From assembly GCF_000238775.2 (NCBI RefSeq), contig NZ_AFEJ02000001.1, positions 2,666,001 to 2,730,000 on the forward strand: a stretch of 64,000 bases of DNA, in the 5' to 3' direction. This DNA is from Acaryochloris sp. CCMEE 5410. Its GTDB lineage: Bacteria > Cyanobacteriota > Cyanobacteriia > Thermosynechococcales > Thermosynechococcaceae. Made by a program: the position numbers and the translations under genes. Under the pieces are notes generated by a model, which saw nothing but the letters and a program-made list of their open reading frames with translations, made no database searches and was not told the DNA's origin. Of the stretch, positions 1 through 64,000 are shown in pieces. The stretch's first letter is position 1; the number at the start of each line of letters is the position of its first letter.

Positions 1-2
1 CA

Positions 3-599
3 GTGAATCTTGCAGAAGGGGTTCAGCTCGTCTCCCTCATTCTCTTGTCTGTCATGATGCTTGGAGCTGCTTTGGGAGTGGTTCTTTTTGAAAGCATTGT
101 TTACTCAGCGTTTACCCTAGGTGCAGTCTTTATAAGCATTGCGGGTCTCTACATTTTGCTGAATGCAGACTTCGTATCGGCGGCCCAAATCCTGATCTAT
201 GTGGGTGCGGTAAACGTCCTAATTCTGTTTGCGATCATGTTGGTCAATAAAACAGAAGACTTTAAACCCTTACCCAGACGCTGGATTCGCAAAGTTTCTA
301 CCGCTTTTGTGTCCTTGGCCCTGTTTACCCTGCTGGCAACCATGGTCCTGCAAACCAACTGGCCGGTGGATATGGCCCTCACACCTCCTGCTTCCTCTGT
401 AGAAACTATTGGCATCCATTTCTTCACAGATTATTTGTTGCCCTTTGAATTGGCTTCTATTCTTTTGCTGATGGCCTTGGTCGGTGCAGTCGTCTTAGCC
501 CGCCGGGAAACCATTATTGGTGAAGAAACCGCCATTGTGGGAGAAGAGCCAGCGCCAGTACTAGAATTACCAGAGCGCCCCAAAGAGCCTGTTGCTTAG
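3..599 (+). CDS. ndhG: NAD(P)H-quinone oxidoreductase subunit 6 (NdhG/NuoJ)
   Basis: Membrane-arm subunit of cyanobacterial NDH-1, which works in cyclic electron flow and respiration in the thylakoid membrane. The 198-aa product has about five hydrophobic segments, including the conserved stretch AQILIYVGAVNVLILFAIML near residues 60-80, and a polar C-terminal tail after residue 168. It is the usual length for NdhG. The start is GTG at the very edge of the window, so a longer start cannot be excluded. ndhE follows after 44 bp in the same direction, matching the usual cyanobacterial ndhA-I-G-E order; the upstream genes are outside the window. Confidence 0.93.
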   Translation: MNLAEGVQLVSLILLSVMMLGAALGVVLFESIVYSAFTLGAVFISIAGLYILLNADFVSAAQILIYVGAVNVLILFAIMLVNKTEDFKPLPRRWIRKVSTAFVSLALFTLLATMVLQTNWPVDMALTPPASSVETIGIHFFTDYLLPFELASILLLMALVGAVVLARRETIIGEETAIVGEEPAPVLELPERPKEPVA

Positions 600-643
600 C
601 GCTGAATCCGTTTTTAAGTCTTGGAGAATTTTAGAGAATCCCT

Positions 644-949
644 ATGAACCTTGAGTTCTTTTTACTCTTAGCGGCTGCCCTATTTTGTATTGGCATCTAT
701 GGTCTAGTGACCAGCCGTAACGCAGTCCGGGTATTGATGTCGGTAGAGCTACTGCTGAATGCCGTTAATTTGAATTTAGTGTCCTTCTCCAACTTTTTGG
801 ATGGCCAAAGTATTAATGGTCAGGTATTTACCGTATTTGTCATTACCATTGCGGCCGCCGAAGCGGCAGTTGGTTTGGCGATTATCCTCTCCATCTACCG
901 CAACCGTGACACAGTCGATATGGAGCAGTTCAATTTGCTGAAGTGGTAG
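644..949 (+). CDS. ndhE: NAD(P)H-quinone oxidoreductase subunit 4L (NdhE/NuoK)
   Basis: Small membrane subunit of NDH-1 that takes part in proton translocation. The 101-aa product has three transmembrane helices. The conserved glutamate pair of NuoK is visible: one in [13 protein letters not shown] (middle helix) and one in [11 protein letters not shown] (third helix). Length is exactly that of the family. It sits directly behind ndhG and is probably co-transcribed with it. Confidence 0.95.
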
Positions 950-1031
950 CAGGCCGTCTTATCTTGGAGACAAGAGTGGCGATCTCACTGCTAGGCTGAT
1001 TATGCTTGAGATGTAGCGCATCGCAACCTGC

Positions 1032-1595
1032 ATGAGAGATCAGCTCAAAACCCAACTTCAAATTTTAGGACTCTGTGCAATCGCACTTTGGAGCATCCAA
1101 CTGATCAATTGGATGACGGGTGATTCACTGATTCAGTTTGGTATTCAACCCCGTAGCCTTGTTGGCCTACGGGGTATTCTATTTGCGCCTTTTCTACACG
1201 GCAACTTCAGACATCTAATCGCGAATACAGCTCCTTTCTTGGTCTTGGGCGGATTGGTGATGGTACGGCGGATTATGGACTTTTTCTCCGTCAGTTTGAT
1301 TGTGATGGTGGTGGGTGGTCTAGGCACCTGGCTGATTGGCGGCAGTAATACCCTTCATATTGGGGCCAGTGGCTTGGTCTTCGGTTACCTCGGCTATCTT
1401 CTATTTCGGGGATACTTTGAGCGCAGTTGGCCTGCCATTACCCTGTCGGTGTTTGTGTCGATTGTCTATGGCAGTATGCTGTTTGGCTTGTTGCCAACTA
1501 TGCCTCATATTTCCTGGGAAGGCCACCTGTTTGGTTTTATTGGGGGCGGACTGGCGGCCAAATGGCTAACCGCAAAACCCAAATCAGCAGCCTAA
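1032..1595 (+). CDS. Rhomboid family intramembrane serine protease
   Basis: A 187-aa, six-helix membrane protein of the rhomboid family, which cleaves transmembrane substrates inside the bilayer. The catalytic serine motif is GASGLVFG (about residues 112-119) and the catalytic histidine lies in WEGHLFGF (about residues 161-168). The HxxxN oxyanion motif appears as HLIAN (about 60-64), after LHGNFR. It is compact, with no extra cytosolic domain. It stands alone between ndhE and uvrA, 62 bp before uvrA. No substrate can be inferred. Confidence 0.88.
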   Translation: MRDQLKTQLQILGLCAIALWSIQLINWMTGDSLIQFGIQPRSLVGLRGILFAPFLHGNFRHLIANTAPFLVLGGLVMVRRIMDFFSVSLIVMVVGGLGTWLIGGSNTLHIGASGLVFGYLGYLLFRGYFERSWPAITLSVFVSIVYGSMLFGLLPTMPHISWEGHLFGFIGGGLAAKWLTAKPKSAA

Positions 1596-1656
1596 TTGCC
1601 CCAAGAAGCCTACAAATAAGCGGTAGAATTATTAAGTAATTTTTCAAAATGTTACT

Positions 1657-4600
1657 ATGCCCCGCCGCGCTAATGCTCCCAAACAAGAGAAGAAAGCAGC
1701 GGCCAGTCGTTCCTCTCCCAATGGTCGGGTCAAGAAAACGAAGATTCCCGCCGACCATCGGATTCGAATTCGGGGAGCCCGTCAGCATAACCTCAAAAAT
1801 ATTGATTTAGACCTCCCCCGCGATCAGCTGATCGTCTTTACGGGCGTGTCGGGGTCAGGAAAATCTTCCCTGGCCTTTGACACCATCTTTGCGGAAGGGC
1901 AACGACGCTATGTGGAATCCCTCAGTGCCTATGCCCGCCAGTTCTTAGGCCAGGTTGATAAACCTGATGTGGATGCCATTGAGGGTCTGAGTCCCGCCAT
2001 TTCCATCGATCAAAAATCCACCTCCCACAACCCTCGATCCACAGTGGGTACGGTCACCGAGATCTACGATTATCTGCGCCTACTGTACGGACGGGCAGGA
2101 GAACCACACTGTCCCCATTGCGATCGTGCCATTACGCCCCAAACCATTGACCAGATGGTTGATCAGGTGATGGACCTGCCGGAGAAAGCGCGGTTCCAGA
2201 TTCTGGCCCCCGTGGTTCGCGGCAAAAAAGGCACCCATAAAAAGTTGCTGTCTAGTCTGGCTTCGGAAGGATTTGTCCGGGTGCGGGTGAATGGTGACGT
2301 GCGAGAACTGAGCGATGCCATTAATCTGGATAAAAACTTCAAGCATGACATTGAAGTGGTGGTGGATCGGCTAGTGATGAAGCCGGGGATTGAGGAACGA
2401 CTCGCGGATTCCCTCTCCACTGGACTGCAACGGGCTGAAGGCATCGTGATGGTAGAGATCCTGCCTGCCCCCTCCGATAAGGTGGTGCCCATTACCCAGG
2501 CCAAGTCGCTGAAAGTTGCCGAGGCAGAAGGCAGCTACGGTGACGAAACCCAACCCAAACTCTCTGTCTTCTCCGAGAACTTTGCCTGTCCCGAGCATGG
2601 GGCAGTGATGGAAGAACTCTCCCCTCGTTTATTTTCCTTTAACTCTCCCTATGGGGCCTGCCCAGAATGTCATGGCTTGGGGAGCCTTAAGGTCTTTTCC
2701 GAAGATTTAATTGTCCCGGACCCCAATTTGCCCGTCTATGCCGCCATTGCTCCCTGGTCGGAGAAAGACAATACCTATTACTTCTCGCTGCTCTACAGCG
2801 TGGGGCAGGCGTTTGGGTTTGAGCTACAAACAAGCTGGGCCGATCTAACGGACGAGCAATGCCATATTGTTTTACATGGCACCAAAGAACCCATCTATAT
2901 GGAAGTGGATTCTCGCTATCGGGAATCGAAGGGCTATCACAAACGCTATGAGGGCGTGATTCCGCTGCTGGATCGGCATTATCGGGAAACCACCTCCGAG
3001 CAGTATCGGCAAAAGCTAGAAAAATATCTGATTCAGCAGCCCTGTGAAGTATGTGGGGGGCGGCGACTGAAGCCAGAAGCCTTATCAGTGCGGATGGGCC
3101 AATTCTGCTTGCCCGATCTGACCAGCGCTTCTATTCGCGACTGCTTGGAACGGATTAATGCCATGACCTTGAGTGCTCGCCAGGCCAAAATTGGGGAGCT
3201 GGTACTCAAAGAAATTAAGGCCCGATTGCAGTTTTTACTGGACGTGGGGTTGGACTATCTGACCCTAGATCGAACCGCCATGACCCTATCGGGAGGAGAG
3301 GCCCAGCGAATTCGTCTGGCGACTCAAATTGGTGCGGGTCTAACGGGGGTTCTCTACGTTCTGGACGAGCCTAGTATTGGCCTACATCAGCGGGACAATC
3401 ACCGGTTGCTACAAACCCTAACCAAGCTGCGGGACCTTGGCAACACTTTGATTGTGGTTGAGCACGACGAGGATACAATTCGAGCGGCAGACCACCTAGT
3501 GGACATTGGCCCTGCCGCAGGGGTGCATGGCGGCGATATTGTTGTGCAGGGGGGCTTAGAAGAACTGCTGGATAACGATGAATCCTTGACGGGGGCTTAT
3601 CTGTCTGGGAAACGAGTGATTCCTACCCCGCCTGAACGCCGAGCTGGGAATGGCCGAGCACTGCGCCTCCATAATGCCTATCGCAACAACCTCCAAAGCC
3701 TGGATGTGGAAATTCCCTTGGGTAAGCTGGTCTGTATTACCGGGGTCTCGGGGTCGGGGAAATCGACCTTGATGAATGAGCTGCTGTATCCGGCGTTGCA
3801 GCATCACTTGGGCTTTAAGGTGCCGTTCCCAATTGAGTTAGATCGGGTGGCGGGCCTAAAAAGTTTGGATAAAGCCATCGTCATTGACCAATCCCCTATT
3901 GGCCGCACGCCTCGTTCTAACCCCGCCACCTATACGGGGGTGTTTGACGTGATTCGGAGTGTGTTTTCGGAAACGGTGGAAGCCAAGGCCCGTGGCTATA
4001 AACCCGGTCGCTTTTCCTTCAACGTTAAGGGCGGGCGCTGTGAAGCCTGCGGTGGGCAAGGCGTGAATGTAATTGAGATGAATTTCCTGCCGGATGTCTA
4101 TGTGCAGTGCGAGGTGTGTAAGGGGGCACGGTATAACCGGGAAACACTACAGGTGAAGTACAAGGGTAAGTCGATTGCGGATGTGCTGGCGATGACGGCG
4201 GAGGAAGCCCTGAAGTTTTGTGAGAATATCCCTAAGGCAGCGAATAAGCTGCAAACGATGGTGGATGTGGGGCTAGGCTATGTACGGCTGGGACAAACGG
4301 CTCCAACGCTGTCGGGTGGGGAAGCGCAGCGGTTGAAGTTGGCGACGGAGTTGTCTCGACGGGCAACGGGGAAGACGCTATATCTGATTGATGAACCGAC
4401 GACGGGGTTGTCTTTTTATGATGTTCACAAGCTGCTGGATGTGTTGCAGCGGCTAGTGGATAAGGGCAATTCAGTATTGGTGATTGAGCATAATTTGGAT
4501 GTGATTCGCTGCTCGGATTGGGTGATTGATCTGGGGCCGGATGGTGGTGATCGAGGCGGTGAGTTGGTGGCAACGGGTACGCCAGAGACGGTTGCGAATG

Positions 4601-4677
4601 TCGCTGAGTCTTATACAGGCCAATATCTCAAGCAAGTACTAGCTTTGCACCCTCCAACTATTGCTGCTGACACTTAA
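1657..4677 (+). CDS. uvrA: Excinuclease ABC subunit A
   Basis: Damage-recognition ATPase of nucleotide excision repair, acting as a dimer with UvrB. The 1006-aa protein has two ABC modules. The first Walker A is GVSGSGKSS near residue 64 and its signature [12 protein letters not shown] is near 545; the second Walker A is GVSGSGKST near 700 and its signature [12 protein letters not shown] is near 885. Zinc-binding CxxC pairs are present (CPHC, CPEC, CEVCGG, CEACGG, CEVCKG). It is slightly longer than typical UvrA because of a basic N-terminal extension of about 35 residues rich in K, A and R. Confidence 0.97.
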
Positions 4678-4680
4678 ATC

Positions 4681-4728
4681 CGACAATTCTAGTTTTAGAA
4701 TATACTTGCGAGTTTTCGCAAAAGTCGA
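4681..4728 (+). other. Two-hairpin structure just after uvrA stop
   Basis: Directly after the uvrA stop there are two adjacent small hairpins, ATTCTA-GTTT-TAGAAT (4686-4701) and TGCGA-GTTT-TCGCA, both with GTTT loops. They are enclosed by CGAC (4681-4684) and a downstream GTCG. This could be a 3' end structure of the uvrA mRNA. There is no clear T-run, so a standard intrinsic terminator is not shown. Confidence 0.3.
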
Positions 4729-4913
4729 GGGAGGGTGAGGTTTTTCCCGATTGTCGATGCTATATGTGTCAATTGGGACAGTGGGAGAGCAGTAAAGCGA
4801 TACCTTTCAGTTCAAAGCTTCACTGAATCAAGTCCACTGATATATGCCATACAAACTGGATGATACACCTCTTCAAAAGTCACTAGCCCAGTTTAGTCAT
4901 CAGTGATGGACAT

Positions 4914-5870
4914 ATGCAGGCTAGCCTTGATATTTATAATCAACCGAACAGATTTAAAACTAACGAAGACACTCGGATTCTGGACTCAAAAAATCTCAAG
5001 CAAGGTGTAATTGAGTTGAAGGGTCATTCAGGCTATGTCAATGGTATGGTCTTCAACTCCGACAATCGTCAAGTCCTTTCATGCTCTTCAGATAAAACGT
5101 TACGGCTGTGGGATATCGGCAGTGGAAAAAATCTTAGAGTGATGAAGGATCACACAGACACCGTATTGAGTGTGGCTTTTAGTAACGACGGTCGCCAAGC
5201 ACTCTCAGGATCATCTGACAGAACAGTAAGGCTGTGGGATATTGAAAGCGGAAAAAATCTTAGAGTGATGACGGGGCATGCTGACATCATCTGGAGCGTG
5301 GCCTTCAGTGCTGACGGTCGCCTGGCTCTCTCAGGTGCTGAAGACCGAACAGTAAGGTTATGGGATGTAGAAAGTGGACAACTCCTACGTTTGATGAAGG
5401 GCCATACTGGCACTGTACTGAGCGTAACCTTCACTATCGATGGCCGATTTGCACTCTCAGGTTCTGATGACAGGACAGTGCGGGTATGGGACTTAGAAAG
5501 CGGACGCACCCTACGAGTAATGGAAGGCCATGATTCCTCCATATGGACCGTGGCCTTTAGCGCTGATGGCCGATTTGCACTCTCAGGTTCTGATGACAGA
5601 ACAGTGCGAGTATGGGACTTAGAAAGCGGACGCACCCTACGTGTGATGGGAGGCCACACTGAATTTGTCATGAGCGTAGCATTCAGTGCTGACGGTCGCC
5701 TGGCTCTCTCAGGTGCTGAAGACTGTACGATGCGGCTTTGGGATGTGGAAAGCGGACAGTCCTTGCGAGTGATGAAGGGCCACACTGCCTCAATCAATAG
5801 CGTAGCCTTCAGCTCAGACGGTCACCGTTGTTATGCATCTGCAATCAATGGTGTTCTACGTTGGTGGTAG
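4914..5870 (+). CDS. WD40 repeat protein, seven blades
   Basis: Encodes 318 aa with seven consecutive WD40 repeats of 42 residues (each starting GH or DH and ending in a D-x-T-[VM]-R-[LV]-W-D pattern) after a short 38-residue N-terminal stretch. Seven repeats make one complete beta-propeller, a protein-protein interaction platform. No catalytic domain is present. The repeats are nearly identical in DNA (126-bp period), so this stretch is a recombination hot spot. The ORF stops at TAG 5868-5870 inside the last repeat (ending RWW), and the next ORF continues in the same frame without a single base of gap. It may therefore be the N-terminal part of a longer protein (see findings). Confidence 0.88.
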   Translation: MQASLDIYNQPNRFKTNEDTRILDSKNLKQGVIELKGHSGYVNGMVFNSDNRQVLSCSSDKTLRLWDIGSGKNLRVMKDHTDTVLSVAFSNDGRQALSGSSDRTVRLWDIESGKNLRVMTGHADIIWSVAFSADGRLALSGAEDRTVRLWDVESGQLLRLMKGHTGTVLSVTFTIDGRFALSGSDDRTVRVWDLESGRTLRVMEGHDSSIWTVAFSADGRFALSGSDDRTVRVWDLESGRTLRVMGGHTEFVMSVAFSADGRLALSGAEDCTMRLWDVESGQSLRVMKGHTASINSVAFSSDGHRCYASAINGVLRWW

Positions 5871-6401
5871 GTGTCTTATAAGACACCACAAATAGCCAAC
5901 AATCAGATCAAACGGCTGCATTACACTTTGGAAGCAGAAGACCAAGATGCACTGGATAACGAAAGTAAAGATCGTGCTCTGGTTGGTGATGTCATCTCAA
6001 TTGTTGCTTTAGCTGGCCAAATCTCCCGTGAATTCACTGTCAGTGACCACGGCCTTGACATGGAGATTGAATTTAAGAATGATTATGGCGAAGCAACGGG
6101 TAAACGCCTTTACTTACAGCTCAAATCAGGTGACTCTTATCTGTCAGAAAGAAAACAAGATGGAGTGGAAATCTTTAAAATTCCCAAGCAGCGGCATGTT
6201 GAATACTGGATGAATCAAGCATATCCAGTCATGCTAGTTATTCGCACTTCCGAAGGCGAAATTCGCTGGATGGAGATTAGGGAGTATCTGAAACGGAAAA
6301 CCCTCAATGGCACAAAACAGATTCGACAAATCGAATTTATTGGTGAGCGCTTCAACGTTACAAGCGTTAGATGTTGGCGGGAGAAGACTCTTCATTCCTA
6401 A
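5871..6401 (+). CDS. DUF4365-type domain protein, in frame after the WD40 stop
   Basis: A 176-aa ORF that resembles DUF4365: acidic N-terminus, DHGLDMEIEF near residue 62, then LYLQLKSGD near 80 and a YWMNQAYPVMLVIR segment near 112. DUF4365 looks nuclease-like (a D/E ... QLK arrangement) and often accompanies WD40 or STAND-type proteins; that link is from general knowledge. The only near start is GTG at 5871, which abuts the TAG of the WD40 gene and is in the same frame. No ribosome binding site is evident, so translation would need read-through or coupling. Its stop TAA (6399-6401) lies in the left target duplication of the MITE-like element, so the element landed exactly at the end of the gene. 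Confidence 0.6.
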   Translation: MSYKTPQIANNQIKRLHYTLEAEDQDALDNESKDRALVGDVISIVALAGQISREFTVSDHGLDMEIEFKNDYGEATGKRLYLQLKSGDSYLSERKQDGVEIFKIPKQRHVEYWMNQAYPVMLVIRTSEGEIRWMEIREYLKRKTLNGTKQIRQIEFIGERFNVTSVRCWREKTLHS

Positions 6402-6405
6402 TCTA

Positions 6406-6619
6406 ACCTGAGTTCGGGATAAAGAAATACGAGAAATCCTTTTCAGGTATACGGTTCAGAAAATCAACCGTTGAACTAAACCATCTCTTATTGATAATCA
6501 GTCCGCTTTATTAAGAATAATCCCTATATCGGAGCTTATTCGCAGATGTCTAAGCCAAGCGAAAATCATAAAAGGCGCAAAATCAATAGTTTCAGAGATT
6601 GCTTATCCCGAACTCAGGT
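6406..6619. mobile_element. MITE-like element, 214 bp, with 17-bp terminal inverted repeats
   Basis: The left end reads ACCTGAGTTCGGGATAA (6406-6422) and the right end is its exact reverse complement (6603-6619). The element is flanked by a 7-bp direct repeat TAATCTA at 6399-6405 and 6620-6626, the expected target-site duplication. There is no transposase ORF inside, so it would need a transposase in trans. The AC... terminus and 7-bp duplication would fit an IS982-type transposase, but that assignment is a guess. Confidence 0.75.
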
Positions 6620-6625
6620 TAATCT

Positions 6626-7825
6626 ATGCAACTAGAGCAGTCCCCACATACGTATCTCAAAAAAGTTGGCATCATCGGTGCAGGCCCCGCAGGACTAGCC
6701 GCAGCAATCGCCCTCAGAAAACAAGGCATAGAAGTCCACATCTATGAACGCGCCAAAGCCTTTCGACCCATTGGTGCTGGCGTAACCCTATCCCCCAACG
6801 GAGTCAGAAGCCTAGCCGCCATTGATGCCGATATTGTTCAACAACTCAAACAACAAGGTTCAAAACTTAATCGCTTCAGAATCAGAACCGCTAGAGGATG
6901 GCCCCTTCTTAACCGACCTGTCAAAGATGACGATTACGATCAGCCCTTTCTAGCCGTGCGCTGGTTTAGCCTCCAGGAAATATTGAGGACCAAACTCCCT
7001 TCAGAAACCCTTCACCTCAATCACCAACTCATTCACTTTGACCAGAGCCAACAAAGCGTAAATCTGTCCTTTAAAAATGGCGAAACGGCAACCGTTGACC
7101 TACTCATTGGCGCAGACGGCATCCGCTCCATCGTCCGCAAACAACTCTTTGACCTAGAAGACCCAGCTTATGGCGGCTGGATGACCTGGCGTGGCGTCCA
7201 AAAATATCAGCATCCCTTGCTTCCCCCTCACCACACCACCATTTTTGCCAAGCGAGGCAAAAGCTTAATCCTCCTAGATAACGGCCAAGGCTATATCTCA
7301 TGGGCATTAGAGATGGCCATACCTCATGGCCATCGCTCCCCACATCCCGAAGCAGCCAAAACCCAAGTCCTGCAGGAACTCTCCAAATGGCATTCTGCCC
7401 TACAAGAACTGGTGAACCTCACAGATGCAGTCACCATCGTTGAAAGACCCGTATGCGAACCTATGATCTTGCCCCAATGGAGCAACGGCAGAGTCACCCT
7501 AGTCGGGGATGCCGCCCATCCAATGGCACCTTTCTTAGGACAAGGCACCAACACCACCTTTGAAGACGTGTGGGCCTTATCCACCTGTTTATCTCAACAG
7601 GACAATCTAGCAAACGCTCTGAAAAACTACGAAAACAGCCGTATTGAACGCGCCCATACCATTCAATATCGGACGATGTATTCCGCTGCTCAAATGCGTA
7701 AACCTTTTCTACGACCTCGATGGTTCAAAACATCCTTAGGAAAAGTACCAGACCAGGCCAAAGTCAACGAAAAGGTATTTTCAGATTGGCTCTACCAGTA
7801 TGAGCTAACCACTAAATCCACTTAA
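6626..7825 (+). CDS. FAD-dependent aromatic-ring-type monooxygenase
   Basis: A 399-aa flavoprotein of the UbiH / salicylate hydroxylase / zeaxanthin-epoxidase-like group. The FAD-binding GIIGAGPAGLAAA is at residues 15-27, the DG motif LLIGADGIRS is near 168, and the GD motif VTLVGDAAHPMAPFLGQGTN is near 290. These three motifs define the fold. The substrate is not evident; in cyanobacteria possible roles include quinone or carotenoid modification. The start ATG at 6626 touches the right target duplication of the MITE-like element, so its promoter and ribosome binding site now come from the element. Confidence 0.85.
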   Translation: MQLEQSPHTYLKKVGIIGAGPAGLAAAIALRKQGIEVHIYERAKAFRPIGAGVTLSPNGVRSLAAIDADIVQQLKQQGSKLNRFRIRTARGWPLLNRPVKDDDYDQPFLAVRWFSLQEILRTKLPSETLHLNHQLIHFDQSQQSVNLSFKNGETATVDLLIGADGIRSIVRKQLFDLEDPAYGGWMTWRGVQKYQHPLLPPHHTTIFAKRGKSLILLDNGQGYISWALEMAIPHGHRSPHPEAAKTQVLQELSKWHSALQELVNLTDAVTIVERPVCEPMILPQWSNGRVTLVGDAAHPMAPFLGQGTNTTFEDVWALSTCLSQQDNLANALKNYENSRIERAHTIQYRTMYSAAQMRKPFLRPRWFKTSLGKVPDQAKVNEKVFSDWLYQYELTTKST

Positions 7826-7877
7826 CTCGCCTCCGTCAGGCCAATAAAAGACTGAAGTCCATACGCCTCTACACAAA

Positions 7878-7907
7878 AATAAAGCGCCCCCGAAGGAGCG
7901 CTTTATT
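7878..7907. terminator. Bidirectional terminator between monooxygenase and psbA copy 1
   Basis: Perfect 10-bp inverted repeat AATAAAGCGC / GCGCTTTATT with a 10-nt loop. On the minus strand it is followed by a T-rich run (TTTTTGTG), 64 nt after the psbA stop codon. It can also end the plus-strand monooxygenase transcript. Confidence 0.8.
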
Positions 7908-7970
7908 CAAATTAGGTTCTCAGTTTAACTGAGGTTCAACCTTTAATTCAGAACTGAATCAGTTCAAGAA

Positions 7971-9053
7971 TTAACCGTTGATGACAGGAGCAGTAAGCGC
8001 AACAGGAGCAGACTCACCAGCAGCCAAGTCTAAGGGGAAGTTATGAGCGTTACGCTCGTGCATAACTTCGAAACCCAAGTTGGCGCGGTTTAATACGTCA
8101 GCCCATGTGTTCACAACGTTACCTTGTGAATCAACGATGGAGTGGTTGAAGTTGAAACCATTCAAGTTGAAGGCCATGGTGCTGATGCCCATTGCAGTCA
8201 ACCAGATGCAGACAACGGGCCAGGCACCCAAGAAGAAGTGCAAGGAACGGCTGTTGCTGAAAGATGCATATTGGAAGATCAAACGACCGAAGTAGCCGTG
8301 GGCTGCAACGATGTTGTAGGTCTCTTCCTCTTGGCCGAACTTGTAACCGTAGTTGGCGGACTCACCTTCGGTGGTCTCACGAACTAGGGTGGAGCTAACC
8401 AAGGAACCGTGCATGGCGGCGAATAAGGAACCACCCAATACACCAGCTACTCCAAACATGTGGAAGGGGTGCATCAAGATGTTGTGCTCAGCTTGGAACA
8501 CGAACATGAAGTTGAAGGTTCCGCTGATGCCTAGAGGCATTCCGTCGGAGAAGCTGCCCTGACCTAGAGGATAGATCAAGAAGACAGAGTAGGTAGCGGC
8601 CAAAGGTGCTGAGTAGGCTACGCAAATCCAAGGACGCATCCCTAGACGGTAGCTGTACTCCCACTGACGACCGAGGTAGCAAATACAACCAATCATGTAA
8701 TGGAAGATGATTAGCTGGTAAGGGCCACCGTTGTACAACCACTCGTCAAGAGAAGCTGCTTCCCAGATGGGATACAGGTGTAGGCCAATGGCGTTGGAGG
8801 AAGGAACAACTGCACCAGTGATGATGTTGTTGCCATATAAAAGTGAACCAGCAACGGGCTCACGGATTCCATCGATGTCGACGGGAGGGGCGCCGATGAA
8901 GGCGATTACGAAACAGGTGACAGCGGTGAGAAGTGTAGGAATCATCAATACGCCGAACCAACCGATGTATAAACGGTTGTTGGTGCTGGTGATGAAGCTA
9001 CAGAATCTTTCCCATGCGCTGGCGCTTTCGCGTCTTTGCAAGACTGTTGTCAT
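7971..9053 (-). CDS. psbA: Photosystem II D1 protein, copy 1
   Basis: Reaction-centre protein of photosystem II in the thylakoid membrane; carries ligands for P680, pheophytin, QB and the Mn4CaO5 cluster. The 360-aa protein has all key residues at standard positions: Y161, D170, E189, H190, H198, H215, S264, H272, H332, E333, H337, D342 and A344 (mature C-terminus, followed by a 16-residue processed tail). Residue 130 is Gln, the low-light type. The protein is identical to copy 2 (9429-10511). It has its own terminator (7878-7907) and promoter (9136-9164). Confidence 0.98.
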
Positions 9054-9135
9054 GGTTATGATTGCTGTTAAATGATATGTAGGTATGAATAGAGGAGGTT
9101 CCCTAAGAAAAGCCTTAGTTAACTCCTTCTCGTTT

Positions 9136-9164
9136 ATCTTAACCGACTTGTTTACATTTGTAAA
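9136..9164 (-). promoter_or_regulatory. psbA copy 1 promoter with HLR1-like half site
   Basis: On the minus strand a -35 box TTTACA is followed by a 17-nt spacer and a -10 box TAAGAT, an ideal sigma-70 spacing. The predicted start is near 9129, giving a leader of about 75 nt. The -35 region, TTTACAAA, fits the RpaB-binding HLR1 half site (G/T)TTACA(T/A)(T/A); the second half site, 2 nt on, is degenerate. Confidence 0.75.
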
Positions 9165-9302
9165 CTTTTTAAAGCTTTTTTCATATTGAGGCCATTGAGC
9201 TAGTCAAACCTATCTACTGCTAACGATCAAGGCATGAGCTTTGAGGTTATTGAAGATCGATCTCTAGGAATTGATAGTCAGAGATGGCCAGCCCTAAAGA
9301 GA

Positions 9303-9336
9303 AAGCTCCTTCTGGCAATCTGATCAAAAGGAGCTT
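9303..9336. other. Inverted repeat in the psbA intergenic region
   Basis: Nine-bp stem AAGCTCCTT (9303-9311) / AAGGAGCTT (9328-9336) with a 16-nt loop. It lies between the terminator of psbA copy 2 and the promoter of copy 1. It could be a second transcription stop for copy 2; there is no clean T-run. Confidence 0.4.
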
Positions 9337-9346
9337 CTATATAGTT

Positions 9347-9397
9347 CTAATAAATAAAGGCTGGCCTCAATAACTAAGACCAGCCTTTATTTATTAG
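9347..9397 (-). terminator. psbA copy 2 terminator
   Basis: Perfect 18-bp stem (9347-9364 with 9380-9397), GGCTGG at the loop side and AT-rich at the base, enclosing a 15-nt loop. It lies 32 nt downstream of the stop codon of psbA copy 2. Its sequence is unrelated to the terminator of copy 1, so the psbA duplication does not include it. Confidence 0.8.
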
Positions 9398-9428
9398 GTT
9401 TTAATTCAGAACTGAATCAGTTCAAGAA

Positions 9429-10511
9429 TTAACCGTTGATGACAGGAGCAGTAAGCGCAACAGGAGCAGACTCACCAGCAGCCAAGTCTAAGGGGAAGTT
9501 ATGAGCGTTACGCTCGTGCATAACTTCGAAACCCAAGTTGGCGCGGTTTAATACGTCAGCCCATGTGTTCACAACGTTACCTTGTGAATCAACGATGGAG
9601 TGGTTGAAGTTGAAACCATTCAAGTTGAAGGCCATGGTGCTGATGCCCATTGCAGTCAACCAGATGCAGACAACGGGCCAGGCACCCAAGAAGAAGTGCA
9701 AGGAACGGCTGTTGCTGAAAGATGCATATTGGAAGATCAAACGACCGAAGTAGCCGTGGGCTGCAACGATGTTGTAGGTCTCTTCCTCTTGGCCGAACTT
9801 GTAACCGTAGTTGGCGGACTCACCTTCGGTGGTCTCACGAACTAGGGTGGAGCTAACCAAGGAACCGTGCATGGCGGCGAATAAGGAACCACCCAATACA
9901 CCAGCTACTCCAAACATGTGGAAGGGGTGCATCAAGATGTTGTGCTCAGCTTGGAACACGAACATGAAGTTGAAGGTTCCGCTGATGCCTAGAGGCATTC
10001 CGTCGGAGAAGCTGCCCTGACCTAGAGGATAGATCAAGAAGACAGAGTAGGTAGCGGCCAAAGGTGCTGAGTAGGCTACGCAAATCCAAGGACGCATCCC
10101 TAGACGGTAGCTGTACTCCCACTGACGACCGAGGTAGCAAATACAACCAATCATGTAATGGAAGATGATTAGCTGGTAAGGGCCACCGTTGTACAACCAC
10201 TCGTCAAGAGAAGCTGCTTCCCAGATGGGATATAGGTGTAGGCCAATGGCGTTGGAGGAAGGAACAACTGCACCAGTGATGATGTTGTTGCCATATAAAA
10301 GTGAACCAGCAACGGGCTCACGGATTCCATCGATGTCGACGGGAGGGGCGCCGATGAAGGCGATTACGAAACAGGTGACAGCGGTGAGAAGTGTAGGAAT
10401 CATCAATACACCGAACCAACCGATGTATAAACGGTTGTTGGTGCTGGTGATGAAGCTACAAAATCTTTCCCATGCGCTGGCGCTTTCGCGTCTTTGCAAG
10501 ACTGTTGTCAT
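9429..10511 (-). CDS. psbA: Photosystem II D1 protein, copy 2
   Basis: Second D1 gene, tandem with and upstream of copy 1. The 360-aa product is identical to copy 1. The two coding regions differ only at 10233, 10410 and 10461 (copy 1: 8775, 8952, 9003), all synonymous. The near-identical block runs from 9400 to 10525 (7942 to 9067 in copy 1) and ends 14 bp upstream of the start codon, so promoters and terminators are unrelated. This looks like gene conversion keeping protein sequence constant while expression control is free to diverge. Confidence 0.98.
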
Positions 10512-10585
10512 GGTTATGATTGCTGAAGTATGAATTTGTATTAAACAGAAGTAATTAGATAAATCTAAGTTAACTTCTGCACTCG

Positions 10586-10614
10586 ATTGTAACTACCCTA
10601 TTTAAAAATGTAAA
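10586..10614 (-). promoter_or_regulatory. psbA copy 2 promoter with HLR1-like half site
   Basis: Minus-strand -35 box TTTACA, 17-nt spacer and -10 box TACAAT. The leader is about 65 nt and unlike that of copy 1. The TTTACATT at the -35 position matches the HLR1 half-site consensus; the 3' half is degenerate. An 11-bp stretch around the -35 box (AAAAAGTTTAC) is shared with the copy 1 promoter. Confidence 0.75.
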
Positions 10615-10652
10615 CTTTTTAAGCATTTCTTAGGATTGCAACACAATCGCAG

Positions 10653-11073
<421 letters not shown>

Positions 11074-11185
11074 TCTTTAGTCCTAGAGAATAATCCAGCC
11101 CAAAATCGGCCCTAAGAGAAAGCTAGTAGAACCATATACAGATAGTCAGGGGCGAAGTAGTATGGTAAAGCGCTGCAAACGTTGC

Positions 11186-11203
11186 AATGTAAAGGCATGT
11201 AAA
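11186..11203 (-). promoter_or_regulatory. HLR1-like RpaB site upstream of ycf23
   Basis: Read on the minus strand: TTTACATG-CC-TTTACATT, two copies of the HLR1 half site with a 2-nt spacer and a 10-nt period. The only deviation is G for T/A at the last base of the first half. HLR1 is the binding site of the cyanobacterial response regulator RpaB, which controls light-responsive genes. It lies about 57 bp upstream of the ycf23 start, next to a TTGAAC element. Confidence 0.55.
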
Positions 11204-11259
11204 CGTTTGAACGTGTTTAAAACTTTGCGTAACCATCTCCCTAGAACTGGTAGGAAATA

Positions 11260-12006
11260 ATGATGCATCCTCACTTGCAATCAGCTGTCGCTCAACGCCG
11301 GGCCATCAAAATCATCAGTGGCTTAAACAACTTCGATATCGCCCATGTCACTGCCGTGGTTAAAGCTGCTGAACAAGGTGGAGCCACCTTTGTCGATATT
11401 GCTGCTGATGCTGATCTAATCCGCACGGTTCGACAATCCATTCAGTTACCGATTTGCGTATCTGCCGTAGAGCCTGAAAAGTTTGTTGAGGCCGTCGCTG
11501 CTGGTGCAGATTTAATCGAGATTGGTAACTTTGATAGCTTTTATGCCCAAGGACGTCAATTCAGCGCCAAGGACGTCTTAAAAATGACCCAGCAAACCAG
11601 AGCATTATTGCCCACCATTGCTTTATCCGTAACCGTCCCCCATATTTTGGAGTTGGATCAACAGGTTCAGCTGGCTCAAGACTTGGTCAAAGCAGGAGCC
11701 ACCCTGATCCAAACAGAAGGGGGCACCAGTAGTGATCCGAGCCATTCAGGCACGTTAGGATTGATGGAAAAAGCAGCCCCCACCTTAGCGGCGGCCTATG
11801 AGATTTCCCGTTCCGTTGATATTCCCGTTCTCTGTGCGTCTGGTTTATCCAACGTCACAGCGCCCCTGGCCATCGCTGCAGGGGCCTCGGGAATTGGAGT
11901 TGGATCAGCCGTCAATCGACTCAATGATCCGCTAGCGATGGTCGCAGCCGTCAGAAGCCTCGTAGAGTCCCTACCCCAATCCGTTCATCGGCCTGCGGTT
12001 GGATAA
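11260..12006 (+). CDS. ycf23: Ycf23 / DUF561 family protein
   Basis: A 248-aa TIM-barrel-like protein of the DUF561 family, known as Ycf23 in algal plastids and cyanobacteria. Visible family features are IKIISGLNNFD near residue 16, AADADLIR near 45, DLIEIGNFDSFYAQG near 85, QTEGGTSS near 148 and SGIGVGSAVNRL near 210. The phosphate-binding-like loops suggest a small-molecule enzyme, but no activity is established. A good SD (AGGAAA) precedes the ATGATG start. An HLR1-like site upstream suggests light-dependent control. Confidence 0.85.
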   Translation: MMHPHLQSAVAQRRAIKIISGLNNFDIAHVTAVVKAAEQGGATFVDIAADADLIRTVRQSIQLPICVSAVEPEKFVEAVAAGADLIEIGNFDSFYAQGRQFSAKDVLKMTQQTRALLPTIALSVTVPHILELDQQVQLAQDLVKAGATLIQTEGGTSSDPSHSGTLGLMEKAAPTLAAAYEISRSVDIPVLCASGLSNVTAPLAIAAGASGIGVGSAVNRLNDPLAMVAAVRSLVESLPQSVHRPAVG

Positions 12007-12130
12007 TTGGCCATTACCACCTAATGGACCGTCAGCAACTGGTGGAAAAAGGGTGACTGCACAGTCTCAGAGAATAACTTAAATACCCTGCATCAGCAGG
12101 GTATTGGGCGTAGTTTATGGAGCAGAAATT

Positions 12131-14665
12131 ATGAGAGCCGTACTCATGGCCGGTGGCGAAGGGACTCGGTTACGACCGCTAACCTGCGATCTACCCAAGC
12201 CGATGGTACCTATTCTCAATCGGCCCATTGCCGAGCACATTGTTAATCTGCTCAAGCACCATCAGATCTACGAAATTATTGCAACGCTCTATTACCTTCC
12301 CGATGTCATGCGAGACTACTTTCGCGATGGATCGGACTTTGGCGTCCAGATGACCTATGGCATCGAAGAAGAGCAGGCATTAGGGACTGCTGGCTGTGTC
12401 AAGAATATTTCCGCCCTACTCACGGATACATTCTTGGTGATTAGTGGCGATTGCATCACAGATTTCGATTTAACGGCCGCCATTGAATTTCATCGGCAAA
12501 ACGGATCAAAGGCCACCCTAGTACTGGCTCGTGTTCCCGATCCTATGGAATTTGGGGTCGTGATTACAGACAAATCCCATCGAATTCGTCGCTTTTTAGA
12601 GAAGCCTTCCACCAGCGAGGTCTTTTCTGACACCGTTAATACAGGTATCTACATTCTAGAACCAGAGGTTCTAGACTACCTACCCAGCGATCAACAAACC
12701 GACTTTTCCAAGGATCTGTTTCCCCTCCTCCTGGAAAAAGGGGAACCCATGTTTGGCTATGTCGCTGAGGGATATTGGTGTGATGTCGGCAGTTTGGACT
12801 CCTACCGAGAAGCCCAATATGATGCCCTACAAGGGAACGTCAGGATTGAATTCGCCTACCAAGAAATGAATCCCGGACTCTGGATGGGGCAAAATGTCCA
12901 TATTGATCCAGAGGCCAAGCTCCATCCCCCCATCCTGATTGGTGACAACTGTCGGATTGGGCCACGAGCCAATATCGAAGCCGGTACCGTGATTGGCGAT
13001 AACGTCACCATTGGTAATGATGCAGACCTAAAACGACCGATTATCTGGAATGGGGTCCTGATTGGGGAAGAAGCCCATCTTCGCGCCTGTGGCATCGCCC
13101 GTGGGGCGCGAGTCGATCGTCGCGCTCATGTCTTAGAAGGCGCGGTGGTGGGAGCCCTGTCAACAGTGGGTGAAGAAGCCCAAGTTAGCCCAGGGGTGCG
13201 TGTCTGGCCCAGTAAACATATTGAACCCGGTGCCGCCCTCAATATCAATTTAATTTGGGGCAGTACTGCTCCCCGGAATCTCTTTGGCCAGCGGGGCGTC
13301 GCAGGTTTAGCCAATGTTGACATTACGCCAGAATTTGCCGTTAAGCTAGGCGCAGCCTATGCTTCAACCCTAAAACCCGGATCTCAAGTTACCATTTCTC
13401 GTGACCAACGCAGCATTTCGCGGATGGTGTCCCGCTCCTTAATCTCTGGCATCATGTCCGTGGGCATCGATGTTCAGAATTTAGAAGCCACTGCATTACC
13501 GATTGCTCGCTGCGTGCCTCGTAATGCCCTCGTGGTCGGCGGAGTTCACGTACGGATTCACCCCGAGCGATCTGACTTTATCCTGATTGAATTTTTTGAT
13601 GAGCAGGGTATTAATATTTCCAAGGCCAAGGAAAAGAAAATAGAAGGAGCCTACTTCAAAGAAGATTTTCGGCGAGCTCCCATTGGCGAAATTGGCGGCA
13701 TTACCTATCCCGGCGTTTTATTAGATGATTACGCCCAGATTTTCGAAAAATGGCTGAATACCGCCGTGGTCCGAGAAGGGGACTTCAAGGTCGTTATCGA
13801 CTATGTCTATGCTGTATCGGGTGCAGTCTTACCGCGGTTACTCAGCAAATTTGGCTGTGACGCCGTCGTACTCAATGCCAGTTTGCGCAGCAAAGGTCCC
13901 ACCCCGGAACAGCGGGAAGAGTTACTCACCCAGCTCGGCCCTGTGGTGGAAGCCTTAAAGGCTAACTTTGGCGTCCAGGTAGCAGCCAATGGTGAGCAGC
14001 TCCTCCTGGTAGATGAAACCGGAAGCGCCATACAAGGAGAGCAGTTAACTGCCTTGATGGTAGAGATTATTTTAACTGCCAATCCTAGGGGCACCGTTGT
14101 CGTCCCCGTGCATACCTCCAGTGCCGTCGAGCAAATTGCCCGCCGTCATGATGCCAACGTCATTCGCACTAAGGTCAACCCCACCGCTTTGATGGAAACC
14201 TGCTGGACAAACCCCAACGTGGTGTTGGGAGGTAGTGCAGATACGGGATTTATCTTTCCCCAGCTGCATCCCGGATTCGATGCCATGTTTTCCATTGCCA
14301 AGCTGATTGAAATGCTCACCCTACAGCAGAAATCCCTTGGACAACTCAAGGCCGGTTTGCCTCGCATTTTTCATCGAACACAAACCGTACGATGCCCTTG
14401 GAATCGGAAAGGGGCACTGATGCGCTACTTAGTCGAGACCCATCCGGCTGAGACCTTAGAACTGATCGATGGCGTTAAGGTCAAAGACCTGGCATCAGAT
14501 AATTGGACGTTAATTCTCCCCGATGCCAGCGAACCGTTAGTGCATATTTTTGCCAATGGGGGCGACCGCGAATGGGTGGACGCAACTTTACGGGAGTATC
14601 GTCAGCGCATTCAAGAATTTACAGAACGGGATCCGGATTTAGAAAACAATCTTGAGGAAAGCTGA
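12131..14665 (+). CDS. Nucleotidyltransferase / LbH / phosphomannomutase-like fusion, probably with inactive PMM part
   Basis: An 844-aa three-part protein. Residues 1-235 form a nucleotidyltransferase ([13 protein letters not shown] start, then [11 protein letters not shown]) like mannose-1-phosphate guanylyltransferase. Residues 250-380 are left-handed beta-helix hexapeptide repeats. Residues 385-844 resemble phosphomannomutase. The PMM part lacks the phosphoserine loop TASHNP (the matching place reads [13 protein letters not shown]) and the metal loop DGDxDR ([11 protein letters not shown]), while the sugar loop region [19 protein letters not shown] remains. So the third part is likely regulatory. 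I chose ATG at 12131 over the upstream TTG (12104) because the Rossmann start MRAVLMAGG begins there. Confidence 0.85.
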
Positions 14666-14746
14666 TCCCTTTCTGCATTCTTGGTAGACTGCCTGAGTCT
14701 GCAAGATGTCGATCAACGTCACGCCCCTGAGAGCCCATTTGAACTC

Positions 14747-14780
14747 AGCTTGCGACCCTGCTCGTAGAGGGCTGCAAGCT
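14747..14780 (+). promoter_or_regulatory. Leader hairpin upstream of ssb
   Basis: AGCTTGC...GCAAGCT with an inner CCCT/AGGG extends to a 13-position helix with one A-C mismatch and an 8-nt loop. It is followed by a C-run, not a T-run, and lies 33 nt before the ssb start. This is more like a 5' leader structure than a terminator of the upstream gene. Confidence 0.4.
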
Positions 14781-14812
14781 CCCCCCGATAGAAGATTTGA
14801 AGGACTAAAAAC

Positions 14813-15256
14813 ATGAATACTTGTGTCTTAATGGCAGAGATTACCAAAGCCCCTCAACTGCGATACACCCAGGATGGACAAACCGCCATCTCCGAAATGT
14901 GGGTGCAGTTTCCTGCCCTGCGGTCTGGCGATCCCATGTCTACTATCAAAGTAACGGGCTGGGGAAATTTAGCCCAACAAATTCAAGAACAATTTCAAGA
15001 AGGCGATCAGGTCATTATTGAAGGTCGCCTCGGCATGAATACCATCGACCGTCCCGAAGGCTTTAAAGAAAAGCAAGCTGAGTTAACGGCGTCACGAATT
15101 CACACCACTGATATGTCCATCAGCGCGGGTGCTGCCCCCGCGGCCGCACCCGCTCGTCCTGCCGCTCCAGCAGCGGCAGCACCTGCAGCCATTCCTGCAC
15201 CGCCTGCGCCAGCTCAAGCAGAAGCAGAACCCAATTACGATGACATTCCTTTCTAG
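14813..15256 (+). CDS. ssb: Single-stranded DNA-binding protein, cyanobacterial type
   Basis: A 147-aa SSB: an N-terminal OB-fold (residues 1-105, with VTGWGNLAQQIQEQF and IIEGRLGMNTIDRPEGFKEK), an Ala/Pro-rich linker of about 32 residues, and the acidic tip DDIPF at the C-terminus that recruits partner proteins. It binds ssDNA in replication, repair and recombination. SD AAGGA lies just before ATG. It is 5 bp from, and convergent with, purD. Confidence 0.92.
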   Translation: MNTCVLMAEITKAPQLRYTQDGQTAISEMWVQFPALRSGDPMSTIKVTGWGNLAQQIQEQFQEGDQVIIEGRLGMNTIDRPEGFKEKQAELTASRIHTTDMSISAGAAPAAAPARPAAPAAAAPAAIPAPPAPAQAEAEPNYDDIPF

Positions 15257-15261
15257 TCGGC

Positions 15262-16545
15262 TTAATCCAAGTTGATGTTAATGGTGCGCTGACCAATATC
15301 GTGACGGTAATAGCAGCCCTCAAATTGAATGGACGGTATCGCCTGATAAACCGCTTTTAGCGCTTCTTCAAAGGTGCTCCCTTGTCCAGTCACCGCTAAG
15401 ACCCTGCCGCCACTGGTGACAATGGCTTGGTCTTTAAGCTGGGTACCAGCATGAAAGACGGTGACGTTCTGGGCTTCGGCGTTGGCCAGACCAGCAATCG
15501 GGAAGCCCTTTTGGTAGCTACCGGGATACCCCCCAGAGGCCAATACGACACAGGCTGAAAAGCCTGACTGCCATTGGATATCAATTTCAGCCAGTTTTTG
15601 TTGGGTACAGGCCATCAAGAGCTGATCTAACGGGGTGGCTAGAAGACTTAATACTGCTTGGGTCTCTGGATCACCAAACCGACAGTTAAATTCGATGACT
15701 TTGGGTTCACCGGTAGGAGTGATAATCAGCCCTGCATACACCACACCGCGATAGTCAATACCTTTCTGCTGCAGTGCCGTTAGAGTGGGCTGAAGAATGT
15801 CTGCTTCTACACGCTGCATTAATTTAGGCGTCACCCAGGGAACCGGCGCATAGGCTCCCATGCCACCGGTATTTGGCCCCGTGTCTCCTTCGCCAATGGG
15901 CTTATGGTCTTGAGCTGGAATCAACGGTTTAATGGTTTTGCCATCCGTCAAAGCTAAAACTGAAACTTCTTGTCCTGTTAGATATTCCTCAATTAAAACG
16001 GTCTGTCCCGCTTCGCCAAATTTACCGGAGAAGGCCTCATTCACCGCATTCAATGCTTCATCTAGGGTGAGGGCAACGGTCACCCCTTTGCCTGCGGCCA
16101 GACCATCCGCCTTAATCACAATCGGAGCACCCTCCGACTGAATATAAACCTGAGCCGTATCCGCATCAGTAAAGGTTTGGGCTTTTGCCGTAGGGATTCC
16201 AGCCTCAGTCATGAGGGTTTTGGCCCAAGTTTTGCTGGCTTCGAGTTGGGCTCCGGCTTGGGTGGGGCCAAATACAGGGATGTTAAACGGCTGCAAAGCA
16301 TCGGTAATTCCTGAGGCAAGGGGCGCTTCTGGCCCCACGACGACTAGGGCAATATCGTGGGATTGGGCAAATTGACCAATAGCAGCAAAATCTTGCTCAG
16401 AAATATCAATATTTTGACAGCTCGTTAGGGTATCAGTACCGCCGTTTCCTGGTAAACAATACACTTGCTGCACCGTTTGCGATCGCAACAAGGACCACGC
16501 CAATGCATGCTCGCGACCACCACTGCCAATCACTAAAATATTCAC
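15262..16545 (-). CDS. purD: Phosphoribosylamine-glycine ligase
   Basis: GAR synthetase, second step of purine biosynthesis, an ATP-grasp enzyme. The 427-aa product begins MNILVIGSGGREHALAWSL (residues 1-19, signature GGREHA). Other hallmarks are VVVGPEAPLASG near 68, KADGLAAGKGV near 143, and the metal-binding FNCRFGDPETQ near 289, which is the PurD signature. Length is standard. A HIP1 octamer lies within the 5' part of the gene. Confidence 0.97.
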   Translation of the reverse strand: MNILVIGSGGREHALAWSLLRSQTVQQVYCLPGNGGTDTLTSCQNIDISEQDFAAIGQFAQSHDIALVVVGPEAPLASGITDALQPFNIPVFGPTQAGAQLEASKTWAKTLMTEAGIPTAKAQTFTDADTAQVYIQSEGAPIVIKADGLAAGKGVTVALTLDEALNAVNEAFSGKFGEAGQTVLIEEYLTGQEVSVLALTDGKTIKPLIPAQDHKPIGEGDTGPNTGGMGAYAPVPWVTPKLMQRVEADILQPTLTALQQKGIDYRGVVYAGLIITPTGEPKVIEFNCRFGDPETQAVLSLLATPLDQLLMACTQQKLAEIDIQWQSGFSACVVLASGGYPGSYQKGFPIAGLANAEAQNVTVFHAGTQLKDQAIVTSGGRVLAVTGQGSTFEEALKAVYQAIPSIQFEGCYYRHDIGQRTININLD

Positions 16546-16615
16546 GACTAACGTCTACCCAACAGAGAACATCCTATAGTCTGGGTGACGCTAGTGGCAT
16601 TGGTCAACAGCCTAA

Positions 16616-17347
16616 TTAAAACTTGACTTTGAACAGGTGAAATAACTCCTGGCTCTCAGCTTTAAGCACCTTTCCCCCTGCCGTTTTGATCACACTTTTC
16701 CAGGTCTCTAGGGGTTCAGGAAACACTTCTGCCCCTAAGTAGGTTTCCAGGATGGACCAGTTATCGGCTAATTCGCTATCAGGATCAATGACATCAAAGA
16801 CGACAACACTCCCAGGTTTAAGCACACGCTTAATTTCAGACAGCACCGTTTGCCAGTAGTCCTGGGGAAAATAGCAGCTAAACCCGGTGGCTATGACGCC
16901 ATCAAACTGGTTGTCTTCATACTTCAGATGATGCGCCGGGCCGCGCTCTACTCCCTTGAACAATTTGGAATTTAACTGCGGTCCCCGACTATTGACGGCT
17001 TCCTGAGCGACTTTACTCAGCTCTTGACCGTAGAAATAGGCTTCCCACTCAAACCAGGGATAGACCAAAAAGCTCAGCCCACAGCCAATATCCAGCCAAT
17101 GCTGTTTTTTCTTGGGTTTTTGGAACTGCCAAAATTCAGAAGCAATTCTGGCTTGCAGACGCCCCGCATTCCAGTCTTGAAACACAGGCATTGCTTCTAC
17201 TTCAGGCGGTAGCTCAAAGGCTCCCTGCTCATATTCACGGTTAAACCGTTGGGTCACCGATTGGATCTGCTCATGCCACTGATCATCAGGATTGGCTAAC
17301 TGAGGCAAACTCGTGTACAAATTCGTTTGCTGTTGTTTTTTAGCCAT
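16616..17347 (-). CDS. Class I SAM-dependent methyltransferase
   Basis: A 243-aa methyltransferase with motif I LDIGCGLSFLVYPW near residue 85, an acidic partner site, motif DGVIATGFSCYF near 150 and PGSVVVFDVIDPDSE near 178. The fold is clear, the substrate is not. It probably forms a transcription unit with the small membrane protein gene immediately upstream (17392-17571), 44 bp away on the same strand. Confidence 0.8.
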   Translation of the reverse strand: MAKKQQQTNLYTSLPQLANPDDQWHEQIQSVTQRFNREYEQGAFELPPEVEAMPVFQDWNAGRLQARIASEFWQFQKPKKKQHWLDIGCGLSFLVYPWFEWEAYFYGQELSKVAQEAVNSRGPQLNSKLFKGVERGPAHHLKYEDNQFDGVIATGFSCYFPQDYWQTVLSEIKRVLKPGSVVVFDVIDPDSELADNWSILETYLGAEVFPEPLETWKSVIKTAGGKVLKAESQELFHLFKVKF

Positions 17348-17391
17348 AGTGGGACTCGGAATGTAGGGTAAGCGTCTGATCGATGGAGAGA

Positions 17392-17571
17392 TTAGCCTTT
17401 GAGAGCTTTAACGAAATTCTGGCGATAGGACTTATTCGCTAACATCACGGGCCAAAGCAGGGTAAGAACCAGACGGTTCGAGGTGAAATTCGTCTGTCTA
17501 AATCCAGCCCAAAAGCGCCAACCGCCCCCCGTATAGATGACGACTAACAGTAGCCAGACAAAAAAGGGCAT
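17392..17571 (-). CDS. Small membrane protein, 59 aa
   Basis: Short gene read from ATG at 17571: begins MPFFVWLLLVVIYTGGGWRF and ends KALKG. It has one hydrophobic N-terminal helix, a second hydrophobic stretch (LVLTLLWPVMLA) and a basic C-terminus (NKSYRQNFVKALKG). A strong SD, AGGAGG, lies 8 nt before the ATG. It precedes the methyltransferase on the same strand. I regard it as a real conserved cyanobacterial-type small protein of unknown function; conservation was not tested here. Confidence 0.7.
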   Translation of the reverse strand: MPFFVWLLLVVIYTGGGWRFWAGFRQTNFTSNRLVLTLLWPVMLANKSYRQNFVKALKG

Positions 17572-17804
17572 AAACGATGTCCTCCTGATCGAACGTTTCG
17601 ACGATGATAATGCCTCAATTTTAGTTCACAGATCCGGCAATTGTTTGTATCTGCACAGTTCTGTAATGCCACGTTGGTTTACCCTGGAGCCACTAATGGA
17701 AATGACTGATTGAGATTTCGTTCTGGTCCTATTCCTATCCCAGCAATTCAGGCGGTGTCGGCACCAGAATGTCATCATAGAAATGACCGTCGAAGGAATC
17801 AACC

Positions 17805-18296
17805 ATGTCCCAGTCTGCTCATGAGCCAGATGCGGTATCTGTCGAGACTGAAGTCATTACGGATGACGACTATCAACAGTCCTTAGAACAGCAAAAGCAT
17901 TTGGCCGAACAAGATCGAAAAGCAAGAGAACAAGCCCGACAGATTTTGCAGCGCTATGACCAGGGCTTTACACCGAATTTAATTCAAGATATTCGTTTGT
18001 CTGCCTTTGATTCGTTGACAGCCAGTCGAGCCATTATGCAGCTGTTACGGCTAAGTTTGGCCGAGGATGAGTACGGTGCCGTGGGGGAGCCTCGGATGAC
18101 CTATACAAGGGGACGCAATGTTGCGATCGCACAGCAATGCGGCCAGATTCTCTATCAGCTGGGCGGCTTGAAATTAATGGACCACGTCTTGACCCGTCTC
18201 ATTCCACCCTTCGACCAAGATAATTTAAATCAGGCTTGGCAAGGGATTGGGACCAGCGCCTCTCACTATTTTGACGCTAGACATCACCTGCCCTAA
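17805..18296 (+). CDS. Conserved hypothetical protein, 163 aa
   Basis: Not a family I can name. The N-terminal 60 residues are acidic and then highly charged, likely helical (QQSLEQQKHLAEQDRKAREQ). The rest is a helical domain with SRAIMQLLRLSLAEDEYG near 88 and LTRLIPPFDQDNLNQAW near 137. No signal peptide or membrane segment. SD AAGGAA is well placed, and the gene is isolated, so it is likely expressed alone. Confidence 0.7.
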   Translation: MSQSAHEPDAVSVETEVITDDDYQQSLEQQKHLAEQDRKAREQARQILQRYDQGFTPNLIQDIRLSAFDSLTASRAIMQLLRLSLAEDEYGAVGEPRMTYTRGRNVAIAQQCGQILYQLGGLKLMDHVLTRLIPPFDQDNLNQAWQGIGTSASHYFDARHHLP

Positions 18297-18357
18297 CATT
18301 ACGTCTCAGACATACTATTGCCCTGGCATAGAGACTCTAAAAACGATCAGAATACAT

Positions 18358-19248
18358 CTAAGGGGCAGGAACTTCTGCTGCTTCATACAAGGGGGCTGGC
18401 TTTTCTCTAATCCGTTGAGCAATGGGTTGAACCCGCTTAACCACCTTGATCAAGTATTCATAATCAGGTGGCTGAGCATTCGAGATATAGCCGATGGATC
18501 GTTTCGTTCGAGGAGAGGCGGACTCCAAAGCCTCCAGTAACTGTTCTTTCAACGCATCATCAACATCAGGGCCAATTAAAACAGAACCCGAAGGCACCAG
18601 ATGGGAATCGCGATAGAGAATGCGGAATTGAGTCCCTTTAAACTCAGAGCGAAACCGCTCCAATTCTGCCAAAGAGAGCGCCCCAGCAATCACTTCGCCC
18701 CCATCAACCCACTTCAGTACTTCTTTGGGTGTAGCCCCAAACTTAATTTCTGCAAGCGTCAAACCATACAGATTGAATACTGGAAAGTAGTAACCAGCAG
18801 CCGATCCTTTTTGTCCTAATGCAACGACTTGATTCCCCAGATCTTTAATGGCCGTTGAGGGGTCGTCTTCTCGAACCACAATGACAGACTGCTCTTGATC
18901 CCCCCCCTCACGAGGTAACACGGGTACATACTGGGCCTGAGAAATAGCAATCGCAGCCAATCCAGGTGGCGCAAAGACTAGGTCCCAATTTTGTCGCTCA
19001 ATCTGATCTATGGCTTGAATTTCGTTGAGAGCAGGTTCTAGCTCAATGAGGCTTTTTAATTCAGCTCCTAAATGCTCTTTCAAGTCAGCATATTGCTCTA
19101 ACGAACGAGAACCTTCACCATAACTAACAACACCAATCACTAATTTCTTTAAGGGTTTATTCTCAGTGCCATTACAGGCGACCAACAACCACAAAATAGG
19201 TACTAAGAAAACCCAGAAAAAACGGCGAGAATGCATCTTCAAGATCAT
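18358..19248 (-). CDS. PhnD-like phosphate/phosphonate-type substrate-binding lipoprotein
   Basis: A 296-aa periplasmic-binding protein of the PhnD type. The signal peptide ends in lipobox LLVAC (Cys about residue 25). KLVIGVVSYGEGSRS opens the first lobe; WDLVFAPPGLAAIAISQA, KDLGNQVVALGQKGSAAGYYFP and VLIGPDVDD follow the family pattern. No ABC permease or ATPase gene lies nearby, so it may act as a sensor input rather than in transport. It is divergent from the broken DUF3365-HAMP gene, a pairing that would fit a signalling role. Confidence 0.8.
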   Translation of the reverse strand: MILKMHSRRFFWVFLVPILWLLVACNGTENKPLKKLVIGVVSYGEGSRSLEQYADLKEHLGAELKSLIELEPALNEIQAIDQIERQNWDLVFAPPGLAAIAISQAQYVPVLPREGGDQEQSVIVVREDDPSTAIKDLGNQVVALGQKGSAAGYYFPVFNLYGLTLAEIKFGATPKEVLKWVDGGEVIAGALSLAELERFRSEFKGTQFRILYRDSHLVPSGSVLIGPDVDDALKEQLLEALESASPRTKRSIGYISNAQPPDYEYLIKVVKRVQPIAQRIREKPAPLYEAAEVPAP

Positions 19249-19553
19249 AAAAAAACTTCATCTAACTTATCTATGATTGATCTTGTCGCGGTTCGTCTAG
19301 CTAAGCTAAGCTTGGAATTAGCTATAAGCTAGCAAAATCAATTGTTTCAAAGTATCACAATGTCAAAAATCACATCAGATAATATCCCAGCATAGAACAA
19401 GTTCCGTAGAGACATCAATATTAAATTGAAAGCTGCAATAATTCTCTGCTTGAAAATAATCATTGTGACTTTACATGACTTAAAACTTTGGTAATAAACC
19501 ACTCAAATTTGCAAAATAATACTTATCTAAACAATAGCTAAGGAATCCTGCCA
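19249..19553. promoter_or_regulatory. Divergent intergenic region with nested inverted repeat
   Basis: AT-rich region holding the promoters of the PhnD-like gene (minus) and the DUF3365 gene (plus). The notable feature is a nested inverted repeat at 19297-19332: CTAGCT ... AGCTAG outside and AGCTAA ... TTAGCT inside, around an 8-nt centre. It is a candidate operator for both genes. Nothing else stands out. Confidence 0.4.
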
Positions 19554-20474
19554 ATGTTCCAAAATCTAAAATTGGGCGTCAAGCTAAATCTCATTTTGCT
19601 TTCGGTTTTCTTAATTATTGTTTTGATTAATGGTTTACTTTTATCCAATGTTTTGCAAAAGAATGCGGAGCAAGAAGTCAAGGACAAAGCATTAGTCCTG
19701 ATTGAGACCATGACGTCTGTTCGGGAATATACCAGTAAACAAGTGAACCAAGGAACCATCCAAAAGCTCTCCCCTGAACTAGAGATAGATGGTCAGTTCA
19801 TCAAAACAAGCGTCCCTGGCTATTCGGCTCGAGAAGTCTTTACTAACCTGCAAAAACGGGATCAGTACAGTGATTTCTTTTATAAAGAAGCAACCTTAAA
19901 CCCCACCTATATCCGCGACAAAGCCGATAGATTTGAGACGGAAATCGTTGAGAGATTCCGTAGTCAGCCGGATTTGCAAGAGCAGGTCGGTTTTCGCAAA
20001 ATTTCAGCCGGAGACTTGTTTTATATTGCCCGACCCTTACAGATTAAAAGTGAGAGTTGTTTAGTCTGCCACAGTACCCCCGATCGAGCCCCTGCGAGCC
20101 AAATTTAAACCTATGGAGATACCGGCGGTTTTGGTTGGGAACTCAATGAGATTGTTGGTGCTCAAATGATTTCCGTGCCGGCCAGTAAGGTATTTGCAGA
20201 AGCTCGACGATTGCAACTGATCGTGATTGGCATTCTAGCCGCTGGATTTATCGTTGCGGCCGTTATTCTCAACCTATTCTTGAAATTCTCAATTATTACG
20301 CCCTTAACCAAAATGTCTAAGTGGTCCAGAGATGTCAGTACAGGGGCATCAGATACCGACTTTGAGCATAAGCCCAATGATGAAATTGGGGTACTCGCAG
20401 CTTCCGTAAACCGCTTAAAGGTCAGCTTGGAAATGGCCATGAATATGCTAAAGCAGAACCCTGAAAATCCTTAA
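19554..20474 (+). pseudogene. DUF3365 (Tll0287-like) c-type haem sensor with HAMP domain, interrupted by in-frame stop
   Basis: One gene broken at TAA 20106-20108. Part 1 (19554-20108): N-terminal TM helix (residues 10-32), then an extracytoplasmic DUF3365 domain with the haem-attachment site SCLVCHS. Part 2 continues in the same frame after the stop as TYGDTGGFGWELNEIVGAQM, a typical rest of the DUF3365 fold, then a TM helix (LIVIGILAAGFIVAAVIL) and a HAMP segment (ITPLTKMSKW ... NDEIGVLAASVNRLK). Total would be 306 aa. Part 1 alone would be a haem protein without output; Part 2 alone lacks a sensor. One base change would restore the frame. Confidence 0.8.
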
Positions 20475-20552
20475 GTCATCCCTTTTGGCATAGCAGGTAA
20501 CTAACGGTAAGTTTGATTGATAGCATAGTCAGTCAACCGATCTTCACTGAAT

Positions 20553-23249
20553 CTAGAAAAAGTCTTTCGCTTTCTGGACCGCAAGGGTGAGAGCAAAAAT
20601 AGCAAAGATAAAGATGCCAAAGATCCCTAAATGTTGATTGACATTGACTTTGAACGTATTGCTAAATTGCTCATTAATGCCATTGATCAAGCCTTCAGCG
20701 GCACTAATGGCTCCATTACGTTTTAGGCTCCACTCCGTTAGGTCTTCTCGATACTTTTTAAAATCTTTATTGAATTTATCTAAGGCCTCTGGAGACTGAG
20801 CATCAGCCCCTGTGGGTTGTTTAGGCTGTTCGGGCTCCGGTTGATCAACAATCGGGTCATATTCTTGCTCGATGCCGGGAAACTCGCATTTTTTAAAAAC
20901 GCTCTCTCCCATGCAATCACAGCTTTTTTTCCGATCCGCTTCGATTTCATCATATTCTTTGACCTTGCCGGAGGTCACATCTTGCCAGCAAGGATCCTCT
21001 GCTACATCAATACCGGCTTCCGACAGCGTGGAGAGGGCTTCAAACGGCCACTTCGTCAGGGATAACTGGTTGAGCACCTTTCCTGGCGGACCAAACGTCT
21101 CAATAGGCAAAACACCACCCCCAAAGATAATTTGAGGAATCAGAAAAACCAACACCAGAATAGGAGCCACACTCTGATTGGGAGCCGCCGCCGATCCTAA
21201 AAGGCCCAGCAGCATCCCCGCAATCACCGACAGGGTAATGGTTAGATACATTCCCAGGAGAATACCGGGTTCACTCGGTAAGTCCTTGACCGCAATGATT
21301 TTAAACAGCAAGAAAACACCGCCCTGGTAGAGAGCTAGCAAAACACTTACCCATACCTTGGAAAAGACATAGGGCGCAATCTGTAAGCCAATAATTCTTT
21401 CTCGACGATAAATATCGACTTCTTTGACAATTTCGCGCATCGTCGGTAGCGCACCCACCATCACAGCAAACAGAATAGTGGTAAATAGCATGGTTAACGC
21501 CAAACTAGCATCACCATCTTTCGTACTAAATAGGGGCTGACTCCAGGTCACCAGATCTAGCATTCCTAAGATTGGTGCAACGGCCAGCATCAGCAAAAGG
21601 CTAACGCGATCGCGCATTAGAATCGCAATATTCCGCTTCGATAAAATGAGAAATTGCTTCCAACTCGAAATAGTTTTGACCTGAGCGCCTGGCAATTGCT
21701 GCTTCAGGCGTTTCGCCCCTCGTTGAGTTCCTGATGCCCCTAAGGATTGTTGGCGTTGCGCCACATATTTTTGATATAGGGGCGATTGCTGATACCGCTG
21801 TTGCCATTCCTGCGGGGATAATTCATGTTCAACCTTGCTGTAAATTTGGTTGAACTTTTCTACGCCAAAGTAGCCAGGCGCTTCTTTCGGCGGACCATAG
21901 TAGGCTAAATAGCCGCCTCGGGCCATAAACACCACCTGATCACACATCGTCACATTGTCGGTGGCATGGGTGATCAGCAAAATGGTGCGGCCTTGATCCG
22001 CTAGCTCCCGCAATAGCTGCATCAGTTCAGCTTCGGTACCCGGATCGAGACCTGACGTGGCTTCGTCTAAATAAAATAGACTAGGCTTAGTCAGGAGTTC
22101 CACCCCAATGGACACCCGCTTAATTTGGCCTCCACTGAGAGACTTGATGGGGACAGAGCGCCGATGTTCCAGTCCTAAGTCTTTAAGGACTTCACTCACC
22201 CGCATTTTCCGTTCTGCCCGAGTTGTATCATTGGGCATGCGCAATTGAGCCGCAAAGTCCAATGCTTGTTCAACGGTTAACTCCATATGGACAATGTCCC
22301 GCTGGGGAACATAGCCAATTTGATTGCGATAGGCATTGAAATTACGGTATAAATCCGTGCCATTAACCAGCACATTGCCACTCGTCGCCGGCCGGAACCC
22401 ATTTAAAGCATCTAGCAGGGTTGATTTACCTCCACCACTGACCCCAGCAATTACCACAAATTCCCGTGCCTGAATCGATAAGGAGATATCTTGGAGCAGG
22501 TTGAGGTCCTTATTGATTTGCTTATTTAGACCAATGGCATCAATCCGCAGATTACCCTCTTCATTGCTATGGAGTAGGGTCTCATTTAGATTAAAGACCA
22601 GATTAGTCGGACCCACGCGAATCGAATCCCCTACGCGAAGAGGGTGATGGCCAACAATTTGCTTACCATTTAGAAAGGTACCATTGGTGGAGTTGAGGTC
22701 GAGAACAATATAAGATCCGTCTTGCTTTTTGATTTGGGCATGGAACCGGGAGACCGACGGATGGTTGATCTCCATGTCGTTGAGGGGATCACGACCTAAG
22801 GTGAAGGTATCACGCCCTTTTAGGTCTAAATGTCGAGATTGCGTGGGAGGAGATCCCACGCCAGCTTCAGGCACACCTGAAATCGTCGTTTTCTGTGCTG
22901 AGACAGGGACAGGAGCCTGGGCAGGAATCGGAGCAGGTGCTGCGATCGCAAGAATGATTTCATAGTTGCCAATCCGAACTTGATCACCCGGCACCAGGGA
23001 TCGAGGGGTATGAGGAGCTAGCTGAATACCATTAACGTAGGTACCATCAGAGCTATTAAGATCCGTGACGACATAAGCATTGCCAGAATATTTAAATTGG
23101 GCGTGATGCCTTGAAACTGACAAATCATCACTTAAAACAAGCTGATTATCTGGAGAGCGACCTAAATTGACTTCAGTTTGCGTCAGCGGAAATTCTCTAA
23201 CGAGAGCTTGGTCTTTGCGGATATCAAGTTTGGTAGCAGGATTAGGCAT
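20553..23249 (-). CDS. ABCG-type exporter with two N-terminal FHA domains
   Basis: A half-transporter of 898 aa. Two FHA domains (about residues 10-80 and 140-205) show GRS...SRHHAQF and GRD...SRFHAQI and the NSSDGTYVNG / NSTNGTFLNG ends; they bind phosphothreonine. Next comes an ABCG ATPase with Walker A GVSGGGKST near 268 and signature LSGGQIKRVSIG near 380. The C-terminal part (about 530-898) is an ABC-2 membrane domain with six helices and a long acidic, Cys-containing loop. The ORF could begin at TTG 23288, but ATG 23249 is the likelier start. The Ser/Thr kinase gene lies just upstream on the same strand, suggesting phosphorylation-controlled export. Confidence 0.87.
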   Translation of the reverse strand: MPNPATKLDIRKDQALVREFPLTQTEVNLGRSPDNQLVLSDDLSVSRHHAQFKYSGNAYVVTDLNSSDGTYVNGIQLAPHTPRSLVPGDQVRIGNYEIILAIAAPAPIPAQAPVPVSAQKTTISGVPEAGVGSPPTQSRHLDLKGRDTFTLGRDPLNDMEINHPSVSRFHAQIKKQDGSYIVLDLNSTNGTFLNGKQIVGHHPLRVGDSIRVGPTNLVFNLNETLLHSNEEGNLRIDAIGLNKQINKDLNLLQDISLSIQAREFVVIAGVSGGGKSTLLDALNGFRPATSGNVLVNGTDLYRNFNAYRNQIGYVPQRDIVHMELTVEQALDFAAQLRMPNDTTRAERKMRVSEVLKDLGLEHRRSVPIKSLSGGQIKRVSIGVELLTKPSLFYLDEATSGLDPGTEAELMQLLRELADQGRTILLITHATDNVTMCDQVVFMARGGYLAYYGPPKEAPGYFGVEKFNQIYSKVEHELSPQEWQQRYQQSPLYQKYVAQRQQSLGASGTQRGAKRLKQQLPGAQVKTISSWKQFLILSKRNIAILMRDRVSLLLMLAVAPILGMLDLVTWSQPLFSTKDGDASLALTMLFTTILFAVMVGALPTMREIVKEVDIYRRERIIGLQIAPYVFSKVWVSVLLALYQGGVFLLFKIIAVKDLPSEPGILLGMYLTITLSVIAGMLLGLLGSAAAPNQSVAPILVLVFLIPQIIFGGGVLPIETFGPPGKVLNQLSLTKWPFEALSTLSEAGIDVAEDPCWQDVTSGKVKEYDEIEADRKKSCDCMGESVFKKCEFPGIEQEYDPIVDQPEPEQPKQPTGADAQSPEALDKFNKDFKKYREDLTEWSLKRNGAISAAEGLINGINEQFSNTFKVNVNQHLGIFGIFIFAIFALTLAVQKAKDFF

Positions 23250-23413
23250 TGTCAGAGTCGAGACAGCATAAATGAAATGGGCTGGCAATGGGTCAATTGT
23301 GGGCGAGGGGACTGGGACTACGCATCAGGTTCCCTTTCGATCACATTCGAACATTGATCAATATTAATCCCATTAAAGTTCGAATCCTTCAAGATGGATT
23401 TATTCCGCAACAC

Positions 23414-24745
23414 TCAGGAGCGTAATCTTTGCCGAAATTCGGTCGCTTGCTCTGCAACTGGAATTTGCTGCGACAGCAATTTGACTAGCTCTTGTTCAGT
23501 CACACCAGGATACTGGGTCAAGGTGCGCTGATAAACAATCGCTGAGATGGGGCCAATAAACTCTGCCAAAATATTCTGGCACTTTTGTCCAAATTCTGGC
23601 CGAATAACCGGTTGTGAACTCGGAACAATGGGTACTGTTGCTGACTCTGGTGCAGATGATACTGGACCTGTGGAAGAAGGCGTAGGAGGTGGCTCAATAG
23701 GCTGGCTTGTCGGCTGAGCAAAGGAAGCAGGGCCAGCTGGCTGACTCGTAGACTGCCCACTAGCAGGAATACTTGAGCCAGATGAATTAGGCTGAACAGA
23801 ATTGACCGCCTGAGTGGGTTCCATCCCCATCGTTGAGTTTAAAACGGAAGCAGGAATCGATTGGCCGCTACTTTCCAACACAACAAGCTGCTGCAGGACA
23901 ACCTCAGCATTTGCGGGACGCTGACTCGCCACTGGCGCCATTAACCAATCTAAAAGATTGGCAAATCGTGGGGAAATGTTGATAGCTGTCGAGCGCCACT
24001 CAAACTTATCCGTACTCCCATCATAAAATTGACTGAGTTCTTTACCCGTCACCAAATAGACAAAGGTTCGACCTAGCGCAAAAAAGTCAGACTGGGGAAC
24101 CGCCTGCCCATGAATTTGCTCGCGGGGGGTATAAAAAGAGGAGACCACCCGGGTTCCCCCTTGTTGAGTATTGGTCACATTCGTCACGGATCGAGCTGTA
24201 CCAAAGTCAACCAAACAGATGTTGCCATTGGCTTTCAGCATAATATTAGAGGGCTTAATGTCCCGATGCAGCACCTGCTGTTGATGGACAACCTGAAGAA
24301 TTTTTAGGACTTGTTTCAGCCATTGGACCGCCAGTTTTTCATCAATGGGATGTCCCCGTTGTCGTAAATAATCTTGTAAGTCCAACCCCACGATTTTTTC
24401 CATAACCAGGCAATGGAGGGGCTCTTTCCAATTGCGAGGATAAAATGTGAAGTAAGAGTTGGGCTCAACTTTAGGAATACCAGGATGATTGAGTTGGCTT
24501 AGTAAATTAGCCTCACGCTGAAACAACTCGACATGCTTGGGATAATTGTCAGTCAGTATTTTGAGGATCTTAGGGCTACTCTCTAAATCACTCACTTCAT
24601 AGGTTTTGCCAAATCCGCCTTGACCTCGTAGACTAATGACTCGATAACGTCCTTCTAGCAACAGTTCTGAACCACAACTCGCACAGAACAGATGGTCATC
24701 TGAGCTTTGTGGATCGGCACAACTAGGATTGATGCAGAGACTCAT
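23414..24745 (-). CDS. Serine/threonine protein kinase with N-terminal zinc ribbon
   Basis: A 443-aa Hanks-type kinase. The N-terminus has four cysteines (C4, C9, C21, C24), a probable zinc ribbon typical of one cyanobacterial kinase group. The kinase domain covers about residues 32-290: G-loop GQGGFGKTYEV, catalytic HRDIKPSNIM, and LVDFGTARS in the DFG place. A Pro/Ser/Gln-rich linker follows, then a C-terminal helical tail of about 75 residues (FGQKCQNILAEFIGPISAIVY). No membrane segment. It is upstream of the FHA-ABC exporter on the same strand; FHA domains are phosphothreonine readers, so the pair is a likely functional unit. Confidence 0.9.
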   Translation of the reverse strand: MSLCINPSCADPQSSDDHLFCASCGSELLLEGRYRVISLRGQGGFGKTYEVSDLESSPKILKILTDNYPKHVELFQREANLLSQLNHPGIPKVEPNSYFTFYPRNWKEPLHCLVMEKIVGLDLQDYLRQRGHPIDEKLAVQWLKQVLKILQVVHQQQVLHRDIKPSNIMLKANGNICLVDFGTARSVTNVTNTQQGGTRVVSSFYTPREQIHGQAVPQSDFFALGRTFVYLVTGKELSQFYDGSTDKFEWRSTAINISPRFANLLDWLMAPVASQRPANAEVVLQQLVVLESSGQSIPASVLNSTMGMEPTQAVNSVQPNSSGSSIPASGQSTSQPAGPASFAQPTSQPIEPPPTPSSTGPVSSAPESATVPIVPSSQPVIRPEFGQKCQNILAEFIGPISAIVYQRTLTQYPGVTEQELVKLLSQQIPVAEQATEFRQRLRS

Positions 24746-25711
24746 GCGAGGGTAATTAACCGAATGGGAGTAAAACAGCAGCGGTCAGACTGAAGGATTT
24801 CAGTCATGATTTGCGACGGTGTCAGGATAGTATTTTGCCCAGTCGTAGGCAGTAGGACTTTAGGGTGAGGCCCATGCTATGTAGGTTCAGTGCCTTCATC
24901 TATAGAGGTATAACACCAAGGTAAACCCCTGAGGAATCACGTTTAGAAGACAGGTTGCCTCATCAACGATTTCTTTACCCCCTATAGAAATATCAACAGA
25001 TTTCAAGATCTTTATGCAAGGTCAAGAAAACATACTTGAAGGTTACCCACATTCACAACATTTACTTGCGGCGAATGGGGTCGGAACGAAAATATGACAC
25101 CGCAACTTTCTAGTTTTAGTTTATGAGGCCAAGGACGCCACGAAAATGATCTCCGTCATCCCTACATCTTTCTTATGATCAATAGTGGCTTGTGATCTAG
25201 CGCAAGATTATATCGTGTCAGGATTCTACTGATATCTTATGGGTCTTGAGTCTGGAACTAGCGTCTTTCAGTCACGCAACACCCTGACCGAAAACACTTT
25301 AAAGTGCTTATGCAGAGAAAACTAGCTTTCTAGAATATTTAGTAAGCGAATAGTTATAGTTTCTTATCCTTGCTTCAAACAATCTAGATCAGACATATAA
25401 GTCGCGATTTCACCTTGGCCAATGAAATTATGTTGATGCTGGAGAAATCAGACAGATCTCTAAATCTTCTGATTCAATCCTCACAACACCATAAAGCAAT
25501 GATTTGAAACAATTCTCGCTCTGAGAAAGAGGACATACGGTGGGCTTCTGTCTTAAAACTTAACACCCGATTTTGTCTCGTCACTAAGGTCACTCGCTGG
25601 GGAGAAACGGTATCGTTTAGCCCAGTATGTTCTTAATGACAGCGATTAAAATATATCTCTGGACGATTCTTTCAACGATATACTTGCAGTCTGACCCTCA
25701 AATTCAAATGA
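24746..25711. other. Gene-free stretch of about 970 bp
   Basis: Between the kinase (minus) and the CNNM-like gene (plus), so it holds divergent promoters. I found no ORF with gene-like composition, no tRNA and no clear transposon end. A small repeat CTGAA-GGAT-TTCAG occurs near 24799. Eroded genes cannot be excluded. Confidence 0.5.
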
Positions 25712-28515
<2,804 letters not shown>

Positions 28516-28655
28516 AATGAGTCCATAGGATATATGCGTCTAACGTCCAGTATTGCACTCTGTCATCCCCCATTTAGGAGCCCCCTAACCTATCGATCCG
28601 AGGAGATTCCAAAGAACCGTTAGAATCAGAGGGAGATCAGTTCAGGGCCACATCT

Positions 28656-30563
28656 ATGACGTCCCCTCAGGCAGTTGAATTTTTGGATGAGTTTGAAGTC
28701 ATTGTCGTCGGGGCAGGCCATGCTGGGTGTGAAGCCGCGTTAGCCTCTGCTCGGATGGGCTGCAGCACCCTACTACTCACCCTCAATCTCGACAAAATTG
28801 CTTGGCAACCCTGCAATCCAGCCGTGGGAGCCCCCGCCAAATCTCAGCTCACCCATGAAGTCGATGCCCTGGGCGGCGAAATTGGCAAAATGGCAGATCG
28901 CACCTATTTGCAAAAGCGTCTGCTCAACCATTCCCGTGGTCCTGCCGTTTGGGCCTTGCGCGCCCAGACCGACAAGCGCGAATATGCGGCAGTGATGAAA
29001 ACCATCGTCGAAAACCAGGGCAATCTGACCGTGCGGGAAGGTATGGTCACGGATTTAGTCCTGGGAGACAATGATGAGGTCGTTGGCGTCCAGACCTACT
29101 TTGGCGTCGCCTTTCGCTGCCAGGCTGTTATTCTGACCACAGGCACCTTTTTAGGGGGACGGATTTGGGTGGGAGATAAGTCCATGCCCGCTGGACGAGC
29201 CGGAGAGTTTGCGGCGGAGGGGCTGACTGAAACCCTCAATCAATTGGGGTTTGAAACGGGACGATTGAAAACAGGCACACCTGCCCGCGTCGACAAGCGG
29301 TCTGTGGACTTTAGTGTGATGGAACCTCAGCCTCCGGATCAGCAGGTGCGTTGGTTTAGTTTCGATCCTGCGGTTTGGATTGAGCGGGAGCAGATGAACT
29401 GCTATATCACCCGCACCACCCCGGAAACCCATCAGCTCATTCAAGACAATTTACATCTATCCCCCGTCTATGGCGGCTGGGTGGATGCCAAAGGCCCCCG
29501 CTACTGTCCCAGCATTGAAGACAAAATCGTGCGGTTTGCCGATAAGGCTAGCCATCAGATTTTTATTGAGCCAGAAGGCCGCGATATTCCTGAACTCTAT
29601 ATTCAGGGATTCTCAACAGGTCTACCGGAGGCATTGCAGTTACGGATGTTGCGATCTCTGCCTGGTCTCGAACACTGTGCTATGCTCCGCCCGGCCTACG
29701 CCGTGGAATATGACTATCTACCTGCAACCCAGTGTTATCCCACCCTAATGACCAAACGGATCGAGGGTCTCTTCTGTGCAGGACAAATTAATGGCACCAC
29801 CGGCTATGAAGAAGCGGCGGCTCAGGGGATTGTTGCCGGTATCAATGCTGCCTGCAGGGTGAACCAGCAGGAAATGCTCATTTTCCCTCGAGCGGAAAGC
29901 TATATTGGTACGCTCATCGACGACCTTTGCACAAAAGACCTACGAGAGCCCTATCGGATGTTGACCGGGCGATCTGAGTATCGATTGTTGTTGCGATCGG
30001 ACAATGCCGATCAGCGATTGACCCCCTTAGGGCGCGAGGTCGGTCTCATTGATGATCGACGCTGGCACTTATTTACCCGTAAACAAGCCACCATTACCGC
30101 TGAGAAAGAACGACTTCATGCCACCCGGCTAAAAGAGCGAGATCCCGCCGCCCAAGCTATCGTCCAAGCAACAGGGGAAAAAATTAAAGGGTCGATCACC
30201 TTATCTGATCTGCTGCGTCGGCCCAAGTTCCATTACTGCGACCTTCAGCAACACGGTTTAGGCATCGAGACCCTGGAACGCTCTGAACGGGAAAGCGTGG
30301 AAATTGAGATTAAATATGCGGGGTATATCCAGCGCCAACAGCGCCAGATTGAGCAGGTTAGTCGGCAAGAACAGCGAAAGTTACCTGAAAACATAGATTA
30401 CGCCAGCATTGAGACCCTATCCATGGAAGCCCGGGAGAAATTAGCGAAAGTGCGGCCCCTGACGGTGGGACAGGCATCTCGAATTGGTGGTGTCAATCCT
30501 TCAGATATCAATGCTTTGCTGTTTTATCTCGAAACATTAGCTCGATTGTCCCCAGTCAGCTAA
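28656..30563 (+). CDS. mnmG: tRNA uridine-5-carboxymethylaminomethyl modification enzyme MnmG (GidA)
   Basis: FAD-dependent enzyme that, with MnmE, modifies the wobble uridine of several tRNAs. The 635-aa protein has the FAD motif [20 protein letters not shown] near residue 15, the GidA signatures [15 protein letters not shown] near 276 and [21 protein letters not shown] near 370, and the C-terminal helical domain. Length is standard. A tRNA-Pro gene lies 46 bp downstream on the same strand. Confidence 0.97.
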
Positions 30564-30609
30564 ACGCCTGTGATACGATGTTAAAGTCTTGTTGGCTAAT
30601 AGCCAGCAA

Positions 30610-30683
30610 CGGGATGTAGCGCAGCTTGGTAGCGCGCCTGCTTTGGGAGCAGGATGTCGCAGGTTCGAATCCTGTCATCCCGA
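30610..30683 (+). tRNA. tRNA-Pro (anticodon TGG)
   Basis: 74-nt cloverleaf: acceptor CGGGATG/CATCCCG, D-arm GCGC...GCGC, anticodon stem CCTGC/GCAGG around loop TTTGGGA, T-arm CAGGTTCGAATCCTG, discriminator A. CCA is not encoded. In contrast to the tRNA-like RNAs at 52 kb, this one has an ordinary 7-nt anticodon loop. Confidence 0.97.
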
Positions 30684-31016
30684 TTTAATCTTGAGAGCTA
30701 ACGCAAAAAAGTCACTGATAGTGAGGGTGATCACCGCAACTCTGAACTATCATGACTTTACTAGTTAATGTGATGAAAAAAGCCGATCTAGGCTGTCATC
30801 CGACCTACCGCCTGAGCACAAATTCTTTAGGAGTCTACATTGCCACAAGCATCAGCAATATAGATTAATCTATGCTGTCAGTTAACGCTTCTGGGTATCC
30901 ATAGATCTTCCCAAAACTGAGTCTGGTTACCCCTGCGATCTGGAACTGTTTTTAGTGTACAAATCAGTAATAAATGTGATTCATACTCATTAACTGGCTC
31001 TCCCCAATCATCTCAT
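30684..31016. other. Intergenic region before the polysaccharide locus
   Basis: AT-rich 333-bp region between tRNA-Pro and the MBOAT gene. It presumably carries the promoter of the polysaccharide locus. I see no gene, and no strong hairpin or repeat. Confidence 0.5.
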
Positions 31017-32480
31017 ATGACATTTACGACCTTAACTTTCGTAGTATTTTTACTACTGACCTTCACCAGTTACTGGAAATTAGGAAAAAGGTCATTACAA
31101 AATATTTTTCTGGTTGTTATTAGCTACATTTTTTATGGCTGGTGGGATTACCGCTTTTGCTTTTTGTTACTAGCCTCTAGTTCTGTCGATTATTGGATCG
31201 GCTTATACCTCGCTCGATCAGACGCAGACAGAACTCGAAAATTTTTATTATTCAGCAGCCTATGTATCAACTTAGGGTTACTAGGGTTCTTCAAATACTG
31301 GAATTTTTTCTCCCAGAGCTTGGTCGATACCCTATCCCTAGTGGGCTGGAAGTTAGACTATGTTGCCCTGAATGTTATTTTGCCCGTTGGCATTAGCTTC
31401 TATACCTTCCAAACCCTGAGTTACACCATCGATATATATCAGCGCCAACTACAACCTACAAAAAACTACATAGACTACCTAGCCTACGTTTCCTTTTTTC
31501 CTCAACTCGTTGCTGGCCCAATCGAGCGGGCACCTCACCTACTCCCGCAGTTTCTCAACTCAAGACAATTTAACTATGAGTTAGCCGTGGATGGATGCCG
31601 CCAGATCCTCTGGGGGCTAGCCAAGAAAATGTTGGTTGCGGACAACCTAGCAGCTATCGTCGATCAGGCCTTTGGACAACCCAGTGAATATCCTGGCCCT
31701 CAGCTCGTCTTTGCAACCATTGCCTTTGCATTCCAAATTTACTGTGATTTTTCCGCCTACTCTGATATTGCCATTGGCACCGCCAGACTCTTTGGGTTTG
31801 ACTTGATGAGAAATTTCGCTTACCCCTATTTCTCCCAGTCGATGGCTGAATTTTGGCGACGATGGCATATTTCCTTCTCTTCGTGGTTAAGAGACTATGT
31901 CTATATTCCCCTAGGTGGTAGTCGGGTCCCGTCATTCCGCAGAATCATCAACGTGATGTTGACCTTCTTAATCAGTGGTTTATGGCATGGTGCAGCCTGG
32001 AATTTTGTGATCTGGGGCGGCATTCATGGTGGCGTCGTTCTCGCCGAAAAACTTTGGATCCCTGCTCAAACCCTCAAAGCAACAGATACCCCCTGTGGAG
32101 AGGGGTTATTCCCCAAGTTGAGTACTGTGTTCAGAGTGCTGATTACCTTCTCCCTCACCTGTCTATCTTGGATATTTTTTCGGGCCAAAACGATTCAAGA
32201 TGCGGGCTTTATGGTCCAGAAGATATTTATGGATGCCCTCCGCCCTTCCGCCTATAAATCCTTCGGAACCATTGTTGCTGATTGTCCCATTGGTAAATGG
32301 ATTGTTGTGGTTTTAGCCTGTTTAGTTCTCATTGAGTGGCTACAGCGAAAGTATGCCCATCCCTTGGTATTGAAGAAGTTACCGCAAAGTATCAGATGGT
32401 CAGCCTATACCCTATTACTGTGGATCACCTTGGCATACGGAACCTGGAGTACTGGACAATTTGTATATTTTCAGTTTTAA
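31017..32480 (+). CDS. MBOAT family O-acyltransferase (AlgI-like)
   Basis: A 487-aa polytopic membrane protein. MBOAT enzymes transfer acyl groups to glycans; AlgI-type members feed acetyl groups across the membrane for exopolysaccharide O-acetylation. Family hallmarks: VGISFYTFQTLSYTIDIY near 120, AEFWRRWHISFSSWLRDYVYIPLGGSR near 280, and the conserved histidine in LISGLWHGAAWNF near 322. The two following genes encode SGNH/SASA-type proteins, which resembles acetylation modules such as algIJ-F or patAB. First gene of the surface-polysaccharide locus. Confidence 0.92.
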   Translation: MTFTTLTFVVFLLLTFTSYWKLGKRSLQNIFLVVISYIFYGWWDYRFCFLLLASSSVDYWIGLYLARSDADRTRKFLLFSSLCINLGLLGFFKYWNFFSQSLVDTLSLVGWKLDYVALNVILPVGISFYTFQTLSYTIDIYQRQLQPTKNYIDYLAYVSFFPQLVAGPIERAPHLLPQFLNSRQFNYELAVDGCRQILWGLAKKMLVADNLAAIVDQAFGQPSEYPGPQLVFATIAFAFQIYCDFSAYSDIAIGTARLFGFDLMRNFAYPYFSQSMAEFWRRWHISFSSWLRDYVYIPLGGSRVPSFRRIINVMLTFLISGLWHGAAWNFVIWGGIHGGVVLAEKLWIPAQTLKATDTPCGEGLFPKLSTVFRVLITFSLTCLSWIFFRAKTIQDAGFMVQKIFMDALRPSAYKSFGTIVADCPIGKWIVVVLACLVLIEWLQRKYAHPLVLKKLPQSIRWSAYTLLLWITLAYGTWSTGQFVYFQF

Positions 32481-32565
32481 GCTCTCATAATGAATGACTT
32501 TCAAGCCAGATTGATGTTAGGGCACCCCTAGCCTGTCTTAATAAATTGATTTAAGTGTTCTCTGA

Positions 32566-33537
32566 ATGAAGCAATTTATCTTTCGCCTACTAAAATTTAT
32601 ATCCATTCAGTCTTTAGTCCTGTTCATCGTGCTCGTTTTTTATATCATGAACCATGACAAAACAGCCAAAACCAACTACTTGGCAGCCACTCTCGATAAA
32701 CATGATTTACTGGCTAAACAACAACCACCTCGGGTCATTTTTCTAGGGGGTTCTAATGTGGCCTTTGGCTTAGATTCTTCACTGATTGGACGTCGCTTAA
32801 ATCGCAACCCTGTCAATATGGGGCTACATGCGGCACTAGGACTGGAATATATGCTCAATGAAGTGGACGCTTCCTTAGTAGAAGGAGATATCGTTGTTAT
32901 TTCATTTGAATATGAGCAATTTTCTAGTCCTCTACCCGATATTCCAGAACGCCTGTTTACGGTGATAGACAGTCGTCCCCAGAATGCTCAGTTCGTTCCT
33001 TGGTACTATGCCCCCATCATGCTAGACAAAGGCCAACTCTATCTGGGAGGCGTTATCCGTACAGCGATCAATTCAGTCCTAGGGACCTACGAAATTGATC
33101 GCGTTTATCGCCGCAGCAACTTGAATGAGATTGGAGATGCCACGGTTAATAACACAGAAAGTGGACGAGACTTAACCCAAATTAAGGGAAAGCTAACGGT
33201 CAATGATGACTCCGTGCAAACAGCGATCACCATCTTGAATGCCTTTAATCAATCAGCCACCCAAAAAGGAGCCAAGATTTATTATTCCTATCCTTCATTA
33301 CTCGACTCTGTTTTTCGAGATAATGCTGCTGCCATTAGCCGCATCGATGCTCAACTCAAACAGTCCTTAGATTTTCCCCTGCTAGATGCTCCTAAAGATA
33401 TGGCATTTAGTCAAGAGTATTTCTTTGATTCTGAGTATCATCTCAATCACAAAGGTACAAAAGTTCGTTCGGAATTAATTTCAGAACAATTGTCGAAGCG
33501 TTTAACAGAAAGCACTGATACCAAAACTGATAACTGA
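32566..33537 (+). CDS. SGNH/DltD-like membrane-anchored protein
   Basis: A 323-aa protein with an N-terminal membrane helix (about residues 10-28) and an extracytoplasmic domain. The first block, FLGGSNVAFGLDSSL near residue 60, looks like a SGNH or DltD nucleophile region (GGSN), and the C-terminal end has DSEYHLNHKGTKVRSE, a D-x-x-H arrangement like block V. It follows the MBOAT gene by 85 bp, the arrangement seen for AlgJ/AlgX- or DltD-like partners of MBOAT enzymes. The family assignment is by motif only. Confidence 0.6.
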   Translation: MKQFIFRLLKFISIQSLVLFIVLVFYIMNHDKTAKTNYLAATLDKHDLLAKQQPPRVIFLGGSNVAFGLDSSLIGRRLNRNPVNMGLHAALGLEYMLNEVDASLVEGDIVVISFEYEQFSSPLPDIPERLFTVIDSRPQNAQFVPWYYAPIMLDKGQLYLGGVIRTAINSVLGTYEIDRVYRRSNLNEIGDATVNNTESGRDLTQIKGKLTVNDDSVQTAITILNAFNQSATQKGAKIYYSYPSLLDSVFRDNAAAISRIDAQLKQSLDFPLLDAPKDMAFSQEYFFDSEYHLNHKGTKVRSELISEQLSKRLTESTDTKTDN

Positions 33538-33594
33538 AGGATTTAATCTAGACTTGCTATATTTCTCACCTTAGAAGGATATTGCTTAGTTACT

Positions 33595-34503
33595 ATGAAG
33601 TTTATTCCGTCAAAAATATGGTTGATCATTCTATTTTTGAGTGGAGTCACCTGTGGTGTACTTCTGAGTAAGTTTCTGTTTAAGTTTCAAGACCGCCTCC
33701 AGACCTCTCAAGCTTCCCAGGCACAAGAACTCCCCACTATTCCGAATCAGGTGCAGGGAAAAATGTCTCTTTATGTTTTAGCGGGGCAATCCAATATGAC
33801 GGGCAGAGGCCCGCTAGATGCTGAGAGTTCAAAAACACACCCCCAGGTTTTTGTATTTGGGAATGATTACCGATGGCACCTCGCCAAAGACCCCCTGGAT
33901 TCTATAGACGGCCAAGTTGATCCAGTCTCTCAGGAAGGTAAGGCCCCCGGAGTGGGGCCCGGCATGACCTTTGCATCGGCATTGCTCAAACATGATAAAG
34001 ATGCTGTTATTGGCCTGATTCCCTGTGCTAGGGGAGGGTCAACCATTCAAGAATGGCAACGCAATTTAAGTGAAAACTCCCTCTATGGGTCGTGCCTCAA
34101 GCGATTGCGAGCGGCCTCTTTGATGGGCCAGCTGGAAGGAATGTTATTTTTTCAGGGAGAAGCAGATGCTTTGGATCAAAAGCAATTTTCTCACCTCTCT
34201 TTATCTCCCCAACAATGGTCCAAAAAGTTTGAAAAGTTTATTGAGAGTTTTCGATTAGATACAAAGCAGGAGAATCTACCTATTGTCTTTGCTCAAATTG
34301 GATCTCATGATGCCCCCGATCTCTTAACTCAGTGGAACGTTGTTAAAAAGCAGCAAGAGAATATTCAATTACCCCAGGTAGCCATGATTACCACAGATGA
34401 TTTAGCCCTTGAGGACTATGTTCATTACACCACTAAAAGTTATCGTACGATTGGGCAGCGATTCGCCAATGCCTATATTAAACTAACCGAGAAGAATCTA
34501 TGA
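33595..34503 (+). CDS. SASA-domain carbohydrate esterase, membrane-anchored
   Basis: A 302-aa protein of the sialate O-acetylesterase-like (SASA, CE6-like) group. An N-terminal TM helix (about residues 8-26) is followed by the domain: LYVLAGQSNMTGRGPL near 60 (catalytic Ser in GQSNM), IPCARGGSTIQEW near 143, FFQGEADA near 186, and DYVHYTTKSYRTIGQRF near 274 carrying the catalytic His. Likely removes acetyl groups from the glycan outside the membrane, opposing the MBOAT enzyme two genes upstream. Confidence 0.8.
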   Translation: MKFIPSKIWLIILFLSGVTCGVLLSKFLFKFQDRLQTSQASQAQELPTIPNQVQGKMSLYVLAGQSNMTGRGPLDAESSKTHPQVFVFGNDYRWHLAKDPLDSIDGQVDPVSQEGKAPGVGPGMTFASALLKHDKDAVIGLIPCARGGSTIQEWQRNLSENSLYGSCLKRLRAASLMGQLEGMLFFQGEADALDQKQFSHLSLSPQQWSKKFEKFIESFRLDTKQENLPIVFAQIGSHDAPDLLTQWNVVKKQQENIQLPQVAMITTDDLALEDYVHYTTKSYRTIGQRFANAYIKLTEKNL

Positions 34504-34646
34504 TGTGAATGTCTGACAAAATGAGAAATATCAATATATGATTGAAACGATTTTGGATTCTTTAAATAGCCTTTAAATACAGCTTTATCTTTCGTTTTTA
34601 TTAACTGTTTCAAATCGATTGTTAGCGTTGTTCATTGAGTGAGCTA

Positions 34647-35447
34647 ATGGAGACAAAACCAAGAATTCCTGTTGCAATTTTGTGTGGTGGTAAAGGAACG
34701 AGATTAAAAGAAGAAACCGAGTTTCGCCCCAAGCCCATGGTCATGGTCGGGGATCGTCCCATGATCTGGCACATTATGAAAATCTATGCTCACTACGGCT
34801 TTACAGATTTCCTACTCTGCCTTGGTTATAAAGGCGATATGATTCGTGACTATTTCTTTAACTATGATTGGAACCACAGCAATGTCTTGCTGGAATTAGG
34901 GAATAAAAAAATTACTAAGTTAGATAGCTCCCACGGGGAAGAAGATTGGCGGATCTGGCTCATTGATACTGGCCCTGAAACCATGACTGGGGGGCGTTTA
35001 AAGCGTCTATCTCCTTATTTTAAGGATATCGGTAGTGACCTGTTTATGGGCACCTATGGCGATGGCGTGAGTAACGTCAATATCCAGAAATTACTGGAGT
35101 TCCACAATAGTCATGGCAAGCTAGCCACCATCACCTCTGTTCGCCCTCCGTCGCGTTTTGGTGAGCTGGCCATTGATAACAATTTTGTCAGCTACTTCCA
35201 AGAAAAACCCCAAACTAGTGAAGGCTGGATCAACGGCGGGTACTTTGTGTTTCATCGCAAAGTTCTCGATCTGATTCAAGGGGATAGTACCGTTCTGGAA
35301 GCTGAGCCGTTTAAAGCATTGGCGGCGTTGGGAGAACTCGCCGTCTATAAACATGATGGATTTTGGCAATGTATGGATACCTATAGAGAACTCGAACTGC
35401 TCAATAAGCTATATATCTCCAATCAAGCAGAATGGAGGGTTTGGTAA
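34647..35447 (+). CDS. rfbF: Glucose-1-phosphate cytidylyltransferase
   Basis: Makes CDP-glucose from CTP and glucose-1-phosphate. The 266-aa nucleotidyltransferase has [24 protein letters not shown] near the N-terminus, the RfbF-typical [16 protein letters not shown] near 75, and [10 protein letters not shown] near 135. The upstream TTG at 34635 is a possible start, but ATG at 34647 fits better. It overlaps rfbG by TAATG (stop and start share a base), so the two are translationally coupled. Confidence 0.93.
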
Positions 35448-36430
35448 TGAGTGACTTTTGGCAAGATCGATCGGTATTCATCACTGGTTGCACTGGGCTA
35501 TTAGGAAGTTGGATGACCCAGGAGCTGGTAGCTCGGGGGGCTCGTGTCGTTGGACTCGTCAGGGATTGGGTGCCACAATCTCGGTTGTTTACGGAAGGAC
35601 TTTCCGACAAAATTACAACGGTTTACGGTGGTATTGAAGATTTAGGGGTTTTGGAACGGGCAATTAATGAATACGAGGTCGATACCGTATTCCATTTAGC
35701 CGCCCAAACCATTGTAGGAGTTGCCAATCGCGAGCCCCTAGGCACCTTTGAAGCCAATATCAAAGGCACCTGGAATGTATTAGAAGCCTGTCGTCGGGTA
35801 GGTGGTGTCAGTCGCATCGTCGTCGCTTCCAGCGATAAGGCCTATGGCGATCAGGAGATCTTGCCCTACGACGAGCAAACGCCCCTTCAGGGCGAACATC
35901 CCTATGATGTGTCCAAAAGTTGCGCGGATTTACTGTGTCGAACCTACTATGTGACTTACAACCTCCCCGTCTGTATTACCCGTTGCGGGAATTTCTATGG
36001 CGGTGGGGACTTAAATTTCAATCGCATTGTCCCTGATACCATTCGATCGACGTTGCGAGACAAACCCATTGTGATTCGCAGCGATGGAACTTATATTCGC
36101 GACTATTTCTATGTCAAGGATGGGGTGCTCGCCTACCTTCACCTAGCGGAACAAATGGATCGACCGGAGATATTGGGTGAGGCCTTTAACTTTAGTAATG
36201 AGCTGCAAATCTCGGTCTTAGAGTTAGTCCATAAAATCTTAAAGTTGATGGGTAAACCTCATCTTGAGCCCACGATTTTAAACCAAGCTCAAAATGAAAT
36301 TAAGCATCAATACCTTTCCGCAGAAAAGGCAAGACGGCTATTGGATTGGAAATCCCCCTATGATCTGGATGCAGCATTATTAGAAACCATTCAGTGGTAT
36401 ACAGCGTTCCTTGAGTCCACTTCTACTTAG
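35447..36430 (+). CDS. rfbG: CDP-glucose 4,6-dehydratase
   Basis: Converts CDP-glucose to CDP-4-keto-6-deoxyglucose. The 327-aa SDR protein has NAD-binding [11 protein letters not shown] near the N-terminus, [14 protein letters not shown] near 72, catalytic YDVSKSC near 145 and the dehydratase pattern [20 protein letters not shown] near 180. ATG at 35447 overlaps the rfbF stop. The C-terminus overlaps the untranslated part in front of the next epimerase gene. Confidence 0.93.
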
Positions 36431-36449
36431 CAATTGTCTTAGGAAGGAT

Positions 36450-37007
36450 ATGCAACTTCATCCCACAAAAATACCGGGCTGTTTTGAATTAGAACTAAAC
36501 GTTTTCAAGGATCAGCGGGGTCGGTTTGTTAAGACCTTTCATGAAGAGATTTTCGCCAGTCACCAGTTAGAAACTCATTTCCCTGAAGCCTACTACTCCT
36601 ACTCCACTCAAAATGTGCTGAGGGGACTCCATTTTCAGATTCCCCCAAAGGATCATACAAAAATGGTGCACTGCGCCCAGGGAGAAATCGTTGATGCAGT
36701 GGTCGATCTCAGGGTGGGGTCACCCACCTATGGCCAATTTGCAGTGTTTGAACTCAGCGCGGAGAAAGGCAATTCAGCTTATATCCCTCCCGGCTTAGCC
36801 CATGGTTTTTATATTGTCAGTGAAACGGCTCTGGTGATGTATCAGGTGTCCACGGTCTATGCCCCTGACCATGAACAAGGTCTGTTGTGGAACTCAGCTG
36901 AAATTCCCTGGCCCAGTACCAATCCGATTATTTCTGAAAAAGATCAAGGATGGAAGACTCTTGCCGACTATGAAAGCCCATTTGTCTATGAGCCTGCCCA
37001 CTCATGA
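36450..37007 (+). CDS. RmlC-like sugar 3,5-epimerase (nucleotide-4-keto-6-deoxyhexose)
   Basis: A 185-aa cupin of the dTDP-4-dehydrorhamnose 3,5-epimerase family. Family residues: RFVKTFHEE, LRGLHFQIPPKDHTKMV (catalytic His in RGLHFQ) and YIPPGLAHGFYI. The start at ATG 36450 is supported by SD AGGAAGG 5 nt before. The neighbours make CDP- rather than dTDP-sugars, so this enzyme probably acts on CDP-4-keto-6-deoxyglucose. ATGA overlap with the next gene. Confidence 0.85.
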   Translation: MQLHPTKIPGCFELELNVFKDQRGRFVKTFHEEIFASHQLETHFPEAYYSYSTQNVLRGLHFQIPPKDHTKMVHCAQGEIVDAVVDLRVGSPTYGQFAVFELSAEKGNSAYIPPGLAHGFYIVSETALVMYQVSTVYAPDHEQGLLWNSAEIPWPSTNPIISEKDQGWKTLADYESPFVYEPAHS

Positions 37008-37921
37008 CTGATTCCCAGTCCTCCCCAACGGTCCTAATTTCCGGAGCCAACGGCTATTTTGGCGGTATCGCTTGCCAGTTCTTTCGGGATCAGTCCTGGA
37101 CCGTGTTAACGGCAACCCGGCGTCCTGACGCGGATGTCCCGTTTGATCTCAATCAGCCGGACCAGTTTGCCGCCCAAACCCTAGAGCAACCCGTTGATTT
37201 GTTTATTCATGCGGCAGCTGCCCATGAAGTTACCTGTCGGAATCAGCCCTATCAAAGCATTTTTCAGAATGTTGCCGGTACCCGAGCTGCCTTGGACTTT
37301 TGTGTGGCCAACCATATTTCGCGGTTTGTATACCTATCGACCTTTCATGTCTTTGGCCATCCCACGGGTCATATTGATGAATCCACAACGCCGTTACCGG
37401 CAAATGACTACGGCTTAAGTCATTTACAGTCGGAAGATTACTTGCGGCTATACCGGCGAGAGCAGTCTCTACAGACCCTAGTGTTGAGACCGAGCAATTT
37501 TTTCGGTGTCCCGGCTGATGTGAAAAGCTGCAATCGCTGGACCTTAACCCCCTTAGGGTTTTGTCAGTCTGCAGTTGAAGAGAAACAGATTGTCCTGAGA
37601 ACGCCGGGCTATCAACGTCGAAACTTTATTGCCGTCCCAGATATCTGTGGTGCGATCGCAGCTGCGTATCCCCAAATGGACACCCTCGATCTCCTCCATT
37701 TGCCAGGCCCAGAAACCCTTAGTATTCGAGGGCTGGCTCAACTGGTCCAACGGGTGATGAAAGAGCGGTTTGATATTGCGATTGATGTCGTCCTGCCGGA
37801 TGGAGAACCGATAAAAGATACATTTACCTATACCAGCCAACGATTAGCAGCCGTTTATCAACCCCAACTCACCCTAGAAAATTTTGTGTTTGAATTGTGT
37901 CAACGGTTGCTATCCGCCTAA
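37004..37921 (+). CDS. Extended SDR family NAD(P)-dependent sugar epimerase/reductase
   Basis: A 305-aa Rossmann protein with GANGYFGGIACQFF near residue 14 and VDLFIHAAAAHEV near 65. It starts in the stop codon of the epimerase (ATGA) and so belongs to the CDP-sugar operon, where it should reduce the 4-keto group. The SDR catalytic YxxxK is altered: the site reads YGLSHLQ, with His in place of Lys. This could mean a changed mechanism or loss of activity. Confidence 0.8.
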   Translation: MTDSQSSPTVLISGANGYFGGIACQFFRDQSWTVLTATRRPDADVPFDLNQPDQFAAQTLEQPVDLFIHAAAAHEVTCRNQPYQSIFQNVAGTRAALDFCVANHISRFVYLSTFHVFGHPTGHIDESTTPLPANDYGLSHLQSEDYLRLYRREQSLQTLVLRPSNFFGVPADVKSCNRWTLTPLGFCQSAVEEKQIVLRTPGYQRRNFIAVPDICGAIAAAYPQMDTLDLLHLPGPETLSIRGLAQLVQRVMKERFDIAIDVVLPDGEPIKDTFTYTSQRLAAVYQPQLTLENFVFELCQRLLSA

Positions 37922-38001
37922 AGACGGATCAATATCAGCCCCCTTGGTCACCCTTGTTCTAGGGACCAGTCAAGGTCGCGATCAGTGGAAGAAAGACAGC
38001 C

Positions 38002-39186
38002 ATGGTTTTAGGAACACTCTCTGGAAATATGCCTGAAACAATCTCGAATGCATTAAAGCCGATCATTCGTCCCCTGTTTAGTTGGGCCGTACTCAAACCT
38101 GCGATCGCATATCTACTCCCTCGGCAAACCGTGGCCCAAGCCTTTGGTAAAGACCATCCGAAGCATCGGCGCTTCCCCCCAGAAACCATTGCCACGCCTG
38201 AAATCAAAGATATGCCGCCCTTTGACGGTCCCTTTGCCTATCTGGAAAGTGAAACCTATACCACCCACGATATTTTTTCTACGATATTAGAAGACGTTTT
38301 AGTCGAACCGGGCAACGGCATTGTCTTAACCTCTTCCCGTAAAGTGATTGCCGAGTCCATGTATCCCCAGATGGATGACATCACCATTTATGGGGCCTTA
38401 CTCAACAAGAGCTTTATCCGACGCAGACTGTTTGAGGAGCCAGTGCAGGAGATTTCAGGGTATGCCAGCATCTATCAAGGCTTGCCCAATGGCTACTACC
38501 ACAAATTTATCGACTTAGTGCCCCGTTGTTCCCTCCTCAGCCAGCCGGAATATGCCGACATAGACAATATTCAGCTCCTTTATTCCGATCCCGTGTCCGA
38601 GACAGAAACGTTACTCGTGCCGAAACTGATTCCTGACAATGTCACCTTAACCAAATTAGAACCCAGTCAGCTTTATCGGGTTGAAAAGTTGATTTTGCCG
38701 ACGTTCCTGACTCAGTTTGGGTCTGGCTATCTGCCTCAAGCCTATATCCAACAGCTCAGACAAGCAATTTTCCCGAAGCGTCCGTCTACCCGGAACAAAC
38801 GGATCTATATTTCCCGAGCCCAGTCCGCCAAGGGGCTAAAAAAACGGCATATTGTCAATGAAGCGGAATTGATTGCAGCCCTGAAACCGTTAGGCTTTGA
38901 AATCTATGAGCTAGAAGACTTTTCATTAGAAGAAAAAGTTGAACTTTTCTATGATGCTGAAATTGTCGTTGGTGCCTACGGCGGTGGGATAACCCACGTG
39001 CTCTTTTCTGAGTCTGTGAAAATCTTAGAACTACAGGTGATGGCGAAAACGCAAACCTATTACTATTACTTAGCGAAAGCCTTGGGCCATGATTATCGTT
39101 TCTGGTTCTCGGATAAAGCCAATAACCGCGAGAACTTCGAAGTGGATGTTTCTCAGGTTTTGCAGTTACTGGAAGGTTGGTGCTAA
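38002..39186 (+). CDS. Glycosyltransferase family 61 (DUF563)
   Basis: A 394-aa protein with a DUF563/GT61 domain in the C-terminal half: LPTFLTQFGSGYLPQ near residue 230, RIYISRAQSAK near 265, and ELEDFSLEEKVELF...VVGAYGGGITHVLF near 310-340. GT61 enzymes add xylose or related sugars; substrate here unknown. The N-terminal region (about 1-200) is less conserved. Placement right after the CDP-sugar genes suggests it works on the same glycan. Confidence 0.8.
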   Translation: MVLGTLSGNMPETISNALKPIIRPLFSWAVLKPAIAYLLPRQTVAQAFGKDHPKHRRFPPETIATPEIKDMPPFDGPFAYLESETYTTHDIFSTILEDVLVEPGNGIVLTSSRKVIAESMYPQMDDITIYGALLNKSFIRRRLFEEPVQEISGYASIYQGLPNGYYHKFIDLVPRCSLLSQPEYADIDNIQLLYSDPVSETETLLVPKLIPDNVTLTKLEPSQLYRVEKLILPTFLTQFGSGYLPQAYIQQLRQAIFPKRPSTRNKRIYISRAQSAKGLKKRHIVNEAELIAALKPLGFEIYELEDFSLEEKVELFYDAEIVVGAYGGGITHVLFSESVKILELQVMAKTQTYYYYLAKALGHDYRFWFSDKANNRENFEVDVSQVLQLLEGWC

Positions 39187-39240
39187 AACGGAGATGAAGT
39201 GATCTAATTCACAGAACTAGACGAGATTTGAGACCATCAT

Positions 39241-39280
39241 GGAGTGGCTTCGGTATTAAGGCCAAACTCCAGTTTTATAT
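39241..39280 (+). terminator. Possible terminator before the kds operon
   Basis: GGAGT-GGC and GCC-AA-ACTCC pair around a 12-nt loop with a 2-nt bulge, followed by AGTTTTAT. A weak terminator candidate between the GT61 gene and kdsD. Confidence 0.35.
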
Positions 39281-39390
39281 CTAATTCATGATGTTAATTA
39301 GTCTTCCTAGCTGCGGAAGACAGGGGTTTTGTACCCGCCATAAATAGCTCCATAAGATACGCTAGAACTACTGATGAGATATTGATTTCT

Positions 39391-40391
39391 ATGCAATCTC
39401 TGATTCAAACGACCCAACCCACCTTTGCCTCTCAAGTGGATAGGCTGCTCCTTTTAGAGGCCGAAGCGATTGCCAAAGCGGCAGAACGATTACAGCCTGA
39501 CCAGGTGAATAAGGCCGTCGATTTGATGATTCGGTGTTCGGGGAAAGTGGTGTTGTCGGGGGTGGGCAAATCAGGAATTGTGGCTCGCAAAATCGCCGCC
39601 ACCCTCACCAGCGTCGGCGTGATGGCAGTCTTTCTCCACCCCGTGGAAGCCCTGCATGGGGATTTAGGCATCGTCGCCACGAATGATGTCGTTATTGTGC
39701 TGAGCAACAGTGGTGAAACGGATGAACTCATTGCCATGTTGCCTTGTTTGAAGCAGCGCCAAGTTCCCCTCATTGCCCTAGTGGGGAATGTCAAATCGAC
39801 TTTGGCCGATGAAGCGGATGTCGTCTTAGCAGCCACTGTTGATCAAGAAGCCTGCCCGATGAATTTAGCGCCTACGGCCAGTACGACGGTTGCGATCGCA
39901 ATCGGTGATGCCCTAGCCATGACCGTCACCCATGCCAAAGGCGTTACCCCTGAAGCCTTTGCCGTCAACCACCCGGCCGGTCGCCTCGGCAAACGCTTAA
40001 CCATTAAGGTCTCGGATTTGATGCACCAAGGCCCCGAGCATCCTTGTATTTCCTCGGAAGCCAGCTGGTTAGAAATTGTCACCAGCATCAGCCAGGGCGG
40101 CTTAGGAGCCGTTAACGTAGTGAATGCTCAACAGCAGCTGCTGGGCATTGTCACGGATGGCGATCTGCGTCGCGCCATGGAGAAGATTCGTCCCGTCGAC
40201 TTGGAGCAGATGAAGGCAGAAAAAATTATGACGGCGAATCCCATCACGGCCGCCCCCGACCAATTAGCCTACGATGCCCTCCAGGTCATGGAAGATCGTC
40301 CGTCTCAAATTTCGGTCTTGCCCGTTGTCGATCTAGACGATCGTTGCGTGGGAGTATTGAGACTGCACGATATTGCTCAAGCGGGTCTTAT

Positions 40392-40395
<4 letters not shown>
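39391..40395 (+). CDS. kdsD: Arabinose-5-phosphate isomerase (KdsD/KpsF/GutQ)
   Basis: First step of Kdo synthesis: ribulose-5-P to arabinose-5-P. The 334-aa protein has an N-terminal SIS domain (GKVVLSGVGKSGIVARKIAATL near 50, LSNSGETDELIAML near 108, NLAPTASTT near 155) and two CBS domains (about 205-334). Length is normal. It starts the compact operon kdsD-kdsB-kdsA-kdsC: the kdsB start overlaps its stop as ATGA. ATG at 39391 is preferred to the TTG at 39382. Confidence 0.93.
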
Positions 40396-42474
<2,079 letters not shown>

Positions 42475-42496
42475 TTCCTGACAAGGATCCGCCAAA

Positions 42497-43825
42497 ATGC
42501 AACAAAAGCTAAAACTCCGGTCGCGTCAGGATATTGTCCCCCTGGAAAAAGCGGTTCTGGGACAATACTATTTTCCCTTGCAAGAATATCTGGGCTTTGA
42601 TGAAAAGTTAGCGATGCTGCTTAAAGCATTGCCGCTGCGGCTTTCTCGTTTATCAACCCAGCCAGAAATTACCTTCTTTCTCTATTCCAAAGCTTGTGAA
42701 CGGTTATTAATCCCCCTCCTGCTACACCTCGCTGAAAGTGGCATCCTTGAACGTCAAGGTATCAAGCTAAACCTGATCGTACTACCGGGGATTCATCAAC
42801 TACAGCTCGTCCCTCAAACCCTAGAAAAAGTGAGCGCTCTAGGCATCACTCCCCAAGCCAACTATTTGAGCCTGGTTCGGGCTTGTTTATCTCCCCAAGA
42901 TAAAGTGGTGGTCTTTTGCTTAGATCACCGAGAACTCTATGAGTTTCACCGATGTGGGGTCGATACCGCCGATCAGCTTCGCCAATTTGGCGTTAAAACC
43001 CTTTCAATTCAACATGGCGGCACTCGCAAAGACTCCGTTAAGGGCCTCGCTTCTACGGTCTCAGACCTGATTATGGTGTGGGGTAAGCGAGTGGAACGGG
43101 AATTAATTCAAGACTATGGGGTCGATCCACAGCGGGTTCGAGTGGTGGGCAATCCATTACATGATGTCCTCAACAGCCTGGATTCCCAAGCCGCATTGGC
43201 AACGCTGCAACAATGCTATCCCCAGGTCCAACCGCAACTACCCCAGAAGAAAATTGTAGTGTTGGCGGCCTGCCTGCATACGGAATATCAGGGATATGGA
43301 GATGAAGCTCAGCTCTATCGGCAGTATATTCAACATATTTATGAAAGCCTGGATTTCTCCAAGGTGTTGTTGTTGATCAAAATGCATCCCAACGATCAGA
43401 GAAATCCAAATTTATATCAGCAAGCGGCCCAGCAATGTGCGGATCTGGGGTCAGTCATTGTGATCGAACCAGAGGTCACAGAACTCAGCGTGTATGCCCT
43501 ACTTTCCATCGCTGATTTACTGCTAACGCGCAGCTCTACAGTGGCGGAGGAAGCCTTAATGATGGGCAAGAAAGTGGTTGCCTTTGATTTATTTGCAGAG
43601 GGACCTTCTAAAGGCTATAAACACCTAGAAGAATATGGCGTCTACCAGACCGTATATGCAGAGCCTAAACCCGCTTTAAAGACGCAAATTGAGCAAATGT
43701 TATTTGATGGGGACTTAGATCACAGTACTGAGATCGATCTTGCAGCAGAATTTACCTATGCCTTAGATGGCCAATCCACTCAACGAGCTGTTGATGAAAT
43801 TGTGACACACCTATCTGCTGGCTAG
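42497..43825 (+). CDS. GT-B-like glycosyltransferase, candidate Kdo/capsule transferase
   Basis: A 442-aa protein with an unspecific GT-B look: LSIQHGGTRKDSVKG near residue 172, VVGNPLHDVL near 217, LIKMHPNDQRNP near 290 and the C-terminal LLSIADLLLTRSSTVAEEALMMGKKVVAFD near 335. This resembles CDP-glycerol/capsule and UDP-GlcNAc 2-epimerase-like families. Because it comes right after kdsC, it may transfer Kdo. That is inference from position; I do not recognise the exact family. Confidence 0.6.
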   Translation: MQQKLKLRSRQDIVPLEKAVLGQYYFPLQEYLGFDEKLAMLLKALPLRLSRLSTQPEITFFLYSKACERLLIPLLLHLAESGILERQGIKLNLIVLPGIHQLQLVPQTLEKVSALGITPQANYLSLVRACLSPQDKVVVFCLDHRELYEFHRCGVDTADQLRQFGVKTLSIQHGGTRKDSVKGLASTVSDLIMVWGKRVERELIQDYGVDPQRVRVVGNPLHDVLNSLDSQAALATLQQCYPQVQPQLPQKKIVVLAACLHTEYQGYGDEAQLYRQYIQHIYESLDFSKVLLLIKMHPNDQRNPNLYQQAAQQCADLGSVIVIEPEVTELSVYALLSIADLLLTRSSTVAEEALMMGKKVVAFDLFAEGPSKGYKHLEEYGVYQTVYAEPKPALKTQIEQMLFDGDLDHSTEIDLAAEFTYALDGQSTQRAVDEIVTHLSAG

Positions 43826-43911
43826 CCCCGATCCACGACCATGAGTGTTGTTGATCAGTTCTACTCCGATTCACCCCAATCTTATAAACCCCATTGTTGA
43901 CATCCGTGTCT

Positions 43912-45216
43912 ATGAAAACCGTTGCGCTCGTTGATACCAATCATGGCAGGGGGCATCATCTCACGTATATGCGTTTCTTCAGTAAGACACTGTTAGAAAT
44001 GGGATATCGAGTCATGTCCTTTTATCCACAGCCAGATGATATCTTGCCCTGGATTCAAGAGAATTGTCCCAAAGAGATGGAAAATTTTCATGCCTTCGAA
44101 ATGCAGGAATATCAATGGCAGGAACTCCCCGTGGTGGGTCAGTTACCCAAGCTATTTCCAAAGTGGACCCGATGGCCCCAGCCCGTTTTGATCTTAGGGC
44201 GCTGGCAAAAAACGGCTGCCGTTATTCAAAACGCGGCTGACCAGATTGGTTATGAGCCTGATTTAGTCTTTCTCAACTGGTTAGACAACTACTTGAGCTA
44301 CTACTTAAGTGGACCCATGATTGATTGGGTCTTTCCCTATCCTTGGTCTGGCCTGTATTTCCGACCCGCAACCTATCGGTTTGGTCAACGATATCTACCG
44401 ATCCTGAAAACGCCCCTATCCCATCTTGCGGTTGCGAACGCCGATCGTTGTCAGGCAATCACCCTACTGGACGAATATGAAGCTAAAAATCTTCAGTCGG
44501 ATGTCCACAACAAACCCGTGATTGCATTTCCTGACTTTACCGACATTACTCCCCCAGATTTGACCTATTCTCTAGCAAAAGATATCAAGGCTAAGGCCGG
44601 TAATCGCACCATTGTGGGACTGTTTGGTGCTCTGAGTAAGCGCAAGGGACTCCTAACCTTATTAGAGGTGGCCCAACAGTGTGACCCAGAAGAGTTTTTC
44701 TTTGTTTTTGCGGGGTCACTCTCAAAGGCGATGTTTCATCAAGACTATTCAACTCGGTTGAATGACGACTATGAAACGGTACAAAAGATCGTTGAATCCT
44801 CTCCTTCAAACTGTCTCTTTCATTTGGAATTTATTCCAGGCGAACCTCAGTTTAATGCCCTCGTCAATAGCTGTGATGTTATTTTCTCGGCCTATGAAAA
44901 CTTTCCCTATAGCAGTAACGCCCTCGTCAAAGCTGCCGCCTTCAAAAAATTGGTAATGGCCAGTGAGGGATATTGCATGGGTAAACGGGTCGAGCAGTTT
45001 CAATTAGGCGTGACTATCCCTGAAGGGGATGTGGGTGCCTGTTTGCAAGGCCTGAAGGACCTCAAGATCCGGTTAGCCCAACCCAATACGGACCGTCAGC
45101 CAGACTTTGAAGGGTATTGCCAGCAACATTCTTTACAACAACTGGCTAATTCCTTTGAAGATGTCCTAGATCTCGTCTCTGTTCACCCAAAACAGTCGGC
45201 AACGAGAGTGCCATAG
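43912..45216 (+). CDS. Glycosyltransferase, GT-B fold
   Basis: A 434-aa protein. The N-terminus VALVDTNHGRGHHLTYMRFF resembles the donor/acceptor entry loop (GHG) of GT-B enzymes. The second half has GLFGALSKRKGLLTLLEVAQ near 234, then VNSCDVIFSAYENFPYSSNALVKAAAFKKLVMAS near 320, a typical GT4-like donor region. The ATG at 43912 is preferred over the upstream TTG (43894). Substrate unknown; part of the glycan locus. Confidence 0.7.
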   Translation: MKTVALVDTNHGRGHHLTYMRFFSKTLLEMGYRVMSFYPQPDDILPWIQENCPKEMENFHAFEMQEYQWQELPVVGQLPKLFPKWTRWPQPVLILGRWQKTAAVIQNAADQIGYEPDLVFLNWLDNYLSYYLSGPMIDWVFPYPWSGLYFRPATYRFGQRYLPILKTPLSHLAVANADRCQAITLLDEYEAKNLQSDVHNKPVIAFPDFTDITPPDLTYSLAKDIKAKAGNRTIVGLFGALSKRKGLLTLLEVAQQCDPEEFFFVFAGSLSKAMFHQDYSTRLNDDYETVQKIVESSPSNCLFHLEFIPGEPQFNALVNSCDVIFSAYENFPYSSNALVKAAAFKKLVMASEGYCMGKRVEQFQLGVTIPEGDVGACLQGLKDLKIRLAQPNTDRQPDFEGYCQQHSLQQLANSFEDVLDLVSVHPKQSATRVP

Positions 45217-45321
45217 GATACTTTGATCAATCATCTTTTGAATGGAGGAATATTCGTTTAGACCATAAATTGACCATAGATTAAAGACACTTGCTTGCTA
45301 TAGCGTGAGGACAAAGGAATC

Positions 45322-46410
45322 GTGGTAGTTATTGAAAAAGTTCAATCTCTTTTTGTCAGTAAACCCTCGCAACCTGTGAAGAAGATCCATGCTCTAGATG
45401 GCATTAGAGGATTTGCAATTCTGTTCGTTTTTTTTGATCACGCCAAAGGACAAGGACTAGAGCTTTTTCCAATACTGAATCCCGATGGATTTGGTAAAGC
45501 AGGGGTATATCTGTTCTTTGTGTTAAGTAGTTTTTTACTAGCTGGACAATTCTTTCGAGAGGACTGTGACTTAGGTCGTTTATCTCTATGGGGTAGTTAT
45601 GCACTCAAACGAGTCTTACGGATCTACCCACTTTATATCTGCATTATGTTGCTCTATGGCATCGTACCTAGTTTTAAATACCAGGGTTCAGATGTCCTGA
45701 GTCATCTATTTTTACAGGAAGGGAAGGATCAATTTTGGGCCATCCCTGTTGAATTTAAGTTTTACCTCTTCTTACCTGTATTAATGTGGCTGATTGTCAA
45801 AGTTTTGAAGAAGAATCTAGGGCTAACGACTTTATTCTTAGCGGCCGTGGGTAGTACCAGTTTTCTGGTGACGATTAACCCTCCTGAAGTCGCGCGGATT
45901 TCCCTGGTTAAGTATTTACCGATTTTTCTCTTTGGTATACTCGCGGCACTGATCCATGCCAAACTCCAGAAACAGCCTCAGATCCAGGATTCGTCTGTAT
46001 TTGGCAGTGTTGCCGAAACCATGGCAATTCTCAGTTTGATGGCGACGGTAGGTTTGATTGTTGCTTTGAGAACCCAACCCGACTGGTGGATCTTGCAGCA
46101 AAGTTGGTCCGACCGGCTGGTCTTTATGGCCTTTGGGGGACTATGGTCATTATTTATGGTGGCCCAGCTCCACGGTCGCGGTCTGATTCGGGGCATCTTA
46201 AGCCATCCCATTATTCGATTTGTGGGAACGATAAGTTTTAGTATGTACCTTTGGCATATGGCACTGATTGGCTATACCAATGCCCACCTCAATCTGGCCC
46301 AACCGATTAAATTCTCGATTATTCTGGCGATCACATTTGGGATATCTATTATGAGTTTTTTCGTAATTGAGCGTCCCTTCTTTCGCTTAAAGAAGTACCT
46401 TCCCCAATAG
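45322..46410 (+). CDS. Acyltransferase family 3 protein (OafA-like), first paralogue
   Basis: A 362-aa membrane protein with about ten helices. The motif HALDGIRGFAILFVFFDHAKG near residue 22 includes the catalytic-type His of acyltransferase family 3; FFVLSSFLLAGQFF and FWAIPVEFKFYLFLP follow. OafA-like enzymes O-acetylate extracellular glycans using acetyl-CoA. It starts with GTG at 45322 after SD AAAGGA. A second paralogue (47873-49036) lies two genes on. Confidence 0.85.
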   Translation: MVVIEKVQSLFVSKPSQPVKKIHALDGIRGFAILFVFFDHAKGQGLELFPILNPDGFGKAGVYLFFVLSSFLLAGQFFREDCDLGRLSLWGSYALKRVLRIYPLYICIMLLYGIVPSFKYQGSDVLSHLFLQEGKDQFWAIPVEFKFYLFLPVLMWLIVKVLKKNLGLTTLFLAAVGSTSFLVTINPPEVARISLVKYLPIFLFGILAALIHAKLQKQPQIQDSSVFGSVAETMAILSLMATVGLIVALRTQPDWWILQQSWSDRLVFMAFGGLWSLFMVAQLHGRGLIRGILSHPIIRFVGTISFSMYLWHMALIGYTNAHLNLAQPIKFSIILAITFGISIMSFFVIERPFFRLKKYLPQ

Positions 46411-46572
46411 CCCAATTCATTCCAGTAGCCGGATACCTAAGGTGAAGTTGGAGCACTTTGAGGTAATGTCATGCTGATGGGTGCAGTTAGGTTGGGAGAA
46501 TGCTCAGGCCCATCGTCTCACCCCTACATCTCTTGCTTGTTCTTATAGGACCCTAGAAAAACTAAAGCGTCT

Positions 46573-47808
46573 ATGAAATCTCTCTTATTGAGTACATCTG
46601 ACATTGAAGGCGGGGCTGCGAGAGCAGCATACCGACTGCATCAAGGGCTACTGGCCATTGGCCATGACTCCCAAATGTTAGTTCGCGCCCGTTTCAGTGG
46701 CCAGAAGTCGGTCCTGGCTGAAAAGTCAGTATTAACCAAATTAGGGCCACAGATGAATGGATGGCCGTTAAAGCTAGGGTCCTATCAAACCAAAACGCTT
46801 TTTTCGAGCCAATGGTTTCCAGATGCGATCGCAAAAAACGTCGCCCAGCTCAAGCCTGATATCGTCAATATGCATTGGGTCTGCAATGGCTTTCTCAAAG
46901 TGGAAACCTTGCCCAAGCTCAATAAGCCCCTAGTCTGGACCCTGCAAGACATGTGGCCGTTTACGGGAGGATGCCACTATGCCGAGACCTGCGATGGCTA
47001 CCAGGATACCTGCGGCAAATGTCCCCAACTCAATAGCCAAAAAGAGACGGATCTATCTCGAAAAATTTGGCAGCGTAAACAAAAAGCTTGGCAAGACATC
47101 AACCTAACCATCGTCACCCCCAGTCAGTGGATGGCGGATTGTGTCCGGGAGAGTTCGTTATTTGGCCATCGCCGAGTGGAGGTGATTCCCTTTTGTCTGG
47201 ATGTGCAAAAGTATCGACCCGTCGATAAAGGCTTTAGCCGTGATTTGTTGGAGCTGCCTACAGACAAGCTGATCATTCTGTTTGGTGCTTTATCGGCCAC
47301 TGCTGATGTACGGAAAGGATTTCACCTGCTCCAGCCCGCCCTGCAGAAATTGAGTCAGGCCGGGTGGGCAGACCGGATTGAGGTAGCCATTTTCGGAGCA
47401 GATGCTCCTGCAGAACCCGTCGATTTAGGATTTAAGGCCCATTACCTGGGCAGCTTTGCCGATGACTTGAGTTTATCCATTGCCTATTCGGCGGCTGATG
47501 TCATGATTGTACCCTCCCTCTACGAATCCTTCGGTCAAACCGCATCAGAAGGATTGGCCTGTGGCACCCCAGTGGTGGCCTTTAATGCTGCCGGGCAAAA
47601 AGATATTGTCAGCCATCAAGAGACAGGTTATCTGGTCAAACCCTATGAAGTCGATGATTTAGCCCATGGTATGGCCTGGGTCCTGGAAGATGCCAATCGC
47701 CATCACAAATTATGTGAGCAAGCCCGCCAAGCCGCAGTCGATCGGTTTGCCCTAGAGATTCAAGCTCGACAGTATCGGTCTCTGTTTGAAGATTTATTGG
47801 CAGCTTAA
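46573..47808 (+). CDS. Glycosyltransferase family 4
   Basis: A 411-aa GT4 enzyme: EGGAARAAYRLHQGL near 12, the Cys-rich GCHYAETCDGYQDTCGKCPQL near 140 (typical of one cyanobacterial GT4 group), and the donor site VPSLYESFGQTASEGLACGTPVVAFNAAG near 313-340. The sugar is unknown. It sits between the two acyltransferase-3 genes, so it likely builds the same glycan. Confidence 0.9.
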   Translation: MKSLLLSTSDIEGGAARAAYRLHQGLLAIGHDSQMLVRARFSGQKSVLAEKSVLTKLGPQMNGWPLKLGSYQTKTLFSSQWFPDAIAKNVAQLKPDIVNMHWVCNGFLKVETLPKLNKPLVWTLQDMWPFTGGCHYAETCDGYQDTCGKCPQLNSQKETDLSRKIWQRKQKAWQDINLTIVTPSQWMADCVRESSLFGHRRVEVIPFCLDVQKYRPVDKGFSRDLLELPTDKLIILFGALSATADVRKGFHLLQPALQKLSQAGWADRIEVAIFGADAPAEPVDLGFKAHYLGSFADDLSLSIAYSAADVMIVPSLYESFGQTASEGLACGTPVVAFNAAGQKDIVSHQETGYLVKPYEVDDLAHGMAWVLEDANRHHKLCEQARQAAVDRFALEIQARQYRSLFEDLLAA

Positions 47809-47872
47809 GCAATCGAGTCCCTTGATGGGATAGCGCTTTTGATGGATTAAATGCAAGTGTTTTCGGATCAAA

Positions 47873-49036
47873 ATGACAGAAAAATTGATTGAACAAGAAG
47901 CACCTAAACCGCGATTCTCTCTCCAAAGTCTATTTTTTGGTGCCCGTACGTCTAAAAGTTGGATGGCATCGCTGGATGGATTAAGGGGGATTGCGGTTCT
48001 TTTAGTGGTGGCAACCCATAGTAAGCGACTCCTGGGCCTACCTTGGGAGCAAATGTTCCTGGGGCATTATTTTCAGGCCGCAGGCACTATCTATGGCAGA
48101 ACAGGGGTCTACATCTTTTTCATCTTAAGTAGCTTCCTGTTAACGAGCCACATGATGCGAGAAACAATTGAGCTTAAAAGCGCCAAAACCTGGATAAACT
48201 ATGCTTTAAAACGATTTATACGTATATATCCGCTCTATCTCTTCGTTTTAGTCGTTTATTTAATTTTTCCGGGATTTAAGTTTGAGCTGAAGGATCTAAT
48301 ATCCCATGTTCTACTGCAAGAAGCGTTTAATCATTTTTGGACTATTGTCGTAGAGTTCAAATACTATTTGTTTTTCCCCTTCGTCGTGGGGATTATTGTC
48401 CTGCTCTTCAAACGGGATTTTAAAGCGTCCACTCTCTTTTTACTCAGCGCCATTATCGTAACGGAGGGCGCTAATGTTGCGGTGGACTTCACGTCCAGAT
48501 TATCCGTCCTCCCTCATATTCCGATTTTTCTGCTGGGGTCCTTGGCAGCCGTGGTCAATGCCAAACTAACGGCGGTCTTTGACCCAGACAATCCCAAACA
48601 GCGGCGATGGATGTCCATCCTGGCCAACACCTCCTTCGTGTTGATTGTGTTTAATTTTCCCAATCTAGTGAGTCGCCCCCTGTGGGATGCCGTCTTCCAA
48701 GCCAACTATGTCCGTCTGTCCGCCAACCACGGGTTCTATACCTACCAAGCCATTCTGATCTGCGTTTTACTGGTGACCCATTTACATACAGATGGCTGGA
48801 TCAAAAAAGTGTTAGAGAATGTGGCCCTGCGATTTGTAGGAATCGTTAGTTTTGGGGTATACCTCTGGCACATTGCCGTGCTCGGCTATTTGGAATCTAA
48901 ACTAAACGCCCCTGGCTATATCCAGTTTGCCAGTGTGTTCGTGGTGACCATCCTGTTGTCTGCGATCACATATCTGTTATTTGAAAAACCCTTTATGCGC
49001 ATCAAACTTCGTCCCCAAATGATTAAGTCTTCCTAG
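47873..49036 (+). CDS. Acyltransferase family 3 protein (OafA-like), second paralogue
   Basis: A 387-aa polytopic membrane protein, paralogue of the one at 45322. Motif SLDGLRGIAVLLVVATHSK near 35 holds the key His; GVYIFFILSSFLL near 80 and FWTIVVEFKYYLFFP near 160 match the first paralogue closely. It ends the polysaccharide locus and overlaps the convergent NACHT gene by 14 bp at its 3' end. Confidence 0.85.
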   Translation: MTEKLIEQEAPKPRFSLQSLFFGARTSKSWMASLDGLRGIAVLLVVATHSKRLLGLPWEQMFLGHYFQAAGTIYGRTGVYIFFILSSFLLTSHMMRETIELKSAKTWINYALKRFIRIYPLYLFVLVVYLIFPGFKFELKDLISHVLLQEAFNHFWTIVVEFKYYLFFPFVVGIIVLLFKRDFKASTLFLLSAIIVTEGANVAVDFTSRLSVLPHIPIFLLGSLAAVVNAKLTAVFDPDNPKQRRWMSILANTSFVLIVFNFPNLVSRPLWDAVFQANYVRLSANHGFYTYQAILICVLLVTHLHTDGWIKKVLENVALRFVGIVSFGVYLWHIAVLGYLESKLNAPGYIQFASVFVVTILLSAITYLLFEKPFMRIKLRPQMIKSS

Positions 49037-51842
49037 GATCTTTAGGGTTCACCTTGATAGATGCACCCGCTTGCCAGAGGGTACGAAATTGCTCAACAGA
49101 TAATGCCAGGGACCAGTCCCACAGGAGTTTGTAAACCGGCTGGGTCTGGGCCGACTGCTGAGACGTCATATATACCCCTTGAACCATAGCGAAAGTCTGT
49201 CGCCAGGTTGAGGACTCAGCATCCACCGTCATCAGACGGAGGTGTTTGCTGATCTGTTTGAGATGGTTTTTGCTCTGGGTCCTAGAGAAAATATCCAATA
49301 ACACATCAATGGCCCCCCTGTGGTGGGGCTGTATTGCCAAAAGCTGCCCTGCATAGCGGATACGAGTCTCCATCTTTCGGCTTTTCTGCAATTTCTGTTC
49401 CAACACTGGAATAAGCTGTTGCGGCTTGAGGGGAGTTTTACGGGACCGACGACGGGAGCGCTTTACCGGTAGCGCCGAATGCTGAGGTGCCAATTTTTGC
49501 AAAGACTGTAGCGTTTGGTGACGGAGGGCAGAATCGTCGGTGGTTTGGAGGATATGTTCTAAAGTTTGGAGGGCCAGCGGTTGATCCGGGGCAATAATGC
49601 CCAGTCGATGGGCGGCCTTACGACGCAGGGACAGAGAGTCATGGGACTGAATAATATCTTGTAAGGTCTGGAGGGCCTGAGGATGTCCCGGCTGGATATC
49701 CGCAAGGGTCTTAGCCATCTCAATTTGCACATCGACGTTAGGCGCTTGGACTAGCAGGCGTTCTAGGGTTGCGATCGCAACCCCATTCCCTGGATCATAA
49801 TTTTTACCCAAGCTATGGGCTGCCAGCCACTGTTCAAAAGGATTCTGGGCGTTTACCACAAACTGTTCAATGGCTTTGGTTACAAGGGTGCGATCGCTCT
49901 GGGACAATGCTTCCCCTGCAGGCTCGATCCAGACGGTGGGTTTGCCGTTCTGCTGCTGAAATCGCCAGTTAACCACCTCGGTTACTAACGCTTCTGCGCC
50001 AGCGAATTGGGGATATTCCGCTAACCCCTTGGTCGCCAGTAATTTTGCCTGGGTATCGTAAAACCTACCACAACCATCGGTAAAGTCCACCAAGGCTTGC
50101 AGAAAATCCGCTTTATCCCCATCAGAAACGTCACTGCGCCCCAGCCATAGCAAGATCACTTCCTGCCATTGCCCCCTAAAGATGGGATAAAAGGTCGTGT
50201 CCGCTTGCTGATATTCAATCAACTGATGCCAATCTGTGATCCCTTGGGCTGCAAAATATTCCTGAAACGTAGCGTGGTAGAAGGCGTAGACCTTACCGCC
50301 CGAAGTGGGAGACCATCCCGCGGGCTGCAGCCACCCTAGCTGCAAGGCCAGAGTTAACTGATCAGGATCCAAATGTTGACTGATAAATATCTCAGGTAGG
50401 CGAAACAACGGCGACGGTTGAGTCATCGCCTGCAACGCCAAGTGAGCTAAGGATTGGTTGAGCTGCTGCCGCTGGGCCAAGCTGGTGGGGTGATGATCCT
50501 GTTTCCAGTCGTAAAGGGCCTCGACAAACTGCCGATACAGCATGGCCTTCGTTTCTGGCAGTTTCCCTTGGGTAAGTTGCCAGGTGCGACAGAGCAAGGC
50601 CAGGTGCAAGGGATTCTGAATCAGGGCTTTGAGTCGTCGCAGCTCGGGTCGATTAATTTGGTGATACAGCGTATCGCCCGTCTGGTTTTGGAACCAGTTT
50701 TGAATCACCGTTTGGACTTGATTGCCCCCTTGGCGATAGCTGAAGCTGAGGCTGCGATAGGGGGTGAAGGTTTCCAGGGCATTGTGGCCTGCGTCCCAAA
50801 GTTGCGATCGCGAGGTCAGGATTATATGGGCGTCTCCTAGCCAGCCCTTCAGCTGCTTGGCGACAAAGGCCAAGGCTTGGCTGGGCACCATCCCCATTTC
50901 ATCTACAGCATCTAGTAAAAGCCAGACCTTGCCAGTTGAGAACTGCTGGGCAAAGGCTTGTTGTTGGCTTGGTAGAACGGTAAATACCTTTAGGGTTTGC
51001 TTGAGCCAGGTTTCTAGCAGGTAAGCTGCCAGGGATTGGCCCTCTAGATCAGCGAGGGAGATCCAAATCGGCAGCACCTGATCTTGGGCCAACAGTTTGA
51101 GAGCTAAGGTTTGCAGCAGCGTCGTCTTACCTGCCCCCGGTGGACCGACAATGGCCACCCGCTGAGTCTCTGGTTGGGTGAGCAACACCTCTAGAAACTG
51201 ATCGGGCTGATAGACCGTTATCTCAGTGTCAGAATCACCGACTGCATCCTCCGTTTGTTGAGCAACGTCCGTTGGGTAAGCCACCAGCCCCACAGGGCAA
51301 TAGACATCCTTCAGGTCAAACGCCAACCCCGTATGGGCTGTCAGCGGATTAGTGGTTAAGCGAGTATCCAACGCTGCCTGACAACAGGTTCTCCAAGGGC
51401 TAGGCATCTCAGTCTTAGGTTGAGACACCCCTCGATCCGGGCGATACTGATTCCAAACGTGGTCAAAGCTTTGCTGATTGGCCGCTTCTTCCCAGCGGTT
51501 ATGCCACAGGGTCAAGGTGAAATGCCACTGATCCGACCCCCGCTGGCTGGTGCGGTGATCTTCCAGCATGCCCATAAAGGTTTGCAGATGTTTTAGCCCT
51601 GCTTTTACCTGCGCGAGGGTCAGCGGCGTCTCTAAATATTGAGTTAGGGCCACCAGATGCCGAGCCGTGGTCTGCACCACCAACCGCTGATCCGTTTGCC
51701 AATGAGTTTTGATCGTCCCCCGCAATCCTGCCAGGATTTTCTCGTCCTCAAGCTCTAGGGAATCATTGGCAAACTGCACCAACCCCATCAGGAGGGTTTG
51801 GGTTCTGCGTTGGGTAATGGGACCAAAACTTTGCTTGGGCAT
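49023..51842 (-). CDS. NACHT/STAND NTPase with C-terminal HEAT-like repeats
   Basis: A 939-aa STAND protein. An N-terminal helical domain (about 1-150) of unknown type is followed by a linker with TTNPLTAHTGLAFDLKDVYCPVGLV, common before NACHT in cyanobacteria. The NACHT has Walker A GPPGAGKTT at 233-241 and Walker B VWLLLDAVDEMG at 306-317. HEAT-like repeats of about 35 residues fill roughly 640-900. STAND proteins sense a signal and oligomerise; many bacterial NACHTs act in phage defence. No recognisable effector domain (nuclease, TIR, protease) is seen, so its output is unknown. It is divergent from the tRNA-like RNA/Ro60 unit. Confidence 0.85.
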   Translation of the reverse strand: MPKQSFGPITQRRTQTLLMGLVQFANDSLELEDEKILAGLRGTIKTHWQTDQRLVVQTTARHLVALTQYLETPLTLAQVKAGLKHLQTFMGMLEDHRTSQRGSDQWHFTLTLWHNRWEEAANQQSFDHVWNQYRPDRGVSQPKTEMPSPWRTCCQAALDTRLTTNPLTAHTGLAFDLKDVYCPVGLVAYPTDVAQQTEDAVGDSDTEITVYQPDQFLEVLLTQPETQRVAIVGPPGAGKTTLLQTLALKLLAQDQVLPIWISLADLEGQSLAAYLLETWLKQTLKVFTVLPSQQQAFAQQFSTGKVWLLLDAVDEMGMVPSQALAFVAKQLKGWLGDAHIILTSRSQLWDAGHNALETFTPYRSLSFSYRQGGNQVQTVIQNWFQNQTGDTLYHQINRPELRRLKALIQNPLHLALLCRTWQLTQGKLPETKAMLYRQFVEALYDWKQDHHPTSLAQRQQLNQSLAHLALQAMTQPSPLFRLPEIFISQHLDPDQLTLALQLGWLQPAGWSPTSGGKVYAFYHATFQEYFAAQGITDWHQLIEYQQADTTFYPIFRGQWQEVILLWLGRSDVSDGDKADFLQALVDFTDGCGRFYDTQAKLLATKGLAEYPQFAGAEALVTEVVNWRFQQQNGKPTVWIEPAGEALSQSDRTLVTKAIEQFVVNAQNPFEQWLAAHSLGKNYDPGNGVAIATLERLLVQAPNVDVQIEMAKTLADIQPGHPQALQTLQDIIQSHDSLSLRRKAAHRLGIIAPDQPLALQTLEHILQTTDDSALRHQTLQSLQKLAPQHSALPVKRSRRRSRKTPLKPQQLIPVLEQKLQKSRKMETRIRYAGQLLAIQPHHRGAIDVLLDIFSRTQSKNHLKQISKHLRLMTVDAESSTWRQTFAMVQGVYMTSQQSAQTQPVYKLLWDWSLALSVEQFRTLWQAGASIKVNPKDPRKT

Positions 51843-52016
51843 AGAGAACTTTCACGACAAAGTTAGGGGGGGCCCCTTAACTTAGATATCCCCCCTTATT
51901 CTAAAACTCTAACCCTGTCCGCGTTTAGCTCTACCTCAGCTGCATTGGAATCGGGGGAGAGACGGCCAGTAGATTAGGTTCAACGATAAGAAACGAGGTT
52001 ACTTCACGCCAAACAT
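51843..52016. promoter_or_regulatory. Divergent region between the NACHT gene and the tRNA-like RNA array
   Basis: 174 bp that must hold the promoter of the NACHT gene (minus) and of the RNA array plus rsr (plus). A C-run flanked by G-run (GGGGGGG / CCCCCC, about 51869-51895) is conspicuous. Candidate TTGGAA ... TAGATT boxes on the plus strand have a poor 19-nt spacer, so I do not assign a promoter. Confidence 0.4.
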
Positions 52017-52142
52017 GGACAGCTAGTTTAACGGTAGAACATCTGCTGTATGTCCCTTCTTCAAAGCATTATCCGCAAGGGTCGAAGAATTAGGGTTATC
52101 GCTAGGACGCAGGCAATAGAGGTTCGAATCCTCTCCTGTCCA
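52017..52142 (+). ncRNA. tRNA-like Y RNA, element 1
   Basis: 126-nt RNA with tRNA architecture. Acceptor GGACAG(C)/(C)CTGTCC, 6 pairs (position 7-66 is C-C). D-arm GTTT-AACGGTA-GAAC (GG in the loop). Anticodon-like stem TCTGC/GCAGG (52042-52046 with 52109-52113). T-arm AGAGG-TTCGAAT-CCTCT, discriminator A, no encoded CCA. In place of a 7-nt anticodon loop there are 62 nt (52047-52108). These hold ATCC-GCAA-GGGT (GNRA hairpin) directly followed by GTCGAAGA, which matches the bacterial Y-RNA Ro-binding consensus GNCGAAN0-1G. It stands first in the array in front of rsr. Confidence 0.75.
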
Positions 52143-52154
52143 CACCACAACCAC

Positions 52155-52276
52155 GGGCGGATAGTTCAAAGGTAGAACGCCTTAACCCCCTTGTTCACAA
52201 CTTATCCGCAAGGGTCGAAGAATTAGGGTTATCGCCTGCAACGCGGGAAATAGGGGTTCGAATCCCCTTCCGTCCA
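52155..52276 (+). ncRNA. tRNA-like Y RNA, element 2
   Basis: 122-nt RNA, 12 nt after element 1. Acceptor GGGCGGA/TCCGTCC (7 pairs with one G-T), D-arm GTTC-AAAGGTA-GAAC, T-arm AGGGG-TTCGAAT-CCCCT, discriminator A. The anticodon region is replaced. A helix TAACCC (52183-52188) / GGGTTA (52226-52231) carries a 3' bulge with the GTCGAAG motif, and an inner CCTTG/CAAGG can form as an alternative to the GCAA hairpin. A stretch of 34 nt (52202-52235) is identical to element 1 (52069-52102). Only three pairs of an anticodon-like stem (CCT/GGG) remain. Confidence 0.75.
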
Positions 52277-52282
52277 TCCCCT

Positions 52283-52407
52283 GGAGTGGGTCGCTCAAAC
52301 GGTAGAGCACCATTTATTGCCCGCAAGGGCCGCAGGAAATAAGGTTATCGCTTTTAACGACTTGTCCTTTATCCGTCGGGATGCGGGTTCGACTCCCGCT
52401 CCACTCC
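52283..52407 (+). ncRNA. tRNA-like Y RNA, element 3
   Basis: 125-nt RNA, 6 nt after element 2. Acceptor GAGTGGG/TCCACTC (7 pairs) plus one extra pair G52283-C52407, D-arm GCTC-AAACGGTA-GAGC, T-arm GCGGG-TTCGACT-CCCGC. The inserted module has a longer helix TTATT/AATAA with GCCC-GCAA-GGGC on top, a 7-nt bulge CGCAGGA in place of the GTCGAAGA strand, and GGTTATCGC as in elements 1 and 2. Further in, CGAC...GTCG (52358-52378) forms a separate hairpin in the anticodon-arm position. The Ro-consensus differs at one base (GCCGCAG). Confidence 0.7.
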
Positions 52408-52463
52408 CTTTCCCTAGATGGGAATTACAGCTTTTTTATTGCCCAGTCGGGCCGGAGATGATC

Positions 52464-54062
52464 ATGACTTACAAATTTTTTACCAACACTGCCCGTACCC
52501 CTCAGACCCAACCGATTCCTGGCCGTGCCGCTGAAATGGTGCAAGGCCGTTCTGGAGGCTATATGTTTGACCCTGGTATTTGGGGGATGCTGCGCCGCTG
52601 CCTACTAATCGGTACCGCCCAAAGCACCTACTATGCCGATAAACATGAACTAACCGATGACTTTATCCATGTCGTCCAGCAGTGTGTCTACGAGAATCCC
52701 CAGCGCACCGCTGAAGAGATTCTCTATGCCAGCGATGGCCGTTCCATCAACAATAGTGCCCCTATCTTGGCCTTAGTGCTTTTATCCATGGGGGACACCC
52801 AAACCGCCAAGCAGGCATTTGTGGAGCTGTTCCCGCAAGTGGTGCGAACAGGTAGCCATTTCTACGAGTGGTTGAACTATACCAAGTCCTTACGGGGCTT
52901 CGGTAAAATCATTCGCCAGTGCGGAACGGCATGGCTCTCTAACCCCGATGCTAAGGCTCTGGCCTATCAGTTGCTGAAGTACCAGCAGCGTCATGGCTTT
53001 ACCCACCGGGATGCCTTACGGCTATTCCACGTCAAGCCTATCAGTGCCGATCACCAGGCCCTTTATCACTGGGTGATCCAGGGTTGGGAGACCTTACCTG
53101 AAACCACTCCTGACGCTTTAAAGCAAATTTGGTGGTACGAGCGGGTCAAGCGTCAGCCAGAGGCTACCCATGAGGCGATTACCAAAGGTCGCTTAACCCA
53201 CGAGATGATCGCCCCCATTGGTCAGATGGATCAGCGGGCTTGGCAGCTCCTCTTAGATGGAATGCCTGTGGGAGCCCTATTGCGAAATCTAGGGTCTTTG
53301 ACGGCACTAGGTGTTCTCCAGGCCCATAAGAGCAAAAACCTCAAGCGAGTGGCGGCAATGTTAACCAACAAGGAGCGCTTGCGCAAGGCTCGGATTCATC
53401 CGATTGATGTGCTCAAAGCCCTCAAGACCTATGGGTCTGGGGGCCAGGTGGGGCGGAGTCGCAAGACCTGGACCCCCATCGCCCGTGTCACCGATATTCT
53501 CGAAACAGCCCTTGAGCTATCGTTCGAGACGGTTGCCCCAACGGGCAAGGTGTTTATGCATGCCATCGATGTCTCCGGGTCGATGTCTTATTACATCGTC
53601 GGTTCTGTAGGTCTAAGCTGTTGCGAGATTGCCACGGCGATGGCCCTAGCAACGGCCAAAGCTGAGCAGAATTATGCAATTCGTGGGTTCTCAACCCAGT
53701 TCCGTGATTTGGGTATCACGGCCCGAGACAGCTTCCGCGATGCGCTTAAGAAGGCAACGGATAACAACTTCGGAGGCACCAATGCAGCGGTGGCCTACGA
53801 GTGGGCGATTCAGCATCGCTTCTATGCCGATGTCTTCTGCTTCTGGACGGATTCTGAGTCCTACGCTGGACGACAGCATCCGAGTCAGGCACTAGCGGAG
53901 TATCGACGTCTAGTAAATCCAAAGGCTAAGGCGGTCTACGTGACTCTAGCCCCTTACCAGCTCTCCTTAGTGGATCCTAAAGATCCATTATCTTGGGACT
54001 TCGGTGGTTTCGACCCTGCTGCCCCACGAGCCATCCAAATGATTGCTCAAGGAGAGATTTAA
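52464..54062 (+). CDS. rsr: Ro60 / TROVE domain protein (Rsr)
   Basis: Bacterial orthologue of the Ro60 autoantigen, an RNA-binding ring protein that pairs with Y RNAs and exoribonucleases in RNA quality control. The 532-aa protein has the TROVE HEAT-like ring (about 1-340; YMFDPGIWGMLRRCLLIGT, EILYASDGRSINNSAPILALVLLS) and a vWA domain (about 360-532) with an intact MIDAS DVSGSMS and later GGTNAAVA and WTDSES. The open frame extends upstream into element 3, but ATG 52464 follows SD GGAG at 52454-52457, so the start is there. A small GCCC-AGTC-GGGC hairpin lies just before the SD. Confidence 0.95.
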   Translation: MTYKFFTNTARTPQTQPIPGRAAEMVQGRSGGYMFDPGIWGMLRRCLLIGTAQSTYYADKHELTDDFIHVVQQCVYENPQRTAEEILYASDGRSINNSAPILALVLLSMGDTQTAKQAFVELFPQVVRTGSHFYEWLNYTKSLRGFGKIIRQCGTAWLSNPDAKALAYQLLKYQQRHGFTHRDALRLFHVKPISADHQALYHWVIQGWETLPETTPDALKQIWWYERVKRQPEATHEAITKGRLTHEMIAPIGQMDQRAWQLLLDGMPVGALLRNLGSLTALGVLQAHKSKNLKRVAAMLTNKERLRKARIHPIDVLKALKTYGSGGQVGRSRKTWTPIARVTDILETALELSFETVAPTGKVFMHAIDVSGSMSYYIVGSVGLSCCEIATAMALATAKAEQNYAIRGFSTQFRDLGITARDSFRDALKKATDNNFGGTNAAVAYEWAIQHRFYADVFCFWTDSESYAGRQHPSQALAEYRRLVNPKAKAVYVTLAPYQLSLVDPKDPLSWDFGGFDPAAPRAIQMIAQGEI

Positions 54063-54063
54063 A

Positions 54064-54107
54064 AAATAGAGTTTGTTGATCATGATGAAGATCAACAAAC
54101 TCTATTT
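54064..54107. terminator. Terminator after rsr (bidirectional)
   Basis: Perfect 18-bp stem (54064-54081 with 54090-54107), loop ATGATGAA. It begins 2 bp after the rsr stop and is symmetric, with A-run before and T-rich tail after, so it can serve both rsr and the convergent gene at 54181-54804. Confidence 0.8.
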
Positions 54108-54180
54108 GTATTTATGAAGTAGCTTCTTGAAGTAAAAGAGCATATTTATACTTGCTACGAAGAATAAATTCAACAACACC

Positions 54181-54804
54181 CTAATTTACTTTAATCCAGC
54201 CTTCAACAATAGCCTTGCCAACATTAATATATGGGTTATCAAAAAATTCTGTTATAGCTGTTTCGCTTCCAGACTTCAATGCACTAACCACACGGTGTTT
54301 GAAGCTAGGAGTTGTTTCATCATTAACAAAAGTTATCTTATCGGACTCATTTGCATCGGGATTATCAACTGCTAACACGTTGAGAAGTCGCTGTATTTCC
54401 TCTGCAGCTTCTGCTAAAGTTTGTTTTGGCTCAGACTGATGAAATGTATTGTGATCTGAACGAGCACCTTTTCCGACAGCACCCGCTTGCCCGATGTTGT
54501 AAGTATCGCCACTCATATAATTCTCCACAACTACATTAGGAGTAGATCGCCCTTTGACAAATTGATTAACAAAATCTCCTACTTTAAATAAGAAGTTATC
54601 TTGCGAGCATTGAAACGGTTTAATACCCAAGTCCTGGATACGATACTTTCTCTCTAACACAAACCCCTGTGGGACTTCTTTAATGTTTAAGTCTGAAGCT
54701 TTAATATTGGCTATCCAGAACTCACTAACATGAGAATCATCAAATAAAGCGATGTATAGTTTTCTCTTCTTATAGAAGAACTTTATTTGGTTCACCCAAG
54801 CCAT
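54181..54804 (-). CDS. Hypothetical protein with GDTYNIGQAGAVGKGARSD-type motif
   Basis: A 207-aa protein without a family name I can give. The N-terminal half (1-80) is beta-rich. A central stretch MSGDTYNIGQAGAVGKGARSD (about 94-114), then NTFHQ, looks like a short beta-helical or self-association motif seen in many cyanobacterial hypothetical proteins. A helical part LAEAAEEIQRLLNVL follows, then a C-terminal region ending in VEGWIKVN. AT-rich compared with its neighbours, which suggests transfer. It is convergent with rsr. Confidence 0.65.
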   Translation of the reverse strand: MAWVNQIKFFYKKRKLYIALFDDSHVSEFWIANIKASDLNIKEVPQGFVLERKYRIQDLGIKPFQCSQDNFLFKVGDFVNQFVKGRSTPNVVVENYMSGDTYNIGQAGAVGKGARSDHNTFHQSEPKQTLAEAAEEIQRLLNVLAVDNPDANESDKITFVNDETTPSFKHRVVSALKSGSETAITEFFDNPYINVGKAIVEGWIKVN

Positions 54805-54899
54805 ATTTCAATACTTATGCCAAAATCTTTTGAGTTAATTTTCTAATTTAGTTAAATAGTACAGCTACAATCATCATTTTAACAAAGACAATTAAACAC

Positions 54900-55547
54900 C
54901 TAATAAATCTTCGACAGCAGAACTACATCATTTCCTGAAACCGTTAAAGCGGCCTGCCAATGATTGGCCAACCATTCAAACGTCTCAATCGAAAAGAAAC
55001 ACACATGCGTCAGATCGCTTTTGTAATGCCAGCGAGCAAAAGCTGCCTGATCAATAACGCGCTTAGTCATAATGCCCAATACGCCATTGGGCTTGAGGCA
55101 AGACCATAACCGTTCCAATTCCCGTCGAGGATGGTGGAGATGTTCAACCACCTCAGACGCAGAAATAAAATCATACTGTCGCTGCAAAACCCTAATATCT
55201 GGTGCATAGAACAGATCGTAGAGTTCCATAGCATGCCCAGCTTCCTCAAACATGACCGATAGCGTCGGTCCTGGCCCCGACCCAAAATCGAGTCCACAGC
55301 TCTGGGGAAGTAAACACTGGGACAAAGGCAAAAAAAGTCGATTCAGAAAACGACGATACCCCAAATCCTCAGCAGAATTTTCGTGACTATCGTAGATAGC
55401 CTTCTCAGCTTGGGCTGACAAAAACTGATGAGGAAGTACAAAGACTAACAGACACACCTGACAACGAAAATAGGTGCGACTATCTTGGTGAAAAGCGCTA
55501 GTTTGAAGGGACTGACATAACGGACAACACCGATCTGAATTAGGCAT
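54900..55547 (-). CDS. Class I SAM methyltransferase with N-terminal zinc ribbon
   Basis: A 215-aa protein: CxxC pairs CCPLC (about residues 7-11) and CQVC (about 28-31) form a probable zinc ribbon; then the methyltransferase with motif I LDFGSGPGPTLSVMFEEAG near 85 and EVVEHLHHPRRELERLW near 127. Such zinc-ribbon methyltransferases often modify sugars or small metabolites. The open frame extends 45 codons upstream, but that part reads as noncoding and the zinc ribbon begins right after ATG 55547. Confidence 0.78.
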   Translation of the reverse strand: MPNSDRCCPLCQSLQTSAFHQDSRTYFRCQVCLLVFVLPHQFLSAQAEKAIYDSHENSAEDLGYRRFLNRLFLPLSQCLLPQSCGLDFGSGPGPTLSVMFEEAGHAMELYDLFYAPDIRVLQRQYDFISASEVVEHLHHPRRELERLWSCLKPNGVLGIMTKRVIDQAAFARWHYKSDLTHVCFFSIETFEWLANHWQAALTVSGNDVVLLSKIY

Positions 55548-55707
55548 TATCTGAGTTGCCCGCATCGATGCCGACCAGCGATGAGTAGAAATCAGTGATT
55601 TGCACCACGAAAAGCCCCTGAATCGATCTCGTCTGGAATTGAGGTTCGCAGATCTACCAGGATGGCATGGAATCTCTTCCACTGTGGGAAATCGTATTCA
55701 AAACCAC

Positions 55708-55977
55708 TCAATCATCAGAATTTCGGTTTAAGGGAAGATGGTTCTTTTTCATCCCCCCTTTCAGATCCATCATGCGTTCGATTTCCTGAGGATCGCCTAG
55801 GGCGGTATCCGGTCGCAAGCGATGAAAGGTCAGGTTCAGAGACTCAATGATGCCTTGATATTCTCGATGAGTTGCGAAGACCAGATTATGGCCCCGTTGC
55901 TGTAGTGCTCGTGCGATCGCAACCAAAGGATACAGATCCCCAAAAGAGCCCATGGCGGCTAGTACAATCCGGCTAAT
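55708..55977 (-). pseudogene. Truncated UDP-glycosyltransferase N-terminus
   Basis: The reading frame gives RIVLAAMGSFGDLYPLVAIA then ARALQQRGHNLVFATH and ends after DLKGG with a short unrelated tail. This is the N-terminal donor/acceptor half of a GT1/UGT enzyme, about 70 of an expected 400 residues. A perfect SD AGGAGG (55985-55990) lies 7 nt before an ATT codon at 55977, with ATG only at codon 12. The gene body is lost; the next gene is the methyltransferase. Confidence 0.7.
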
Positions 55978-56073
55978 TGTTTTGCCTCCTACCCGTCGCC
56001 TTGGGCTTTATCCTATTTTTTGGCATTCCAGTTAGCAACACCACTCCTGGCCAAGGAAGCCTCAGCAATCAGC

Positions 56074-56799
56074 TTATCGACCTAAATTCAGGTTTCGATA
56101 ACCCATCAGTCTGCGAATCCCATCTAAAACACCCGTAGGCAACTTTAAAAGAACATATTGGTGAAGCAGCATCAGCGTATCGGGGAAGGCTTTTTTCAAG
56201 CGCATCGACCACCGAGCTAGGGTGTCAGTCACCGTTTGAGAACTACTTTTCGTTGCATACGTCGTGGTCCCCGTGAACCCAATATGCTTGAAATCCTTAG
56301 ATTGGAACAGATATTTATCCACAACTCGTTTGGGTCCTAAATAGCCCATCAGCTGATTGAACGGGCTACTGGTTGAATCATGAAATGCAATGATACCGCC
56401 TTCTACAACAAAGCGAGACCAAAGCAGAAAATCTTGCTCTACCATGTCATGCTCATGGTTGCCATCAATAAACAGGAGACCGATCGGTTGAGTCCAGCCT
56501 TCGCATGCATCTGCTGAAGTTTTGACAATTGGAGTGACTAGCTCCCGAACCCCAGCACTCGACACATTATGTTCAAACTCTTGATAAGAATCATCTTGGT
56601 GGGGGTCAATCGCATAGATATGAACGTTTCCACCTTCTGCTGATCCTTGGCTGAGACAAATCGATGATTTACCCTTCCAAGAGCCTATTTCAACAATGAC
56701 CGTGCCAGGAGGACAAGCCTTGGCCTGTGAATAGAGGAATTGCGCTTCTGTATCAGTAAGCCATCCCTTCACATAGTCAGGAATATTAGGAGTATTCAT
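56074..56799 (-). CDS. Class I SAM methyltransferase, CmcI/Methyltransf_24 type
   Basis: A 241-aa protein. Motif I is VIVEIGSWKGKSSICLSQG near residue 35 and the acidic site IYAIDPHQDD near 60; LLFIDGNHEHDMVEQDFLLW near 109 and GGIIAFHDSTSS near 134 are diagnostic of the CmcI/Methyltransf_24 group, which methylate sugars or antibiotics. It ends without close partner genes. Start ATG 56799. Confidence 0.82.
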   Translation of the reverse strand: MNTPNIPDYVKGWLTDTEAQFLYSQAKACPPGTVIVEIGSWKGKSSICLSQGSAEGGNVHIYAIDPHQDDSYQEFEHNVSSAGVRELVTPIVKTSADACEGWTQPIGLLFIDGNHEHDMVEQDFLLWSRFVVEGGIIAFHDSTSSPFNQLMGYLGPKRVVDKYLFQSKDFKHIGFTGTTTYATKSSSQTVTDTLARWSMRLKKAFPDTLMLLHQYVLLKLPTGVLDGIRRLMGYRNLNLGR

Positions 56800-58468
56800 T
56801 TCAAAAAATAGATTAATACGAACGTTTGCAGTCGTTACTACTTATCAACAGGGAAACTTTCCATACTAATTCCATGCAAAAGCATGGCTAATCAGCGAAG
56901 CAAGCTTAACAGCCTTTCAGCACTTACAAGTGTTGATAGAGAGTATTTTTGGGAGACTTGGTATTAACTTTAAAGAGTATAAATAAACAACAAAATAAAT
57001 TCAAGTGACTAAAATCACAAAGCAATAATTCTCATCATGGAAGCCTTACATGCTTAAGCCTCTTAGAGATGCTTATATATTTTTAATACGCCTATTCAAA
57101 CGTATAGGCAGCAGCTCACAGGAAAAAGTTGTTCTACCAGATAACTAATTTAATCCCATCTATGACATCGCTCAAACTCTATATAGATTGGACCTCAGAA
57201 AAAAGCCAGACAAATTAAAAGCTCGTATAATTGTTATCCCATAACGGATATAGCGATTTAATTCTCACTTTGATAAGGGGTTTACCGAGATCATCCTATC
57301 GACATAGAAGGACCAACTATTCTCGAAGAACTTAGCTTTTAAAGTCAGGGATATTTGACATTTATAAAATTTAAATTCCCATATATGACTGCCTATATCT
57401 TTATCTTGAGCCCAACCCATCAAGAATGAATACTCACCCAATTACTAGAACGGTTTGTTTTAAAAAACACATGCAAAGATAAATGGAATATGAAAGGAAA
57501 ATAAGAAAATCTGCTGAAAGTATCAGAGCCAATAGACAGTAGTAGAACAGGATTAACATCAACCCTGCTGGAACCCTTTAACATGGCAGCATATAAAGAT
57601 TTGTTCTCCGATTCATACAGGAGAACAAGCTCAAATATTTTAAACCCAGTCATTGATACAGACAGTAATGATCCTCACAAAAGCGAATATCTTTGAACCA
57701 AGACAAGCCCCTTTCAATACCCTCTATACCAATGCTTGCCCTTACTTTGAGGATGTGCCTGATCTTGACAAGCTCAGAGACTGGCAGAGCGCTACCCCAT
57801 CGTCTACAGTCAGATTCAGCAACACAATACTTCGGCCTTCTTTCATACGCATCGCTGCAGGTATCAATAGCAATCATGGGTGGTGAGCACGATTGGGATG
57901 ACAGACTTCTATAGAGATGACAGCAATGCAATCCATGACAGTGAGCACTGTTTGCCAGTAACATGCCAAAGCCAGCACGATTGGAGGCACCCGTTTCACA
58001 ACGAGAGTGACTCAAAGCGAAAAAGTCTCCCGCCAGTGGGGAGGGGAAATTCCTTGAAGGTACGGTAGCCACAGTCATAGAAGTGATGACGATGATCATC
58101 CCTTCACGGATGCTTAAGCGAGACCGATAGCGCTTACCTTGCTTCTCACCAAGGAGGGCATGCGGGGTATCAGTTATCGCGTTTCACAGTCATAGTAGAA
58201 ATCATCAGCATCAACAAAAGATTTCAGTTCAATCGAGGTCCGTTAGACTGGCAGGCATAAATGAGGTGTAGCGGGTCAATATCGAGAATCTTAGCCCCAG
58301 CATTTTTTAATTCAACCTTCTTCGGTCAAACTCACCTATTCTCAACAAAAAGCCCAATTGCGGAGAATGATGGACCCTCCAGATCACCGCTTTTACCACC
58401 AGAGATTGATTCAACAATCAAGCAGATCGTTTGCCTTCATCAGTCCACCCTATAAGCTCAGTCAGGTA
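56800..58468. other. Gene-poor region of about 1.7 kb
   Basis: Noticeably AT-rich between 56820 and 57420. Short frames exist on both strands (for example 57650-58099 minus, 58261-58455 plus) but none has a start with SD, family motif or gene-like composition. On the minus strand near 58310-58240 a frame reads LKNAGAKILDIDPLHLI and may be a relic of a lost gene. A CCATGC-AAAA-GCATGG hairpin lies at 56872-56887. I regard it as eroded accessory DNA next to the truncated glycosyltransferase. Confidence 0.5.
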
Positions 58469-59947
58469 TTATTTTGACTTCGGCGTTAGGAGGAAAAGAT
58501 CAACATCTTCAAATTCCTGCTTCTTCTGCAGTGTAAATTTATCGACGACTGCCTGGCGAAAGCGATCATGCCCCTCCTCGTCAACAAATGCCGTATGTTC
58601 ATAGGTCAACCACAAACGTGAATCGAACGCTGGAATATCCTCTAAAACCTGATCAATTTCCTCTGGCAGTCTCTTCTTACTAACAATGTCCATAAATTGG
58701 GTGGGCGCTGACCCCCGATAATAATGCTTGAACAATGTTGGGTTTGCATGAATTGCAATGTGATCGCCCGCCTGCTCACTCTTAGAGATAGTTTGAACCA
58801 CTCCTCGCCAATCGGATCGATGGCTGGTGGCGTAATAGCGAAATAAGCCACCACCAACGACAATCGAGTACAGAATGACAATACCCAATGCAATTGGCCA
58901 CTTCCACTTCCACATGCGGGTAAACCCTGCCGCTAGCATCACTAGAGCATAGGGGGCCGTAAACAATAAGTAACGCTCAACCCATAGAGAACTCGTGAGA
59001 TGGGACACCACAAACACTGCAGCCTGAGGAATAAACCACCACACAATAATCCAACCCACCGATGATTTCCAAGGTTTGGTAGCGATGAGAAAAATTACAA
59101 TTCCGACTAACACCAAGGTGTAGGCATTAATCAACCAACCTAACGCAGCAATATCAAAAGGCGGCTTGACTGACCAAATCGTAAATCGGGTCAACATACC
59201 CGGTAAACTCTTCAAACCTGGCCGAGGTTGGTACTGTGCCCAAGTTAGGAGAACATCCCCACTCCCTTTAGCTGTAATTAGAAAGGTCGGTAAACAAGCT
59301 GCCCCCAGAAATAAGGCAGAGACACCAAACATGAATAGTAGTTTGCGATGCCGCCAAAACTGCAATCCAACCAGAAAAAAATCAGCAAAGACCAGGGCGA
59401 TATTGAGGGGCGCTGTCACAAACATCAGCCACCGTGCAATCGCCCATGCAAAAAAAGGCGCTATTTTACGCTCTTGCAACGCAATGGTCAGGGCGAGGGT
59501 TCCTGCTAGTCCTAGACAAGTCCCCAAGGCATACATGCGAATTTCTTGGGCATGGTTGATAAATAAAGGAGACAGGGTCAAAAGCAGCGCTGAGATAACA
59601 CCTGTAGCTTTGCTATCCAGCCGTTGCCCTAATACATAAATCAAGCCAACACTAGCCAAAGCAAACAGAACCGATAAGCTTCTCATCCAAAATTCACTGG
59701 TTCCGAGTTGCATCCATATATGCAATAGGAAAAAGTAAAGGGGGCGTGAGATTAAAAATTTTGATCTAATATTATTCGCATCGCGAATACTAAAAACCTC
59801 ATCATTCCAGAGGCTTTCACTATCTAGCTGATAGAAAAATAGAAAAATTGCAAGAAGAAAAACAAGGCCAAACGGCAGGAACTCTTGGATCGATTTATTG
59901 CCACTAAACCTAGTGTCTAAGGATGTTTTTTGCATCGGTTTCTGCAT
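58469..59947 (-). CDS. Glycosyltransferase family 39-like membrane protein
   Basis: A 492-aa protein with about 11 membrane helices. FFYQLDSESLWNDEVFSIRDA near residue 38 is the DE-containing first loop of GT39/ArnT/PMT-like transferases that use polyprenyl-linked sugars; INHAQEIRMYALGTCLGLAGT near 125 is a second hallmark. A C-terminal soluble domain follows (about 375-492). Substrate unknown. It is not close to the main polysaccharide locus. Confidence 0.8.
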   Translation of the reverse strand: MQKPMQKTSLDTRFSGNKSIQEFLPFGLVFLLAIFLFFYQLDSESLWNDEVFSIRDANNIRSKFLISRPLYFFLLHIWMQLGTSEFWMRSLSVLFALASVGLIYVLGQRLDSKATGVISALLLTLSPLFINHAQEIRMYALGTCLGLAGTLALTIALQERKIAPFFAWAIARWLMFVTAPLNIALVFADFFLVGLQFWRHRKLLFMFGVSALFLGAACLPTFLITAKGSGDVLLTWAQYQPRPGLKSLPGMLTRFTIWSVKPPFDIAALGWLINAYTLVLVGIVIFLIATKPWKSSVGWIIVWWFIPQAAVFVVSHLTSSLWVERYLLFTAPYALVMLAAGFTRMWKWKWPIALGIVILYSIVVGGGLFRYYATSHRSDWRGVVQTISKSEQAGDHIAIHANPTLFKHYYRGSAPTQFMDIVSKKRLPEEIDQVLEDIPAFDSRLWLTYEHTAFVDEEGHDRFRQAVVDKFTLQKKQEFEDVDLFLLTPKSK

Positions 59948-60474
59948 CAGTAATCAATTGAACTGAAATCAGTGATTCAGTTGGCAATTTGCGGGTTGAC
60001 TGTAGGGGAAGAATTTATTTTGCTCCTAGACCATAATATCTAGCCATGTGTAGTTATGTCACGAAGACAAGTGTTTGCATCATGCTCTTTGCAAATCTGG
60101 ATCATGGTAAAAGAAGCTGCATTAATATTGTCTAGTGCTGAAAAAACGGGCGTCTGATTATTTTTGATCTAGGAAAATCGCGCTTCAGTTTAGGTCTGTC
60201 AGCCAGTGCCCATCCACTAAAAAAATATTCAGAGGCGTAGCAATGGGATCAAATTTACAGCTCATTCAGGCAGACCACTGGACTGGAAGCCGCCCTTCGG
60301 TCAACCCTCCCTTCAACCCGAATGATTCAATGAGGGCTTCAAACACTGATTACAGGGACACTTCTTGAAATAGGCTGTATTTCAGGCAGGTGCTGCGTTT
60401 AATCCATTAGAAAAGTGTTCGATGAATTGCCCAAATAGTCATGAATAATGCAGGTTAAAACCCATGCATCACAA
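59948..60474. other. Intergenic region, nothing recognised
   Basis: Between the GT39-like gene (minus) and the terminator of the GMC gene (minus). It must carry the promoter of the GT39-like gene. No gene-like ORF, RNA or repeat was found. Confidence 0.5.
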
Positions 60475-60502
60475 AAAAAGGAGATCAGCCGATCCCCTTT
60501 TT
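60475..60502 (-). terminator. Terminator of the GMC-DUF1080 gene
   Basis: AAAAAGG-A-GATC / GATC-C-CCTTTTT with loop AGCC: an 11-bp stem with one A-C mismatch, 22 nt downstream of the stop codon; T-run on the minus strand. Confidence 0.75.
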
Positions 60503-60523
60503 GAGGGTTCAGGCAGCCCAGCG

Positions 60524-63115
60524 CTATAGCGGCCGGATGCGAATATTCCGAAACTGCACTACTTCGGTATGGCACTGCAAACCAATAAAGCCATCTGATC
60601 GCTTGGTTCCATCACTATTTGGAGCATTCTCTTGCCCCGGAGGCTGCAGTACAGGGAACGTCCCTTGAGACACCAGCTGGTCGTTGAGTTTCACCTCAAT
60701 CTGATCTCCTTCTAGCCTAATTTCATAGCTATTCCAAAAATCTCGACTACTGTCAGTCCGGGAGCTAATTTGCTTGGCAGCCCATTGTTGTGCGGGGAAG
60801 ACTTCGTACACGGCTCCTGTTCGATGGAACGGACTGCCATACACACTATTTCCAGGATTAAACTGTAAGCCTCGCTCATCAATTTGGACTTCGATGGATG
60901 AATTGTAGAAGTTTTCACTATCGAGAATCAGTGGCCTAGGGATGCGGAGAAAAATACCGGAATTGGCGGTAATATCAAAGCTTTTCCACTCTAGCTTGAG
61001 AATAAAATCACTAAAGCTAGCGAGGGTATACCATAGGACACCGAGGACACTATTAAACCCAGGATTTTCAATCCCCGCACTCAGAATCGGTTGATCGGCA
61101 TTGACATCAAAGAAGGGGATTTGGCCGTCAAACTGGCCCCCCACATATTGCCAACCATCCGCCCCATAGTCGCCCGTATAAAGGGGCTGAAATCCAGCTT
61201 CATCGGTGCTGGGCGTAGCAGGTTGATATCGCTCCACAATCGAACGGGCTACCTTGCGAGCCAAGGCTAGACCGGTGGGAACGGGATTAGCCGATCCAGC
61301 TGTGGGGAAGAGGGCTTGATCGGCGCAATAGGCGTTATAGATATGGTGAAATCTGCCATTCACATCTGTGACTGAGTTGCGGAAATCGGTTCCCATCCAG
61401 AGGGTGCCGCACTCATGGTAGGTGGTGCCAATCCCATCTTCGTCACTCGTCTCCCTATCTGGATCAAAATACTGAATATTGCCATTGGGGTCAGTCTCGG
61501 TGGCACTGGCAAGGGGTTGACCTGCCAAGGTAGCGATCAAGTTAAATGCAGAACCGGACTGATCTCCTCGCACTTTTTGATCAGCAGGGGTTTCTACAAA
61601 GCGAACGTAGGCTTTGGGCACCCGCAGTTCTTGACCATTTTCAAAATAGAGATCATCTCCTGTACCGCCAAAGGGATTGACATTCATCCAGCTGGTGGGG
61701 GAATTAATATTGCCAACGGCAGCAGTTTTATCACCAAACATTTCCCCGCAGGTGCGAATGCCGATCACGATGCGATCGCTAATCGGTTCTGCCGTTTGTG
61801 CTGCCAAGATTTTGTCTAACTCCTCAAAGTTAGGCACCATCCGGTAGAGGAATTCCTCGGGGTTATTGGCGGCTCCGGGGAAAGCCGAGGTATTCATATT
61901 GGGGGCTGCATAGAACTGAAAATGGAACTGTCCTTCACCCGCAGGGGTATCGGTTTTGCCCCGAATATTAAGAGCAGCGGTTTGCAGTTCAGTGTCAAGC
62001 TGGTTGGGAACCCCCAGAAGATCACGCTTCACTTTCCAGACAAAGTTGCCGCGCACATGGGCCATTAAATTACGGCCCATGAGCTCTCCATTGGGGGCTA
62101 AGGCTGCAGGCCGAGGGAAAGAATTGAGGGCAAGGCGTGTGGAATTGATGGTATTCCCGGCCAGAACCACGGAGGCACTGGGCTGGAGCGGCAATCGAAC
62201 CACTTGGGCCTGGGCAGGGTCTTTGGGATTATCGGCAAACTGATTTTTCAGGGCTACTACGACTTCCGTCACCACCCCATTCACGGTTTCGAGTTTCAAG
62301 ACTTCGGCATTGGGAACCAGAAACAGGCGACGATCGGCGTTATTGGCATTGGTTTGATCATTATCTTGACGAATGTTATCGAGCAGCAACGGCAAACTGC
62401 TGAACTTATCCATACTAAAAAGCCCCGAGCCAGGGGATTGACCGAGGACGGCAATGGGGGCATCTTCCACAGTGGTTAAGCGTTCGTTCTCGCCTAGAAC
62501 ACTACTGGCTCTCTGCTTGAGGATGTCGAACAGATCGCCATTGATAAAATCGGCAGCGGGCACGGCCCCAATTTCGCGTTCAATAAACTCATACCCGTCA
62601 GGTTGACCCGTTTGGAGTAGGTACTCTCGCACATCATCAGGCCATTGGTTGAGATCGGCCTCGGTCAAGCGCGGTGTCCATCCCCCCCAAAACAAAGATT
62701 TTCCGCCGACACATTTATGGTGCTGGACAAACTGACCGCTATTGGCATAGTTAGGCTCCGTAATTTGAGTCCGGTCTGACTCGACGATGGGCTCCAGGGT
62801 AACACCAAATAAGCCCCCAATCCGAGTCATATTTTGGAAATGTTCACTGATTAAGAAGGGGCCTGCCTCTAGCACTAAAATCCGGGGCTGGACCGCTGCC
62901 ATTTGGGTAAATTCAAAGATTTTGGTGGCACAGTAGGCACCATACATGCCAGACCCAATCACAACAACATCAAAGGGGCCACCTGTTTGGGCCGATTGGA
63001 TTTCGGGCCAGGTATTGCAGACAAAGCGGGCAATTCCATCGATGGCAAAGGTTGTTCTTTGCAGATCGGGTAGGGGAAGGGGCTGACCGGTATCAGCCAA
63101 TCTATTTAACGGCAT
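60524..63115 (-). CDS. GMC oxidoreductase fused to DUF1080 (3-keto-glycoside hydrolase) domain
   Basis: An 863-aa two-domain protein. Residues 48-625 are an FAD-dependent GMC oxidoreductase: FAD motif VVIGSGMYGAYC (50-61), GGKSLFWGGWTP near 138, catalytic His in YHECGTLWMG near 565 and Asn in GSANPVPTG near 607. Residues about 640-863 are a DUF1080 (3-keto-disaccharide hydrolase, concanavalin-like) domain: WKSFDITANSGIFLRI and GFIGLQCHTEVVQFRNIRIRPL. GMC glucoside 3-dehydrogenases make 3-keto sugars; DUF1080 proteins cleave 3-keto glycosides. The fusion suggests one enzyme that oxidises and then breaks a glycoside bond. No signal peptide is evident. Confidence 0.88.
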   Translation of the reverse strand: MPLNRLADTGQPLPLPDLQRTTFAIDGIARFVCNTWPEIQSAQTGGPFDVVVIGSGMYGAYCATKIFEFTQMAAVQPRILVLEAGPFLISEHFQNMTRIGGLFGVTLEPIVESDRTQITEPNYANSGQFVQHHKCVGGKSLFWGGWTPRLTEADLNQWPDDVREYLLQTGQPDGYEFIEREIGAVPAADFINGDLFDILKQRASSVLGENERLTTVEDAPIAVLGQSPGSGLFSMDKFSSLPLLLDNIRQDNDQTNANNADRRLFLVPNAEVLKLETVNGVVTEVVVALKNQFADNPKDPAQAQVVRLPLQPSASVVLAGNTINSTRLALNSFPRPAALAPNGELMGRNLMAHVRGNFVWKVKRDLLGVPNQLDTELQTAALNIRGKTDTPAGEGQFHFQFYAAPNMNTSAFPGAANNPEEFLYRMVPNFEELDKILAAQTAEPISDRIVIGIRTCGEMFGDKTAAVGNINSPTSWMNVNPFGGTGDDLYFENGQELRVPKAYVRFVETPADQKVRGDQSGSAFNLIATLAGQPLASATETDPNGNIQYFDPDRETSDEDGIGTTYHECGTLWMGTDFRNSVTDVNGRFHHIYNAYCADQALFPTAGSANPVPTGLALARKVARSIVERYQPATPSTDEAGFQPLYTGDYGADGWQYVGGQFDGQIPFFDVNADQPILSAGIENPGFNSVLGVLWYTLASFSDFILKLEWKSFDITANSGIFLRIPRPLILDSENFYNSSIEVQIDERGLQFNPGNSVYGSPFHRTGAVYEVFPAQQWAAKQISSRTDSSRDFWNSYEIRLEGDQIEVKLNDQLVSQGTFPVLQPPGQENAPNSDGTKRSDGFIGLQCHTEVVQFRNIRIRPL

Positions 63116-63410
63116 GAACAGAGACTCCTTGGGATCAAGATGGCATCAAAAATCTCCCCAGGACGGCCAGAGGTAGCATCCGGGGTTTGCTCCGACTGCA
63201 GAGCAGGAGGAAAGTCCTGGTGCAACGGAGGGGAAACGATTGAGTCTTCCAGAAGAGTAAATCAGGAAATTTTGACTGCTATGGTCTTATCAGCGCCACA
63301 GGGCAGGATTATGCAGCTCTTGCTGAAGCAGGGTTTAAGATACCCTCGACTGCCCGCAACATCCTGTTGCTTGAGCAGAGGGTTGAGACGGTTGATTCTT
63401 GGACGCCTAG
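63116..63410. other. Intergenic region upstream of the GMC gene
   Basis: Contains a small hairpin CAGGA...TCCTG (near 63204-63220) and a possible 97-aa plus-strand frame (63140-63433) with no family resemblance or SD, which I do not call a gene. Confidence 0.4.
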
Positions 63411-63683
63411 CTAGTCATCTTGGGAGTAGATAGAAACGCCATAAACAGCAAAACTACCGTAGACAAAGGCAGGCATGATTAACACTGCCCACCATTTTCC
63501 CAACAGCCACCAGTCATTAATGGGGGTATGAGGTTCAATATTGCTGGCAATTAGGAAGCCTATGGCTGTTGCACAGCCACCGATCACGTGGATATACAGG
63601 GGACACTTAAAGCCTGACTGCTGCCAGAGAAACAGGCCACAGAACAGAACCAATACTAGGATGCCAACTTCAAGAGGAGTCAC
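63411..63683 (-). CDS. Small membrane protein, 90 aa
   Basis: A hydrophobic protein with about three membrane helices: VGILVLVLFCGLFLW, YIHVIGGCATAIGFLIA, and WWAVLIMPAFVYGSFAVYGV. The start is taken as GTG 63683, preceded by AGGGA; the frame is open further upstream to ATG 63839, but that part is polar and reads as noncoding. Function unknown. Confidence 0.6.
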   Translation of the reverse strand: MTPLEVGILVLVLFCGLFLWQQSGFKCPLYIHVIGGCATAIGFLIASNIEPHTPINDWWLLGKWWAVLIMPAFVYGSFAVYGVSIYSQDD

Positions 63684-63891
63684 GTTCGTCCCTTTATGCT
63701 TCGTTCTTAGATTTCCCGCTCCGGGAAGCAACCTATCATAGACTGTCGCCTGGTCCTGTGGTCTTGGTCCCCACTGCTGAAGAGAATCGCGATCAAAAAA
63801 TAGACCGATACTTGCCCCCCTGGGAAGGAAGGCCAGCATCAGTCTGGCGTGAGGTTTAGTGTGCTTAGGTAAAGATCTCAGGAGATAGTGC

Positions 63892-64000
63892 TTAGTCGAT
63901 TTTTAGATCTTTCTTTAACCGCAAATCCAGGTCGCGTTCGGGATAGATGACTACGAGGTTGCGATCTCTGGTATCAAAATCGTCATTGCGGCGATCGAAG
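63892..64000 (-). CDS. C-terminal end of an unidentified gene (partial)
   Basis: The minus-strand frame entering from the window edge reads FDRRNDDFDTRDRNLVVIYP, then ERDLDLRLKKDLKID and a TAA stop (63892-63894). The composition is gene-like. The family cannot be told from 35 residues. Confidence 0.55.
   Translation of the reverse strand, partial: FDRRNDDFDTRDRNLVVIYPERDLDLRLKKDLKID

What the first reader, a model, noticed from the sequence alone, without database searches (positions are those of the whole stretch)
52017..54062. Array of three tandem tRNA-like Y RNAs in one unit with a Ro60 gene
Three RNAs of 122-126 nt, spaced by 12 and 6 nt, lie directly in front of rsr on the same strand. 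Each keeps a tRNA acceptor stem, D-arm with GG loop and T-arm with TTCRA loop, yet the anticodon loop is replaced by a long module. Two of three carry GTCGAAG, the bacterial Y-RNA consensus GNCGAAN0-1G. Bacterial Y RNAs near Ro60 with a tRNA-like part are established. What looks new is the topology and number: here the RNA ends lie at a tRNA acceptor stem and the Ro-binding module occupies the anticodon arm, in triplicate. As far as I recall, in described YrlA RNAs the RNA ends pair in the Ro-binding stem and the tRNA-like part is distal. The array may be cut like a tRNA operon by RNase P and RNase Z.
Basis: partly seen in the sequence, partly recalled or inferred. Interest (0 to 1): 0.92.

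Follow-up and report, generated by a model that had tools for sequence, protein, structure and literature searches.

The report
Inside-out tRNA-shaped Y RNAs beside Ro60
In many cyanobacteria (and on one viral contig) the gene for the RNA-binding ring protein Ro60 is preceded by small RNAs that look like transfer RNAs with a Ro60-type hairpin grafted into the anticodon arm, apparently the known bacterial Y RNA with its ends moved to the opposite side of the molecule; what they do is untested.

Summary
The array is real: three tRNA-like RNAs (52017-52142, 52155-52276, 52283-52407) precede rsr/Ro60 (about 52464-54062) on one strand in an Acaryochloris-like genome. Among 386 genomes of the phylum such RNAs were found in all 32 with a close rsr, in one with a distant rsr, and in none of 345 without. 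79 of 80 named loci have them; one viral contig has three. Covariation supports an 8-bp acceptor stem, D, T and Ro stems. Rfam's YrlA has the same parts in circularly permuted order; a model from computationally permuted cyanobacterial units finds YrlA genes, two above Rfam's cut-off (46.0 and 36.5 bits) and nine sub-threshold relatives (57-77 bits). A pairing test puts the RNA ends at the acceptor stem (40 of 45 adjacent pairs for, 0 against). Correction: the anticodon loop is usually kept. In 112 of 150 units a 5-bp, 7-nt anticodon arm with U33 survives and the Ro hairpin is inserted into its 5' strand. Likely role: tRNA-shaped tether or gate on Rsr; anticodon-nuclease decoy is possible. An rsr-leader hairpin suggests autoregulation. 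No expression or binding data; the main Y RNA papers are not held, so priority is unsettled.

The parts
52017..52142 (+). tRNA-like Y RNA 1 (type A). Acceptor 52017-52023 with 52135-52141, discriminator A52142; D-arm 52026-52040; anticodon stem TCTGC 52042-52046 with GCAGG 52109-52113; Ro motif GTCGAAG 52081-52087; T-arm 52118-52134.
   Evidence: Rfam tRNA 42.9 bits with a long insert; R1 88.0 bits (in the training set); arms read on the sequence
52155..52276 (+). tRNA-like Y RNA 2 (type A). Acceptor 52155-52161 with 52269-52275; D-arm 52164-52178; positions 27-28 at 52180-52181; Ro-hairpin insert about 52182-52232; rest of anticodon arm 52233-52247 (loop CTGCAAC, U33); T-arm 52252-52268.
   Evidence: R1 109.7 bits (in the training set); arms read on the sequence; anticodon-arm pattern
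52283..52407 (+). tRNA-like Y RNA 3 (type B). G-1:C73 at 52283/52407; Ro hairpin about 52320-52336 (GGCCGCAG); anticodon-like hairpin TCG-CTTTTAA-CGA 52348-52360; helix-2 strand CCTTTAT after it; T-arm ends at 52399.
   Evidence: Rfam tRNA 34.5 bits; R1 54.9 bits, not in the training set; aligned with 13 type-B units
52182..52232 (+). Ro-binding-type hairpin grafted into the anticodon stem of RNA 2 (motif GTCGAAG 52214-52220, then GGGTTAT)
   Evidence: helices 3 and 4 of A2 covary; insert 48-55 nt in 109 of 112 units
52233..52247 (+). retained anticodon stem-loop of RNA 2 (CGC-CTGCAAC-GCGGG)
   Evidence: read on the sequence; same pattern in 112 of 150 units
52441..52457 (+). rsr leader hairpin GCCC-AGTC-GGGC followed by CGGAG (Shine-Dalgarno-like), resembling the tip of the Ro hairpin
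   Evidence: such a hairpin in 71 of 80 named loci against 91 of 1600 stretches inside rsr (pattern chosen after seeing the leaders)
52464..54062 (+). rsr, Ro60 orthologue (an in-frame ATG also at 52458)
   Evidence: PF25045 and PF05731; 35.3% identity to a Gordonia phage Ro-like protein

Best explanation
The array encodes Ro60-partner RNAs that are a circularly permuted form of the bacterial Y RNA YrlA. Each is a tRNA-like cloverleaf (8-bp acceptor, D, T and usually an anticodon arm) with the Ro-binding hairpin inserted into the 5' strand of the anticodon stem or, in some, into its loop. Shown by sequence and covariation: the structure, the link to rsr, the relation to YrlA by permutation, and that the RNA ends lie at the acceptor stem. 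Inferred: the array and rsr are one transcript cut by tRNA-processing enzymes; Rsr grips the grafted hairpin; the tRNA-shaped body hangs off the ring and either brings a tRNA-binding or RNase partner to Rsr (as Y RNA brings PNPase in Deinococcus) or gates its cavity; Rsr may bind the look-alike leader hairpin and lower its own translation.
For: R1-type RNAs track rsr: all 32 genomes with a close rsr, 1 of 9 with a distant or fragmentary one, 0 of the 345 without an rsr match (the survey scored only the best candidates, about 9 per genome, with strict filters). Covariation in 150 matches: 98.6% of cells paired, 343 double-change cells against 65.5 shuffled. Permuted model R2 finds two YrlA genes that pass Rfam's cut-off (Xanthomonas sacchari 72.1 by Rfam, 46.0 by R2; Rhizobium etli 92.2 and 36.5), where native R1 gives at most 34.3 and 21.3 in a shifted register, and nine sub-threshold relatives at 57-77 bits, each above Rfam's own score where Rfam lists one. 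Register test from D- and T-arm positions alone: own acceptor better in 40 of 45 adjacent pairs, equal in 5, neighbour's better in 0; -1:73 pair 43 of 45 against 16 of 45. Two loci have a single upstream unit (L056, L060). Anticodon arm: 112 of 150 perfect with a 7-nt loop, 3-14 of 150 with other loop sizes, 55.7 of 150 with shuffled left strands. Tether function of Y RNA in Deinococcus: PMC7790460 and PMC4726728 (passages).
Against: No RNA, binding or processing data for any cyanobacterium. Energy folding of neighbouring units does not decide the register: own acceptor over 0.5 in 33 of 92 cases, neighbour's in 9 of 46, and near zero for the own acceptors of units 1 and 2 of the window. Cross-unit YrlA-register matches are also strong in tandem arrays (94.2 bits at window 52078-52210). 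R2 scores well below Rfam in proteobacterial YrlA, and part of its score is the shared T and D arms. Many rows are close relatives: the 112 perfect arms are 46 distinct loop-stem combinations. Natural-looking anticodon loops are not needed for a mere tether.
Confidence: 0.7

Rival explanations
1. Decoy or bait panel: the natural-looking anticodon loops make the RNAs targets or competitive inhibitors of anticodon nucleases, and Ro60 holds, senses or salvages them. Compatible with the best explanation but a different purpose.
For: Loops obey tRNA rules: U33 112 of 112, G37 after G36 38 of 39, A37 otherwise 69 of 73, with 22 different anticodons. One acceptor goes with up to six anticodons, so selection by synthetase identity is unlikely. 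A viral contig carries rsr and three units next to an RNA ligase gene. RtcB is present in 32 of 32 genomes with a close rsr against 96 of the other 354. PMC7790460 (passages) raises competitive inhibition of an anticodon nuclease for Salmonella YrlA.
Against: The same paper reports no YrlA fragments, so YrlA was not cut there. No nuclease known here; RtcB is about 1 Mb from rsr in this genome, no relative of the viral ligase beside rsr in the loci compared, and RtcB co-occurrence was not corrected for lineage or genome size. Loops could be refreshed by gene conversion with real tRNAs. Type B, 6-nt-loop and D-armless units fit less well.
Confidence: 0.18
2. Intron-like insert: the Ro hairpin is cut out of the anticodon stem and RtcB rejoins the halves into a working tRNA.
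For: After removal of the insert ARAGORN of 112 tRNAs, against 1 of 112 before; the 112 were chosen for a perfect arm. RtcB present in 32 of 32. 70 of 150 units encode CCA after the acceptor.
Against: 8-bp acceptor; the same acceptor with Gly, Lys, Asn and Leu anticodons, so products would misread; insertion point varies; no intron family among Rfam matches in the window; no bacterial splicing endonuclease of this kind known to me (recalled).
Confidence: 0.06
3. Ordinary YrlA in an array: the functional units span neighbours (Ro 5' strand and T arm of one, D arm and Ro 3' strand of the next).
For: Rfam YrlA hits 52092-52211 across RNA1/RNA2 (22.1 bits); R2 94.2 bits at 52078-52210; folding is undecided.
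Against: Register test 40 to 0 with 5 ties; single-unit loci; gaps between units vary from 8 to 358 nt while R1-register lengths are tight (median 125, quartiles 123-127).
Confidence: 0.05
4. Decayed tRNA pseudogenes.
For: ARAGORN silent; at least one unit is truncated (L175).
Against: Compensatory changes in 23 of 28 pairs; co-occurrence with rsr.
Confidence: 0.01

Closest known systems
YrlA (Y RNA-like A), Rfam RF02553
   Same: Ro stem, T arm, acceptor and D arm, Ro60 neighbour; matched by the permuted cyanobacterial model; 13 of 23 YrlA-register matches examined also have a 5-bp anticodon arm with U33 (the 24 best of 52 less one partial match)
   Different: In YrlA the ends pair in the Ro stem and the acceptor is closed by a loop (PMC8394870 passages). 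Here the ends are at the acceptor and the Ro stem is closed by a short loop. 0 of 386 phylum genomes reach Rfam's YrlA cut-off.
Animal Y RNAs / Deinococcus Y RNA
   Same: Ro helix with a G-rich 5' strand; Y1-like GGUCCGAAG..GAGUUAUC resembles GGCCGAAG..GAGGGUUAUC (Y1 recalled, from no call)
   Different: No tRNA body in animal Y RNAs (recalled); strand order swapped
tRNA
   Same: Cloverleaf, T loop TTCRA, D loop GG, often a complete anticodon loop
   Different: 8-bp acceptor, about 50-nt insert in the anticodon arm, acceptor not matched to the anticodon
Naturally circularly permuted RNAs (hammerhead, twister, 5S rRNA, group II introns; PMC10085705 passages)
   Same: Same parts in rotated order
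   Different: Y RNA is not named in that paper (0 occurrences of 'Y RNA' and 'YrlA'); a 2024 paper does note that YrlA and tRNA superpose by circular permutation (PMC11472068 passages)

Membership tests
YrlA (RF02553) | reaches Rfam gathering score (69 bits) | tested here: not met
   22.1 bits, and only across two units; 0 of 386 genomes over the cut-off
YrlA (RF02553) | RNA ends pair in the Ro-binding stem, acceptor closed by a loop | tested here: not met
   40 of 45 adjacent pairs favour own acceptor, 5 equal, 0 against; folding alone inconclusive
YrlA (RF02553) | tRNA-like domain with D, T and acceptor arms | tested here: met
YrlA (RF02553) | homologous sequence once order is rotated | tested here: met
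   R2 finds two above-cut-off YrlA genes at 46.0 and 36.5 bits and nine sub-threshold relatives at 57-77 bits. R2 is below Rfam at the YrlA places of the six proteobacterial plasmid loci that both list, in Rhizobium L203 (36.5 v 56.1), G032 L069 (35.2 v 47.6) and slightly Bosea L192 (36.0 v 36.7)
Ro60-bound Y RNA | encoded beside a Ro60 gene | tested here: met
   32 of 32 loci; 79 of 80 named loci; L175 has only a remnant upstream (19.7 bits). The two sets overlap in part
   RNA1 and RNA2 yes, RNA3 variant GGCCGCAG; alignment A1, where some units have GNCGC
Ro60-bound Y RNA | bound by Ro60/Rsr | not testable with these tools
   needs co-purification
functional tRNA | acceptor identity fits the anticodon | tested here: not met
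   one acceptor with up to six anticodons among 112 units; judged from variety, not from synthetase rules
tRNA with known self-splicing intron | matches an intron family | tested here: not met
   no intron family among Rfam matches
Ro60 (Rsr) | TROVE plus Ro60 vWA domain | tested here: met

The most novel reading that the evidence does not exclude
The arrays are panels of Ro60-held tRNA baits: units show different authentic anticodon loops on a shared body, so that anticodon nucleases of phages, hosts or competitors attack or are absorbed by the bait, and Ro60 (with RtcB or a phage RNA ligase) senses or repairs the cut. YrlA would then be the same device with the ring of parts opened at the other end.
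Probability: 0.15. Interest if true: 0.92.

Novelty: new variant of a known kind. Interest (0 to 1): 0.7.

Why it matters
It would put one Ro60 RNA family into two circular permutations, with tandem arrays as an obvious route between them, and show that the tRNA mimicry often reaches the anticodon loop. Because the acceptor end is free here and closed in YrlA, charging, CCA addition and tRNA-type processing of a Y RNA become testable. Picosynechococcus sp. PCC 7002 carries three units and rsr on plasmid pAQ7, so it offers a cultured strain for the tests.

Tried and rejected
Energy folding of neighbouring units did not settle the register. Rfam alone misses the family: a YrlA search over 386 genomes gave matches in 226, none over the cut-off, and also rang in 11 of 14 control genomes. 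Model R1 also scores plain tRNAs at up to 53 bits, so only longer matches above 54 bits were counted. A match in G109 (50.0 bits, 166 nt) was not counted; it is a tRNA-like gene with a long insert in a genome without an rsr match. The first register test was biased by how units were chosen and was redone with motif positions only: 120 units by motif, 45 adjacent pairs used, 2 with identical acceptors and those too far apart left out. The anticodon test used the 150 best of 312 matches, which leaves out most type-B and D-armless units. Distant or fragmentary rsr loci: of nine, G044 has both forms, G032 and G038 have sub-threshold YrlA beside rsr (47.6 and 42.7 bits), G127 has an R2 match of 59.5 bits, and for G021, G041, G018, G360 and G030 the fetched rsr stretch gave no R1 match above 54 bits and no R2 match above 27 bits. 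Literature: the listings showed nothing on cyanobacterial Y RNAs; Chen 2014, Sim and Wolin 2018, Sim 2020 and Wang 2018 are not held, so I cannot say that it is unpublished.
Full report
Observation. The window holds three tandem tRNA-like RNAs on the + strand, 52017-52142, 52155-52276 and 52283-52407, followed by rsr (about 52464-54062). The protein has the Ro60 vWA and TROVE domains. ARAGORN sees none of the three; Rfam's tRNA model sees RNA1 (42.9 bits) and RNA3 (34.5 bits) with long inserts. The genome is 8.09 Mb in 23 contigs, and its closest named relative in the scan is an Acaryochloris MAG (98% identity over rsr residues 1-485).

How general it is. rsr was found in 41 of 386 genomes of the phylum; 32 of these, the own genome included, carry a copy of at least 66% identity over nearly the full length. 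I fetched the surroundings of the other 40 and took the window for the own genome. All 32 loci with a close rsr have one to five tRNA-like units upstream on the same strand, 81 units in all by a pattern script. The nine loci with a distant or fragmentary rsr (L062-L070) were left out of that count. A covariance model, R1, was built from 46 of the type-A units. Across the 386 genomes, R1 matches longer than a tRNA and above 54 bits fall in 33 genomes: the 32 with a close rsr and G044 with a distant one (only the best candidates, about nine per genome, were scored). In the own genome the three window units rank first and ordinary tRNAs follow at 44.9 bits or less. Of 80 named loci, 79 have an upstream match of 86 bits or more; L175 has only a remnant (19.7 bits). 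The named and unnamed sets overlap in part (for example L115 and G193 have contigs of the same length), so they are not independent, and R1 was trained on some of the same sequences.

Structure. In 150 aligned matches (the best of 312), 98.6% of cells pair, 23 of 28 pairs have double changes, and there are 343 double-change cells against 65.5 in shuffles. That alignment was fitted to the model, so it leans towards it; RNAalifold on the unfitted MAFFT alignment of 46 units gave the helices from which the model was made, with double changes in 20 of 28 pairs. The acceptor stem has 8 bp because -1 and 73 pair (131 of 142 distinct rows, 21 by a double change).

Relation to YrlA. Rfam's YrlA model runs Ro stem 5' strand, T arm, closed acceptor, D arm, Ro stem 3' strand (alignment). 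The cyanobacterial RNA has the same parts rotated. I rotated 23 units in a script, built model R2, and searched 23 loci that carry other Ro60 genes or served as controls. R2 gave 76.7 bits in Vibrio phage BONAISHI (Rfam YrlA 59.3), 75.2 in Nonomuraea (51.0), 70.6 in Gordonia phage Mareelih (52.1), 66.6 in Mycobacterium phage LinStu (36.1), 64.5 in Rhodococcus phage Trina (no Rfam YrlA match listed) and others. All these Rfam scores are below its cut-off of 69. On checking I therefore added six proteobacterial plasmid loci. Two of their RNAs pass the cut-off, Rhizobium etli L211 4134-4246 (92.2) and Xanthomonas sacchari L210 4378-4506 (72.1); R2 finds both over its full length at 36.5 and 46.0 bits, while R1 reaches 21.3 and 34.3 only in a shifted register. 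So the relation holds for accepted YrlA, more weakly than for the phage forms. G044 has both forms near its rsr: R1 type at 68.3 bits and YrlA type at 60.6 bits by R2 (38.4 by Rfam). A published comparison states that YrlA (PDB 6CU1) superposes on tRNA by a circular permutation (PMC11472068, passages).

Which ends are real. In tandem arrays both readings can be drawn, and R2 does match across neighbouring cyanobacterial units. To decide without bias I placed acceptor strands only by their distance from the D and T motifs: in 45 adjacent pairs the own partner pairs better in 40, equally in 5, worse in 0; the -1:73 pair forms in 43 within a unit and in 16 across. Gaps between units range from 8 to 358 nt while R1-register lengths are 123-127 nt in the middle half. 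Two loci show a single upstream unit. Energy folding is inconclusive.

The anticodon arm is kept. In 112 of 150 units positions 27-31 and 39-43 pair fully around a 7-nt loop when the Ro hairpin is treated as an insert after position 28 or 29; loops of 5, 6, 8 or 9 nt give 5, 14, 4 and 3 of 150, and shuffled left strands give 55.7 on average, at most 62. U33 is present in 112 of 112. G37 follows G36 in 38 of 39 and A37 follows other bases in 69 of 73; the 112 are 46 distinct loop-stem combinations. After removal of the insert ARAGORN calls all 112 tRNAs, with 22 different anticodons; intact, it of 112. Of 23 YrlA-register matches examined (of 52 listed), 13 have the same arm. One acceptor sequence goes with several unrelated anticodons, which argues against working tRNAs.

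Other members of the locus. Type-B units carry a helix-2 strand after the anticodon hairpin instead of before the Ro tip. The script classed 13 units so, first in the array in 11 of 13; RNA3, last in its array, missed the script's limit by one base and I placed it here by eye. RNAalifold draws this helix, but without double changes, so support is modest. At least 43 of 80 named loci have a further R1 match downstream of rsr on the same strand (hand count of the 300 listed rows); 16 downstream sequences aligned lack a D arm. Just before rsr a hairpin like GCCC-GCAA-GGGC-CGGGAG covers the Shine-Dalgarno in 71 of 80 named loci against 91 of 1600 stretches inside rsr; the pattern was chosen after seeing the leaders. 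Its likeness to the Ro tip (GCC-loop-GGCCGAAG) suggests that Rsr may control its own translation. This is inference.

A viral copy. One IMG/VR contig stretch encodes an Rsr (60% identity) with three R1 units in front (83.1, 75.5, 71.8 bits) next to an RNA ligase gene (PF09414; phrog_968), an antirepressor-like gene and a weak match to a replication initiation protein. RtcB is found in 32 of 32 genomes with a close rsr and in 96 of the other 354, about 1 Mb from rsr in this genome; lineage and genome size were not controlled for. In three of the six proteobacterial plasmid loci, and in L203, an rtcB gene is annotated just after rsr and the YrlA matches.

Interpretation. The best-supported reading is a Ro60 partner RNA whose tRNA-shaped body is an effector or gate module, as described for YrlA and the Deinococcus Y RNA (PMC7790460, PMC4726728 and PMC8394870, passages). 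The natural anticodon loops on a shared body are the least expected feature. They may be bait for anticodon nucleases, may be copied from real tRNAs by gene conversion, or may be needed for modification enzymes; nothing here separates these. Against bait, Salmonella YrlA was reported not to be cut (PMC7790460 passages).

Novelty. I file it as a new variant of a known kind. It fails two defining tests of YrlA (score, position of ends) and passes the others that I could test. Whether cyanobacterial forms were already drawn in Chen et al. 2014, which I recall as listing over 250 species, could not be checked.

Noticed in passing
window 52441-52457: Hairpin over the Shine-Dalgarno of rsr that resembles the tip of the Ro-binding hairpin; found before rsr in 71 of 80 named loci.
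   Followed up: partly
L123 5180-5288, L137 5180-5288 and other named loci: A further RNA downstream of rsr with acceptor, Ro hairpin and T arm but no D arm; no R1 match of this kind in the window.
   Followed up: partly
L205 748-4093: Viral contig with RNA ligase, three tRNA-like Y RNAs and rsr in a row.
   Followed up: partly
L194 2298-2420 and 4406-4532 (minus): G044, in a large tRNA cluster, has the acceptor-ended form and the YrlA form near one rsr.
   Followed up: partly
L196 889-1054: tRNA-like gene with a long insert and a CTCATAA anticodon-like loop in G109, a genome without an rsr match.
   Followed up: no
window 49023-51842 (minus): EAD4-NACHT-HEAT protein, a STAND-type NTPase of the conflict-system kind, divergent from the array.
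   Followed up: no
L055, L060 upstream of the first unit: TTGACA-like box with repeated ACTACA-like or GTAGTACAAC motifs before the array, possibly its promoter and operator (read on the sequences).
   Followed up: no
L189 2044-2447: Picosynechococcus sp. PCC 7002 plasmid pAQ7 carries three units before its rsr; the PLSDB table, which holds no RNA genes, shows nothing there.
   Followed up: partly
L210 4117-4771, L206 4028-4775: Xanthomonas sacchari and Novosphingobium plasmids have several YrlA matches in a row after rsr, so YrlA also comes in tandem arrays.
   Followed up: no
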